Assembly (NCBI GenBank): GCA_020436085.1
Contig: JAGQYM010000024.1
Coordinates: 1-47,236 of the forward strand
DNA: 47,236 bases
Source of the DNA: Cyclobacteriaceae bacterium
GTDB taxonomy: Bacteria; Bacteroidota; Bacteroidia; Cytophagales; Cyclobacteriaceae
Direction of reading: 5' to 3'
Position 1 is the stretch's first letter; each line of letters begins with the position of its first letter. A model generated the notes under the pieces. The model had not been told where the DNA came from, made no database searches, and was given only the letters and a program-made list of their open reading frames with translations. A program made the translations under genes and the position numbers. This document shows positions 1 through 47,236 of this stretch, in pieces.

Positions 1-3000
1 GTGTTGGCAACAACTGGAACCAGTGTTCCAGCCGCCAACTATAATATTGTAAGTCGAACAGTTGCCGCTGGGCTCACTCCTGTTGTTCAGGTTGGTGTAT
101 CAGCCACGGGGGTCGCTGCCAATTATTTACAAACTGAAGTTTATCGGAATACTACAGCCGCATCACTCACTGTTCAATATGTAGTGGAGGCAACAGGCAC
201 AATAAACGGGTGTCTGGGAGATCAACGAACAATAACCATTACAGTCGCGCCCGAGCCTGTAATCTCACCTTCGCTTAATGCTTCTGTATGCAGCGATAAC
301 ATTGTGAATCTGGTGCTTAATACCAATGGCACCAGTGTCGCAGCTCTTAACTATAATATTGTAAGCCGCACTGTAGCGGGAAGTTTGACCCCTGTCACTC
401 AGGTTGGCGTGCCTGCTAACAATGTTGCAGCAAACTATTTGCAAAATGAGGTGTACAGAAATACAACAGCCGGCTCTTTGACCATTCAATATGTTGTAGA
501 AGCAACAGGAACGATAAGTGGATGCCTAGGCGACCAGCGCACAATCACCATTACGGTTGATCCTGAGCCAATTGTATCAGGCACATTAAATGCATCTGTC
601 TGCAGTGATAACGCTGTCAACTTATTGCTGAACACTGCCCCTGGTAGCGTTGCAGCATCGAGCTACAATATTGTGAGCCGCACTGTCGCAGGTGGACTGA
701 CACCGGTGACACAAGCCCTGGCACCTGTGAATGGTGTGCCGGCAAATCATCTCCAGAATGAGGTTTATCGCAATACAACCAATGGATCATTAACTGTTCA
801 ATATGTAGTGGAGGCTAGAGGCATCATTAATAATTGCCTTGGAGACCAAAGAACGATTACAATAACAATTGATCCCGAGCCAGTCATTGCGACAAATTTG
901 AACGCAAGCGTTTGTAGCGATGCAATAGTTGGATTGGTGTTCAACACCAATGGCACAAGCGTAGGAGCGTTGTCATACAACATCGTAAGTCGCACAGTTA
1001 ACCCATCTCTGATACCAGTTACCGAGTCACCGGTCGCAAATGGGGTGGCTGCGAACTACGTACAAAATGATGTCTACCGGAATACAACCAACGCTTCATT
1101 GCCGGTTCAGTATATTGTAGAAGCACTTGGTACGATCAATGGCTGCCTCGGAGATCAACGCACGATAACCATTACGGTAGATCCAGAGCCTGTAATATCA
1201 CCAACGCTGGATGCCACAGTGTGTAGTGATAGTCCGGTCGGTTTAGTACTGAATACCAATGGAACAAGTGTATCTGCCAGCAATTACAACATTGTGAATA
1301 GAATTGTTGACCCTGCGCTAACTCCTGTTACACAGGTGGCGGTTTCGGCAAATGGTGTTGCAGCAAATTATTTGCAAAACGAGGTTTACCGAAATACGAC
1401 AAACGCATCGCACACAGTTCAATACATTGTTGAGGCGAGAGGTAATATTAACGGTTGTCTAGGTAATCAAGAGACCATCACCATTACAATAGATCCGGAA
1501 CCAGTGATTTCAGCAGGACTGAACGCCACCGTTTGTAGCGATATTCCTGTTGGCCTGGTACTAAACACGAATGGAACAAGCATTGGTGCGGCTAACTATA
1601 ATATCGTAAGCAGGATAGTGGCGGGTACATTAACTCCTGTCACTCAAGTGGCTGTGCCAGCGACTGGTGTTGCAGATAACTACCTGCAAAATGAAGTTTA
1701 CAGCAATACAACCAACGGCCCTCTCACTGTTCAGTACGTGGTGGAAGCTCGGGGCACAATTAATAACTGCCTTGGAGATCAGAGGACAATTACGATTACC
1801 ATTAATCCTGAGCCGGTCATCTCACCAACGTTGAATGCCACGGTATGTAGCAATGATGTGGTCAACCTGATTCTTAATACGAATGGAAGTAGTGTTGGTG
1901 CGGCAAGCTATGAGATAATGAGTCGAACGGTGGCTGGTGCATTGAATCCGATAACACAGGTGGCCGTTCCTCAGGTCGGGGTTGCAGCCAACTATTTGCA
2001 AAATGAAGTGTATGAAAATACGACAAATGCATCGCTAACCGTACAGTACGAAGTAAGAGCAGTCGGCACAACGGGAGCTTGTACTGGTGACCCACGGATT
2101 ATTACGATTACAATAGATCCTGAGCCGATCATTTCACCTGCATTGGACGCTTCAGTCTGCAGCGACAACACTGTCAATCTGGTGCTTAACACTAATGGCA
2201 CGAGCGTATCTGCTGTTAATTACAATGTTGTAAGTCGCACGGTAGATCCTTCATTGATTGCCGTGAACCAGGTAGGTATGCCTGGTAACAATGTGTTACC
2301 AACCTATCTACAGAATGAGGTTTACAGGAACACAACCGCTGCATCATTGCCGGTACAATATGTGGTTGAAGCAACGGGTGCCATCAATGGTTGTGTGGGC
2401 CCACAGAGAACGATCACAATCATGGTTGACCCTGAGCCGGTCGTTGCCAATACTCTGGATGCCTCAATATGCAGCGATGATATCGTCAATCTCGTTCTCA
2501 ACACGAATGGAACAAGTATCGCAGCAGCAAGCTATAACGTGCTGAATCGAATTGTAGCTGGTGGATTGACACCTGTAACTCAGGTGCCTGTACCTCAAAA
2601 TGGTGTTGCCGACAATTACCTTCAGAATGAAGTATACACAAATACAACAAACACATCTCTAACAGTCCAATATGTAGTGCAGGGCGTTGGAACCATAAAT
2701 GGCTGTCTCGGAGATCAGCGGACAATTACGATTACTATTGCTCCAGAGCCAGTGGTGGCCACAAATTTGAATAAGTCAGTTTGTAGCGATCTCGCAGTTG
2801 GCTTGACGCTGAATACAAATGGCACAAGTATCGGGGCGCTTAATTACAATATTGTGAGCCGTACAGTTAATCCAAGTTTGAATCCAATTAACCAGGTAGC
2901 GATTCAAAATGGTGTTGCCGCAAACTACTTGGCAGGTGAAATATACCAGAACAATGGAGCCACACCTTTGGATGTTGTGTATGTGGTGGAAGCAGTGGGA

Positions 3001-6000
3001 ACAATAGCTGGTTGTGTAAGTGATCAGCGTACGATTACTGTTACAATCCAGCCAGAACCGGTCATGGATCCGGGACTTGACATTGCTGGAGTTTGCAGTG
3101 GACTTACTACAGGTTTGACTTTGAATACTAATGGTGCTTCGGTAGCTGCGGCTAACTATAATATTCAGATGATAACAGTAGCTGCAGGATTGACGCCTAA
3201 CGGAGGCAATACTCCAGTTCCTGCAACCGGAGTTGCCGCCAACTACCTGACTAATCATAGCTTTAGAAATACAGGGCCGGTGCCTTTGGATGTGGTATAT
3301 CGGGTAGTTCCTGTAAGCGCTGCTGGTTGCCTCGGTGATTTCATTGACATCACGGTTACAATAGATCCTGAACCTGTTGTTGATCCAAGTCTGAGCGCCA
3401 CTGTTTGTAGCGACCAAATTGCAGGCATCACGCTGAACACGAACGGAGTATCAGTTGGTGCAGCGAATTATGACATTGCTTTGATCTCACAAGACGCTGG
3501 ACTTATCGGAGTTCCAACTACTGGTAACGGTCTTGCAGCCAACGCGATACTTAATGATGTATATAATAACACGACTTTTGGCCCTCTAACTGTCGTTTAT
3601 CAAGTTACTCCATTTAGCGCCATAGGATGCCAGGGACAACCAGTTCAAATTACTTTGACAGTTAGGCCGGAACCAGTGCTGAATCCTGCCCTGGATATTA
3701 CAAGGTGTAGCGACTTCGACTTTAACGTTTCTCTAGCTACAAATGGTACCTCCGTACCGGCTGGTAGCTACAACATCACCAACATTGTTGTGGCGCCAGG
3801 TTTGAATGCTCGTGCTGGAAATATTGATCCAACGGGTGTGCCTTACAACAATGTAGGAGCCAATTTCTTAGCTGGGGATAGTTTTGAGAACCCAACGAAT
3901 GGAAACTTAGCAGTTCAGTACACTGTGGTGCCAGTAAGTCCTCAAGGATGTTTGGGTGATCCGGTGGTAGTGACCTTTACGATTCAACCTGAGCCAGTAT
4001 TGGATCCAGCATTGAATCCTGTACCGGTGTGTAGTGATGTGATTTCGGGCATTACACTAGGTGTTGATCCAGGACCACCAACATCAGTTGCGGCTGCGTC
4101 CTACAATATCAACAATATCATAAGGCAACCTGGATTGGTGGCCGGAGGCTCCAATGCCTCGATTGGTGCGGGACAAGCCGCCAACGCAATCTTTAATGAC
4201 ACCTTTACAAATACATCAGCGGGTCCACTTACGGTGACATATAAGGTTGTTCCGGTAAGTGCCGCAGGTTGCTTGGGCGATGAAGCTGATGTGGTATTGA
4301 CCATCAATCCATCTCCAGCTATCGCAGCCGGACTGGATAGATCAGTTTGTACAAATGAAGCATCAGGAATCATCTTCGCTACTTCGGGTAGTAGTGCGCC
4401 AGCAGCGATGTACGACATCACTAATGTGGTCATTGCCGGAGCGGCAGGTGATCTGATTCAAACCAACGGTAACTCAGGCGTAAGATCAGGAGTGGCTTCA
4501 ACTGAAATCCAGAACGATCAATTCCAGAACACGACTAACAATCCTCTTACAGTTACTTATACAGTTAGAGGAGAAACAGGAGCCGGCTGTAAAGGACCAA
4601 CACGTGACATAGTTCTCACAATTGAACCAACGATTTTGGCTGTGCCGGTGAATAATTTGACCAACATTTGTAGTGCAACACAGACTGATATTGACCTGAC
4701 ATCACCAACAGTGCCTACATCGGGTAATATCACCTTCAATTACACTGCTGTGTCATCTATCGGTGGGCAGATAACGGGTTTTGTTCCAGCGTTGAATAAC
4801 CTGCCTTTGAACTATAAGATCACCGATAATCTGGTGAACAACTCCAATAACGCAGCGACTGTGACATATACAATTACCCCGGTCGCAAACGGAGCTAAAG
4901 GCGGTGCAGGATGTCTTGGTACTCCTGTTCCCGTTGTAGTCAATGTTGAGCCTAAACCGAAATTGGTGGCTAGCCCGCTGCTTCAAACCGTGTGTGAATC
5001 GGATGGTGTGAACGTATCGCCAACAAACATCTTGTTAACAACTACCACGATGCCATCTGTGGGTACCATGGAGTTCCAGGTGATAAGTGCCGTACCAACC
5101 GGTGGAATGACTTTGCAACCAGCTACCTCGCCATTGAAAATGACCTATCTGAATGGCGAAACAATCGCTGACCAGTGGAATAACCCGACACTCACAGATC
5201 AAACAGTAACGTATACGTTGCAACCAGTAGTAAACGGTGGATTGGGTTGTCCTGGTGACAATGTGGTAGTGACAATCACGGTGAAACCAAGGCCAATTAT
5301 TACTCCTGTTGCCCCTATTGCAGTCTGCAGTGGTGAATTCAGAAGTATTCCATTAATCACCGACATCCCAGGTACATTTGCAACATGGACTGTTTCTGCC
5401 CCAGGCACAATCACGGGCGCACTCAATGGTGGTGGCAGCAACTTGGATATCACATTATTCAATTCTGGTTTCAACGTGGAGACAGTGACCTATACGGTTA
5501 CACCGAAATTCAACAACTGCGATGGTACTCCGATCAACATTGTTGTAACAGTGAACCCAACACCAAACACAGTGGGACTTCCGGCTTCGATTACAGTGTG
5601 CGATGGACAAACCCTGAATGTGCCGCTCAGCAGCAGCGTTCCTGGAACAACCTTCGACTGGACCGTAACAGATGTGTTCAACCTCGAAGCACCTGGATTC
5701 TTTGATGGTAATGGAACTACAATCAATCAGGTAGTGAATAACACCACCGGATTCCAGGCTATCTTGATCTATCAGGTAACACCTACCACCCCAGCGGGCT
5801 GCGTTGGATTGCCAAGGATCATGAACGTAACGGTTGGATCAATTGTGGCCAACGTGACGCCTGATCGAACAGAAATATGTAGCGGACAGCGGATTCAGAT
5901 GACCAACTCAAGCCTGGGTGCAACTTCGCATCGCTGGTTCTATAGGGTGCAGGGCACCACCACAGAGATAGATGTTCGTACAACTCCATTTGTCAACTAC

Positions 6001-7251
6001 CAATTGGACAATACGACCACCACGAATCCTCTGGTGTACGAAATAGTGTACCAACCAAAGAATGGTTTGTGTACTGTTCCTGATGTAGTGACTCCGATTA
6101 CGGTGTACAGAAACGTGATCGCAGGATTTAATGAAGGTACAGTGCCTCCGATTATAGGTGGAACGTCAACCGTCAACTTTACAAACACCTCGAATCCCGT
6201 AGATGGCGCGCAGTTCCGATACGAATGGGATTTTGGATCGGCAAGTTTTGCAAACCCTCCAACGTTTGTTGGTGCAACGCCACCTCCGGTAGTTTATAGT
6301 CAACAAGGCCCATACCAAATCACGTTGAAGGCTATAAACATTGCTGGAGAAGTAGCAGGTCTGACTTGCGATAACATGTTCACCAAGACGATCGTAGTGC
6401 CTGTTCTTCCCTTGGTAGCTGACTTTACACTGGATCCTCCTGCGGGCTGCTTCCCGACCACCGTCCGAGTCATCGAAAACAACTCCACAGGAGACATCAT
6501 GGAGTGGAAAGTGGTTGACTCAAATGGAGGCATTGTAGCAGTATCCGGACAGGATTTGCCGGAGTTCTTTATCAGTACCCCTGGGTTGTTCAATGTGCAA
6601 TTGACAACAAGGGATTCGTTCACAGACCAGGTTGAGTTTGCGAATCAGGACTTTGAAATCTATGAAGTTCCAGTAGCGTCCTTCCAGGCAAGACCGGGAA
6701 CGGTATTTGTTCCAGATACCGAGTTGACCACATTCAACTTCAGTACGAAGGCGAACTTCTATCAATGGGATTTTGGTGACGGGGAAACTTCGGACGAAAG
6801 AGAACCGAAACATACCTACAAGATTGAAGGCGTATACGACATCGTGATGGTCGCTGGATTTGATCACGACAATGGTGTGGTGTGTACAGATACACTATCT
6901 CAAAAAGTGATCGCCAAACAAGGTGGTATCACAAGAGTGCCTAACGCCTTTACACCGAACCCTGCTGGTCCTTCTGGCGGACTGGGTGGCGGAGGAACGG
7001 GTAGCGGTGGTGCCGGTACTTTCAATGACGTGTTCCTTCCGATCGTGAAAGGCGTTGAAGAATTCAACATGCAAATCTTCGATCGTTGGGGTAACCTGAT
7101 CTTTGAAAGCAACAATGCAAATCAGGGATGGGATGGATACGATAGAAATGGTAGAATCCTTCCGGCTGGTGTGTATGTGTATAAGTTAACGTTGCGATTG
7201 TCGGATGGTCAGCGAACCACCCAGATAGGTGACATTACCATGATTAGATAA
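1..7251 (+). CDS. Giant repeat-rich T9SS-secreted surface protein, 5' truncated
   Basis: The frame is open from the first base, so the N-terminus and any signal peptide lie outside the window; at least 2416 residues remain. The first ~4.3 kb is a tandem array of about 104-residue units. A Pro-Glu-Pro boundary motif recurs near 250, 562, 874, 1183, 1495, 1807, 2119, 2431, 2743, 3052, 3367, 3667 and 3988, a period close to 312 nt. Each unit has one Cys in a VCSD-like motif and one in a GCLGD-like motif, suggesting a disulfide per unit; they resemble PKD-like adhesin repeats. More diverged units follow. Two classical PKD signatures (EWDFG near residue 2078 and QWDFGDG near 2256) precede a C-terminal domain from about residue 2312 (PNAFTPN, DVFLP, FDRWG, GWDGY, VYVYKL). 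This is the gliding-motility-associated type B T9SS sorting domain. Expected at the cell surface or released. The exact ligand is unknown; adhesion is an inference. Confidence 0.9.
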   Translation: MLATTGTSVPAANYNIVSRTVAAGLTPVVQVGVSATGVAANYLQTEVYRNTTAASLTVQYVVEATGTINGCLGDQRTITITVAPEPVISPSLNASVCSDNIVNLVLNTNGTSVAALNYNIVSRTVAGSLTPVTQVGVPANNVAANYLQNEVYRNTTAGSLTIQYVVEATGTISGCLGDQRTITITVDPEPIVSGTLNASVCSDNAVNLLLNTAPGSVAASSYNIVSRTVAGGLTPVTQALAPVNGVPANHLQNEVYRNTTNGSLTVQYVVEARGIINNCLGDQRTITITIDPEPVIATNLNASVCSDAIVGLVFNTNGTSVGALSYNIVSRTVNPSLIPVTESPVANGVAANYVQNDVYRNTTNASLPVQYIVEALGTINGCLGDQRTITITVDPEPVISPTLDATVCSDSPVGLVLNTNGTSVSASNYNIVNRIVDPALTPVTQVAVSANGVAANYLQNEVYRNTTNASHTVQYIVEARGNINGCLGNQETITITIDPEPVISAGLNATVCSDIPVGLVLNTNGTSIGAANYNIVSRIVAGTLTPVTQVAVPATGVADNYLQNEVYSNTTNGPLTVQYVVEARGTINNCLGDQRTITITINPEPVISPTLNATVCSNDVVNLILNTNGSSVGAASYEIMSRTVAGALNPITQVAVPQVGVAANYLQNEVYENTTNASLTVQYEVRAVGTTGACTGDPRIITITIDPEPIISPALDASVCSDNTVNLVLNTNGTSVSAVNYNVVSRTVDPSLIAVNQVGMPGNNVLPTYLQNEVYRNTTAASLPVQYVVEATGAINGCVGPQRTITIMVDPEPVVANTLDASICSDDIVNLVLNTNGTSIAAASYNVLNRIVAGGLTPVTQVPVPQNGVADNYLQNEVYTNTTNTSLTVQYVVQGVGTINGCLGDQRTITITIAPEPVVATNLNKSVCSDLAVGLTLNTNGTSIGALNYNIVSRTVNPSLNPINQVAIQNGVAANYLAGEIYQNNGATPLDVVYVVEAVGTIAGCVSDQRTITVTIQPEPVMDPGLDIAGVCSGLTTGLTLNTNGASVAAANYNIQMITVAAGLTPNGGNTPVPATGVAANYLTNHSFRNTGPVPLDVVYRVVPVSAAGCLGDFIDITVTIDPEPVVDPSLSATVCSDQIAGITLNTNGVSVGAANYDIALISQDAGLIGVPTTGNGLAANAILNDVYNNTTFGPLTVVYQVTPFSAIGCQGQPVQITLTVRPEPVLNPALDITRCSDFDFNVSLATNGTSVPAGSYNITNIVVAPGLNARAGNIDPTGVPYNNVGANFLAGDSFENPTNGNLAVQYTVVPVSPQGCLGDPVVVTFTIQPEPVLDPALNPVPVCSDVISGITLGVDPGPPTSVAAASYNINNIIRQPGLVAGGSNASIGAGQAANAIFNDTFTNTSAGPLTVTYKVVPVSAAGCLGDEADVVLTINPSPAIAAGLDRSVCTNEASGIIFATSGSSAPAAMYDITNVVIAGAAGDLIQTNGNSGVRSGVASTEIQNDQFQNTTNNPLTVTYTVRGETGAGCKGPTRDIVLTIEPTILAVPVNNLTNICSATQTDIDLTSPTVPTSGNITFNYTAVSSIGGQITGFVPALNNLPLNYKITDNLVNNSNNAATVTYTITPVANGAKGGAGCLGTPVPVVVNVEPKPKLVASPLLQTVCESDGVNVSPTNILLTTTTMPSVGTMEFQVISAVPTGGMTLQPATSPLKMTYLNGETIADQWNNPTLTDQTVTYTLQPVVNGGLGCPGDNVVVTITVKPRPIITPVAPIAVCSGEFRSIPLITDIPGTFATWTVSAPGTITGALNGGGSNLDITLFNSGFNVETVTYTVTPKFNNCDGTPINIVVTVNPTPNTVGLPASITVCDGQTLNVPLSSSVPGTTFDWTVTDVFNLEAPGFFDGNGTTINQVVNNTTGFQAILIYQVTPTTPAGCVGLPRIMNVTVGSIVANVTPDRTEICSGQRIQMTNSSLGATSHRWFYRVQGTTTEIDVRTTPFVNYQLDNTTTTNPLVYEIVYQPKNGLCTVPDVVTPITVYRNVIAGFNEGTVPPIIGGTSTVNFTNTSNPVDGAQFRYEWDFGSASFANPPTFVGATPPPVVYSQQGPYQITLKAINIAGEVAGLTCDNMFTKTIVVPVLPLVADFTLDPPAGCFPTTVRVIENNSTGDIMEWKVVDSNGGIVAVSGQDLPEFFISTPGLFNVQLTTRDSFTDQVEFANQDFEIYEVPVASFQARPGTVFVPDTELTTFNFSTKANFYQWDFGDGETSDEREPKHTYKIEGVYDIVMVAGFDHDNGVVCTDTLSQKVIAKQGGITRVPNAFTPNPAGPSGGLGGGGTGSGGAGTFNDVFLPIVKGVEEFNMQIFDRWGNLIFESNNANQGWDGYDRNGRILPAGVYVYKLTLRLSDGQRTTQIGDITMIR

Positions 7252-7278
7252 TAATTGTATATTGAACGTTTGAAGAGA

Positions 7279-8313
7279 ATGAAGTTAATGAGGTTTATAT
7301 CGATGTGTGTGCTTACAGTTTTGGCTGTGGGATCACTTCATGCGCAAGACCCTCAGTTCTCTCAGTTCTACCAGGCGCCTCTTTATCTCAATCCCGGATT
7401 TACTGGAATCACTCCGCAGCAAAGATTTGTGCTGAACCACAGGATACAGTGGCCAAACCTGCCTCAGGCCTTTTCTACGTACGCAGCGAGTTACGACATC
7501 TTTGTTGATGAGTTGAGAAGTGGTTTTGGAGTGATGGCTACGACCGACAAAATGGGATCTGCAGGATGGCGCACTTCCACATTCGGATTGATGTATAGTT
7601 ACAAAGTTCGCCTGAACGAAAACCTTGTGTTTTCTCCCGGCCTCTATTTTGGCTATGGTATCAATGGACTTGATAGAACCAGACTACAGTTGGGTGATGG
7701 CCTTGAGTTCAACGGACAATCACTTGATCCGGATCTTCAACGCCTGGGTAATCAACAGTATTTTGATTTTGGGTCAGGTTTCTTGTTCTACACAAAGTCT
7801 CTTTGGCTAGGTGGCGCATTCCATCACATGAATACACCAAACTTGTCTATACTAAACACCACAAGTCGACTACCTATGAAGACTACCATTCATGGCGGTG
7901 GTCGTATTTCGCTCTATCACGGATTTAGAACCAGCGCGAAAGTTTCTTATCTGACACCTTCATTTATATTCAGATCACAAGGTCCGATTAGTCAGCTGGA
8001 CTTCGGACTTAACTACCATATCGATCCCGTATCAATCGGAGTGTGGTACAGAGGTAAACCTTTTGATACAAACGTAATCGGAACAGTGAATCAGGACGCC
8101 ATGATTTTTGTAATGGGTATATACCTGAGCAATTTCAATATTGGCTACAGCTATGACTTCTCTGTTTCAGAACTTTCCACGACATCCGGAGGAGCCCACG
8201 AACTTTCGATTGTGTATGAGTTTGTTGCCAAACCACTCCATAGAGGAGTCAAGAAGCGCAACCGCCTTATTCCTTGCCCTACCTTCAACCGCAAGCCTAG
8301 CTTCTGGAACTAA
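7279..8313 (+). CDS. PorP/SprF family outer-membrane protein, partner of the upstream T9SS substrate
   Basis: About 344 residues starting with a signal peptide ending in SLHAQ, followed by the family hallmark DPQFSQFYQAPLYLNPGFTG. The rest alternates as in an outer-membrane beta-barrel, and the C-terminal part has the GYSYDFSVSEL and GGAHELSI motifs of PorP/SprF proteins. I chose the ATG at 7279 because it places the signal peptide directly at the N-terminus; the TTG at 7255 would add eight unsupported residues. The gene begins 27 nt after the giant protein, so the two are probably co-transcribed. By analogy with SprF and SprB, this protein is likely to assist surface delivery or anchoring of the type B substrate encoded upstream. 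The product ends with a Cys-containing tail (IPCPTF) that also occurs in the second PorP/SprF copy at 12383. Confidence 0.9.
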   Translation: MKLMRFISMCVLTVLAVGSLHAQDPQFSQFYQAPLYLNPGFTGITPQQRFVLNHRIQWPNLPQAFSTYAASYDIFVDELRSGFGVMATTDKMGSAGWRTSTFGLMYSYKVRLNENLVFSPGLYFGYGINGLDRTRLQLGDGLEFNGQSLDPDLQRLGNQQYFDFGSGFLFYTKSLWLGGAFHHMNTPNLSILNTTSRLPMKTTIHGGGRISLYHGFRTSAKVSYLTPSFIFRSQGPISQLDFGLNYHIDPVSIGVWYRGKPFDTNVIGTVNQDAMIFVMGIYLSNFNIGYSYDFSVSELSTTSGGAHELSIVYEFVAKPLHRGVKKRNRLIPCPTFNRKPSFWN

Positions 8314-8642
8314 CTTAGTGTTACATGCTTGCCATGCTGAGCACAGTGAAGCATCTCGTGTCTAACTCAAGTTCGTACCTGCCTGCTGTAAGCTAGCCTA
8401 GGTTCGTGTCCTCACGAACCCAACCAAGCCTAGCCCAGGTTCGTACCTGCCTGTTTTAGGCAGGTACTCATGAACCTGGAACCGTAAAAACTCGTCAGCC
8501 CAATCAACAACTTCATCTCTCGTTTCTACTCTTGGTCGAACAAATCCGCCATCTTGCCGGAATCAGTGGTTCCTTTTCCAATTTTGCCTTAATTAATAAA
8601 GTCTGGTAGTGTGCTTTGATCGATTTGACGATCGATTAGAAC
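8314..8642. repeat. Non-coding stretch with short direct and inverted repeats
   Basis: No credible gene in these 329 nt. GTTCGTACCTGCCTG occurs identically at 8371-8385 and 8439-8453. A perfect 8-bp hairpin with a 4-nt loop spans 8401-8420 (GGTTCGTG/CACGAACC). A larger interrupted hairpin spans 8435-8479: CCAGGTTC (8435-8442) and TACCTGCCT (8444-8452) pair with AGGCAGGTA (8458-8466) and GAACCTGG (8472-8479). A CATGCTGAGCACAGTGAAGCATCT-like motif near 8332-8355 resembles intergenic repeats I recall from other Bacteroidota. Just before the next gene, GATCGAT is repeated at 8618 and 8630. No U-tract follows the large hairpin, so it is not a textbook terminator. Confidence 0.7.
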
Positions 8643-11600
8643 ATGAGAATTTGGAACGTTGGTAGGTCCCTCGGACTGGCTCTTTTACTAACCTTGATTG
8701 CCCAACTGGCAAATGCTCAGTGCGGTGGTATCATGGAACCTGGATTCGCTTTTTTGACGAGCAGCCGGGGTTGTGCTCCTTTCTCAGTGAGTATCCAAAC
8801 GCTCTATCTTTCTTCAGTACCCGGCACACAATATTTTGTCGATTGGGGTGATGGTACACCGGAGGAAACTTACACACAAGTGGCCGCTGGAGGCGTAACG
8901 ATCAGCCACCTTTATCCCAATTCACCTGTAGACTGCGGATATGATGTGATCATCGATGCAGCCAATGCCTGTAACCCGAGAGGGAGTGTCGTTCCTATAC
9001 AAACACAGGTCGTGGTCTGGACAAACGATATCGTGGCGATCAATCCAGCCGTGTTCAGAGTTTGTCAGGGATTTGCCGCAGATGTTTTGTTCACCGACAA
9101 CAGTGACTGGAATTGTTTTCCACGCTTAACCAGAGAGAACAATGAACCACGGTGGATTCAATGGATTTACGGAACGGGTGCACCTGCGATTCGTATTCCT
9201 GGCGTTGGCGTAAATGCTATCGTTCCAGGTGCATTTCCTTATTTAGACCCGGCACCTTTTAGAAACCCGATCTATCCGGTCCTGGCCCCCGGGCAAATAA
9301 GCCTTCCTGTCAATGTGCCAGTAACACTTCCAGCAGATATCGGGAGAGAGTTTGAAATTACACTGAAGAATTGGAACCAGTGTAATCCTTATGATAACAA
9401 CGTTCTGGATGGTAATGCTTTCAACCCCGTCTTCGGAGACTTGATTAATGGAGACAATCCACCACAGGTCACAACAGCAAGAGTCATTATCGTGGATGCG
9501 CCTCAACCCGATTTTTTAACGAGATTAGGCGGAGCAGGCGGTCCTGTACAAAATGTTTTTTGCGTAGGGGATAACATTTACTTCGATAACGAGACACCTG
9601 CGATTGTTGGAGCATCATTTCAGTATACATGGGAATTTTTTGACAACAACACTGGGGCAGGCTTACCACTGAGCACATCTTCTAGCACTAATCCGACATT
9701 CGCTTATCCCTCAGCAGGGCAAAAACTGATACGCCTCTCTGTACGTGATGCTAATGCTGCAGGAAATTGTGTGGAGATATTCGAGCAGTTGGTTACGATT
9801 TCCCCATCACTTGTTGCCCAAATCGGAGTCACAGACTTATCAAACAATCCCATTGCGGCAGATTTTTGCCAGGAAGCTTCCGCGCCATTTTCAAATTTTG
9901 ATGTGCGCTTTGCCGATGTATCTGTAGGGATGATTACACCCACCACATTGTGGAGGTGGGAGTTTTATGATGAGACCAACACACTCGTACGCCAGGAGCC
10001 CGTAGGTGGAGGGTTCTCCACGGTACCACTTGGTCCATTCGATGAAGTATTTTCCAGCCGCGGAATCTATAGAGTAAGGTTGATCATTCGTGACAACATC
10101 ACATCGTGCGAGACAATCGATGAAGTACAGGTGCGCGTGTTTGAAAAGCCATCTCCACAATTTACAGCAAACAGAGTGTGTGCAGGAGATCTGACAACAT
10201 TCAATGAAACATCTACTCTCAACGCAATCAACGGAGAGTCGATCGTTCTTAGAGAGTGGGATTTCGACTATGATGGTGTCACGTTTAATAAAGACCCTGC
10301 CTTCGACAACCAAACATCTTTCACCAGATCGCTGGGTGCCGCAGCTACCTATCAGGTTGCACTGCGCGTCACCACAGATCAGGCAGGCTGTAGTGATTTA
10401 TTGGTATTGCCGGTAACGGTTGACCCTTTGCCAAATGCGTCAATCACCCCTGATGTGGTTTCGGGTTGCAGCATCCTTACCGTCACGTTTACCAACAATT
10501 CTGTTGGTGGTCAGCCTGATGTCATCGATCGATTTGAGTGGGAGGTGGATGATAGGCAAGGTCTTGGATTTCAACTGGTAGCCACTCAACAGCCGACTGA
10601 CCCTGCGTTCACACCTTTTTATGTTCATGACTTTGAGAACATAACAATGGTTAATCAGCAATTTGATATGCGGATGAGGGCAGTTACAGTCAACGGCTGT
10701 GAGACCGTGTCGCCTGTCTCAACGATCACTGTTTTTCCTGGCACGCGCTCTGGATTTATATCTACAAATTACTCTCCATTTAATAACAACTGCTCTCCTC
10801 AGTCGGTCAACTTCTCCGTGGATGCTCAAACACAGTCACTCGGTCCCACCGACTACCGCTGGAGAGTGAGCGATAGTGGCGGAATCATTTCTGAAACTAG
10901 TTCTGGCACCACGCCATCCTTCAGTTACAATTTTGTGAACAGCACACAATCCCTCAAAGATTTTTTTGTGACACTGATCACAACTTTGCCCTCTGGTTGC
11001 TTTGGAGATTCCACCAGAACAATTCGAATCAGCCCGATACCCACATCAGGATTTGCCATCGATACAGTTTTGTTTGATTGCCAATTGATGCGCCTTCATC
11101 TTGAAGCCAGTCAAAAAGGTTTGGCGGACTACCACTGGACGGTTCGTGAGAACGGGGTAATTGTTTCTGATATCAACAGTATTAATGATGAGCTCAGCTA
11201 TGAATTGGCGCGGCCTGCGTTCGGCTCAGCCGATGTTACGGTACAATTCAGTTTGGAAACCACCAACTTTGCGAATTGCGTAAGTGCAACGAGCACCGAT
11301 GTTGTTGTTGTCCCCAGTGGGGATGACATCAACACCTCTTTCACTGCCTCACCAGCATCCCAGATGTTGCCCAACTCTACCGTGACAATTGTCAATACCA
11401 CCAATCCCGGACCGTGGACTTATGAATGGGATTTTGGTGACGGGAATACGTCTACTGACCCCGCGGTTTCGTCTCACACGTACGCCACCTATGGTTCTTA
11501 CACCATAAGATTAACTGTGACCAATAATGTCTGTGTCGAGACCGCAACTTCAACTATTACCATTGATGCCATTCCACCTGTGGTTGACTTCGCCTATGCA

Positions 11601-12383
11601 CCTGCCTCCGGCTGCGCTCCTCTCACTGTTGAGTTCACCAACCTTTCCCAGTTTGCTGAACCCAGCACCTATTTCTGGGAGTTCGGACAAGGCCAGGCAA
11701 CCTCAAGGGCAGTCGATCCTTCCTATACATACTTTGAACCTGGTATTTATACGGTTTCATTGTCAGCTTCGAATATCACGGGGCAAACGGTAACTGAAAC
11801 CAAGAATTTAATCATCGAAGTCTATCCCCGCCCAAGTGCCCAATTCGATATCAAACCCAGGCTTGTGTACATCCCGGGAGGAATACTCTATACAAAGAAT
11901 CAAAGTATTCAAGCCACGAATTTTGAATGGGATTTTGGAGACGGCACCAAATCCCTCGCTGGGGAACCGCAGCACATATATGAGAAAGAAGGGGAGTATG
12001 ACATTCAACTCATCGCATACAACAAGGACGGTTGTTCAGACACCACAAAGTTGGAGAGCGCGGTGCGTGTGGAAGTAGGTGGACAAGTACTTGTTCCAAA
12101 TGCTTTTTCACCAAATCTGCTGGGTGCTACTGGTGGCAACGACCAAAGCAACGGAAAGAATGATGTGTTCCTTCCGATTACGCGCGGTGTTGTCGAGTTC
12201 GAGATGTTCATCTTCAATCGCTGGGGCGAACTAATGTTCCAGAGCACAGACCCCAACATCGGATGGGATGGATATTACAATGGCAAGCTCTGCCAGCAAG
12301 ATGTTTATGTGTACAAGATTTCTGCCTTGTATGAAAACGGACAGCGAATCGTGAGAGTAGGGGACGTAAACCTGATTCGCTGA
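8643..12383 (+). CDS. Large PKD-domain T9SS-secreted surface protein
   Basis: A complete 1246-residue protein. It opens with a clear signal peptide (about residues 1-25, ending ANAQ). The body is a chain of Ig-like/PKD domains; signatures include FVDWGDGT near residue 75, YEWDFGDG near 930, YFWEFGQG near 1010 and FEWDFGDG near 1095. The last ~100 residues (PNAFSPN, NDVFLP, FNRWGE, GWDGYYNG, DVYVYK) form the type B T9SS sorting domain. It differs from the protein ending at 7251 in lacking the 104-residue repeat array. Its stop codon shares an A with the start of the next gene (TGATG), so translation is probably coupled to the PorP/SprF partner. Likely displayed on or released from the cell surface. 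Adhesin or gliding roles are inferred from the domain type only. Confidence 0.92.
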   Translation: MRIWNVGRSLGLALLLTLIAQLANAQCGGIMEPGFAFLTSSRGCAPFSVSIQTLYLSSVPGTQYFVDWGDGTPEETYTQVAAGGVTISHLYPNSPVDCGYDVIIDAANACNPRGSVVPIQTQVVVWTNDIVAINPAVFRVCQGFAADVLFTDNSDWNCFPRLTRENNEPRWIQWIYGTGAPAIRIPGVGVNAIVPGAFPYLDPAPFRNPIYPVLAPGQISLPVNVPVTLPADIGREFEITLKNWNQCNPYDNNVLDGNAFNPVFGDLINGDNPPQVTTARVIIVDAPQPDFLTRLGGAGGPVQNVFCVGDNIYFDNETPAIVGASFQYTWEFFDNNTGAGLPLSTSSSTNPTFAYPSAGQKLIRLSVRDANAAGNCVEIFEQLVTISPSLVAQIGVTDLSNNPIAADFCQEASAPFSNFDVRFADVSVGMITPTTLWRWEFYDETNTLVRQEPVGGGFSTVPLGPFDEVFSSRGIYRVRLIIRDNITSCETIDEVQVRVFEKPSPQFTANRVCAGDLTTFNETSTLNAINGESIVLREWDFDYDGVTFNKDPAFDNQTSFTRSLGAAATYQVALRVTTDQAGCSDLLVLPVTVDPLPNASITPDVVSGCSILTVTFTNNSVGGQPDVIDRFEWEVDDRQGLGFQLVATQQPTDPAFTPFYVHDFENITMVNQQFDMRMRAVTVNGCETVSPVSTITVFPGTRSGFISTNYSPFNNNCSPQSVNFSVDAQTQSLGPTDYRWRVSDSGGIISETSSGTTPSFSYNFVNSTQSLKDFFVTLITTLPSGCFGDSTRTIRISPIPTSGFAIDTVLFDCQLMRLHLEASQKGLADYHWTVRENGVIVSDINSINDELSYELARPAFGSADVTVQFSLETTNFANCVSATSTDVVVVPSGDDINTSFTASPASQMLPNSTVTIVNTTNPGPWTYEWDFGDGNTSTDPAVSSHTYATYGSYTIRLTVTNNVCVETATSTITIDAIPPVVDFAYAPASGCAPLTVEFTNLSQFAEPSTYFWEFGQGQATSRAVDPSYTYFEPGIYTVSLSASNITGQTVTETKNLIIEVYPRPSAQFDIKPRLVYIPGGILYTKNQSIQATNFEWDFGDGTKSLAGEPQHIYEKEGEYDIQLIAYNKDGCSDTTKLESAVRVEVGGQVLVPNAFSPNLLGATGGNDQSNGKNDVFLPITRGVVEFEMFIFNRWGELMFQSTDPNIGWDGYYNGKLCQQDVYVYKISALYENGQRIVRVGDVNLIR

Positions 12384-13399
12384 TGGGTAAGAAGTTTACC
12401 ATATTGTTTTTGTTGATCTCAGGAGCTCTCGTGGCGCAGGATCCTGAATTCTCACAATACTATGCAGCTCCCTTGTACCTCAACCCGGCATTCACCGGCA
12501 CGACATTCGACCATCGATTCATGGCGAGCTATCGCAACCAGTGGCCGAATATTGCAAGAGGTTACGTTTCATACGCTTTTTCTTATGATTACAATCTTCA
12601 CGACTACAATAGTGGAGTTGGATTTATGGCTACTGTGGACAAAGCTGGGACTGCAGGAATGAAGTCTTCGCAGTTTAGTTTTTTATACTCTTACCAGTGG
12701 AATGTAAATGACAAGTGGGTGATATCCTCTGGTCTCAATTTTGGGTATGCTTTTCGTAGCATTGATTTTAATAGACTCTTATTTGGAGATCAGTTGCAGT
12801 TTGACTCTCAGGGCACCACGCCAAGTGATGACCCTGCCCTTTTCAATCTCGGCAACGCCAACTACTTCGACTTCAGTGCCGGAATGCTGGCCTACAACAA
12901 AACATTCTGGTTGGGGTTTGCCTCCAGTCATATCAACCAACCTAACAGGTCGCTGTTGAATGAGGAAGCTTCACTTCCCATTAAAACAACTTTTCACGGG
13001 GGTGTAAGAATCCCACTAGACCGAGGCCCTTTTACCAGAGATAAAATGTCAGTGCTGTCACCTTCGTTTGTGTATAAAATGCAGGGCAAATTTAGCCAGC
13101 TGGATGTAGGTGCATATTTTCTGTATGAACCGGTAGCAATCGGACTGTGGTATCGTGGAATTCCAATCAAGCAAAACGTGGTCGATAATATGAGCCGGGA
13201 TGCGGTGGTGGTGATACTTGGGTTTCAATTCGAAAAGATTGAGATGGGCTACAGCTATGACTTTACGGTGTCAGAGCTGGGCGCAATTTCGGGAGGCACG
13301 CATGAGGTGTCACTGCAATACAAGCTGGACATCCAAACCCACACACGAACGAAAAAGAAGCAGCGATATATCCCTTGTCCCACCTTCAATAAGCGCTGA
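12383..13399 (+). CDS. PorP/SprF family outer-membrane protein, second copy
   Basis: A 338-residue protein with a short signal peptide (ends ALVAQ) and the hallmark DPEFSQYYAAPLYLNPAFTG. It aligns along its length with the protein at 7279: both have GVGFMAT/GFGVMAT, the YFDFSAGMLAYNK/YFDFGSGFLFYTK pair, the MGYSYDFTVSEL motif and a terminal IPCPTFN segment. The start codon overlaps the stop of the adhesin-like gene by one base, which fixes the start and suggests translational coupling. Together, 1-8313 and 8643-13399 form two paralogous substrate/partner modules. Predicted outer-membrane beta-barrel that works with the T9SS on its neighbour's product. Confidence 0.92.
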   Translation: MGKKFTILFLLISGALVAQDPEFSQYYAAPLYLNPAFTGTTFDHRFMASYRNQWPNIARGYVSYAFSYDYNLHDYNSGVGFMATVDKAGTAGMKSSQFSFLYSYQWNVNDKWVISSGLNFGYAFRSIDFNRLLFGDQLQFDSQGTTPSDDPALFNLGNANYFDFSAGMLAYNKTFWLGFASSHINQPNRSLLNEEASLPIKTTFHGGVRIPLDRGPFTRDKMSVLSPSFVYKMQGKFSQLDVGAYFLYEPVAIGLWYRGIPIKQNVVDNMSRDAVVVILGFQFEKIEMGYSYDFTVSELGAISGGTHEVSLQYKLDIQTHTRTKKKQRYIPCPTFNKR

Positions 13400-13409
13400 C
13401 AATACCTAT

Positions 13410-13435
13410 TAACTTTGCTTAAAATCTTACCTTTG
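13410..13435 (+). promoter_or_regulatory. Candidate promoter -7 elements before the nucleotidyltransferase gene
   Basis: Two matches to the Bacteroidota -7 consensus TAnnTTTG lie in the short gap after the second PorP/SprF gene: TAACTTTG at 13410-13417 and TACCTTTG at 13428-13435. Neither has a convincing TTTG at the -33 spacing, so only the -7 half is supported. They are well placed to drive the gene starting at 13464. Confidence 0.35.
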
Positions 13436-13463
13436 CCCACGGATTAGAACCAAGTGGCCGGTA

Positions 13464-14879
13464 ATGGAGTTTTCATCAGAACTTAATGAAAATCAGGTAT
13501 TTAAGACAATAGGAAAGGCGGCTTCCGACCTCGGCCTGGATGCCTATGCTGTGGGTGGCTACGTTCGTGATCTCATCCTGAAGCGACCCAGCAAAGACAT
13601 TGATTTTGTTTGCGTAGGAAGTGGAATATCACTGGCTACCGAAGTGGCAAGTCGTCTTGGCGATGCACGGGTTACGATTTATAAAAACTTTGGAACGGCA
13701 CAGATAAATTGGCACGGATTCAATCTGGAATTTGTAGGCGCGAGAAAGGAGTCGTACCGAACTGAATCGCGAAAGCCTATCGTAGAAGATGGAACTTTAG
13801 AGGATGATCAAAATAGAAGGGACTTTACCATCAATGCGATGGCAATTGGTCTCAATGAAAGCAACTGGGGTAAGTTGGTAGATCCGTTTGGTGGAGTTGA
13901 TCATTTGAAGAAGAAGATTATCAAAACTCCACTTGATCCAGACATTACTTTTTCTGATGACCCTTTGCGAATGATGCGCGCAGTGAGGTTTGCTTCTCAA
14001 CTGACATTCGACATTGAGGCGGGCACATTCGAGTCTATCATCAAAAATGCCTCGAGACTTAAAATCGTTTCGATGGAACGTGTAACTGATGAGTTGAATA
14101 AAATTATCTTGAGTAAGACACCATCATATGGTTTTAAGCTCCTATTTCATAGCGGTCTTCTAAGAGAGTTTTTTTCGGAGATGGTTGCGTTACAGGGTGT
14201 TGAGAATATTGAGAACAAGGGACATAAGGATAATTTCTACCACACGTTGCAAGTTCTGGATAATGTATCCAAAGTTTCCGATGACCTTTGGTTGCGGTGG
14301 GCTGCTATCCTTCATGATATTGCCAAGCCTGTCACGAAACGATTTGAGAAAAATCACGGATGGACTTTTCACGGACACGAGGAGAAAGGTGCACGCATGG
14401 TGCCTGGCATTTTCAGAAGAATGAAACTTCCGATGGATGTGCGAATGCACTTCGTTAAAAAATTAGTTCGACTGCACCTTAGACCAATTGCGCTGGCCAA
14501 AGAAGTAACTGACTCCGCAATAAGGCGGCTACTTTTTGATGCGGGAAGTGATACTGACGCGCTAATGATGTTGTGCCGGGCCGACATCACATCCAAGAAT
14601 ATGGATAAGGTGTCAAAGTATCTGGCCAACTTCGATCTGGTAGAAAAACGCATGGATGAAGTGGAAGAAAAAGATCGCGTGCGGAATTTTCAACCCCCCA
14701 TAACCGGGGATGAAATCATTGAAATTTTCAAGATTCAACCCGGCCCGGTTATTGGTGAAATAAAAGAGAAGATAAAAGATGCGATATTGGATGGTGAAAT
14801 TGAAAATGACCGAGAGCAAGCCTATCAACTGATGGTGAAACTGGCTACGGAAAAAGGACTGATTAAAACTGAAATTTAA
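13464..14879 (+). CDS. CCA-adding/poly(A) polymerase family nucleotidyltransferase with HD domain
   Basis: A 471-residue protein of the class II tRNA nucleotidyltransferase/poly(A) polymerase family. The head domain shows GGYVRD (about residues 32-37) and the metal-binding DIDF motif (47-50), followed by RRDFTINAMAI near 118 and the RNA-binding neck motif DPLRMMRAVRFASQL near 167. A C-terminal HD domain carries LHDIAKP near 287. These features fit an enzyme that adds or repairs the 3'-CCA end of tRNA, using CTP and ATP in the cytoplasm. Length and domain order match bacterial CCA enzymes with HD domains. I cannot separate CCA addition from polyadenylation by eye, but no other candidate is present here. 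The ATG used sits shortly after two promoter-like -7 boxes. A TPR gene follows after 12 nt. Confidence 0.9.
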   Translation: MEFSSELNENQVFKTIGKAASDLGLDAYAVGGYVRDLILKRPSKDIDFVCVGSGISLATEVASRLGDARVTIYKNFGTAQINWHGFNLEFVGARKESYRTESRKPIVEDGTLEDDQNRRDFTINAMAIGLNESNWGKLVDPFGGVDHLKKKIIKTPLDPDITFSDDPLRMMRAVRFASQLTFDIEAGTFESIIKNASRLKIVSMERVTDELNKIILSKTPSYGFKLLFHSGLLREFFSEMVALQGVENIENKGHKDNFYHTLQVLDNVSKVSDDLWLRWAAILHDIAKPVTKRFEKNHGWTFHGHEEKGARMVPGIFRRMKLPMDVRMHFVKKLVRLHLRPIALAKEVTDSAIRRLLFDAGSDTDALMMLCRADITSKNMDKVSKYLANFDLVEKRMDEVEEKDRVRNFQPPITGDEIIEIFKIQPGPVIGEIKEKIKDAILDGEIENDREQAYQLMVKLATEKGLIKTEI

Positions 14880-14891
14880 AACTGCTAGAAC

Positions 14892-15665
14892 ATGAGATTA
14901 GTGACGAGCATAGCGTGGATTATCATTATGACTATCTCCATTGCTGCCAATGCCCAAAAGAAAAAGGCTTCTAAGGAAACTGCTGAAACTAAGCCTACTG
15001 AAACACAAGTGCCTGCAACAGCGCAGGAGCCACAGATGAACAGCATTGCAGATCCGGTATTGGAGCATTATTATAAAAAATACGCGATGGCCTCGCGATG
15101 GAATGACACCCAGGTGGCGAAGAGTGCCCTCTATGACATGATCATCAGGCGACCTGATAGCGACTCACTGATATTCACACTCGCTTACATGTATTTTGAC
15201 GGAAGGCAATATGCACCCGCCATGTTGGTAAGCCAGGAATTGTTGGCACGAGATTCAAAAAACCTTGCCTATCTGGAATTGTCTGCCGCTTCTTTTGAAG
15301 CGCTGGGAATACTGGATCGCTCGTTGCAGAACTATGAGACGCTATACCTCCTGTCCAACAATACGATGGCTTTGTACAAAATCGCATTCCTTCAATACGA
15401 CCTCAAGCGATATGAAGAGGGACTCACTAATGTGGATATTCTCCTGAAGAAATCGGATGCGGAAACGATTAAGATCGGATTTAACGACACCAGCAATAAG
15501 CCAAAGGACTTTAGCATGAAGTACGCGGTGTTGAACCTGAAGGGTATGCTTCTCCAGGGGAAGGGTGATAAGGCAGGAGCCAAAAAGATATACGAGGACA
15601 TTATCAAGCAAGTACCTGATTTTCAGCCCGCTGTGGCCAATTTGGCCGAGTTGAACAAGGGTTGA
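14892..15665 (+). CDS. Secreted or periplasmic TPR-repeat protein
   Basis: A 257-residue protein with an N-terminal signal peptide (about residues 1-21, ending AANAQ), then a Lys/Thr-rich linker and TPR-like helical pairs from roughly residue 50 to the end. Typical alternating Ala/Leu/Tyr patterns are seen, for example around SDSLIFTLAYMYFDGRQY, LAYLELSAASFEALGI and AVLNLKGMLLQGKGDKAG. TPR proteins are scaffolds for protein contacts; no partner can be named. It starts 12 nt after the nucleotidyltransferase gene and may be co-transcribed, although a role related to tRNA is unlikely given the export signal. Many Bacteroidota carry similar tetratricopeptide proteins without an assigned function. 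Confidence 0.8.
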   Translation: MRLVTSIAWIIIMTISIAANAQKKKASKETAETKPTETQVPATAQEPQMNSIADPVLEHYYKKYAMASRWNDTQVAKSALYDMIIRRPDSDSLIFTLAYMYFDGRQYAPAMLVSQELLARDSKNLAYLELSAASFEALGILDRSLQNYETLYLLSNNTMALYKIAFLQYDLKRYEEGLTNVDILLKKSDAETIKIGFNDTSNKPKDFSMKYAVLNLKGMLLQGKGDKAGAKKIYEDIIKQVPDFQPAVANLAELNKG

Positions 15666-15673
15666 GTGCAACC

Positions 15674-15702
15674 TTGTTATCGTTGAGGTGTCCTTAGACT
15701 TG
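15674..15702 (+). promoter_or_regulatory. Candidate promoter for the sigma factor gene
   Basis: TTG at 15674-15676, an 18-nt spacer and TAGACTTG at 15695-15702 (one mismatch to TAnnTTTG). Transcription would begin only a few bases before the TTG start codon at 15716, implying a very short leader. Tentative. Confidence 0.3.
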
Positions 15703-15715
15703 ACCTATAGTTTGT

Positions 15716-16258
15716 TTGGGGGCCCATACTGAACATATTCACGAGGATATTATCCAGGAATGCCTCCAGGGAGACCGGGATGCCTATTACAAACTTTATA
15801 AGTTGTACAGCAAAAGCATGTACAATGTAGGGTTCAGGATTGTGCGCGATGAGGGCGAAGCCGAGGATGTACTCCAGGAAGCGTTCATCAGTGCATTCAA
15901 GAACCTAAGGCATTACCGGGGCGATGCCACGTTTGGTGCCTGGCTGAAGCGAATTGTTGTTAACAAGGCCATCAACGCTATCAAGCGAAAAAGGGCAGAG
16001 CGGTTTCCTGAAGAGGGCCAAATTGAAATGCCGGAGGAAGATCAGGATGAATTTCAGGATTTTCCTTTCACAGTAGAAAAAGTGCGGCAGGCGATCAGTC
16101 AACTTCCAGATGGCTATAGAATGGTGCTTTCTCTGTATCTTTTGGAAGGATACGATCACGGAGAAATTGCCGAAATTTTGGGGATTTCAGAATCAACTTC
16201 AAAATCGCAATTTAATCGGTCGAAGAAGAAGCTGAAGGAGATACTGGAACAAGGATGA
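15716..16258 (+). CDS. ECF-type RNA polymerase sigma factor
   Basis: A 180-residue sigma-70 family protein. Region 2 spans about residues 15-85 (YKLYSKSMYNVGFRIV, then EAEDVLQEAF, then TFGAWLKRIVVNKAIN). Region 4 spans about 115-175 (LPDGYRMVLSLYLLEGYDHGEIAEILGISESTSKSQFNRSKKKL, with the helix-turn-helix around GISESTSK). There is no region 3, so it is of the extracytoplasmic function type. The only start compatible with a whole region 2 is the TTG at 15716; the first ATG in frame is at residue 35, inside region 2. The next gene, 50 nt downstream, encodes a small membrane protein of the kind that restrains such sigma factors. Its target regulon is unknown. Confidence 0.9.
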   Translation: MGAHTEHIHEDIIQECLQGDRDAYYKLYKLYSKSMYNVGFRIVRDEGEAEDVLQEAFISAFKNLRHYRGDATFGAWLKRIVVNKAINAIKRKRAERFPEEGQIEMPEEDQDEFQDFPFTVEKVRQAISQLPDGYRMVLSLYLLEGYDHGEIAEILGISESTSKSQFNRSKKKLKEILEQG

Positions 16259-16308
16259 TTGTAACAATTAACGGAATAGGGTGACTAAGAAAATAACAGC
16301 TAATCGTT

Positions 16309-16836
16309 ATGAAGGACTCATTGAAGGATTTTATTAAAAACAATCGCCAGGCTTTTGACGATCAGGAGCCCAGTGATTCAGTGTGGGAGAGAATCTCTTC
16401 GCAGCTTCCACAGATGAAGCAAAGATCGTTGTGGAACTCAGTTGCCGTATGGCGTGCTGCAGCTGTAGTGTTTATGGGATTGTCTGCTTTGCTATTCTTC
16501 ACAAATGTTGAGAAGCCAGCGGACAAACAACAGGCCAGCAGATTGCAAGGCGAGTTTCAGGACGTGGAGTCATTCTACTCAGATGAGATTGCCAAGAAAG
16601 TAGCGCTGATCGATAATTTTGATGATACTTTCGAAAACGACCAGTTTACCCAGGACTTCGAAAAACTGGACGCGATGTATCAGGTGTTGAGAGATGAGAT
16701 GAAGGCGAGGCCAACTGAAAAAGTAAGGGACGCACTTATACTAAACATCCTGGTTAGAATGGATCTTCTCAATCAGCAGATCAAAAAGCTGGAGGACCTA
16801 AAGACAAAACGAAATAATCAGGACGCTGCTGTCTGA
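16309..16836 (+). CDS. Single-pass membrane protein, probable anti-sigma factor
   Basis: A 175-residue protein with a soluble N-terminal segment (residues 1-40), one hydrophobic helix at about 46-65 and a charged, helical C-terminal part rich in Asp, Glu and Lys. The N-terminal segment has the LKDFIKNNRQAFDDQEPSD pattern often found at the start of Bacteroidota anti-sigma-like proteins. It has no zinc-binding HxxxCxxC motif. Its position right after the ECF sigma gene is the main evidence for an anti-sigma role: the N-terminal part would bind the sigma factor in the cytoplasm and the C-terminal part would lie in the periplasm. That assignment is inferred from context, not from a recognised catalytic or binding motif. 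Confidence 0.7.
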   Translation: MKDSLKDFIKNNRQAFDDQEPSDSVWERISSQLPQMKQRSLWNSVAVWRAAAVVFMGLSALLFFTNVEKPADKQQASRLQGEFQDVESFYSDEIAKKVALIDNFDDTFENDQFTQDFEKLDAMYQVLRDEMKARPTEKVRDALILNILVRMDLLNQQIKKLEDLKTKRNNQDAAV

Positions 16837-16880
16837 TCCTCAGTCCCAACAGTGTCTCCTGCAGAGGACAACCCGTGATT

Positions 16881-16912
16881 AAAACCTTTGCGCCTCTGCG
16901 CCTTAGCGGTGA
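16881..16912. repeat. Short intergenic repeat-like element (CTTTGCGCCTCTGCGCC type)
   Basis: Between convergent genes, CTTTGCGCCTCTGCGCCTTA followed by GCGGTG lies at about 16886-16911. This motif family resembles a dispersed intergenic sequence I remember from many Bacteroidota and other genomes. Only one copy lies in this window, so repeat status rests on memory. Confidence 0.4.
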
Positions 16913-16933
16913 TTTTAAAGAACTTGGACCGTA

Positions 16934-17647
16934 TCAGAAGTCCTCTTCACTTCTTAACTCAAACTGCACCTTTGCGGAATCAAGAATCTTGTTGTCTTCG
17001 CACTTGATTACTCTTGCCGGAAATTTTTTGATTAAGCCATAACTGTGTGTGGCCATCAGCACCGCGGTTCCACTCTTATTGATCTGCTGAAAGAGTTTCA
17101 TAATACCACTGGAAACTTCTGGATCAAGATTACCGGTGGGTTCATCTGCAATGAGAATAACAGGCTCATTGATAAGTGCTCTCGCGATCACTACCCTTTG
17201 TTGCTCTCCACCAGAAAGCTGATGGGGCATTTTTTTCTCTACAGATCCAAGGCCCACTTGCATTAACACCTCGACAAGGCGGCTTTTCATTTTGGTGCCT
17301 TCTTTCCATCCCGTAGCCTTCATCACAAAGTTTAAATTCTCCGCTACGGTCCTGTCTGGAAACAATTGAAAATCCTGGAAGATGATGCCGATTTTTCTGC
17401 GAAGGAGAGGCACCTCTTTGCCCTTAATCTCGCGAATGTTAAATCCAGCCACTTGAATATCACCGAGCCTCAGCGGGAGATCTCCATAAAGCGTTTTTAA
17501 TAATGAAGACTTTCCGGATCCTGTGCGGCCAACGAGGAAAACAAACTCTCCTTTTTCTACATCAAAGGAGATATCATTCAAAACAGAATTGTGATCCTGA
17601 AAAATGGTGGCCTCTTTAACGCGTACTACCGGATCGTTGGAGAACAT
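16934..17647 (-). CDS. ftsE: FtsE-like cell-division ABC ATPase
   Basis: A 237-residue ABC ATPase. Walker A is GRTGSGKSS (about residues 40-48), the Q-loop region IIFQDFQLFPDRTV follows near 90, the signature LSGGEQQRV lies near 144, Walker B ILIADEPTGNLDPE near 165 and the H-switch ATHSY near 198. The spacing and the FQDFQLFPDRTVAENL segment are typical of FtsE, which pairs with the membrane protein FtsX and controls peptidoglycan hydrolysis during division. No ftsX-like gene is adjacent, which is common in Bacteroidota. The transaldolase gene lies 16 nt upstream on the same strand, so the two may share a transcript. A LolD-type lipoprotein exporter is the main alternative, but the sequence fits FtsE better. 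Confidence 0.82.
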   Translation of the reverse strand: MFSNDPVVRVKEATIFQDHNSVLNDISFDVEKGEFVFLVGRTGSGKSSLLKTLYGDLPLRLGDIQVAGFNIREIKGKEVPLLRRKIGIIFQDFQLFPDRTVAENLNFVMKATGWKEGTKMKSRLVEVLMQVGLGSVEKKMPHQLSGGEQQRVVIARALINEPVILIADEPTGNLDPEVSSGIMKLFQQINKSGTAVLMATHSYGLIKKFPARVIKCEDNKILDSAKVQFELRSEEDF

Positions 17648-17663
17648 CAGTTCTGGTTAAGGC

Positions 17664-18320
17664 CTATTGATTCGCTTTTTTATGGTCAGCAAGAAATTTT
17701 TCCAGACCTGAATCAGTCAATGGATGCTTCAATAAATCCATAATGACTTTCAAAGGACAGGTAGCCACGTCTGCACCAATCTCCGCACATTTGATAAGGT
17801 GCATAGTGTGTCTGATGCTGGCAGCCAGCACTTCAGTTTCATATCCATAGTTGTCATAAATATGTCGCACCTGAGCAATTAGATCAAGACCATCTTGTGA
17901 GATGTCGTCAAGTCTCCCGATAAAAGGAGAGAGGTAGCTAGCACCAGCTTTGGCAGCGAGAATTGCCTGACCCGCTGAAAAGACCAGGGTGCAGTTGGTA
18001 CGAATGCCATCACTGCTGAATTTTTTGATCGCCTTCACTCCGTCCTTGATCATGGGCACCTTCACCACAATTTTATCATCGATTTTAGCCAACTCACGTC
18101 CCTCTTTAATGATGCCATCAAAGTCGGTGGCAATCACCTCTGCGCTCACATTGTTATCCACGATGTTACAGATAGCCTTATAATGAGCTTTCACATTGTC
18201 AGCGCCAGAGATACCTTCCTTAGCCATCAGTGAAGGATTGGTAGTTACTCCGTCCAGAACGCCCAGGTCATAGGCTTCTTTAATTTCGCCCAGATTAGCT
18301 GTATCGATAAAGAATTGCAT
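17664..18320 (-). CDS. Small transaldolase / fructose-6-phosphate aldolase family protein
   Basis: A 218-residue protein of the short transaldolase family (TalC/FSA type). Visible motifs are [13 protein letters not shown] at the N-terminus, [14 protein letters not shown] near 23-36, the Schiff-base lysine in VVKVPM (Lys87), [12 protein letters not shown] near 109 and SPFIGRLDD near 131. It would move a dihydroxyacetone unit between sugar phosphates in the non-oxidative pentose phosphate pathway, or act as a fructose-6-phosphate aldolase. Choosing between these two needs biochemistry, but transaldolase activity is usual for the Bacteroidota members. A -7-like TAGTTTTG lies just upstream on the minus strand (18339-18346). 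FtsE follows after 16 nt. Confidence 0.93.
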
Positions 18321-18338
18321 TTGTAGTGGTTTAGGCTA

Positions 18339-18346
18339 CAAAACTA
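18339..18346 (-). promoter_or_regulatory. Candidate -7 promoter element for the transaldolase gene
   Basis: On the minus strand this reads TAGTTTTG, an exact TAnnTTTG match, 19 nt before the start codon of the transaldolase gene. No TTTG is visible at the -33 distance. Confidence 0.35.
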
Positions 18347-18382
18347 AAACAAATGAAGGATTTTAGGGGGAGGAGATAGGAT

Positions 18383-18398
18383 AAAAAAGGGCAAATCG
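18383..18398 (-). terminator. U-tract after the SRP RNA terminal stem
   Basis: On the minus strand the 3' arm of the SRP RNA stem runs directly into TTTTTT. Stem plus U-tract form an intrinsic terminator for the RNA gene. Confidence 0.6.
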
Positions 18399-18482
18399 AA
18401 CATCGCACCGCTACAACCACCTACCCTTGCTACCTTCCGGTCCTGGGGGAGTTCAGCAGGAGCTGGTCGTGCCGATTTGCCG
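18389..18482 (-). ncRNA. ffs: Signal recognition particle RNA (4.5S, small bacterial type)
   Basis: Read on the minus strand, the outer stem GGCAAATCG (18473-18481) pairs with CGATTTGCC (18390-18398). The apical domain contains CAGGACCGGAAGGTAGCAAGGG, with the GGAA tetraloop closed by C-G pairs and the AGCA of the asymmetric bulge where Ffh binds. Length is about 94 nt, which fits the small SRP RNA without an Alu domain. It scaffolds Ffh for co-translational membrane targeting. The terminal stem is followed by six U residues (18383-18388), so the RNA's own 3' stem probably also works as its terminator. A near-perfect Bacteroidota promoter lies right upstream. Confidence 0.93.
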
Positions 18483-18487
18483 GGTGG

Positions 18488-18518
18488 CAAAGGTAGCGAT
18501 ATGCACCAAACGATCAAA
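18488..18518 (-). promoter_or_regulatory. Promoter of the SRP RNA gene
   Basis: On the minus strand: TTTG (18515-18518), exactly 19 nt, then TACCTTTG (18488-18495). This is the full Bacteroidota housekeeping promoter consensus (TTTG, 19 nt, TAnnTTTG). The predicted start point coincides with the 5' end of the RNA near 18482. Confidence 0.8.
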
Positions 18519-18547
18519 TTTTAGGACGAGATCGCTCGTTGATTAAC

Positions 18548-19489
18548 TCACAAAACCGAATGAAAGCTCGGCTTTTCTTTGGCAACGATCTGACTGGCCC
18601 ACCGGCCAATGTATTTCATAGCACTCTTTGAAGTCTCGATGCCATGACCCACATTAGCCAGCACCACTACGTCCTTCAAGTTGGAAATCCAGCGCGAAGC
18701 ATTTTCAATGGACTTGCGGTGAGGAAACAGAATATCCTTGTCGCCCAGGATCACGTAAATGTCATTTTTCACGAGACCAAGTTCCTCAGCCATGTAGTAT
18801 GGCTTCTGTGTCTTGTCAACAAATCGGGTTAACGCAAAATATTCGTAATCAACCATCAGCTCCTCATAAGCTTGATCAACAACATGAAAAGGTTTGCTGA
18901 AAATAGCCTTATCAAGAAAAGTCTGAATGTTCTTTTTTGACGGACTTATGATTGGTAAGAGGTTGTAAAGAAGGTTCCTTGGCTTTAGTGAAAAAGGTTG
19001 CAGGCATCCGGGATTGAGTAAGAAAACACCCTTTACTCTTTCACTGCTGGTAATGCACAGCTTCATGCATATAAGTCCGCCAAATGAAGCTCCCGCAATA
19101 AACACTTTGTCAAGATTCAGTTGATCCAGCACTTCAGCAGCCCACTCTCCATAACCATTGCCACGAATATCGGGCGTTTGACCACTGCTGAGGTTTGGTA
19201 ACCCGTTCGTCTCTACAAGGAAGATTTTAAAGTCACCACGAAGTTCGCTCAAATTGTTATCCAAGTCCCAGAACAACGAGGTAGTTCGTGCCCCCGGGAA
19301 GATGACGATCGACTCTTCCAGGTTGGTATCGGTGTTGATGCCATACACCGTTGTTTTACCTAAAGAGGTATGAAGGGTTATTTCCTGATAACTCCTTCCA
19401 TTTTCTTGCTCCAGCCTCTTCACCCAATCCCGAAACCACTCGCGATCTGAAGCAGGATTTTTGAAATGAGATTTGTACTTAACCTTCAT
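18548..19489 (-). CDS. Alpha/beta hydrolase
   Basis: A 313-residue protein with the alpha/beta-hydrolase pattern. The strand before the oxyanion loop reads ESIVIFPGARTTS (about 59-71), the nucleophile elbow is GASFGG with Ser135, an acidic residue follows in ILGDKDILFP near 271-280 and the likely catalytic His is in NVGHGIE near 290. No signal peptide is seen, so it is probably cytoplasmic. The substrate cannot be named; small esters or lactones are typical for the family. The DUF4249 gene ends 13 nt upstream on the same strand, so this gene may be the last member of the receptor/lipoprotein transcript. Confidence 0.85.
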   Translation of the reverse strand: MKVKYKSHFKNPASDREWFRDWVKRLEQENGRSYQEITLHTSLGKTTVYGINTDTNLEESIVIFPGARTTSLFWDLDNNLSELRGDFKIFLVETNGLPNLSSGQTPDIRGNGYGEWAAEVLDQLNLDKVFIAGASFGGLICMKLCITSSERVKGVFLLNPGCLQPFSLKPRNLLYNLLPIISPSKKNIQTFLDKAIFSKPFHVVDQAYEELMVDYEYFALTRFVDKTQKPYYMAEELGLVKNDIYVILGDKDILFPHRKSIENASRWISNLKDVVVLANVGHGIETSKSAMKYIGRWASQIVAKEKPSFHSVL

Positions 19490-19501
19490 ACCTCTGTCTT
19501 T

Positions 19502-20344
19502 TTATTCCTCAATGGTGATCGTGGCAAAATTTACCGCACTTGCTCTAAACAGTCCCAATGCACCATTGCTCAGGTTGCTTCTTGGGTTGGCAGGAGGAGG
19601 TGAAATCATCCCTCCGTCACTGTTGATAAGTGTGCTTAAGTCATTGTAAAAGAGATAGGCATTTCTCGACAGGCTATAGACTTCAAACTTAGCCTTGTCG
19701 CCTACCGCGAAAAATACAGGTGAAGGAATTCCATCGATATTCTCGCCAATTCCCTCGTCACTTGCATAGTATATATCAGAATTTTCAAAATAATAGGTGA
19801 TTGAGTCATTTCTGTAGAACTTAAATAAGTAATAGTCGTCCGTTTCTTGTGGTTCTTTCATGAAGGCAAGAATCTCATAGAACTTGCCCGTGTCCTTAGG
19901 ATCATCTAGTTCATCTTCATTGATTCTATAAGAAAGAGAGTCGATGTTGGTAACCGAAGCCATTTTATCAGCGGCTTCATAAACTTCGCCTCCTACCTGA
20001 ACCGACAGGCGATAGGTCCTTCCAGGTTGCCCAACAAAATTGCTGTTGTCAAAATAGTATCCTCTTGTTTCAATTTTATCTGTCGGATTGTGAACAAAAG
20101 AGACAGTATTGCCCAGGTCATCTGTTACTGACACAACTGCATCCGTAACTCTTTCAGTAGAGCCTGTTTGGTAAAACCCGGTTGAGCGGGAAACCTTAAC
20201 ATACTGCATGCCCGGTTGATTGGTAACCTGTCCTTCGATTACGATTGCTTCGTTGGCCTGCCTCGAATCGATGACCACAGTCTTTTCGCACGAGAACAGC
20301 GTAGCTGTTAGTGCCAGAGCGGTGATTAATTTTATTGCTTTCAT
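19502..20344 (-). CDS. DUF4249 family lipoprotein
   Basis: A 280-residue protein with a lipoprotein signal peptide; the lipobox LFSC places the lipidated Cys at residue 19. Residues ~30-60 carry the family start pattern IVIEGQVTNQPGMQYVKVSRSTGFYQ, followed by repeated beta segments. DUF4249 proteins are found beside TonB-dependent receptors in Bacteroidota, as here, where the receptor lies 20 nt upstream. The pair probably acts in uptake or sensing of an unknown ligand, with this protein on the outer membrane. A role similar to a SusD-like partner is conceivable but it is not a SusD homologue by motif. Confidence 0.87.
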   Translation of the reverse strand: MKAIKLITALALTATLFSCEKTVVIDSRQANEAIVIEGQVTNQPGMQYVKVSRSTGFYQTGSTERVTDAVVSVTDDLGNTVSFVHNPTDKIETRGYYFDNSNFVGQPGRTYRLSVQVGGEVYEAADKMASVTNIDSLSYRINEDELDDPKDTGKFYEILAFMKEPQETDDYYLFKFYRNDSITYYFENSDIYYASDEGIGENIDGIPSPVFFAVGDKAKFEVYSLSRNAYLFYNDLSTLINSDGGMISPPPANPRSNLSNGALGLFRASAVNFATITIEE

Positions 20345-20364
20345 ATTGATATAGCTCTTAATTC

Positions 20365-22710
20365 TTAAAACTTGAAATTGTAGGTTACGGAAGGGATTAC
20401 CGGGAACAGATAAACCATTCGAGCCTCTTTCTGTGATCCATCTCCTACGATGTTACCGTCTTCATCCTGCATTGTTCTGGTGTAGAGCGTAAATGGATTC
20501 TGACGATTGTAAACGTTGTAGAGTGAGAATACCCATTGTCCATGCCACTTCCTTTCCTTGTGCTTTTGAGGAGTCAAGGTTGCTGACAGATCAAGCCTGT
20601 GAATAGGCGCCAGTTTATAGGCGTTTCTTTCTGTGATCATGTCGACATTGTAGTCTTCAAACTCATAGCGGCCTGAGGGTACGGTAATGGGACGCCCTGA
20701 GCTGTAAGTAAACGTAGCACCGAAAGTCCATTTGCTGCTGAACTCATAAGTTGCTGCCGCATTGAACACATGCCTGCGGTCATAGTTGGCCAAATAAGCT
20801 TTACCTTGATTTACGCCAGGCACCGTTCTGGTTACTTTAGACAAAGTGTAGCTCGCGAAGCCAGTAAATTTTCCTTCAGTCTTTTCTGCAAGGAATTCTA
20901 TTCCGTAAGCTGTTGATTGACCTTGACGAAACTCCACTGCGAGGTCTTTGTTGAAAAACACGTTGGCGTTGTCAGCAAACTCAGTTACATCCTGAAGCTC
21001 TTTGTAGAAAGCTTCGGCCGACAGCTCGATGTTGTGGTCGTTCAGATTTCTGAAATATCCCAGCGCAACCTGATCAGCAATCTGTGGTTTCAAATAATAA
21101 CCACTCGGATTCCAGGTGTTAAAAGGAACAGGGATCGTACCATTGGTGATGAGGTGTGTGTTCTGCACCATTCTGTTGTACGAAGCCTTGATGGAGCTTT
21201 TGTCGTTTACGGCATATCTCAATGAGAATCTTGGCTCTACGTTGATGTAGGTTTTTATATTCTCGAATGAGCCGTAATGTAATGTGTCAATTCGGGTAAT
21301 AGTCACATTGTCGGTTGGGTCAGCATAAACTGCGATGTCAGCTTTGCCAATGTTTTGGAATATCGACAAGCGGGCACCATAGCTGATATTTATCTTGTCG
21401 CTGAGCTTTTGCTGATTGTCAATATAGAGTGCATGGTCAAGTGCAAATTGCTTGTCCATCCTCACGGTTTCGTAAATGGAATTTTGACTATTGGGTGAGA
21501 TAACACCTGGTTGAAATCTTCTGTAACTTATCTGATAGCCAAAACTCAATTCATTCTCAGGAGTGATGAAATAAGTAAGATCATTGTTGATGCTGAACTG
21601 CTGCACGCGCGACTTCCATACAAAACCCTGAAGCGGATCATCAAAGTCTAATTTGTAGTCAAAGTTGCTGGCGATAAGTGTGGTGTTGGAAAACAACCGG
21701 TCGCTGAAAAGGTGATTCCACCGGAAAGTACCTGTTGCGTTACCCCACCCGAACCCAAGATTCTGATCGAGATTAAACTCATCACGCCCTGCGTAAAAGG
21801 CGAGGTAGTAGCGATTTTTATTATCTGGCTTCCAGTTGAGTTTAGTGTTGATATCGTAGAAGGAAACCGTGTTGTTTTTGCCTGCAGCTTTCAGAAATAA
21901 ATCAGCATACGATCTTCTTCCTGACACGATGAATGAACTCTTGTCCTTTCGAAGGGGCCCCTCCACCATCAAACGGCTGGCAAGTGATCCGATGCCACCG
22001 CTACCTGCTACATGCTGATTGTTTCCATCTTTAGTTCTCACTTCAAGTATAGAGCTCAGCCTTCCGCCAAACCGGCTGGGGATACCTCCGCGATAGAGCT
22101 CAGATTCCTTGATCACGTCTGCATTAAATACAGAAAACAGTCCGAACAAGTGAGACGGATCATAGATCGGTGCTTCATCGATTAGGATCAGATTTTGATC
22201 GGCACTACCTCCTCTAACGAAGTAGCTTGACGTTCCTTCGCCTGCCGAAATCACACCGGGTTGCATCTGCACGTTTTTGATGATATCAACTTCTCCCATT
22301 ACGGCTGGAAGTTTTCTTACCTGATCGATGTTGATTTCACGCTTGCTCATTTGCAAGCTTGTGACATTCGCATCATCACGCTCAGCCGTCACCACAATCT
22401 CTTCCATTTCCATTACTTCTGGAGCGAGGTTCATATTGAGCTCAACATTACTGGTTAATGTGATCTCCTTTATCTGTGTGGTAAATCCAATGTAGCTGAA
22501 TTGAAGATGATAGGTTCCTGGATTCAGTGTAAGTGAATAGAACCCGTACACGTTGGTGACTGTACCAGTCTGCAGTTCATTGACGTAAACAGTTACGCCA
22601 ATGAGCTCTTCACCATTGGATTTATCCTTGATATATCCACTGACCGTTGACTTTTGTTGGCCGAATGAGATGATGGGTACTAAAAGAGCGGCAAGTAAAA
22701 TTATTCGCAT
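20365..22710 (-). CDS. TonB-dependent outer-membrane receptor with carboxypeptidase-like domain
   Basis: A 781-residue receptor. A signal peptide (about residues 1-17, ending ISFGQ) precedes a carboxypeptidase-regulatory-like beta domain (GYIKDKSNGEELIGVTVYV, to about 100). The plug domain follows with VRKLPAVMGEVDIIKNVQMQPGV near 130-155 and YFVRGGSADQNLILIDEAPIYDPSHLFG near 163-190. The remainder is a 22-strand-type barrel ending in an aromatic residue (SVTYNFKF), as expected for outer-membrane insertion. There is no obvious N-terminal TonB/sigma signalling domain. It is followed by a DUF4249 lipoprotein, a common Bacteroidota pairing. The ligand is unknown. Confidence 0.93.
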   Translation of the reverse strand: MRIILLAALLVPIISFGQQKSTVSGYIKDKSNGEELIGVTVYVNELQTGTVTNVYGFYSLTLNPGTYHLQFSYIGFTTQIKEITLTSNVELNMNLAPEVMEMEEIVVTAERDDANVTSLQMSKREINIDQVRKLPAVMGEVDIIKNVQMQPGVISAGEGTSSYFVRGGSADQNLILIDEAPIYDPSHLFGLFSVFNADVIKESELYRGGIPSRFGGRLSSILEVRTKDGNNQHVAGSGGIGSLASRLMVEGPLRKDKSSFIVSGRRSYADLFLKAAGKNNTVSFYDINTKLNWKPDNKNRYYLAFYAGRDEFNLDQNLGFGWGNATGTFRWNHLFSDRLFSNTTLIASNFDYKLDFDDPLQGFVWKSRVQQFSINNDLTYFITPENELSFGYQISYRRFQPGVISPNSQNSIYETVRMDKQFALDHALYIDNQQKLSDKINISYGARLSIFQNIGKADIAVYADPTDNVTITRIDTLHYGSFENIKTYINVEPRFSLRYAVNDKSSIKASYNRMVQNTHLITNGTIPVPFNTWNPSGYYLKPQIADQVALGYFRNLNDHNIELSAEAFYKELQDVTEFADNANVFFNKDLAVEFRQGQSTAYGIEFLAEKTEGKFTGFASYTLSKVTRTVPGVNQGKAYLANYDRRHVFNAAATYEFSSKWTFGATFTYSSGRPITVPSGRYEFEDYNVDMITERNAYKLAPIHRLDLSATLTPQKHKERKWHGQWVFSLYNVYNRQNPFTLYTRTMQDEDGNIVGDGSQKEARMVYLFPVIPSVTYNFKF

Positions 22711-22934
22711 TAATCAAAATTTTTTAGCTGCGTTTACGGGAGAGTAAGGACAATGGCTAAAAAATATTTGATTTTATTTTTATGAATTTTTGCAACAAAA
22801 TTCTCCTTACCCTTAAACGAACGAAGCAGAGCGATTTTGAGAGAATTAAAACGTAGCTAAGAAAGAATTGCCGAAAGAATAGTTGGTCGATTCGTTGATC
22901 GCAACGATATTCTTCTCGTGTAAAGGTTACACGA

Positions 22935-23174
22935 TTAAAGTAGTCCGCTTGAATATAAATTGAACTCCATCGCACTTACTTCTTCGAAAGCGTCCACTTC
23001 AAGGTCATCCCATATCTGCTCATCAAAGGCTAACGCTCGTTTACTTGTTTCACCATCATTTGAAACAAGCAACTCATTTCCGGTAAGGTGAACAGGGTCT
23101 ACCTTTAACAGAATTTTACCGTCAGCCATTTCTTTTTTGAAATAACGGTGAACGATATTTGATTTTAGACTCAT
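22935..23174 (-). CDS. Small acidic protein of unknown function
   Basis: A 79-residue open frame ending in LYSSGLL. I do not recognise a family. Its composition looks like a real protein: balanced charge, acidic C-terminal half (FDEQIWDDLEVDAFEEV) and no run of rare residues. It is divergent from the acetyltransferase gene, and the two start codons overlap: CAT (23172-23174) reads ATG on the minus strand while ATG on the plus strand begins at 23173. Predicted cytoplasmic, with beta-like segments (KILLKVD, NELLVSND). It may be regulated together with the divergent gene. Chance ORF remains possible. Confidence 0.55.
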   Translation of the reverse strand: MSLKSNIVHRYFKKEMADGKILLKVDPVHLTGNELLVSNDGETSKRALAFDEQIWDDLEVDAFEEVSAMEFNLYSSGLL

Positions 23175-23724
23175 GGAAATAGCGCGATTACCTGACCAGT
23201 TTGAAACACAACGTCTGATTTTACAGCGGCTAAAATACGAAGACGCAGAGGAGATTTTCTACGCTTATGCCAGCAAGTCTGAGGCTACCCGTTTTGTTTC
23301 CTGGCCGACACACAGTAAAGTGGCTGATACCAGGCGTTATTTGTCGTCTGCTATTCCAGCCTGGCTGTCTGCCAAAGAGTTTAACTACACTCTTCGGTTA
23401 AAAGCTCAAAACAAACTGATTGGTGCAATAGGCGCAGTCAATGACGATGGTAAAATCCAGATCGGGTACATTATTAGCCCTGCCTCATGGAATCAGGGTT
23501 TTGCAACAGAAGCGTGTCGGGCTTTATTAGGCCAACTAATTAAACTTCCCTTCGTATTCAAAATCTGGACTTTTGTTGATGCTGAGAACACCGCTTCTTT
23601 GGCGGTGCTAAAAAAGTGTGGACTGGCAGAGGAGGCAAGACTCAGTCTTTGGCATAGATTTGTAAATCAGGATAACATACCTAAAGACTGTATCTTACTC
23701 GACTTCCCACTAAAAGGAAGATGA
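23173..23724 (+). CDS. GNAT acetyltransferase, RimJ/RimL type
   Basis: A 183-residue GNAT-fold protein. The N-terminus has the usual FETQRLILQRLKYEDAEEIF start, the middle contains IGAIGAVNDDGKIQIGYIISPASWNQGFATEACRALL (acetyl-CoA-binding region with the GFATEA motif), and the C-terminal part has FVDAENTASLAVLKKCGL, typical for the RimJ/RimL subfamily. Such enzymes transfer acetyl from acetyl-CoA to an amine, often on a protein N-terminus or a small molecule; the target here is unknown. Its stop codon overlaps the start of the cyclase gene (ATGA at 23721-23724), so the two are probably translated together. Confidence 0.9.
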   Translation: MEIARLPDQFETQRLILQRLKYEDAEEIFYAYASKSEATRFVSWPTHSKVADTRRYLSSAIPAWLSAKEFNYTLRLKAQNKLIGAIGAVNDDGKIQIGYIISPASWNQGFATEACRALLGQLIKLPFVFKIWTFVDAENTASLAVLKKCGLAEEARLSLWHRFVNQDNIPKDCILLDFPLKGR

Positions 23725-25004
23725 AACTATCGGATAAACTATATGACGAGTTTGAAAACGAGCTAGCCAAAAGCGAACTGCAAAGGGCTATGCTGTTGGT
23801 GGGGGTGTTTACCGTGGGCATCTTGGTCATGACACTAAACTATTTCATTCTTGACGACTCCGTGATCAGGTTTTATGGTGGTGATTCGGCATACTTCTTT
23901 GGTATGGGTTGGGTATTAATATTTGTGCTGTACGAGGTGTTGATGGTGTGGTTGATAAAAAAGTTTACCTCCCGTGGCAAAAAGATTAGCACTCGATTTA
24001 AAGTAGTGCAAACCACGATTGAGATCACCTATATGGGTTTGTTGATCCTGTATCTTGTAGACATCAAAAACATCTATCAGTTCATTGATTCCCCCATTCA
24101 GTTTATCTATTTCTTCTTTATCATCTTGTCAATACTTCACCTTGACTATCGCTTGAGTTTGCTTGCCGGAGCGCTGGCAGCGTTTCAGTTTGGTGGAATA
24201 ATTTACTACGCTTACAACCTGGCAGGGATTCCGATTCGCTACATGCCGTCCCTTCCTGAGAATGGATTTTATCTACGATGCGTGATGTATTTGTTTGCTG
24301 CAGCAATGGCAGCATTTGTGGCGGAAGAAGTAAAGCGAAGACTACGCTCGTCACTTGAATTTAAATTCCAAAAAAGTGAAATAGAAATTCACCTTGGGCA
24401 ACAGGTTTCAAGAGAGATATTGGCCACACTTACGCAAGAAGGAGGTAAGCCGAAAAGACTTCACGCCACCGTGCTCGCGCTCGACATCAGAGGATTTACC
24501 AAATTTGCTGAAGGCCGCAGCCCAGATGAAATTCTTGACTTCCAAAACAAGTTCTTTGGGCCTGTTCTCGAAATCATTAATCAACATCGCGGAGTTGTAA
24601 ACCAGATTTTAGGAGATGGCGTCATGGCGACCTTTGGTGCGCCCAGCCCAAACCCTCTGCATGCCGACATGGCCTTTCAGGCATCTCTGGCGATTATCAA
24701 AAAAGTGAAAGAGCTAAGCACTTCTGGGGTGATACCAGAAACCAAAGTGGGCATGGGCATTCACTCGGGCGAAGTGATCACCGGCAACATCGGTAACGAA
24801 AGCAGGAAACAGTATTCAATAAGTGGGAAGGCCGTGATTATAGCATTTCGTGTTGAGCAACTTAACAAAGACTTTGGCTCTCAGTTGTTGATCACCGAAG
24901 AGGTGAGAAGGAGTGTAGTGTTGGGTAATATTTCAACACAGTCAATGGGCCCGGTTTCCCTCAAGGGATTGGAGAATCAGGTAGAAGTTCACAAAGTGAG
25001 TTGA
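23721..25004 (+). CDS. Membrane-anchored class III nucleotidyl cyclase with altered active site
   Basis: A 427-residue protein. Six hydrophobic helices (about 24-43, 58-80, 98-115, 123-140, 145-165 and 185-202) lead through a short helix to a class III cyclase domain (about 248-405). Both metal-binding Asp residues are present: Asp255 in LDIRGF and Asp299 in LGDGVMATFG. By alignment to the family, the purine-contacting Lys is Gln295, the second base-contact site is Ser366 (YSISGK), the transition-state Asn is replaced by Ile373 (AVIIAFR) while Arg377 is kept. The substrate is therefore uncertain: cAMP, cGMP, cCMP or cUMP synthesis, or weak activity. It overlaps the GNAT gene (ATGA) and ends one base from the oppositely oriented HD-PycTM gene. 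Confidence 0.88.
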   Translation: MKLSDKLYDEFENELAKSELQRAMLLVGVFTVGILVMTLNYFILDDSVIRFYGGDSAYFFGMGWVLIFVLYEVLMVWLIKKFTSRGKKISTRFKVVQTTIEITYMGLLILYLVDIKNIYQFIDSPIQFIYFFFIILSILHLDYRLSLLAGALAAFQFGGIIYYAYNLAGIPIRYMPSLPENGFYLRCVMYLFAAAMAAFVAEEVKRRLRSSLEFKFQKSEIEIHLGQQVSREILATLTQEGGKPKRLHATVLALDIRGFTKFAEGRSPDEILDFQNKFFGPVLEIINQHRGVVNQILGDGVMATFGAPSPNPLHADMAFQASLAIIKKVKELSTSGVIPETKVGMGIHSGEVITGNIGNESRKQYSISGKAVIIAFRVEQLNKDFGSQLLITEEVRRSVVLGNISTQSMGPVSLKGLENQVEVHKVS

Positions 25005-25005
25005 T

Positions 25006-26199
25006 CTAGTAATAGAACATCAGCATCGCGATCATGAAGGCGAGGATGGAAGCCACGAACCCAAACATGAAGATGCTGTAGGAGATGCGAAGGAGTTTAT
25101 ACTTCCTCGCCAGTACCTTTCCATTGAAATAGATGTCTTTGATGATGCTGCCGTAAAGGAAATCAGAATCTTTCATCATCTCCTTTACACCCCACTCATA
25201 GTTGTCGAGTTGCATGCCGTGAAAGTTTCCGAAGAAAAGCAGATTGGTTTTCTTTTGCTTAATGTCTTCAGTGGTGAATTTTCCGGAAGAGATGTTAGGC
25301 CTGGTGGCCAATACAGCATAAACAATGGTAAGCAAGCAAGAGAATACCAACATTACGGTTGGCACGAGCAAATCGGGGAACTCTTCAAGTTTTCTAAACA
25401 ACACCGACACGATAACTGAAAGAATAATGGCGTTGATCGACACCATAATGTTAGCCTTTGAATCGGCCATCTCACTTAGCGTGATGTGATTTTGTGATGT
25501 GATTCGAAACATCGTTTCAATACCGCGTTCCGGTTTGGATCCTTTGTCCATTTTGCGTTGGAGTTTTTCCAGATCCTTCTCCAACTGCTTCACATATCCT
25601 TTATCAAATTCAGGATTCAATCTCTTCCTGAGCTTCTTAATATTCTTACGCTTTTTTTCTTCCAGCACCTCTTTCCCGTAAGGCGTGAAGTATTTATGGC
25701 TTTCAAGAAATTGAAGATTGAAATTAATCCACTCTTCATCGGTAAATTTCTTATCCTTGGTTTGAGCCATCTCCTCTCGCAACTTGGAACTGACCTCAAA
25801 CAAATCGCCATTGGCCAGGTGCGACAGATCTGCATCGCATAAAACTTCCCCAACAATGTCCTTAGGGTTTTGCGGCATCATCGTGGCCTGAATTGCATCA
25901 TTCACGGCTTTGATTTTTGTTTCCGATGCACCCCATTCCCGCAACAACTTTTCAGCCGCTTCCGCAGAATAGTGCTCGTGCGATTCGCAACCCTTCATAT
26001 AACCTGTGTCGTGAATCCAGGCTGCAATCAACGCAGTTTCCATCTGGTCATCGGTCAATCCCGATTTGGCGCCAATTTCGGTTACCGCCTGTGCCACCTG
26101 CTGGGTATGCCGAATGTTATGATAAGCAAACTTGTCGGGCAGCTCCTTCAAGACGGACTCCGCATAGCTTTTGGACTTATCAAGTAAATTCGAATTCAT
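25006..26199 (-). CDS. HD phosphohydrolase fused to Pycsar-effector transmembrane (PycTM) domain
   Basis: A 397-residue, two-part membrane protein. The N-terminal HD domain (about 15-150) has all expected metal ligands: YHNIRHT (His27, His31), WIHDTGY (His63-Asp64), HEHY near 74-77 and CDADLSH (Asp122/124). A charged, likely coiled-coil linker spans about 175-222. The C-terminal part (about 235-397) has three hydrophobic helices (250-268, 278-298, 372-396) and the ITLSEMADSKANIMVSINAI segment typical of the PycTM/DUF5706 domain. In Pycsar anti-phage systems PycTM proteins are membrane effectors triggered by cyclic pyrimidine nucleotides. Here the HD part could degrade a nucleotide. HD-PycTM proteins also occur without a cyclase, so a defence role is unproven. 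Confidence 0.87.
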   Translation of the reverse strand: MNSNLLDKSKSYAESVLKELPDKFAYHNIRHTQQVAQAVTEIGAKSGLTDDQMETALIAAWIHDTGYMKGCESHEHYSAEAAEKLLREWGASETKIKAVNDAIQATMMPQNPKDIVGEVLCDADLSHLANGDLFEVSSKLREEMAQTKDKKFTDEEWINFNLQFLESHKYFTPYGKEVLEEKKRKNIKKLRKRLNPEFDKGYVKQLEKDLEKLQRKMDKGSKPERGIETMFRITSQNHITLSEMADSKANIMVSINAIILSVIVSVLFRKLEEFPDLLVPTVMLVFSCLLTIVYAVLATRPNISSGKFTTEDIKQKKTNLLFFGNFHGMQLDNYEWGVKEMMKDSDFLYGSIIKDIYFNGKVLARKYKLLRISYSIFMFGFVASILAFMIAMLMFYY

Positions 26200-26291
26200 T
26201 GCGATTTTAGGCGCTTAAAACTATCAAAATTTCACAAGATTTGTATCTGCCAAATAGTGACGGGCCTCATTTGAGGAAGGGAACGAACTAA

Positions 26292-29200
26292 ATGGCCGCA
26301 TATTTTATTAAATTGGGAATGAAGTTTTTTATCTGGCTTTTGGCGATAACGTTGATATCCATCAATTGTATCGCCCAACCCTCTAATAAGGACATTTTCT
26401 ATTTGTACTTAATTGGCGATGCCGGAGAGCCGACAGTCTCAAACGCACCCTACAAGAAAATAATTCAATCCCAACTCGCACAAAACCCCGGTGTTTCGTC
26501 TGCTGCCGTGTACCTGGGTGACAATGTATACCCCCGCGGACTTGCTGATGAAGACGACAAATTACGGTCAGAAGGTGAGGAGATATTAAGGTCGCAGATC
26601 GACAACGTGAAAGGGGTTAATAACATCTACTTCGTTCCGGGAAATCACGATTGGAAAAGAGGACGAGTTGACGGATTAGAAGTATTGTCAAATCAGGCGA
26701 CTTTCATTGACTCGCTTAACAACGCGGCAATTCAATTCCTGCCGCAGGGAGGGTGTCCCGGCCCCGTAGAAGTCGCCTTGAGTGATCAGCTTGTGTTAGT
26801 AATAATTGACTCCCAGTGGTGGCTTCATCCGTGGGATAAACCTTCAGGTGAGGAAAGTGATTGCGAGTTCAAATCATCTGCGGATGTGATCGCAGGGCTG
26901 GAAGAAATACTACGAAGAAACGAAGGTAAGCAGATCGTAGTGGCTGCCCATCATCCACTTTATACCTATGGTGAACATGGTGGAACGTCACGACTGAAAG
27001 AAAATATTTTTCCTTTGACCGATGTCAGCAAAAGTCTTTACGTACCGCTGCCCATTTTAGGATCTATCTATCCATTGTATCGCAAAATTTTTGGTAGCAT
27101 TCAGGATATTTCACATCCTGCTTATCGTGAGTTCAGAACTTCCGTAGAGAGTGTTTTAAAAAACTATCCGGGTACGATCTTCGCTGCAGGTCACGAGCAC
27201 TCTTTGCAATACATTTCAAAAGATAGTGTCCATCATGTAGTCAGTGGCTCCGGATCGAAACATACCTACGTTAAACAAAAAGGCTATTCAAAGTTTGCCA
27301 AAGATCAACTGGGTTTTGCGCGTGTTGCCATTCAGGCAAATAATCAGGTGCGCATTGAATATTATACAGAAGCAAACGCGATTGCTGCGTATCAGGTAAG
27401 TTTTGAGATGGCGCATCCTGCAGGCATTGATCAGACTCCAACGTCAGAAAATGGAACAGTTACAAAAAATGCAAGCAATCAATATGCTGCGTCTGCAAAA
27501 AAGATGAAGTGGTTGGGTGAAAACTACAGGGATGTGTGGGCAGAAAAAATCGAAGTGCCTGTTTTTGATTTTCAAAATGAAAACGGTGAGTTGAAAATAT
27601 TAAAGCAGGGGGGCGGTCAGCAAACGCTTTCCCTACGTCTTGAAGATCCGAAAGGGTGGCAATTCACTTTGCGCTCGATAGAAAAATTTCCTGAGAAAGC
27701 TATCCCGGAAGCCTTTCGCGAGACTTTTGCGAAAGATTTAGTACAAGATCAGATTTCTGCTTCTCATCCCTATGCGGCTATTGTTATTCCTTCTTTGGCT
27801 GACGCAGCTGGTATCTATCACACAAACCCAAAAGTAGTTTGGCTACCGGATGACCCCAGATTGGGCAACTACAGAAAAACTTTTGCCAACCGTCTGATGC
27901 TGTACGAAGAGAGACCTGATGGCAAGGCAAAGGGAATGGATTTTTTCGGAAATGCTGATGACATAGAAAGTACTTTTAAAGTAATTGATAAACTGGCAAA
28001 AGATAACGACAACCAGGTCGACCAACGATTTGTGCTTCGCTCTCGTCTGTTTGATTTGTGGATTGGTGATTGGGACCGACATGACGACCAATGGCGGTGG
28101 GCAGAGTTTGACAAAAAGAAAGGTAAACTCTATCGTCCTATCCCTCGCGACCGCGATCAGGCCTTCTTTGTGAATGAAGGAAGAATACCAAAAATGTTCA
28201 GCAAGAGATGGGCATTACCAAAACTTCAAGGCTTTGACTACGAGCTCGACTGGCCGGCTGGGTTTATGTTCAATGCACGCTATTTCGACAGAAGCTTTCT
28301 TACAGGATTGAGTGAACAAGACTGGGTTGATGTAGCCGATAGCCTGACCAATGCGCTTACCGATGAAGCTATTGAAAATGCGATACATCAATGGCCAAAA
28401 GCAATATTTGATTTGCATGGTGAGGAAGTCGTCAAAAAACTGAAAGCGAGGCGAGCCAATTTGAAAAATTATGCACTTGATCACTATAGGTTCTTAGCAA
28501 GAGAGGTGACCATAGTGGGCTCTGACAAACACGAACGTTTTGAGATCGAGTATTTGCCAAACGGGTCCGTAAAAGTGGAGGTGTTTAAAACGTCAAAGGA
28601 GGGAGAGAAGGAGAAGAAGCTTTACGAAAGAATTTTTAAAGAAGACGAGACACAAGAGGTTCGCCTGCAAGGCTTGGACGGACACGACAATTTTGTATTC
28701 ACGGGCGACAACAAAACATCCATTAAAGTGCGGGTGATTGGCGGCAAAGGAGAAGATCATCTGACTTCCGATGCACGTGAAAAGCCCATAGTGTATGATA
28801 AGACTGGAGGGCTGATGGTGGAGGCGGGTAGCAGGATTCATGATCGAAGATCTGATAACAAAATGGTGAATGAGTACAATCGCAGAGAGTTCAAATACAA
28901 CTTGCTTGCGCCATTGATTTTCGGAAATTACAACGTTGACGATGGAATTTTTCTCGGAGGAGGATTTCTGTCAACCACTCATGGGTTTAGAAAAGACCCA
29001 TTCAAGACGCGCCACCTTTTTTTGGGAAGTTATGCCATCAACACAAGCTCATTCAACTTTAATTATAAGGCAGAGTTTACACATCTCGTAGGTAAATGGA
29101 ATGGAGAAATCGATTTGGATGTCAAGTCGCCAAACTTCGTCAATAATTTCTTTGGCTTAGGTAATGAGTCTGTCTTCGACAAAAATATTGATGAAAACCC

Positions 29201-30014
29201 AGCGATAGATGTAGATAACGCAATCGATTATTACCGGCTTAGATTTAAACAATGGTCTTTGGATCTTCGCTTGACCCGAAAGATCGGTGCGTACGGTTTT
29301 TTCAAAATTGGACCCACGCTTCAGTTGGTAGAATTAGAGCACCCAAGTAAGGATCGATTTGTTAAGGATTTTGAGGCAACCTTACCCGAACCCATTCTCG
29401 AAGACTATAAATACTTCACAGGCCTCTCATATAGTTGGGGAATAGACAATCGTAATAATAAGATTTTTACCACCCGAGGTTTGTACTTTGAACAGACATC
29501 GCAGTGGATGAATGAATTTAACTCCACATCCATCAATGCTGGAGACTTTGGCTTTCACACTGCCTCATTGGCTTTTTACCAATCTTTTCGGTTTCCGGCA
29601 CGCTTAACGTTTGCGACCCGGGTGTCTGGTGGTATTACAAGGGGAGACTACCAGATTTATCAATCGCAAATACTTGATGGTCGCACGGAGGTGAGAGGGT
29701 TCAGAAAAACAAGATTCTATGGCGACAGCAAGCTGGTGTTCAACAACGAGATTCGATTTAAGTTGGGGGAAATACATTCTTATATCATGCCTGCAAATGT
29801 TGGTATGCTCGGATTCTTCGATATTGGTAGGGTATGGTACAAAGACTCAACAGGTATTGATCCGACCTCGACCACAGGAAAATCAAACGTGTGGCACAAA
29901 GGATTCGGAGGAGGATTTTGGTTCACACCATACAACCTGGCCATAGTATCTCTCACTGCAGGTCACTCTGTTGAGGGAACGCTGGCCTACTTCAGGCTTG
30001 GCTTCCTGTTCTAG
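26292..30014 (+). CDS. Metallophosphoesterase / kinase-like / outer-membrane barrel fusion
   Basis: A 1240-residue exported protein. A signal peptide (to about residue 29, NCIAQ) precedes a calcineurin-like phosphoesterase (about 35-370) with YLIGDAGE, YLGDNVYPRG, VPGNHDWKRG, AAHHPLYTYGEHGG and AAGHEHSLQY, covering the usual metal ligands. A middle region (about 440-720) has WQFTLRSIEK (Arg461, Lys465), DLWIGDWDRHDDQWRW (Asp595-Arg-His) and PIPRDRDQAFF (Asp620/622); the spacing resembles the catalytic and metal-binding Asp motifs of FAM20C/HipA/PI4K-like kinases. The C-terminal ~350 residues look like a BamA/TamA-type barrel (EVRGFRKTRFYGDSKLVFNNEIRF, terminal FRLGFLF). Likely outer-membrane anchored. 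The start could also be the ATG at 26319, which still leaves an intact signal peptide. Confidence 0.87.
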   Translation: MAAYFIKLGMKFFIWLLAITLISINCIAQPSNKDIFYLYLIGDAGEPTVSNAPYKKIIQSQLAQNPGVSSAAVYLGDNVYPRGLADEDDKLRSEGEEILRSQIDNVKGVNNIYFVPGNHDWKRGRVDGLEVLSNQATFIDSLNNAAIQFLPQGGCPGPVEVALSDQLVLVIIDSQWWLHPWDKPSGEESDCEFKSSADVIAGLEEILRRNEGKQIVVAAHHPLYTYGEHGGTSRLKENIFPLTDVSKSLYVPLPILGSIYPLYRKIFGSIQDISHPAYREFRTSVESVLKNYPGTIFAAGHEHSLQYISKDSVHHVVSGSGSKHTYVKQKGYSKFAKDQLGFARVAIQANNQVRIEYYTEANAIAAYQVSFEMAHPAGIDQTPTSENGTVTKNASNQYAASAKKMKWLGENYRDVWAEKIEVPVFDFQNENGELKILKQGGGQQTLSLRLEDPKGWQFTLRSIEKFPEKAIPEAFRETFAKDLVQDQISASHPYAAIVIPSLADAAGIYHTNPKVVWLPDDPRLGNYRKTFANRLMLYEERPDGKAKGMDFFGNADDIESTFKVIDKLAKDNDNQVDQRFVLRSRLFDLWIGDWDRHDDQWRWAEFDKKKGKLYRPIPRDRDQAFFVNEGRIPKMFSKRWALPKLQGFDYELDWPAGFMFNARYFDRSFLTGLSEQDWVDVADSLTNALTDEAIENAIHQWPKAIFDLHGEEVVKKLKARRANLKNYALDHYRFLAREVTIVGSDKHERFEIEYLPNGSVKVEVFKTSKEGEKEKKLYERIFKEDETQEVRLQGLDGHDNFVFTGDNKTSIKVRVIGGKGEDHLTSDAREKPIVYDKTGGLMVEAGSRIHDRRSDNKMVNEYNRREFKYNLLAPLIFGNYNVDDGIFLGGGFLSTTHGFRKDPFKTRHLFLGSYAINTSSFNFNYKAEFTHLVGKWNGEIDLDVKSPNFVNNFFGLGNESVFDKNIDENPAIDVDNAIDYYRLRFKQWSLDLRLTRKIGAYGFFKIGPTLQLVELEHPSKDRFVKDFEATLPEPILEDYKYFTGLSYSWGIDNRNNKIFTTRGLYFEQTSQWMNEFNSTSINAGDFGFHTASLAFYQSFRFPARLTFATRVSGGITRGDYQIYQSQILDGRTEVRGFRKTRFYGDSKLVFNNEIRFKLGEIHSYIMPANVGMLGFFDIGRVWYKDSTGIDPTSTTGKSNVWHKGFGGGFWFTPYNLAIVSLTAGHSVEGTLAYFRLGFLF

Positions 30015-30030
30015 TTGCAGTGTTCACAAT

Positions 30031-30059
30031 AACTGATGCTGAGTGAAGCAGCGTTAGTT
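30031..30059. terminator. Candidate bidirectional hairpin between convergent genes
   Basis: AACTGATGCTG (30031-30041) can pair with CAGCGTTAGTT (30049-30059) over 11 bp including two G-U pairs, with a 7-nt loop. It sits between the ends of the phosphoesterase fusion gene and the 158-residue protein gene. U-tracts are weak, so function is uncertain. Confidence 0.4.
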
Positions 30060-30063
30060 TGTA

Positions 30064-30540
30064 CTAGCTGAGCGCTGAGTGTGGCTCTAGCAATTCAACA
30101 AGGTTTACTTTATTCGCTAACCGTTCCTCCAGCATTCGTGCCATCGCTGTGAGGTAGGTCTCGACATCAGCCTTGTTGTTTTGTTTTAAGTTACGTTTGT
30201 TGATAGGTAGTTGGCGTAGAACCTTAGGATCAGAAAGACGCTCAAGATGTTTCAGGTCATCAATATCGAAACCGAAGTTCAGCAAGTCTGAGATGAGGTC
30301 ATCCATCTTCAACCCGCTGGTCGGGCAGTAGTCGTTAAGTTGTTCATTCCAGTCACCGTGTCCCTCCATTGCAAAGCTGTGAATTTCCCTTTTGCTCAAA
30401 CTTGTTATTTCTTGAGCCAGGAACCCGCAGTTGCAGGCGCCCATGTGCCCCCATTGATAATCTCCGCTTTTCCTGATCTTATCTGCTGTTTTGCGGATTA
30501 CTTCGATTATTTCCGGTCTTACTCTGGCCATGTACCCCAA
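30064..30540 (-). CDS. Conserved Bacteroidota protein of unknown function
   Basis: A 158-residue protein with no signal peptide or membrane helix. Recognisable features are YQWGHMGACNCGFLAQEITSLSKREIH near 28-55, with two closely spaced Cys residues (CNC), and EQLNDYCPTSGLKMDDLISDLLNFGF near 66-92. This combination (WGHMG.CNCG and YCPTSG) I recall from an unnamed family frequent in Bacteroidota. The Cys/His set might bind metal or be redox-active, which is inference. A second possible start, Met4, would drop three residues only. Convergent to the phosphoesterase fusion gene and divergent from the M13 peptidase gene. Confidence 0.8.
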   Translation of the reverse strand: MGYMARVRPEIIEVIRKTADKIRKSGDYQWGHMGACNCGFLAQEITSLSKREIHSFAMEGHGDWNEQLNDYCPTSGLKMDDLISDLLNFGFDIDDLKHLERLSDPKVLRQLPINKRNLKQNNKADVETYLTAMARMLEERLANKVNLVELLEPHSALS

Positions 30541-30585
30541 ATTTGTTGATCTAATTTACCTCTCGAAAAACAAACCCCAAAACGT

Positions 30586-30593
30586 TAGTTTTG
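30586..30593 (+). promoter_or_regulatory. Candidate -7 promoter element for the M13 peptidase gene
   Basis: TAGTTTTG matches TAnnTTTG and lies 25 nt before the start codon at 30619. No TTTG is found at the -33 spacing. Confidence 0.4.
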
Positions 30594-30618
30594 TTCTGGA
30601 ATTACAATCTATTCAATT

Positions 30619-32664
30619 ATGAAATACACCTTTATCACAATTATCTCTCTGGTTTTACTGGCCTCATGTTCTACCAGCACCAACGAGGCTGTCAAAAGCG
30701 AGGGTCTCGAATTGTCAAACATGGATACTACCGTACGTCCGCAGGATGATATTTTTCGGTTTGCCAACGGTGCCTGGCTGGACAGAACTGTAATTCCGGG
30801 TGATAAGGGTTCTTGGGGCAGTGGTAACGAAGTTTTTGAGCACAACAATGAGGTGCTGCTCGAACTTTTAAAAACTGCGGCTTCAAACCCAGAATATGTG
30901 GAAGGTTCTGATCAGCGCAAAGCATCAGATTTTTACAGTATCGGCATGGACTCCCTTTTAGCTGAAAAGGTTGGGGTATCCGTTCTAGAACCAACGTTCA
31001 AAAAGATTGCAGAAATAAAGAATAATAAGTCGCTGACGGCTTACCTGGCGGATCAAGAGTTAGAAGGTGGAGGCGCCTTCTTCGGTATTTTCATTATTCC
31101 CGATCTAAAACAAGCCGATAAAGTGGCCGCCTACTTTGGCTCCGGTGGACTCGGCCTCCCGGAGCGAGACTACTACCTGAAGACAGATGAGAAGTCGAAG
31201 GAGACAAGAGATGAATACGTGAAGCATGTGAGTAAGATGTTGCAGCTCACTGGTGAGTCCATGGAAATTGCCAACAGGCATGCCAGCCAAATTTTGGCAC
31301 TGGAGACCAAACTAGCTTCTGCAACCCTCACCAAAGAAGAGAGTAGAGACCCTTCAAAGCAGTACCATAAAAAATCAGTGGCTGACCTAGGTCAAATGGT
31401 ACCAGCTATCGATTGGAAATCTTATTTAGGGACACTGGGAGTGACGGAAGATACCTTGATTGTCACAGAACCAAAATTCATGATACAATGCCAGGAGATG
31501 TTTGCGTCAGGCAAATGGGATGAAGTTCAAACCTATCTAAAATGGTCAGCATTGAATGGAGCGGCACCATTCCTTAATCATGCCGTTGTGCAAGAGTCAT
31601 TTGATTTCAATGGCAAATACCTGAACGGTGTAGAACAAATGAGGCCAAGATGGAAACGAGTAATGAGCACTACCGATAATTTTCTGGGTGAAGCCATCGG
31701 ACAATTGTATGTCGACAAAGTATTTCCACCTGAGGCGAAAGCCAAAGCATTAGAGATGGTTGAAAACATCAAGTTGGCAATGGCAGATCGGATAAAGCAA
31801 TTAGATTGGATGTCCGACTCTACAAAGCAAATGGCGCTAAACAAGTTAAGTACCATCAACGTAAAGGTCGGTTATCCCGATGAATGGAAAAGCTACGCAG
31901 GACTTCAGATAGAAAAATCACCCGAGAAAAGCTCGTACTATCAAAATGCTGTAAACGCGTCACGCTTTCAGGTGCGTCAGGCGATTAACAAACTTGGAAA
32001 ACCCGTAAATAAAAAGGAGTGGCAGATGACCCCGCAAACGGTCAACGCATACTACAATCCCCTGTTCAACGAGATTGTGTTTCCCGCAGGGATACTTCAG
32101 CCTCCATTTTATAATTACAAAGCTGATGAAGCTGTGAACTACGGAGGTATTGGTGCTGTAATAGGCCACGAGATTTCACACGGCTTTGACGACTCAGGAT
32201 CTCGTTTTGATGCAGAGGGAAATCTGAAGAACTGGTGGGGAGAGGAAGATCTGGAGAAATTTAAAGGCAAGGGAAAGGCCCTGGCTGATCAATACAGCAG
32301 CTATGAACCATTGGAAGGACAACATCTTCAGGGCGAGTTTACTTTGGGAGAAAATATTGGTGACCTCGGAGGTATAATCATCGCTTACGAAGGACTTCAA
32401 CGCTACCTGAGAGAGAAGGGAAACCCCGGTCTGATTGACGGATATACACCTGAGCAACGATTCTTTCTTTCATGGGCTACTATCTGGCGTACGAAATATC
32501 GCGATGAATACCTGAGAACCTTGATTAATACGGACCCCCATTCACCAAATCAGTACCGGGCCAGCGTGCCCCTTACCAATGTCGATCAGTTTTATAAAGC
32601 TTTTGATGTAAAAGAAGGTGATAAGCTATATCGAAGCGAATCAGATAGGGTGAAGATTTGGTAA
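30619..32664 (+). CDS. M13 family zinc metallopeptidase (neprilysin-like), lipoprotein
   Basis: A 681-residue enzyme. The N-terminus is a lipoprotein signal with the lipobox LASC (lipidated Cys17). The zinc site is complete: GHEISHGFDD supplies His517, Glu518 and His521, and GENIGDLGG supplies Glu578 and the supporting Asp582. The substrate-binding motif NAYYNP (near 476) and the C-terminal YRASVPLTNVDQFYKAFDV and YRSESDRVKIW end are typical for the family. It is expected to cleave oligopeptides on the hydrophobic side of the scissile bond, acting at the periplasmic or outer face. The usual family length is close to 680. The gene appears to be a single unit, with the bTHX promoter directly downstream. 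Confidence 0.95.
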   Translation: MKYTFITIISLVLLASCSTSTNEAVKSEGLELSNMDTTVRPQDDIFRFANGAWLDRTVIPGDKGSWGSGNEVFEHNNEVLLELLKTAASNPEYVEGSDQRKASDFYSIGMDSLLAEKVGVSVLEPTFKKIAEIKNNKSLTAYLADQELEGGGAFFGIFIIPDLKQADKVAAYFGSGGLGLPERDYYLKTDEKSKETRDEYVKHVSKMLQLTGESMEIANRHASQILALETKLASATLTKEESRDPSKQYHKKSVADLGQMVPAIDWKSYLGTLGVTEDTLIVTEPKFMIQCQEMFASGKWDEVQTYLKWSALNGAAPFLNHAVVQESFDFNGKYLNGVEQMRPRWKRVMSTTDNFLGEAIGQLYVDKVFPPEAKAKALEMVENIKLAMADRIKQLDWMSDSTKQMALNKLSTINVKVGYPDEWKSYAGLQIEKSPEKSSYYQNAVNASRFQVRQAINKLGKPVNKKEWQMTPQTVNAYYNPLFNEIVFPAGILQPPFYNYKADEAVNYGGIGAVIGHEISHGFDDSGSRFDAEGNLKNWWGEEDLEKFKGKGKALADQYSSYEPLEGQHLQGEFTLGENIGDLGGIIIAYEGLQRYLREKGNPGLIDGYTPEQRFFLSWATIWRTKYRDEYLRTLINTDPHSPNQYRASVPLTNVDQFYKAFDVKEGDKLYRSESDRVKIW

Positions 32665-32692
32665 AAGCAGCGGCCTAAAGTGTTCGAACGGG

Positions 32693-32723
32693 TTTGTAAA
32701 AATGAAACCCTTTATTATTATTG
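32693..32723 (+). promoter_or_regulatory. Promoter upstream of bTHX and probably of the trp operon
   Basis: TTTG at 32693-32696, exactly 19 nt, then TATTATTG at 32716-32723 (one mismatch to TAnnTTTG). It implies transcription from about 32730. This also shows that the upstream in-frame ATG at 32702 cannot be the bTHX start on this transcript. Confidence 0.6.
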
Positions 32724-32743
32724 CTGCTCGAATTGATCTATTT

Positions 32744-32920
32744 ATGGGAAGAGGAGACAAAAAATCAAGAAAAGGTAAAATCTGGAAAGGCTCTTATGGC
32801 AATACCAGAAGACGCAAATCAAATACTACTGGTGCTGCTGCTGTAAGCCAGGCTGAAGGCGCAGAAACAAAGCCTAAGGCAAAAAAGGCACCTAAGAAAA
32901 GAGCGAAAGCTGCTGAATAA
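32744..32920 (+). CDS. 30S ribosomal protein bTHX
   Basis: A 58-residue basic protein starting MGRGDKKSRKGKIWKGSYGNTRRRK, the hallmark of ribosomal protein THX, which inserts in the head of the 30S subunit. The rest is an Ala/Lys-rich tail. I use the ATG at 32744, since the family begins exactly with MGRGDKK and the candidate promoter lies between the earlier ATG (32702) and this one. Its TAA stop overlaps the ATG of the tryptophan leader peptide (TAATG at 32918-32922). This makes bTHX the first gene of a possible bTHX-trp transcript. Confidence 0.93.
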   Translation: MGRGDKKSRKGKIWKGSYGNTRRRKSNTTGAAAVSQAEGAETKPKAKKAPKKRAKAAE

Positions 32921-32991
32921 TGAAATTGAATTACAACATAGCGTGGTGGTGGCATACTCCTGAAATCGGGGATAGGCTTACTATGCTATAG
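32920..32991 (+). CDS. trpL: Tryptophan leader peptide (attenuator control peptide)
   Basis: A 23-codon frame beginning at the ATG that overlaps the bTHX stop. Codons 9-11 are three consecutive TGG Trp codons (32944-32952), within the peptide segment NIAWWWHTPE. It ends at TAG 32989-32991, 76 nt before the trpE start. Ribosome position on this frame would decide between two RNA folds downstream. If charged tRNA-Trp is scarce, ribosomes stall on the Trp codons, leaving the segment 32965-32979 free to form the antiterminator. If Trp is plentiful, they run on to the stop and cover that segment. No other function is expected. It is too short for standard gene finders. Confidence 0.87.
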   Translation: MKLNYNIAWWWHTPEIGDRLTML

Positions 32992-33053
32992 TTGAATTAA
33001 AGAATATTTTAATGAAGCCCGCCCCGATACATCGGGGCGGGCTTTTTGTTTTT
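32965..33053 (+). promoter_or_regulatory. trp operon attenuator (mutually exclusive antiterminator/terminator)
   Basis: Segment 2 at 32965-32979 (ATCGGGG, ATA, GGCTT) can pair with segment 3 at 33015-33028: GGCTT with AAGCC (33015-33019) and ATCGGGG with CCCCGAT (33022-33028), giving 7 + 5 bp around a small internal loop. Segment 3 can instead pair fully with segment 4 (33031-33044) to make the terminator. Segment 2 lies inside the leader peptide frame, codons 16-20, so a ribosome near the leader stop would hide it. A weaker pairing between ATAGC (32938-32942) and GCTAT (32985-32989) might serve as the 1:2 protector. This is the classical ribosome-mediated logic for trp operons. Confidence 0.85.
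33015..33053 (+). terminator. Intrinsic terminator of the trp attenuator
   Basis: Arms AAGCCCGCCCCGAT (33015-33028) and ATCGGGGCGGGCTT (33031-33044) are perfectly complementary over 14 bp, G/C-rich, followed by TTTTTGTTTTT (33043-33053). It ends 14 nt before the trpE start codon. Confidence 0.93.
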
Positions 33054-33066
33054 ATGGCATTGTGAT

Positions 33067-34464
33067 ATGAAGAAGATTAAAATTTTTACCCGATCACGTA
33101 CGCTGTTGGCAGACACGCTCACGCCTGTTAACATTTATTTGAAACTGCGGGATCAGTACGCAGGAAGTATTCTATTGGAAAGCTCAGACTATCACGGCCA
33201 GGAAAATAGCCTGTCGCTGATCTGCTGCCAACCGATCGCTTCCTTTGAAGTCAATGATTTCGTTCTGAAAGTGAGCTACCCTGATGGATCAAACACAACG
33301 GAGAAACTTTCAGGCGATGGAGACCTGATCAGAAGACTAAATGACTTCAGAAGTGAATTTGACGTGATATCACCACAAACCAAATATGTTTCCGGTGGTT
33401 TGTTCGGATACATGGCCTATGATGCCGTCCGATATTTTGAAGAGGTGGCAATTGACAGAAGAGAGAAACTGGTGCCGGAAGTATTGTACAAGGTTTTTAA
33501 ATATGTAATCGTAGTCGACCATTTTTCAAATACACTTACGCTGTTTGAAAATGCAATTAGTGAAGATGAACCCTGTCAACTGGATCAGTTGCAGCAACTG
33601 ATTTTTAGCAATCGTTTCTCAACTTTCCGTTTTAGCACATCACAGACTGAATCCTCCGACCTTACCGATGAAGAGTTTAAAAAATTAGTATCTGCAGGCA
33701 TCGGTCATTGCCAACGTGGAGATGTTTTTCAAATCGTCTTGTCCAGGAGATTTACCACCTCTTTTCATGGAGATGAGTTTAATGTGTATCGTGCCTTGCG
33801 TTCAATCAATCCATCACCCTACCTCTTCTATTTCGACTTCGGCAGTTTTAAAATTTTTGGCTCCAGCCCAGAAGCTCAACTGCAGATTAAAGGACAAGAA
33901 GCTTCCATCTTTCCAATTGCCGGCACATTCAAGCGTACAGGCGATGACAAAGAGGATGCGCTATTGGCAGAAGAGCTATCAAAAGATGAAAAAGAGAATG
34001 CTGAGCACGTGATGCTGGTTGACCTCGCAAGAAATGATCTCAGTAGAAATGCAGCCGAGGTAAAAGTAGAAGTATTCAAAGAGATTCAATACTACAGCCA
34101 TGTGATACACCTGGTTTCAAAAGTGACAGGAAAACTTACCAATGGCTCGCCACTTAAGGTTGTAGCCGATACATTTCCCGCTGGTACATTGTCAGGTGCA
34201 CCCAAACACAAGGCACTGACGCTCATTGAAAAATATGAAAAGGTAAATCGCAACTTCTACGGGGGTGCGATTGGTTTCATGGGCTTCAACGGAGACTTCA
34301 ACCACGCGATAATGATTCGCACTTTTCTCAGTAAGGCAAACAAGCTGATTACTCAGGCTGGCGCAGGCGTAGTAGCCAAGTCAAAACCTGAAAGCGAACT
34401 ACAGGAAGTAAATAACAAACTGGAGGCTTTGAGAAGGGCTTTACGAATGGCCGAAGAACTTTAA
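33067..34464 (+). CDS. trpE: Anthranilate synthase component I
   Basis: A 465-residue chorismate-binding enzyme. The feedback-inhibition motif LLES(X)10S is intact (Leu36-Ser39 and Ser50), so Trp should inhibit it directly. Catalytic-domain motifs include GGLFGYMAYDAVRYFE near 107, DVFQIVLSRRF near 215, MLVDLARNDLSR near 315, PAGTLSGAPKHKAL near 370 and YGGAIGFMGFNGDFNHAIMIRTF near 396. It converts chorismate to anthranilate with ammonia from TrpG, the first committed step. The TTG at 33046 lies in the terminator U-tract, so the ATG at 33067 is the start. It contains no Trp residue. trpG follows after 10 nt. Confidence 0.96.
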   Translation: MKKIKIFTRSRTLLADTLTPVNIYLKLRDQYAGSILLESSDYHGQENSLSLICCQPIASFEVNDFVLKVSYPDGSNTTEKLSGDGDLIRRLNDFRSEFDVISPQTKYVSGGLFGYMAYDAVRYFEEVAIDRREKLVPEVLYKVFKYVIVVDHFSNTLTLFENAISEDEPCQLDQLQQLIFSNRFSTFRFSTSQTESSDLTDEEFKKLVSAGIGHCQRGDVFQIVLSRRFTTSFHGDEFNVYRALRSINPSPYLFYFDFGSFKIFGSSPEAQLQIKGQEASIFPIAGTFKRTGDDKEDALLAEELSKDEKENAEHVMLVDLARNDLSRNAAEVKVEVFKEIQYYSHVIHLVSKVTGKLTNGSPLKVVADTFPAGTLSGAPKHKALTLIEKYEKVNRNFYGGAIGFMGFNGDFNHAIMIRTFLSKANKLITQAGAGVVAKSKPESELQEVNNKLEALRRALRMAEEL

Positions 34465-34474
34465 GAATGACACA

Positions 34475-35041
34475 ATGCAAATTTTGATTCTCGATAACTA
34501 CGATTCATTCACGTACAATCTGGCGTATCTCCTCACAGAGTTGGGACATCAGCCGGTCGTTATCCGAAACGATAAGATGAGGGTAGAAGAGGTTGCTGCA
34601 TTTGACAAAATCTTGTTATCACCCGGTCCCGGTATACCTGACGAAGCGGGGATTACCAAGCAGGTCATTCGCGAACTCGGTCCCGACAAAAGCATTCTTG
34701 GTGTATGTCTCGGCCACCAGGCAATAGCAGAGGTGTACAACGCTTCTATCTTCAATATGAGTGAGGTGCTTCATGGTGTCACCTCTGTTGTTAGTGTAGT
34801 GGATGAAGGCGAGCGATTGTTTGCGGATGTCCCCGACAAACTGAAAGCCTGTCACTATCACTCGTGGGCTGTTGATCCTAAATCTATCAACGGTATGTTG
34901 AAAGTTACCGCAGTCAATGACAAAGGACTAGTGATGGCAATTTCGCATCAACGCTTTGATGTAAAGGGCGTTCAGTTTCATCCGGAGTCAATTTTGACAG
35001 AACATGGAAAGCAAATGATAAAGAATTGGATAAGTATTTAG
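34475..35041 (+). CDS. trpG: Anthranilate synthase component II (glutamine amidotransferase)
   Basis: A 188-residue class I glutamine amidotransferase. The catalytic Cys78 is in GVCLGHQAI and the His169-Glu171 pair is in QFHPESIL; the oxyanion region LLSPGPGIPDEAG is near 47-59. It hydrolyses glutamine and passes ammonia to TrpE. The sequence is typical for dedicated TrpG, though in some bacteria the same subunit also serves p-aminobenzoate synthase. The start is 10 nt after trpE and trpD begins one base after its stop. Confidence 0.95.
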   Translation: MQILILDNYDSFTYNLAYLLTELGHQPVVIRNDKMRVEEVAAFDKILLSPGPGIPDEAGITKQVIRELGPDKSILGVCLGHQAIAEVYNASIFNMSEVLHGVTSVVSVVDEGERLFADVPDKLKACHYHSWAVDPKSINGMLKVTAVNDKGLVMAISHQRFDVKGVQFHPESILTEHGKQMIKNWISI

Positions 35042-35042
35042 T

Positions 35043-36029
35043 ATGAAAGAGATATTAAACGATTTGATCGGGTATCGGTCGCTTGACAAAGCAACCGCAA
35101 AGAACGTGCTCATTGATCTGGCTTCAGGAAAGTACAACGCGAGCCAAATGAGCGCATTCATCACCATTTACATGATGAGAGCCATCACCATTGATGAACT
35201 CGAAGGCTTTCGTGATGCAATGTTGGAATTGTGTATTCCCCTGGAAACAACCCTGCCGGTAATTGACGTGTGCGGCACAGGCGGTGATGGTAAAAATACC
35301 TTTAATATTTCTACGCTATCCTCTTTTGTGGTGGCGGCCGCTGGGCAGCCAGTCGCAAAACATGGCAACTACGGAGTCTCATCTGTCAGCGGTTCATCCA
35401 ATATGATGGAACATTTTGGCTACACTTTCTCAAACGACAAGGAGCGGCTGAAGGGCGACCTTGAGCGCGCTAATATTTGTTTCATGCACGCACCACTATT
35501 TCATCCCGCGATGAAAAACGTGGCGCCCATTCGAAAAGAACTTGGCGTGAAAACATTCTTTAATATGTTGGGCCCCATGGTTAATCCTGCCTTTCCTCCC
35601 AATCAACTGGTTGGCGTATTTAGCCTGGAGCTTGCACGCCAGTATGGTTATCTCTATCAGCAGTCTGGAAAAAAGTTTATCGTCATACATGACTTGAATG
35701 GCTATGACGAGATATCATTGACAGGTCCATTCAAAATCTATTCCGATGAGGGTGAGGATCAATTGACACCTGAGAATCTCGGACTGCCACAAGTCTCTTC
35801 ATCAGAAATAAGAGGAGGCGAAACTGTAGAAGAAGCCGCTGATATTTTTCAAATGATTTTAACGGGAGCCGGATCTGAAGCACAAAATGCAGTTGTTATA
35901 GCTAATGCCGGGATGGCTTTGCACTGTGCCGACCGATCCCTGGGGTTAGTTGGCTCAATTGACAAAGCGCACAAGACCCTTGAGTCTGGAGCAGCACTAA
36001 CATGTTTCAAAAATCTAATGGCAAAGTAA
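35043..36029 (+). CDS. trpD: Anthranilate phosphoribosyltransferase
   Basis: A 328-residue enzyme that attaches phosphoribose from PRPP to anthranilate. The PRPP-binding CGTGGDGKNTFNIST loop lies near 77-91, KHGNYGVSSVSGSSNMMEHFG near 105-125, and GPMVNPAFP near 179. The anthranilate-side Arg is in APIRKELGVKTFFNMLGP. Length and order match the family and it is not fused to trpG. The next gene begins directly after its stop codon with no gap, indicating coupling. Confidence 0.95.
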   Translation: MKEILNDLIGYRSLDKATAKNVLIDLASGKYNASQMSAFITIYMMRAITIDELEGFRDAMLELCIPLETTLPVIDVCGTGGDGKNTFNISTLSSFVVAAAGQPVAKHGNYGVSSVSGSSNMMEHFGYTFSNDKERLKGDLERANICFMHAPLFHPAMKNVAPIRKELGVKTFFNMLGPMVNPAFPPNQLVGVFSLELARQYGYLYQQSGKKFIVIHDLNGYDEISLTGPFKIYSDEGEDQLTPENLGLPQVSSSEIRGGETVEEAADIFQMILTGAGSEAQNAVVIANAGMALHCADRSLGLVGSIDKAHKTLESGAALTCFKNLMAK

Positions 36030-36857
36030 ATGGATAAGTTGACCGAGATAATCAATCATAAAAAACGCGAGGTAGAAACGCGAAAAGGCCTTTACCCTGT
36101 TCGGTTACTTGAGCAGAGCATTTTCTTTCCCACAAAGAGCCTTTCCTTGAAACACTACATCAAGCGTGAGGATAAATCTGGAATCATAGCTGAGATAAAA
36201 AGAAAATCTCCATCCAAAGGTGATATCAATCCATACGTGTCAGTTGAGCGAACTTCTATCGGATACATGCAGGCAGGTGCATCAGCGTTGTCAATTTTGA
36301 CGGATAAGGAATTCTTCGGAGGGAGCAACGATGACCTTGTTGTAGCCAGACGATTTAATTTTTGTCCAATCCTTAGAAAGGAATTCATCATTGACGAATA
36401 CCAGATAGTTGAGTCAAAGTCAATTGGTGCAGATGCGATCCTTCTGATAGCAGCGGTGTTAAATGAGAACGAACTTCAAGCGCTAACTCGATTCGCGCAT
36501 TCACTTCAATTGGAGGTGCTCATCGAAGTTCATGACGAGTCAGAACTGGATCGCTGTGTAAAAGCCAACTCGGACTTAGTAGGGGTTAATAACAGGAATC
36601 TGAGAACGTTCGAGGTGGACTTGAATCACAGCATTCGCCTTGCAGAAAAACTTTCTGGTGATGTGGTGAAAATTGCAGAGAGCGGAATTGATTCAGCAAC
36701 AACCGCTGCCCATTTACGACAAAATGGATTTGACGGTTTTTTGATTGGAGAAAGATTCATGAAGACTGCCCGACCAGAAATAGCAGCAGGTGAATTCATT
36801 AAAGAGCTAAATCAACTGGAAGCTAAACAGAAATCCAATGCCACGATTAAAGCTTAA
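36030..36857 (+). CDS. trpC: Indole-3-glycerol phosphate synthase
   Basis: A 275-residue TIM-barrel enzyme. Visible motifs are IIAEIKRKSPSKGDI (about 52-66; catalytic Lys and substrate phosphate contacts), LSILTDKEFFGG near 88, PILRKEFIIDEYQI near 113, LVGVNNRNLRTFEVD near 184 and IAESGI near 213. It closes the indole ring by decarboxylating carboxyphenylamino-deoxyribulose phosphate. It starts immediately after trpD and its last 20 nt overlap the start of trpF in a different frame. Confidence 0.95.
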   Translation: MDKLTEIINHKKREVETRKGLYPVRLLEQSIFFPTKSLSLKHYIKREDKSGIIAEIKRKSPSKGDINPYVSVERTSIGYMQAGASALSILTDKEFFGGSNDDLVVARRFNFCPILRKEFIIDEYQIVESKSIGADAILLIAAVLNENELQALTRFAHSLQLEVLIEVHDESELDRCVKANSDLVGVNNRNLRTFEVDLNHSIRLAEKLSGDVVKIAESGIDSATTAAHLRQNGFDGFLIGERFMKTARPEIAAGEFIKELNQLEAKQKSNATIKA

Positions 36858-37464
36858 GGTTTGTGGTATGCGCGAATCAGCCAACATATTGGGCATCGGC
36901 AATATGCAACCAGACTTCATGGGGTTTATTTTCTATAAAGAATCCCCCCGATTCGTGGGTGTTGATTTTAGAATTCCAGATTCACTCAGTAAGGATATAA
37001 AACGAATTGGAGTTTTTGTGAATGCAGACTTTGACGAGACAATGGCAGCCGTGGCCAAACATAAGCTCGATGTTGTTCAGCTGCATGGAGATGAAACTGA
37101 AGATCTATGTCTTAAACTCAAATCAAAGGTTCAGGTAGTCAAAGCATTCGCTGTGGACGATACCTTTGATTTTGATACCATTAGATCCTATGAAACCGCT
37201 GTGGACTACTTTCTTTTTGATACTAAAGGAGCTCAGCGTGGCGGTAATGGCGTGGCTTTCAATTGGCAGGTACTCAAAAAGTACAAAGGTGACATTCCTT
37301 TTTTCTTGAGTGGTGGGATAGACTTGGACAATTTAGGAGGGGCAATTAAAATAAATCATCCTGGTCTTATGGCGGTTGACATCAACAGCGGTATCGAAAT
37401 CAAGCCTGGACTAAAAGACTTAAATAAATTCAGTAAGGTGAAGCAATTAATTACATCATTATGA
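36838..37464 (+). CDS. trpF: Phosphoribosylanthranilate isomerase
   Basis: A 208-residue TIM-barrel isomerase. The N-terminal KVCGM carries the catalytic Cys9, the catalytic Asp is in [18 protein letters not shown] (Asp near 129), and VQLHGDE lies near 80. It converts phosphoribosylanthranilate to its ribulose form by Amadori rearrangement. The start overlaps trpC by 20 nt, and its end overlaps trpB by 4 nt (ATGA). It is a separate gene, not a TrpC-TrpF fusion as in enteric bacteria. Confidence 0.94.
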
Positions 37465-38642
37465 ATTACAAGGTAGACGAACGAGGATACTACGGACAAT
37501 TTGGCGGAGCATTCATTCCCGAAATGTTGTATCCCAATGTTGAAGAGCTGAGGAGTAGATATCTTGATATTATTTCAGCAGATGACTTCAAAAATGAATT
37601 TCATCATTTGTTGAAGACCTATGTCGGCAGGCCTACGCCATTGTATTTTGCTTCGCGCCTTTCGGAGAAATATAATGCTAAAATTTATCTGAAGAGAGAA
37701 GATCTGTGCCATACTGGTGCTCACAAAGTGAACAATACAGTCGGCCAGATCATTTTGGCGAAGCATCTCGGCAAACAAAAAATTATTGCAGAGACTGGCG
37801 CTGGTCAGCATGGTGTGGCCACAGCGACTGTTTGTGCACTCATGGGCTTGGAATGTGTCGTGTACATGGGCAAGTTGGACATGGAGCGCCAGCGACCTAA
37901 TGTGGAACGAATGAGAATATTAGGAGCAACAGTGATACCCGCAGAGAGTGGCAACATGACCTTGAAGGATGCAACAAACGAAGCTATGCGACATTGGATC
38001 AATCATCCTCAGGACACACATTATATCATTGGTTCTGTCGTTGGACCTCATCCTTATCCCGACATGGTGGCTCGCTTTCAATCCGTAATCAGTGAAGAGA
38101 TAAAAAAACAATTGTCATCAGAAATTGGTAATCCATATCCCGATTATGTCGTGGCATGTGTAGGAGGTGGCAGCAATGCAGCGGGAGCTTTTTACCATTA
38201 TGTCGAAGATGAACACGTCAGTCTGATTGGAGTCGAGGCGGCAGGAAAGGGTGTAGATACCGGTGAATCAGCTGCTACGACCGCACTTGGAAAACCAGGA
38301 GTACTTCATGGTAGTAAAACGTTACTAATGCAGACAGATGATGGTCAAGTGATAGAACCTTATTCAATTTCAGCAGGCTTAGATTACCCTGGCATTGGAC
38401 CATGGCATGCGCATTTATTTGAAACCGGTAGATGCACATTTTTAAATGCAACTGATGATGAGGCCATGGAAGCAGGAGTGCTGTTGAGTCGCCTTGAGGG
38501 AATTATTCCGGCAATTGAGTCTGCGCATGCTATCGCTGCACTCGGGAAGATGGATTTGGATGACGAGGATGTAGTTGTTGTCAATCTCAGTGGGCGCGGT
38601 GACAAGGATCTTGAAACCTATATTCGATGGGGTAAATATTAA
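37461..38642 (+). CDS. trpB: Tryptophan synthase beta subunit
   Basis: A 393-residue PLP enzyme. The PLP lysine is Lys89 in [15 protein letters not shown]; the phosphate-binding loop [10 protein letters not shown] is near 232, and E near 111 sits in AETGAGQHG. It couples indole with serine to make tryptophan, with TrpA supplying indole through a tunnel. The sequence is the TrpB1 type (with [11 protein letters not shown] at the N-terminus and GPWHAHL near 314). Start overlaps trpF by 4 nt. The partner trpA is not next but one gene further on. Confidence 0.97.
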
Positions 38643-38675
38643 TCCAACATAAACTCTCAACCAACCAATAATCCA

Positions 38676-39578
38676 ATGATCATCAGGTATATTTTAATCG
38701 GACTGCTCTTTTGTATTGCATGCAATGCAAAAAAAGAAAACACTTTGGACGTTGCTGCCTATAAAGGCGAGATCGAAAAATGGCACGCGGAGAGAGTAGA
38801 CAACGATCTGAAAGGGCCTCATGGTTGGCTAAATCTTGCCGGTTTATTCTGGCTCAACGAGGGATTCAACACATTCGGAAGTGGCGATACCAACGACATC
38901 ATCTTTCCTAAAGGCAAGATTGATGAACAGGCTGGTACGTTTGTAGTACAGAATGGTGAAGTAACGCTACAGACACAACCTGGTGTCGAGATTAAAATCG
39001 ATACGACTTTGGCTTCGAATCAGGTGATTTATTCAGAGGATTTAAAACGTGCGCCTGTACTTAAGCATGGCACACTTGAATGGTTGGTGATTAGCCGCGG
39101 AGGAAAGCTGGCTGTTCGCGTCCGCGATCTTGACAGTGACGCGGTCAAAAATTTCAACGGTGTAGAGCGATATCCAGTCGACCCTGCATGGAGAATAGAA
39201 GGGAAGTTTCAGAAGTATGAAGAGTCAAAGACAATCGACATCACAAACATTCTTGGGCAAACATATCCTCAACCCAATCCGGGGATTCTAATTTTTAATA
39301 TCGGTGACAAAGAGTTTCGCCTCGATGCATTGTCTGAAGGCGGACCAGAGTACTTCATCATTTTCGGAGACCAAACCAATGAACATGAAACTTATCCTTC
39401 CGGGAGATACATGTACGTGGACCCGGAAGATGAAAATGGAAACGTGGTGATAGACTTCAACAAGTCATACAATCCACCTTGTGCGTTTACTGAGTTCGCC
39501 ACCTGTCCATTGCCCCCAAAGCAAAACGTCTTGGACGTTGCGATCACAGCTGGAGAGAAAAATTTTGGAGATCACTAA
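38676..39578 (+). CDS. DUF1684 family lipoprotein inserted in the trp operon
   Basis: A 300-residue protein with a lipoprotein-like signal (IACN, Cys16) and the DUF1684 pattern: IEKWHAERVDNDLKGPHGWLNLAGLFWLNEGFNTFGSGDTNDI near 34-75, then beta-rich segments and YNPPCAFTEFATCPLPPKQN near the end. DUF1684 proteins have no established function. It lies 33 nt after trpB and ends one base before trpA, so it is within the same transcript. It holds five Trp residues in 300, against about six in all seven Trp enzymes. A role in tryptophan synthesis is not suggested by its export signal. Confidence 0.9.
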   Translation: MIIRYILIGLLFCIACNAKKENTLDVAAYKGEIEKWHAERVDNDLKGPHGWLNLAGLFWLNEGFNTFGSGDTNDIIFPKGKIDEQAGTFVVQNGEVTLQTQPGVEIKIDTTLASNQVIYSEDLKRAPVLKHGTLEWLVISRGGKLAVRVRDLDSDAVKNFNGVERYPVDPAWRIEGKFQKYEESKTIDITNILGQTYPQPNPGILIFNIGDKEFRLDALSEGGPEYFIIFGDQTNEHETYPSGRYMYVDPEDENGNVVIDFNKSYNPPCAFTEFATCPLPPKQNVLDVAITAGEKNFGDH

Positions 39579-39579
39579 T

Positions 39580-40365
39580 ATGGTAGCTACAGAAAACAGA
39601 CTTACGAAAGCATTAGCAGGAAAGCGCGACCTTCTTGCTGTATACTATACTGCTGGCTTTCCCGCCTTGAATGATACCGTAGCGATTGGTGAGTCACTAG
39701 CGGAAAACGGAGTAGATATTATCGAAATCGGTATCCCTTTCTCCGATCCGGTTGCAGATGGGCCCGTTATTCAGGCAAGTAATAAAGTGGCCTTGGACAA
39801 TGGCATGAATCTTCGTACGCTTTTGGAGCAGGTAAAAGCCCTTCGATCCAAAATTGAAACTCCCATTGTGTTGATGGGGTATTTCAACCCTGTATTGCAA
39901 TTCGGTGTTGGTCGCTTTTGTATAGCAGCTGCAGATGCAGGAGTAGATGGCCTGATTATTCCAGACCTACCGTTGACCGAATACGTGGAACTTTACAAAG
40001 AAAAATTTGAACAACACGGGTTGATAAATATTTCGCTGATTTCGCCCACTACATCTGAGGAACGAATTCGAAACATCGATGATAACTCCTCCGGGTTCAT
40101 CTATGCGGTCTCCGCGTCTAGCACCACGGGTGCAAAAAAGGAATTTGGCGATGAGCAAATCGAGTACTTTAAGCGACTTCAATCCATGAAGCTTAAAAAC
40201 CCCTTTCTTATTGGCTTCGGGATTTCAAATGCCTCAACATTTAAGACGGCCTCTCAACATGGTGCAGGTGCCATTATCGGTAGCGCGTTTATTGCGATGC
40301 TCCAATCCAGTACCGATCTTAAAAATGATATACGAGATTTTATAAAATCGATTAAGACTTCATGA
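39580..40365 (+). CDS. trpA: Tryptophan synthase alpha subunit
   Basis: A 261-residue TIM-barrel subunit. The catalytic Glu49 (DIIEIGIPFSDP) and Asp60 (DPVADGPVIQ) fall at the classical positions, and GLIIPDLPLTE is near 126-136. It cleaves indole-3-glycerol phosphate to indole and glyceraldehyde 3-phosphate. The true start is the ATG at 39580; an earlier frame start at 39481 would overlap the DUF1684 gene by nearly 100 nt and add residues unlike the family. It overlaps the DAHP synthase gene by 4 nt (ATGA). Confidence 0.96.
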   Translation: MVATENRLTKALAGKRDLLAVYYTAGFPALNDTVAIGESLAENGVDIIEIGIPFSDPVADGPVIQASNKVALDNGMNLRTLLEQVKALRSKIETPIVLMGYFNPVLQFGVGRFCIAAADAGVDGLIIPDLPLTEYVELYKEKFEQHGLINISLISPTTSEERIRNIDDNSSGFIYAVSASSTTGAKKEFGDEQIEYFKRLQSMKLKNPFLIGFGISNASTFKTASQHGAGAIIGSAFIAMLQSSTDLKNDIRDFIKSIKTS

Positions 40366-41372
40366 TCATACAACTTTCAAATGGAGTATCAACAAATGAG
40401 TTGACGGCCATTAATGACACTTTAAAAAAAATCGGCTATAAAGGCACCCCTGTCCAAACGCAGAAAGCTCAATATATCGTAGGTATTGGTAAGAGAGAAT
40501 TTGATATCCGTGAACTAGGTACGTTACCAGGAGTGAGTGATATTCATCGCGTTTCAGATGATTACAAATTAGTGTCGCGAAAGTGGAAGGTGAAGAGAAC
40601 CGTTATTGACTTAGGAGACAACGTGAGCATTGGCAACAGCCACCTTTCAATAATGGCAGGTCCTTGTTCTATTGAATCGGAGGAACAAATTCAAGCTACC
40701 ATTGATCATCTCATTGCCAACGGAGTTAAGATTATGCGTGGTGGTGTTTTCAAACCAAGAAGTTCACCATATTCATTTCGGGGATTAGGAGAGGAGGGCT
40801 TGAAACTCTGGCATGGGTTAGCAAAAAAAGCTGGTATCAAAATCGTAAGCGAAGTGATGCAGATGAGCCAGATTGAGTCGATGTACGACTATGTGGATGT
40901 GTTTCAGGTGGGAGCACGGAATACCCAAAACTTCAACTTGCTTGATGAGCTTGGGAAGATTGACAAACCTGTAATGATCAAAAGGGGAATATCAGGAACG
41001 ATAGAAGAGCTCCTTTCTTCCGCAGAGTATGTCTTCAGTGGGGGCAATGAGAAATTGATTTTGTGTGAACGCGGCATTCGTACATATGAGCGTTCAAGTC
41101 GCAATACAATGGACATCAACGCTATTCCCATTTTGAAGGAAAAGTCACATCTCCCTGTAATTGCAGACCCTTCTCACGGGATTGGTCTCCGTGAATTCGT
41201 GGAACCGGTTGCGCTGGCCAGCATTATGGCAGGAGCCGATGGCATTATTTATGAAACCCATCAGCAGCCTGAAAAGGCATTTAGCGACTCTCAACAGACA
41301 CTTGATTTCTCTGAGTCTGAGCGCCTGTGCAATCGCGCAAGAAAAGCATTTGAGTTAAGAGAAAATTTCTAA
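40362..41372 (+). CDS. aroF: 3-deoxy-7-phosphoheptulonate (DAHP) synthase, AroF/type I-beta class
   Basis: A 336-residue enzyme with an N-terminal ferredoxin-like regulatory domain (about 1-70) followed by the barrel: IMAGPCSIESEEQ near 95, GGVFKPRSSPYSFRGLG near 127, VFQVGARNTQNFNLL near 183, VMIKRGISG near 205, LCERGIRTYE near 229 and IADPSHGIG near 267. It condenses phosphoenolpyruvate with erythrose 4-phosphate, the first step towards chorismate. The type I-beta class often has its own N-terminal regulation. Being the last gene of the trp cluster (ATGA overlap with trpA) links aromatic supply to Trp demand. Confidence 0.93.
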   Translation: MIIQLSNGVSTNELTAINDTLKKIGYKGTPVQTQKAQYIVGIGKREFDIRELGTLPGVSDIHRVSDDYKLVSRKWKVKRTVIDLGDNVSIGNSHLSIMAGPCSIESEEQIQATIDHLIANGVKIMRGGVFKPRSSPYSFRGLGEEGLKLWHGLAKKAGIKIVSEVMQMSQIESMYDYVDVFQVGARNTQNFNLLDELGKIDKPVMIKRGISGTIEELLSSAEYVFSGGNEKLILCERGIRTYERSSRNTMDINAIPILKEKSHLPVIADPSHGIGLREFVEPVALASIMAGADGIIYETHQQPEKAFSDSQQTLDFSESERLCNRARKAFELRENF

Positions 41373-41402
41373 CTTCAAACCGTATCAAGAACCTTGAGTA
41401 AC

Positions 41403-41765
41403 ATGATTGTCTACGGCATAAAAAATTGCAATACGGTGAAGTCAGCTTTGGATTGGCTGAAAAAGAAGAAAATAGAATTTGAATTTCATGATTACAAAGC
41501 GAAGGGAATAAGCGATTCAAAACTAAAGGAATGGAGTAAACAAGTGGGTTGGGAGACATTGGTCAATAAAAAAGGAATGACCTGGAGAAAGTTGGATGAT
41601 AAAACCAAAGCTGAGGTTACGACCCAGACAGCCGCTATCGGACTTATGACGAAGCAGACCAGTGTGATAAAGAGACCGCTTATCGAGGTGGCAGGGAAGG
41701 TAGTGACCGTAGGGTTTGATGAAGGCGAATACAAACAAAAATTCAAGTCAGATATTATTTTATAA
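41403..41765 (+). CDS. Spx/ArsC-like thioredoxin-fold protein (YffB type)
   Basis: A 120-residue protein with VYGIKNCNTVKSALDWLKKKKIEFEFHDYK at the N-terminus and a C-terminal IKRPLIEVAGKVVTVGFDEGEYK. The single Cys of KNCNTVK sits where ArsC and YffB proteins have theirs; there is no CxxC pair as in Spx. A glutathione- or thiol-dependent reductase role is usual for the family but an arsenate role is not supported by context. The ATG at 41403 fits the family start better than the TTG at 41394. It follows the DAHP synthase gene by 30 nt. Confidence 0.87.
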   Translation: MIVYGIKNCNTVKSALDWLKKKKIEFEFHDYKAKGISDSKLKEWSKQVGWETLVNKKGMTWRKLDDKTKAEVTTQTAAIGLMTKQTSVIKRPLIEVAGKVVTVGFDEGEYKQKFKSDIIL

Positions 41766-41769
41766 ACGA

Positions 41770-42450
41770 ATGCTCACCAGGGTATTTCTTTTGCTTACGA
41801 TTATGATAAACGCTGAGTTTGGTTTTGGTCAGGATTGGCCCAACCTTACAAAATTCAAAGAAGCGAACGACAAACTCGGGGCACCAGCAAAAGGCGAAAT
41901 GAGAGTAGTCTTTATGGGTAATTCAATCACAGAAGGCTGGAAGGATCACCAACCGGAATTTTTTAATAACAAATCATTTATCAATCGTGGCATCGGTGGG
42001 CAAACTACACCGCAAATGTTAATTCGATTTCGACAAGATGTAGTCAATTTAAAACCACGAGCTGTGGTGATCTTGGCAGGTACAAACGACATTGCCGGAA
42101 ATACCGGACCTTCATCATTGGAAATGATCTATGACAACATTGTTTCCATGGCCGAGGTTGCACGAGCGAACGGAATCGAAGCTATTATTAGTTCTGTGCT
42201 GCCAGCGTTTGATTACCCATGGAGACCCGGTCTTGATCCCGCAACTAAAATTCCCGCGCTCAACAAGATGCTTTCTGGTTATGCTGCGGAGAAGGGCTTG
42301 ATCTACCTCGATTACTTTTCAGCAATGACAGATGGTAACAACGGCTTGCGTAAAGAGTTAACCTACGATGGAGTTCATCCAAATCGTGCTGGATACGAAG
42401 TCATGGCCCCGCTCGCGCAAAAGGCGATTGACAAAGCTTTAGCCAAATAG
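41770..42450 (+). CDS. Secreted SGNH/GDSL-family hydrolase
   Basis: A 226-residue exported enzyme. From the ATG at 41770 a signal peptide runs to GFGQ (about 21 residues). SGNH blocks are clear: FMGNSITEGW (block I with the catalytic Ser), GIGGQTTPQML (block II, Gly), LAGTNDIAGN (block III, Asn) and DGVHPNRAGY (block V, catalytic Asp and His). Probable esterase or carbohydrate deacetylase acting outside the cytoplasm; substrate not known. An in-frame ATG at 41716 lies inside the preceding gene and would spoil the signal peptide. It begins 4 nt after the Spx/ArsC-like gene. Confidence 0.92.
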   Translation: MLTRVFLLLTIMINAEFGFGQDWPNLTKFKEANDKLGAPAKGEMRVVFMGNSITEGWKDHQPEFFNNKSFINRGIGGQTTPQMLIRFRQDVVNLKPRAVVILAGTNDIAGNTGPSSLEMIYDNIVSMAEVARANGIEAIISSVLPAFDYPWRPGLDPATKIPALNKMLSGYAAEKGLIYLDYFSAMTDGNNGLRKELTYDGVHPNRAGYEVMAPLAQKAIDKALAK

Positions 42451-42452
42451 CG

Positions 42453-42571
42453 ATCTCAAAAATCAATAGAAAACCGTCATCGCGAGCAAAGCGTGGCGAT
42501 CCCTCATAAGGTGGAATAGCCTAAGTTAGATTGCTTCACTTCGTTCGCGATGACGACTAGACTTTTGAGAT
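42453..42571. repeat. Nested imperfect inverted repeat between convergent genes
   Basis: Outer arms ATCTCAAAA (42453-42461) and TTTTGAGAT (42563-42571) are perfect. Inner arms CGTCATCGCGA (42475-42485) and TCGCGATGACG (42545-42555) are also perfect, and pairing continues inward with wobbles. The sequence class (TCATCGCGAGCAAAGCGTGGCGATC) resembles short dispersed repeats in many Bacteroidota. It could act as a two-way terminator for the SGNH and BNR genes. Confidence 0.65.
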
Positions 42572-42587
42572 TGCGTTTCCTGCCTGT

Positions 42588-45500
42588 CTAGTTTTTCTTC
42601 CAATTTGGCAGCCGGCCAGGAGTATATGGCGCTCCGGCATCCTCAAGCTTTTTCTCGATCGCAGGAATGTCATGCTCTACGATAGCCTTCAACTGCGCAT
42701 TTGCAGTTTCATATTCCTCACCAGCCCACTTCACTTGATTCTTCATCGTAGTGGTTGGCTCGCTGGTCGTGCCGTTTCCGCTGTACACCACGTTGAAAAG
42801 ACGGTTTGCAATCGAAGGTTCACGATCAATATCAAGTCGATCCGCTATCTGATCGCCAAACATCTTATCCTGCAGCGCACGAAGCTTTGCCTCAACATCC
42901 AGGATATCTTTAACAAAAGTTTGATTCGGTTGAGGCACACTCATCACTGCATCTTTCAGATACCGAACTTTCTGAACTGCATCTCTGAGTACGCTGGAAG
43001 TGCCTTGCAAGCTGCGTTGTAATTCTGCCATCTCACGTTGCCATGCAACCAGAGCTGGTCTGTCGGCAGCAGGCAGTGTCGTGCCAGGAAGTACTTTTAC
43101 AGTGAATTTCTCCGGACCAGCCAGGTCTGTAACTTGTCCTTTAACGTATTTGGATAACGTCACCGTGTAGTCGCCAGGTGCGGCCATCAACCCTACGTCA
43201 TCCGGCACAAATGGATTATCATTCGGACGTGGATTGATGTTGATTGGATTCGAACTCGGATAACGGAAGTCCCATGTAATTCTGTTTATACCTTTCTTCG
43301 CAGGAGCTTTCAGTTTACGAACGATCGCGCCTTGCGCATTCTTGATTGTAAACATAAGGTACGGACTCTCCTCGTCCTGCTCAGATTTCAATTGTTCATA
43401 AGTAGGGTAGAAGACATCCTTGCCATCCTTAGCCAACTTACCTTCTTGCTCCTGTCTTGTATCCTTATTGGATTTTAAATCATCACGGAAGTAGTAAGTG
43501 AAAACTGCCCCCACCTGTGGATTGGTGGCCTGGTAGTATGATTCACCCATGAACCCTTTATTCCTTATTCCCAATGGCTGACTTTCCACATACATCCAAC
43601 TATCCTTAATTGGGAAAACGTAGCCTTCCTTCGATTCCGTTTGCCTGACGTTGCGCAGAGGTGAATAATCATCCAGAACGTAAAATCCTCGCCCAAAAGT
43701 CGCCAACACCAGATCGGTTTCTCTTTTTTGAATCGCCATATCTCTTACAGCAATCGTGGGTAAGCCTCCCTTCAAAGCTCTCCAACTTCCACCACCATTG
43801 GTCGAAACGAAGACACCAAACTCAGTTCCCGCAAACAGAAGATTAGGATCAACAAAATCTTCAGCTATGCAATAAGTAGACCCGCGAACTGGAAGATTCG
43901 ATGAAATATTTGTCCAGGTTGCTCCTTTATCGCTGCTTTTGTATACGTATGGTTTGAAGTCACCTCTTTTGTGATTATTGAGCGTAGCATAGATTACGTT
44001 TTCATCGTGCTGTGAGGCCAGTACGTGATACACGTAAGTCATGTTAGGTGCACCACTGAACGACTCTGTTTTACGCCAGGTCTTACCACCATCACTCGTT
44101 ACTTGCACAAGCCCGTCATCCGTACCAGCCACAATCATGTTCTCGTTTTTAGGAGATTCCGCGAGGGCACTCATGGTACCGTAAAGTGCAGTGCCTCCGT
44201 TTTTCTCAGGTGCATCCATACCCCACACACGCCCCATCAGAGGGAGCTTGTTTCGGTCAAGATTGCGGGTGATGTCTTCGCTGATCACTTCCCATGTGTT
44301 GCCATAGTCATGGCTGCGAAAGACCTTGTTGGCAGCAAAGTATATCCTTCCTTTTTTATGCGAACTGGTAAGCAGGGGAGTGTCCCAGTTCCATCGATAT
44401 TGTTTTTCACCCTTTCTCGGTTGAGGTTGAATACCAGTATTCTCACCGGTCGCCTTATCATAGCGAGTTAGCACACCATGCTGTGCCTGCGCATAAACAA
44501 TGTTCGGATTGAACGGATCAATAGCGCTTTCAAAACCATCACCACCTTGCGTCACGAACCAATTATCGTTTACAATTCCGTTCGAGCTTCTGGTCCGGGA
44601 TGGTCCTCCAAGGCTAAAATTATCTTGCGTACCTCCGTATACATAATAGAAAGGTTCTGTATTGTCAACTTCCACTTTGTAAAACTGTGTTACCGGTAGG
44701 TTCGATTTGAACTGCCAGGTTCTGGCTCCATCCCAGGTTTCATAAATACCACCATCGCAACCGTTTCGCATATGGTTTGGATTCTCTGGATTTACCCAAA
44801 GCGCATGATTGTCCACATGTTTTGACTGTTCTCCGATTGGATTGAAGTTGCGACCTCCGTCATTGCTTACGCTAATGGCGTAACCCATAGTATACACGCG
44901 ATCTCTATTCTTTGGATCAGCTATTACCTCGTTGTAATAATTACCCCCGGTCTGATGTGAGCTCATTTTCTCCCACTTTGCACCGCGTGTCGTGCTTCTG
45001 TAGAAGCCGTCATCCTTAGCTGCTTCAACGATCGCATAAATATATTCTGGATCTGCGGGTGAGATGGCTAGTCCAATGCGTCCGATGTCTGCAGATGGTA
45101 ATCCACTGTTTATTTTATCCCAATTCTTTCCTCCGTCAGTAGTCCGATACATTCCCGAACCTGGACCGCCACCAACATAAGCGTAGTCACTTCTCCTTCT
45201 TTGATAGGCTGAAGCATAAAGTGTATTCGGATCACGTGGATCCATGACAATGTCATTAACACCAGTATTCTCGTCAATCTTTAAGACGTTGTCCCACGAC
45301 TTTCCTCCATCGTTGGATTTATATACACCCCTTTCCCCACCTTCCTTCCAGAGCGGTCCAATCGCGGCCACATACACTACATTGGAATTCGTTGGGTCAA
45401 CGATGATCTTACCAATGTGCTCAGACGTGGCTAGTCCTACGTTCTTCCAGCTTGCACCTCCGTCTTCTGATTTGTAAACACCGTCACCATATGCAACACT

Positions 45501-45866
45501 GCGTTGGTTGTTATTTTCGCCAGAGCCGACCCACACTACGCTTGAATTACCCGGATCGATAGTGACGCAACCAATCGAATATGATCCTTGACTGTCGAAT
45601 ATAGGTTCGTAGGTCGTTCCGGCATTCATTGTTTTCCAAACGCCACCGGAAGCGGTAGCCACATAGTACTCATTGTAATTATTCGGGTTAACCGCAAAGT
45701 CAGCGATCCTTCCCGAAGTAAGAGCCGGTCCAATGTTTCGGAACTTTAATCCCAATAATGAAATTTCATCTTTTTTCTCCTCCGCTGGAGTCGATGACTT
45801 TTTTCCTCTTTGGGAGAAAGCTACCGTAGTAAGGAGTAGAAGTAGAATGGGTAAATGATTTCTCAT
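42588..45866 (-). CDS. Secreted BNR/Vps10-like beta-propeller protein (glycosyl hydrolase-like)
   Basis: A 1092-residue protein with a signal peptide (about 1-18, ending VAFSQ). The first ~750 residues form beta-propeller repeats with many Asp-box motifs (SEDGGASW, SNDGGKSW, TTDGGKNW, SNDGGRNF, TSDGGKTW, SSDKGATW, STNGGGSW), as in sortilin/Vps10 and BNR proteins. A Fn3-like segment follows around 835-950 (NRITWDFRYPSSNP) and the C-terminal part is helical. Databases commonly label such proteins glycosyl hydrolase, but no catalytic pair is identifiable by eye, so enzyme activity is uncertain. There is no T9SS sorting domain at its end. A 13-bp AT-rich hairpin lies upstream. Confidence 0.87.
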   Translation of the reverse strand: MRNHLPILLLLLTTVAFSQRGKKSSTPAEEKKDEISLLGLKFRNIGPALTSGRIADFAVNPNNYNEYYVATASGGVWKTMNAGTTYEPIFDSQGSYSIGCVTIDPGNSSVVWVGSGENNNQRSVAYGDGVYKSEDGGASWKNVGLATSEHIGKIIVDPTNSNVVYVAAIGPLWKEGGERGVYKSNDGGKSWDNVLKIDENTGVNDIVMDPRDPNTLYASAYQRRRSDYAYVGGGPGSGMYRTTDGGKNWDKINSGLPSADIGRIGLAISPADPEYIYAIVEAAKDDGFYRSTTRGAKWEKMSSHQTGGNYYNEVIADPKNRDRVYTMGYAISVSNDGGRNFNPIGEQSKHVDNHALWVNPENPNHMRNGCDGGIYETWDGARTWQFKSNLPVTQFYKVEVDNTEPFYYVYGGTQDNFSLGGPSRTRSSNGIVNDNWFVTQGGDGFESAIDPFNPNIVYAQAQHGVLTRYDKATGENTGIQPQPRKGEKQYRWNWDTPLLTSSHKKGRIYFAANKVFRSHDYGNTWEVISEDITRNLDRNKLPLMGRVWGMDAPEKNGGTALYGTMSALAESPKNENMIVAGTDDGLVQVTSDGGKTWRKTESFSGAPNMTYVYHVLASQHDENVIYATLNNHKRGDFKPYVYKSSDKGATWTNISSNLPVRGSTYCIAEDFVDPNLLFAGTEFGVFVSTNGGGSWRALKGGLPTIAVRDMAIQKRETDLVLATFGRGFYVLDDYSPLRNVRQTESKEGYVFPIKDSWMYVESQPLGIRNKGFMGESYYQATNPQVGAVFTYYFRDDLKSNKDTRQEQEGKLAKDGKDVFYPTYEQLKSEQDEESPYLMFTIKNAQGAIVRKLKAPAKKGINRITWDFRYPSSNPININPRPNDNPFVPDDVGLMAAPGDYTVTLSKYVKGQVTDLAGPEKFTVKVLPGTTLPAADRPALVAWQREMAELQRSLQGTSSVLRDAVQKVRYLKDAVMSVPQPNQTFVKDILDVEAKLRALQDKMFGDQIADRLDIDREPSIANRLFNVVYSGNGTTSEPTTTMKNQVKWAGEEYETANAQLKAIVEHDIPAIEKKLEDAGAPYTPGRLPNWKKN

Positions 45867-45900
45867 GACGAATACTTTGAATTGTTGTATTACAATTACG

Positions 45901-45932
45901 GTAAAAGTTTGTTGAAGTAAACAAACTTTTAC
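45901..45932. repeat. Perfect 13-bp AT-rich hairpin upstream of the BNR gene
   Basis: GTAAAAGTTTGTT (45901-45913) and AACAAACTTTTAC (45920-45932) are perfectly complementary with a 6-nt loop. It lies in the 114-nt gap between the histidine kinase end and the BNR gene start, both on the minus strand. No U-tract follows on either strand, so an operator or mRNA leader structure is as likely as a terminator. On the minus strand TACGTTTG (45942-45949), a -7-like box, lies just upstream of it. Confidence 0.65.
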
Positions 45933-45980
45933 AAATGGTCACAAACGTAATATGAAAATATAAACAGGTAAGGGTGTCCG

Positions 45981-47236
45981 CTAATGGACTGCCAGCCAGT
46001 CCTTGGCTTCTTTCAGGCTTCCAAACAGATGAATATCTACGTCATAAACATTGTCCAAGCTGCGCTCTTCAAGAAAGTCTTCGCCTTGCCCTTCAGGTAG
46101 TATGAGGCATATCTGTTTTAACCCTGCCTTCTTAAGATCTTCTCTGAATTTTCTTCTGAATTCGTTCAACTCGTCCTCATTGCGATCCATCACACGAATC
46201 ATGTTGGAGATCCAGTTGGGTGTGTGGTATGCTTTTACAAAATCAATACATGTCTGCAATAATTCGATAGATTCTTCTTTCGTTCCCACGCGCTTCCAAT
46301 GACAGGCCAGACTGTCCAGCGAGGCATTGAATGATATGGTTGCAATGTCATTATCAAGGAGCACTTGCTCTTCCACATTTTTAAATTCTGGAAATGTGAG
46401 GGTGAATTTTGTGCCACAATCCAACCTGCTGTCGATACCGATCTCTCCATCGAGCGCTTCTACCTGGAGTTTAACTAGAAATAAACCCAGTCCCTTTCCT
46501 TCGGTGTGAGTGTGGAAGCGTTTGTAAAGCCCGAAGACTTTTTCTCCAAAGCTGCCCATGTCAATTCCAAGCCCATTGTCTTCGATTTCAATCTGTGTGT
46601 CCGTGCCAACTGTTCTGGAGGTTATTTTAATTACAGCGTCACGATCTGGGGACCTGTATTTGATTGCATTACTAACAAGATTGTATAAAATGCTTTCCAA
46701 CATTGGTTTTACCGAGTACAGATGGGACAGTCTGTTAAAGTCTGCCTGAATGGTGATCTTATTCTCATCAATTTCCTTCTTCAACAACGTCTTGATGATG
46801 GACAACACTTCATCTAGCGAAAGCTTTTGTCTTATTCTCGTGATGTCGTTTCTGATATCGATGATGTTGCTCAGGTCCCGAATGGTTCCATCAAGTGTTT
46901 TTATCGAATTGGTTAGTCTTTCAACAATCTCACGGTTGGTCTTTTCGAGACGTTCGATATCCATTAGTTGCAACAGACCGGTCATGCTGGCTACTGGTCC
47001 TTTTAGATTGTGAGAGATGGTGTAGGAGAACTGCTGAAGTTCGTTGTTGTGCTTGATGAGTTCCTTGTTAGTTTCTGTAAGCTGTTGATTCTTTTCAATC
47101 AGTTCGCTATTAAGGGCCCTGTTTTCCTGCGAAAGTTGTTCACGTTGCTTTACCAATGATTCGGACACCATCAAAATCTCCCGCTGCCTGTCGGAGAGCT
47201 GCTGAATCAACAATTCATTTTCGCGTTCTGACTTCT
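45981..47236 (-). CDS. Sensor histidine kinase, 5' truncated by window edge, with C-terminal extension
   Basis: The frame stays open to the window end, so N-terminal sensor sequences are missing; at least 418 residues remain. A long coiled-coil leads to the H-box SYTISHNLKGPVASMTGLL (phospho-acceptor His codon at 47010-47012). The N-box is NLVSNAIKYRSPDRD, the G1 box is IEDNGLGID and the G2 box is GKGLGLFLVKL, so the ATPase domain is complete. It resembles the Bacteroidota kinases with SHNLK instead of SHELR. About 110 further residues follow the ATPase domain, ending in HLFGSLKEAKDWL, which has a STAS/SpoIIAA-like look. No response regulator gene is in view. The signal is unknown. Confidence 0.88.
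   Translation of the reverse strand, partial: KSERENELLIQQLSDRQREILMVSESLVKQREQLSQENRALNSELIEKNQQLTETNKELIKHNNELQQFSYTISHNLKGPVASMTGLLQLMDIERLEKTNREIVERLTNSIKTLDGTIRDLSNIIDIRNDITRIRQKLSLDEVLSIIKTLLKKEIDENKITIQADFNRLSHLYSVKPMLESILYNLVSNAIKYRSPDRDAVIKITSRTVGTDTQIEIEDNGLGIDMGSFGEKVFGLYKRFHTHTEGKGLGLFLVKLQVEALDGEIGIDSRLDCGTKFTLTFPEFKNVEEQVLLDNDIATISFNASLDSLACHWKRVGTKEESIELLQTCIDFVKAYHTPNWISNMIRVMDRNEDELNEFRRKFREDLKKAGLKQICLILPEGQGEDFLEERSLDNVYDVDIHLFGSLKEAKDWLAVH

Follow-up and report, generated by a model that had tools for sequence, protein, structure and literature searches.

A predicted ribosome-mediated trp attenuator directly behind the bTHX ribosomal protein gene in a Cyclobacteriaceae bacterium

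The trp operon of a Cyclobacteriaceae bacterium (assembly GCA_020436085.1, contig JAGQYM010000024.1) is preceded by an element that, judged from its sequence, is very probably a ribosome-mediated transcription attenuator. The whole stretch of DNA that was analysed, 47,236 nt, is referred to below as the window, and the features of the element and its surroundings are collected in Table 1. The leader peptide of the element starts at the very end of the gene for ribosomal protein bTHX, an arrangement that recurs in the genus. In this one genus, a ribosomal protein gene appears to supply both promoter and ribosomes to an amino-acid sensor, which makes for a testable architecture.

Table 1. Features of the bTHX-trp region, in positions of the window
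Feature	Position	Strand	Basis or remark
Putative sigma-A-type promoter of bTHX	32693..32723	+	TTTG (32693-32696), 19 nt, TATTATTG (32716-32723)
Ribosomal protein bTHX gene, first cistron of the proposed transcript	32744..32920	+	58 aa; profile matches
trp leader peptide ORF, MKLNYNIAWWWHTPEIGDRLTML	32920..32991	+	23 codons plus TAG
Segment 1 (core)	32938..32948	+	MFE fold; partner 32979-32989
Sensor, three adjacent Trp codons	32944..32952	+	leader codons 9-11
Segment 2, antiterminator 5' arm	32965..32979	+	leader codons 16-20; pairs 7+1+5 with 33015-33028
Segment 3, terminator 5' arm and antiterminator 3' arm	33014..33028	+	
Segment 4, terminator 3' arm (33032-33045) and T tract (33043-33053)	33032..33053	+	
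trpE, first structural gene	33067..34464	+	PF00425 and PF04715 matches
trpG, trpD, trpC, trpF, trpB, unassigned gene, trpA, DAHP synthase gene	34475..41372	+	one strand throughout

The window holds a short ORF with adjacent Trp codons ahead of a trp gene; the 23-codon leader with its run of three Trp codons, assigned in a preliminary description to an element at 32920-33053, is present in full. The minimum-free-energy fold of 32921-33056 (136 nt, -56 kcal/mol) comprises a long leader hairpin and a 14-bp terminator, with a z score of -8.0 and no equally good fold among 200 shuffles. The G/C-rich terminator with its U tract, also described before, is recovered in this fold as 33014-33027 paired with 33032-33045, followed by the T tract TTTTTGTTTTT at 33043-33053, and trpE starts 13 nt after the tract. 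An intrinsic terminator between the leader and the first structural gene is found in the window and in its relatives alike.

The alternative pairing of 7 + 5 bp, previously placed between 32965-32979 and 33015-33028, can be read directly: 32965-32971 pairs with 33022-33028 over 7 bp and 32975-32979 with 33015-33019 over 5 bp. This antiterminator takes up the terminator 5' arm and so excludes the terminator. Counted from the last Trp codon, its pairing begins at +13, a position that a ribosome halted on codons 9-11 would not be expected to reach. The leader stop codon (32989-32991) begins 10 nt past the end of segment 2, correcting the 12 nt first given, and a ribosome terminating there would therefore cover segment 2.

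The proposed mechanism follows the classical E. coli trp attenuator scheme, in which stalling leads to antitermination and the 1:2 hairpin is the default. We infer that scarcity of charged tRNA-Trp would stall the ribosome at the Trp run and leave segment 2 (32965-32979) free; segment 2 would then pair with 33015-33028, no terminator would form, and trpE and the downstream genes would be transcribed. With ample Trp, the ribosome would reach the stop codon at 32989 and mask segment 2, allowing the terminator (33014-33045) to form. If the leader were left untranslated, hairpin 1:2 would form and transcription would again terminate.

The genes behind the element form a trp operon (Table 1). The top NCBIfam matches of trpE are TIGR00564 and TIGR01820, both anthranilate synthase component I, and both fall below their cut-offs. 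Between them, trpB and trpA enclose a protein gene without family assignment (38676-39578), and trpA is followed by a DAHP synthase gene. Elsewhere in the window, at 18385-18489 on the minus strand, stands a small SRP RNA of the Bacteroidales type (RF04183, 77.9 bits).

Conservation was assessed in trpE loci drawn from the genus, the order and contigs of named genomes (the best 80 of 576), together with further upstream stretches; the named loci include Cytophagales, Flavobacteriales and Sphingobacterium/Pedobacter/Mucilaginibacter records. A trpE anchor was obtained in 126 of 127 loci, with no match in L129. Removal of two loci without upstream DNA (L014, L130), one with 159 nt only (L105) and one duplicate (L035, identical to L011 around the leader) gave 122 usable loci, 118 of them with at least 900 nt of upstream sequence and the shortest with 205 nt. 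Shuffled controls in the Trp-run, terminator, pairing and promoter tests preserved dinucleotide composition, with a mononucleotide fallback if the random walk failed (once in the terminator test).

In 100 of the 122 loci, the 900 nt ahead of trpE contain an ORF of 8-60 codons with three adjacent Trp codons; none was found in five shuffle sets or in the reverse complements. The conservation of TGG runs ahead of trpE in relatives, proposed earlier as a check, is thus borne out. Clusters of the form WW or W-x-W occur in 13 more loci; this count includes L117, where the sequence, on reading, suggests a genuine WW leader followed by a terminator, and excludes L124, whose WW ORF was set down to chance. 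No clustered-Trp leader was found in nine of the 122 loci, namely L124 and eight without any match to the regular expression. Among these nine, L037 and L046 carry by eye a leader with one Trp, in the context Cys-Trp-Arg, and a GCTGTT-type hairpin with a T run.

Terminators are equally widespread. In the set used for the terminator and pairing tests (113 leader loci, including the duplicate L035 and omitting L117 as doubtful), a terminator hairpin lies downstream of the leader in all 113, each at -12.1 kcal/mol or better and with a mean of -19.2. The same finder, run on shuffled stretches, returned something in 84 of 113 cases, with a mean of -4.2 and none at -12 or better. Predicted textbook-style trp attenuators are the rule among the sampled Bacteroidota trpE loci. 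A UUCAC or AUCAC terminator loop is conserved in many leader loci (e.g. L026, L039); it is predicted to pair with a GUGAA(C) or UGAGC-type segment 2, and hence to be part of the antiterminator in many loci.

The sampled peptides also bear on how Trp would be sensed. A core of the form xWWWH is common to many leaders of the genus, as might be expected if the nascent peptide sensed free Trp in the manner of TnaC, instead of the ribosome responding to slow decoding of Trp codons. We consider this very improbable: it is the three adjacent Trp codons that recur across the loci, whereas the residues around them vary widely, and the DR residues common to a subgroup are encoded by RNA segment 2.

The alternative pairing was evaluated with an alignment-free test, in which the duplex energy of segment 2 with the terminator 5' arm plus loop of its own locus was compared with that obtained with the arms of other loci. 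Over 48 non-redundant loci, own pairing averaged -12.79 kcal/mol against -9.42 (sd 0.37) for permuted partners, the lowest of 5000 permutations reaching -10.76; over all 113 loci the values were -11.40 and -9.22 (sd 0.20). Reversal of the own arm gave a mean of -9.15, with the true arm better in 39 of 48 loci, and shuffling of segment 2 gave a mean of -8.64, which the true segment surpassed in 43 of 48. Since the loci are related, these values should not be read as clean probabilities. The matching pairs themselves differ by lineage: GTGAACAGC/GCTGTTCAC, GATCGG/CCGATC, AATCGGGG/CCCCGAT and GGCGATAAGTC/GACTTATCGC. Many flavobacterial antiterminators are energetically poor, at about -5 to -10 kcal/mol.

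A first version of the pairing test gave z below -2 against mononucleotide shuffles in only 39 of 113 loci, and placed the own terminator among the best 5% for only 19 of 113. In that version the Trp run was considered to end at the final Trp of the peptide, which mis-set several loci (e.g. L011, L018, L026); the later test anchors on the first Trp run.

Fixed-column counts were made on an alignment (A1) that comprises 16 of the 29 sequences from the genus. The terminator scored 0.239 for covariation against 0.174 (sd 0.015) in shuffles, with a number of further pair types that does not exceed the shuffles, and the 1:2 stem scored 0.218 against 0.155 (sd 0.016), or 0.204 when slid by one column. 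The antiterminator reached 0.143 against 0.120 (sd 0.018), a value attained by 48 of 500 shuffles, with 56.3% of cells paired against 52.1% and 6 pairs changed on both sides against 6.3. This last signal is weak, probably owing to a pairing register that differs from lineage to lineage, and the count was replaced by the alignment-free test. The covariation of both folds that had been suggested as a check is accordingly visible for the alternative stem in the alignment-free test and in the terminator and 1:2 scores, and weak for the antiterminator on fixed columns.

The same data address the simplest competing explanation, in which the hairpin merely terminates the bTHX transcript and the ORF rich in Trp is a chance frame. 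The hairpin does stand right behind bTHX and would end its mRNA. Moreover, the enterobacterial Trp_leader model (RF00513), which aligns end to end with the window at 31.7 bits, below its gathering threshold of 41, gives 29.7 bits to a hairpin that follows an unrelated gene, as judged by eye, in the same genome (L004); the RF00513 score is for this reason little evidence and was rejected as a sign of membership. A chance frame is difficult to reconcile with a Trp run that recurs ahead of trpE and never in shuffles, a bTHX terminator with leaders and terminators that stand elsewhere without bTHX in front (by regular expression, up to 900 nt), and either with the co-variation of segment 2 and the terminator arm. 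This explanation is hardly credible. Ribosome-mediated attenuation, as first described, draws its support from the conserved Trp run, the terminator and the co-varying alternative pairing, and remains the predicted function of the element.

The position of the element behind bTHX was absent from the preliminary description. The bTHX assignment follows from two profiles, PF17070 (30.1 bits, cut-off 29.7) and TIGR04560 (47.7 bits, cut-off 26), both exceeding their cut-offs. The leader ATG (32920) overlaps the bTHX stop codon TAA (32918-32920) by one base, in the sequence TAATG. In 26 of the 29 genus loci with upstream DNA, an intact bTHX precedes the leader at a distance, stop to start, of -4 to +18 nt, and the spacing has a median of 2 nt over 29 regular-expression hits (28 without the duplicate L035). 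The arrangement is likewise found in L034, L036 and genome G024 (L133), and in two loci (L016, L026) the bTHX frame found at this position is damaged, with a run of N and apparent frameshifts. In the other loci, the regular expression finds no bTHX in the upstream sequence examined, which was 900 nt or shorter.

One locus of the genus departs from this pattern. In L005 no bTHX was recognised in the 250 nt upstream of the leader; a Lys/Ala-rich frame ends about 170 nt ahead of the leader, a promoter motif lies 50 nt ahead of it, and the bTHX match of this genome is on another contig. A leader that has the motif and no recognised bTHX indicates that the coupling is not essential.

The putative promoter of bTHX in the window contains a TTTG that we take to be the upstream promoter box. 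The corresponding Bacteroidota-type motif, TTG-N17-23-TAnnnTTG, was searched for in the 150 nt before bTHX and lies 17-26 nt before the gene in 27 of 28 loci, against 0-4 in 20 shuffle sets; between the bTHX start and the leader it occurs in 1 of 28. TAnnTTTG is given as the -7 box in PMC9723704. From this position, we infer that the same promoter drives the leader and the trp operon too. With the motif upstream of bTHX, the bTHX transcript too is probably terminated by the attenuator, which may thereby decide whether a bTHX mRNA or a bTHX-trp mRNA is made.

Two draft genomes were considered as natural knock-outs, for which, as drafts, they are only suggestive. In G014 (L137, L132; G014:C480), bTHX is kept. 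The 2.6 kb behind it contain a hairpin whose T run is poor, as well as a gene related to the one that separates trpB from trpA in the window; neither a leader with three adjacent Trp codons nor a recognised trp gene was found in this stretch. In G024 (L136; G024:C96), the leader is followed by the first 74 trpE codons and then, directly, by trpA from its codon 63; either the middle of the operon has been deleted or the assembly is faulty. A search for trpB gave no match in either genome, an empty result that alone shows nothing.

Adjacency and motif position together suggest that the leader has come to sit behind bTHX, with its promoter and possibly its ribosomes. The most explicit form of this proposal is that the trp operon of the genus lacks a separate promoter and depends on that of bTHX, that ribosomes finishing bTHX translate the leader, and that the attenuator ends or extends each bTHX transcript; we favour it by a little over even chances. 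Leader translation would then probably be fed by reinitiation of ribosomes that have just terminated on bTHX, on a shared transcript. The attenuator could also be real and its link to bTHX incidental, with the leader having its own promoter and start site. Outside the bTHX group, the promoter motif lies within 150 nt ahead of the leader in 64 of 81 loci (1-7 in 20 shuffle sets), as it does in L005 within the genus, and both observations would suit a leader that carries its own promoter. They are opposed by the tight spacing of bTHX stop and leader start and by the 27 of 28 loci that have no motif between the bTHX start and the leader. An incidental link is a possibility to be taken seriously, albeit an unlikely one. 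Should the coupling to bTHX hold, the ability of the cell to make Trp would rise and fall with its production of ribosomes, and coupling to the preceding gene would provide reliable loading of the leader in a phylum that makes little use of Shine-Dalgarno sequences.

Leader-peptide attenuation had been called far less documented in Bacteroidota, which was overstated in view of RF01692 (Bacteroid-trp) and the papers that treat it. Table 1 of PMC2864571 lists RF01692 for Bacteroidetes as probably cis-regulatory, and Rfam describes it as 'Bacteroidete tryptophan peptide leader RNA'. PMC6414381 places it before the trp operon of F. psychrophilum and likens it to the E. coli attenuator, and PMC9723704 reports clues, in a flavobacterium, for leader-peptide attenuation ahead of amino-acid operons. 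With RF01692 and these flavobacterial reports, the mechanism in Bacteroidota is known in outline. For an earlier paper, from 2010 (PMC2965389), leader-peptide systems were known from Proteobacteria and Actinobacteria alone, to which it added those of Firmicutes. A narrow literature search, mainly of openly accessible papers, found none linking bTHX to a trp leader.

RF01692 and the window element are alike in standing before trpE in Bacteroidota and in combining an ORF with Trp codons and a terminator. The model matches the leader region in four of 19 loci scanned (L039, L050, L055, L097) and, in a second scan, in one of 14 (L123, which is from the order of the window). The window itself has no match at the gathering threshold of 49 bits, nor at E values up to 10 in 32600-33150. 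The two differ in segments 2 and 3, which read GTGAAC/GTTCAC in RF01692 and AATCGGGG/CCCCGAT in the window, and in the position of the window element directly behind bTHX. The window copy is outside both the RF01692 and the RF00513 models. In the sampled Bacteroidota trpE loci, antiterminators would seem to co-vary while their sequence and register drift past existing Rfam models.

The same genome holds a second likely leader-peptide attenuator, before hisG (L134; G000:C161, 1335-1491). As in known His leader attenuators, a His leader, MTKVQNIHLHHHHLMFNKLSGESMF (with HLHHHH), and a hairpin with a T run directly precede the gene, and this leader would sense a different amino acid from the Trp leader of the window. 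No leader was seen by eye ahead of leuA, where a leuB-like open frame ends just before the gene.

Another close counterpart is the enterobacterial trp leader (RF00513), with which the window element shares adjacent Trp codons, four segments, a G/C-rich terminator and a U tract before trpE. The E. coli transcript opens with trpL, whereas the leader of the window follows another gene.
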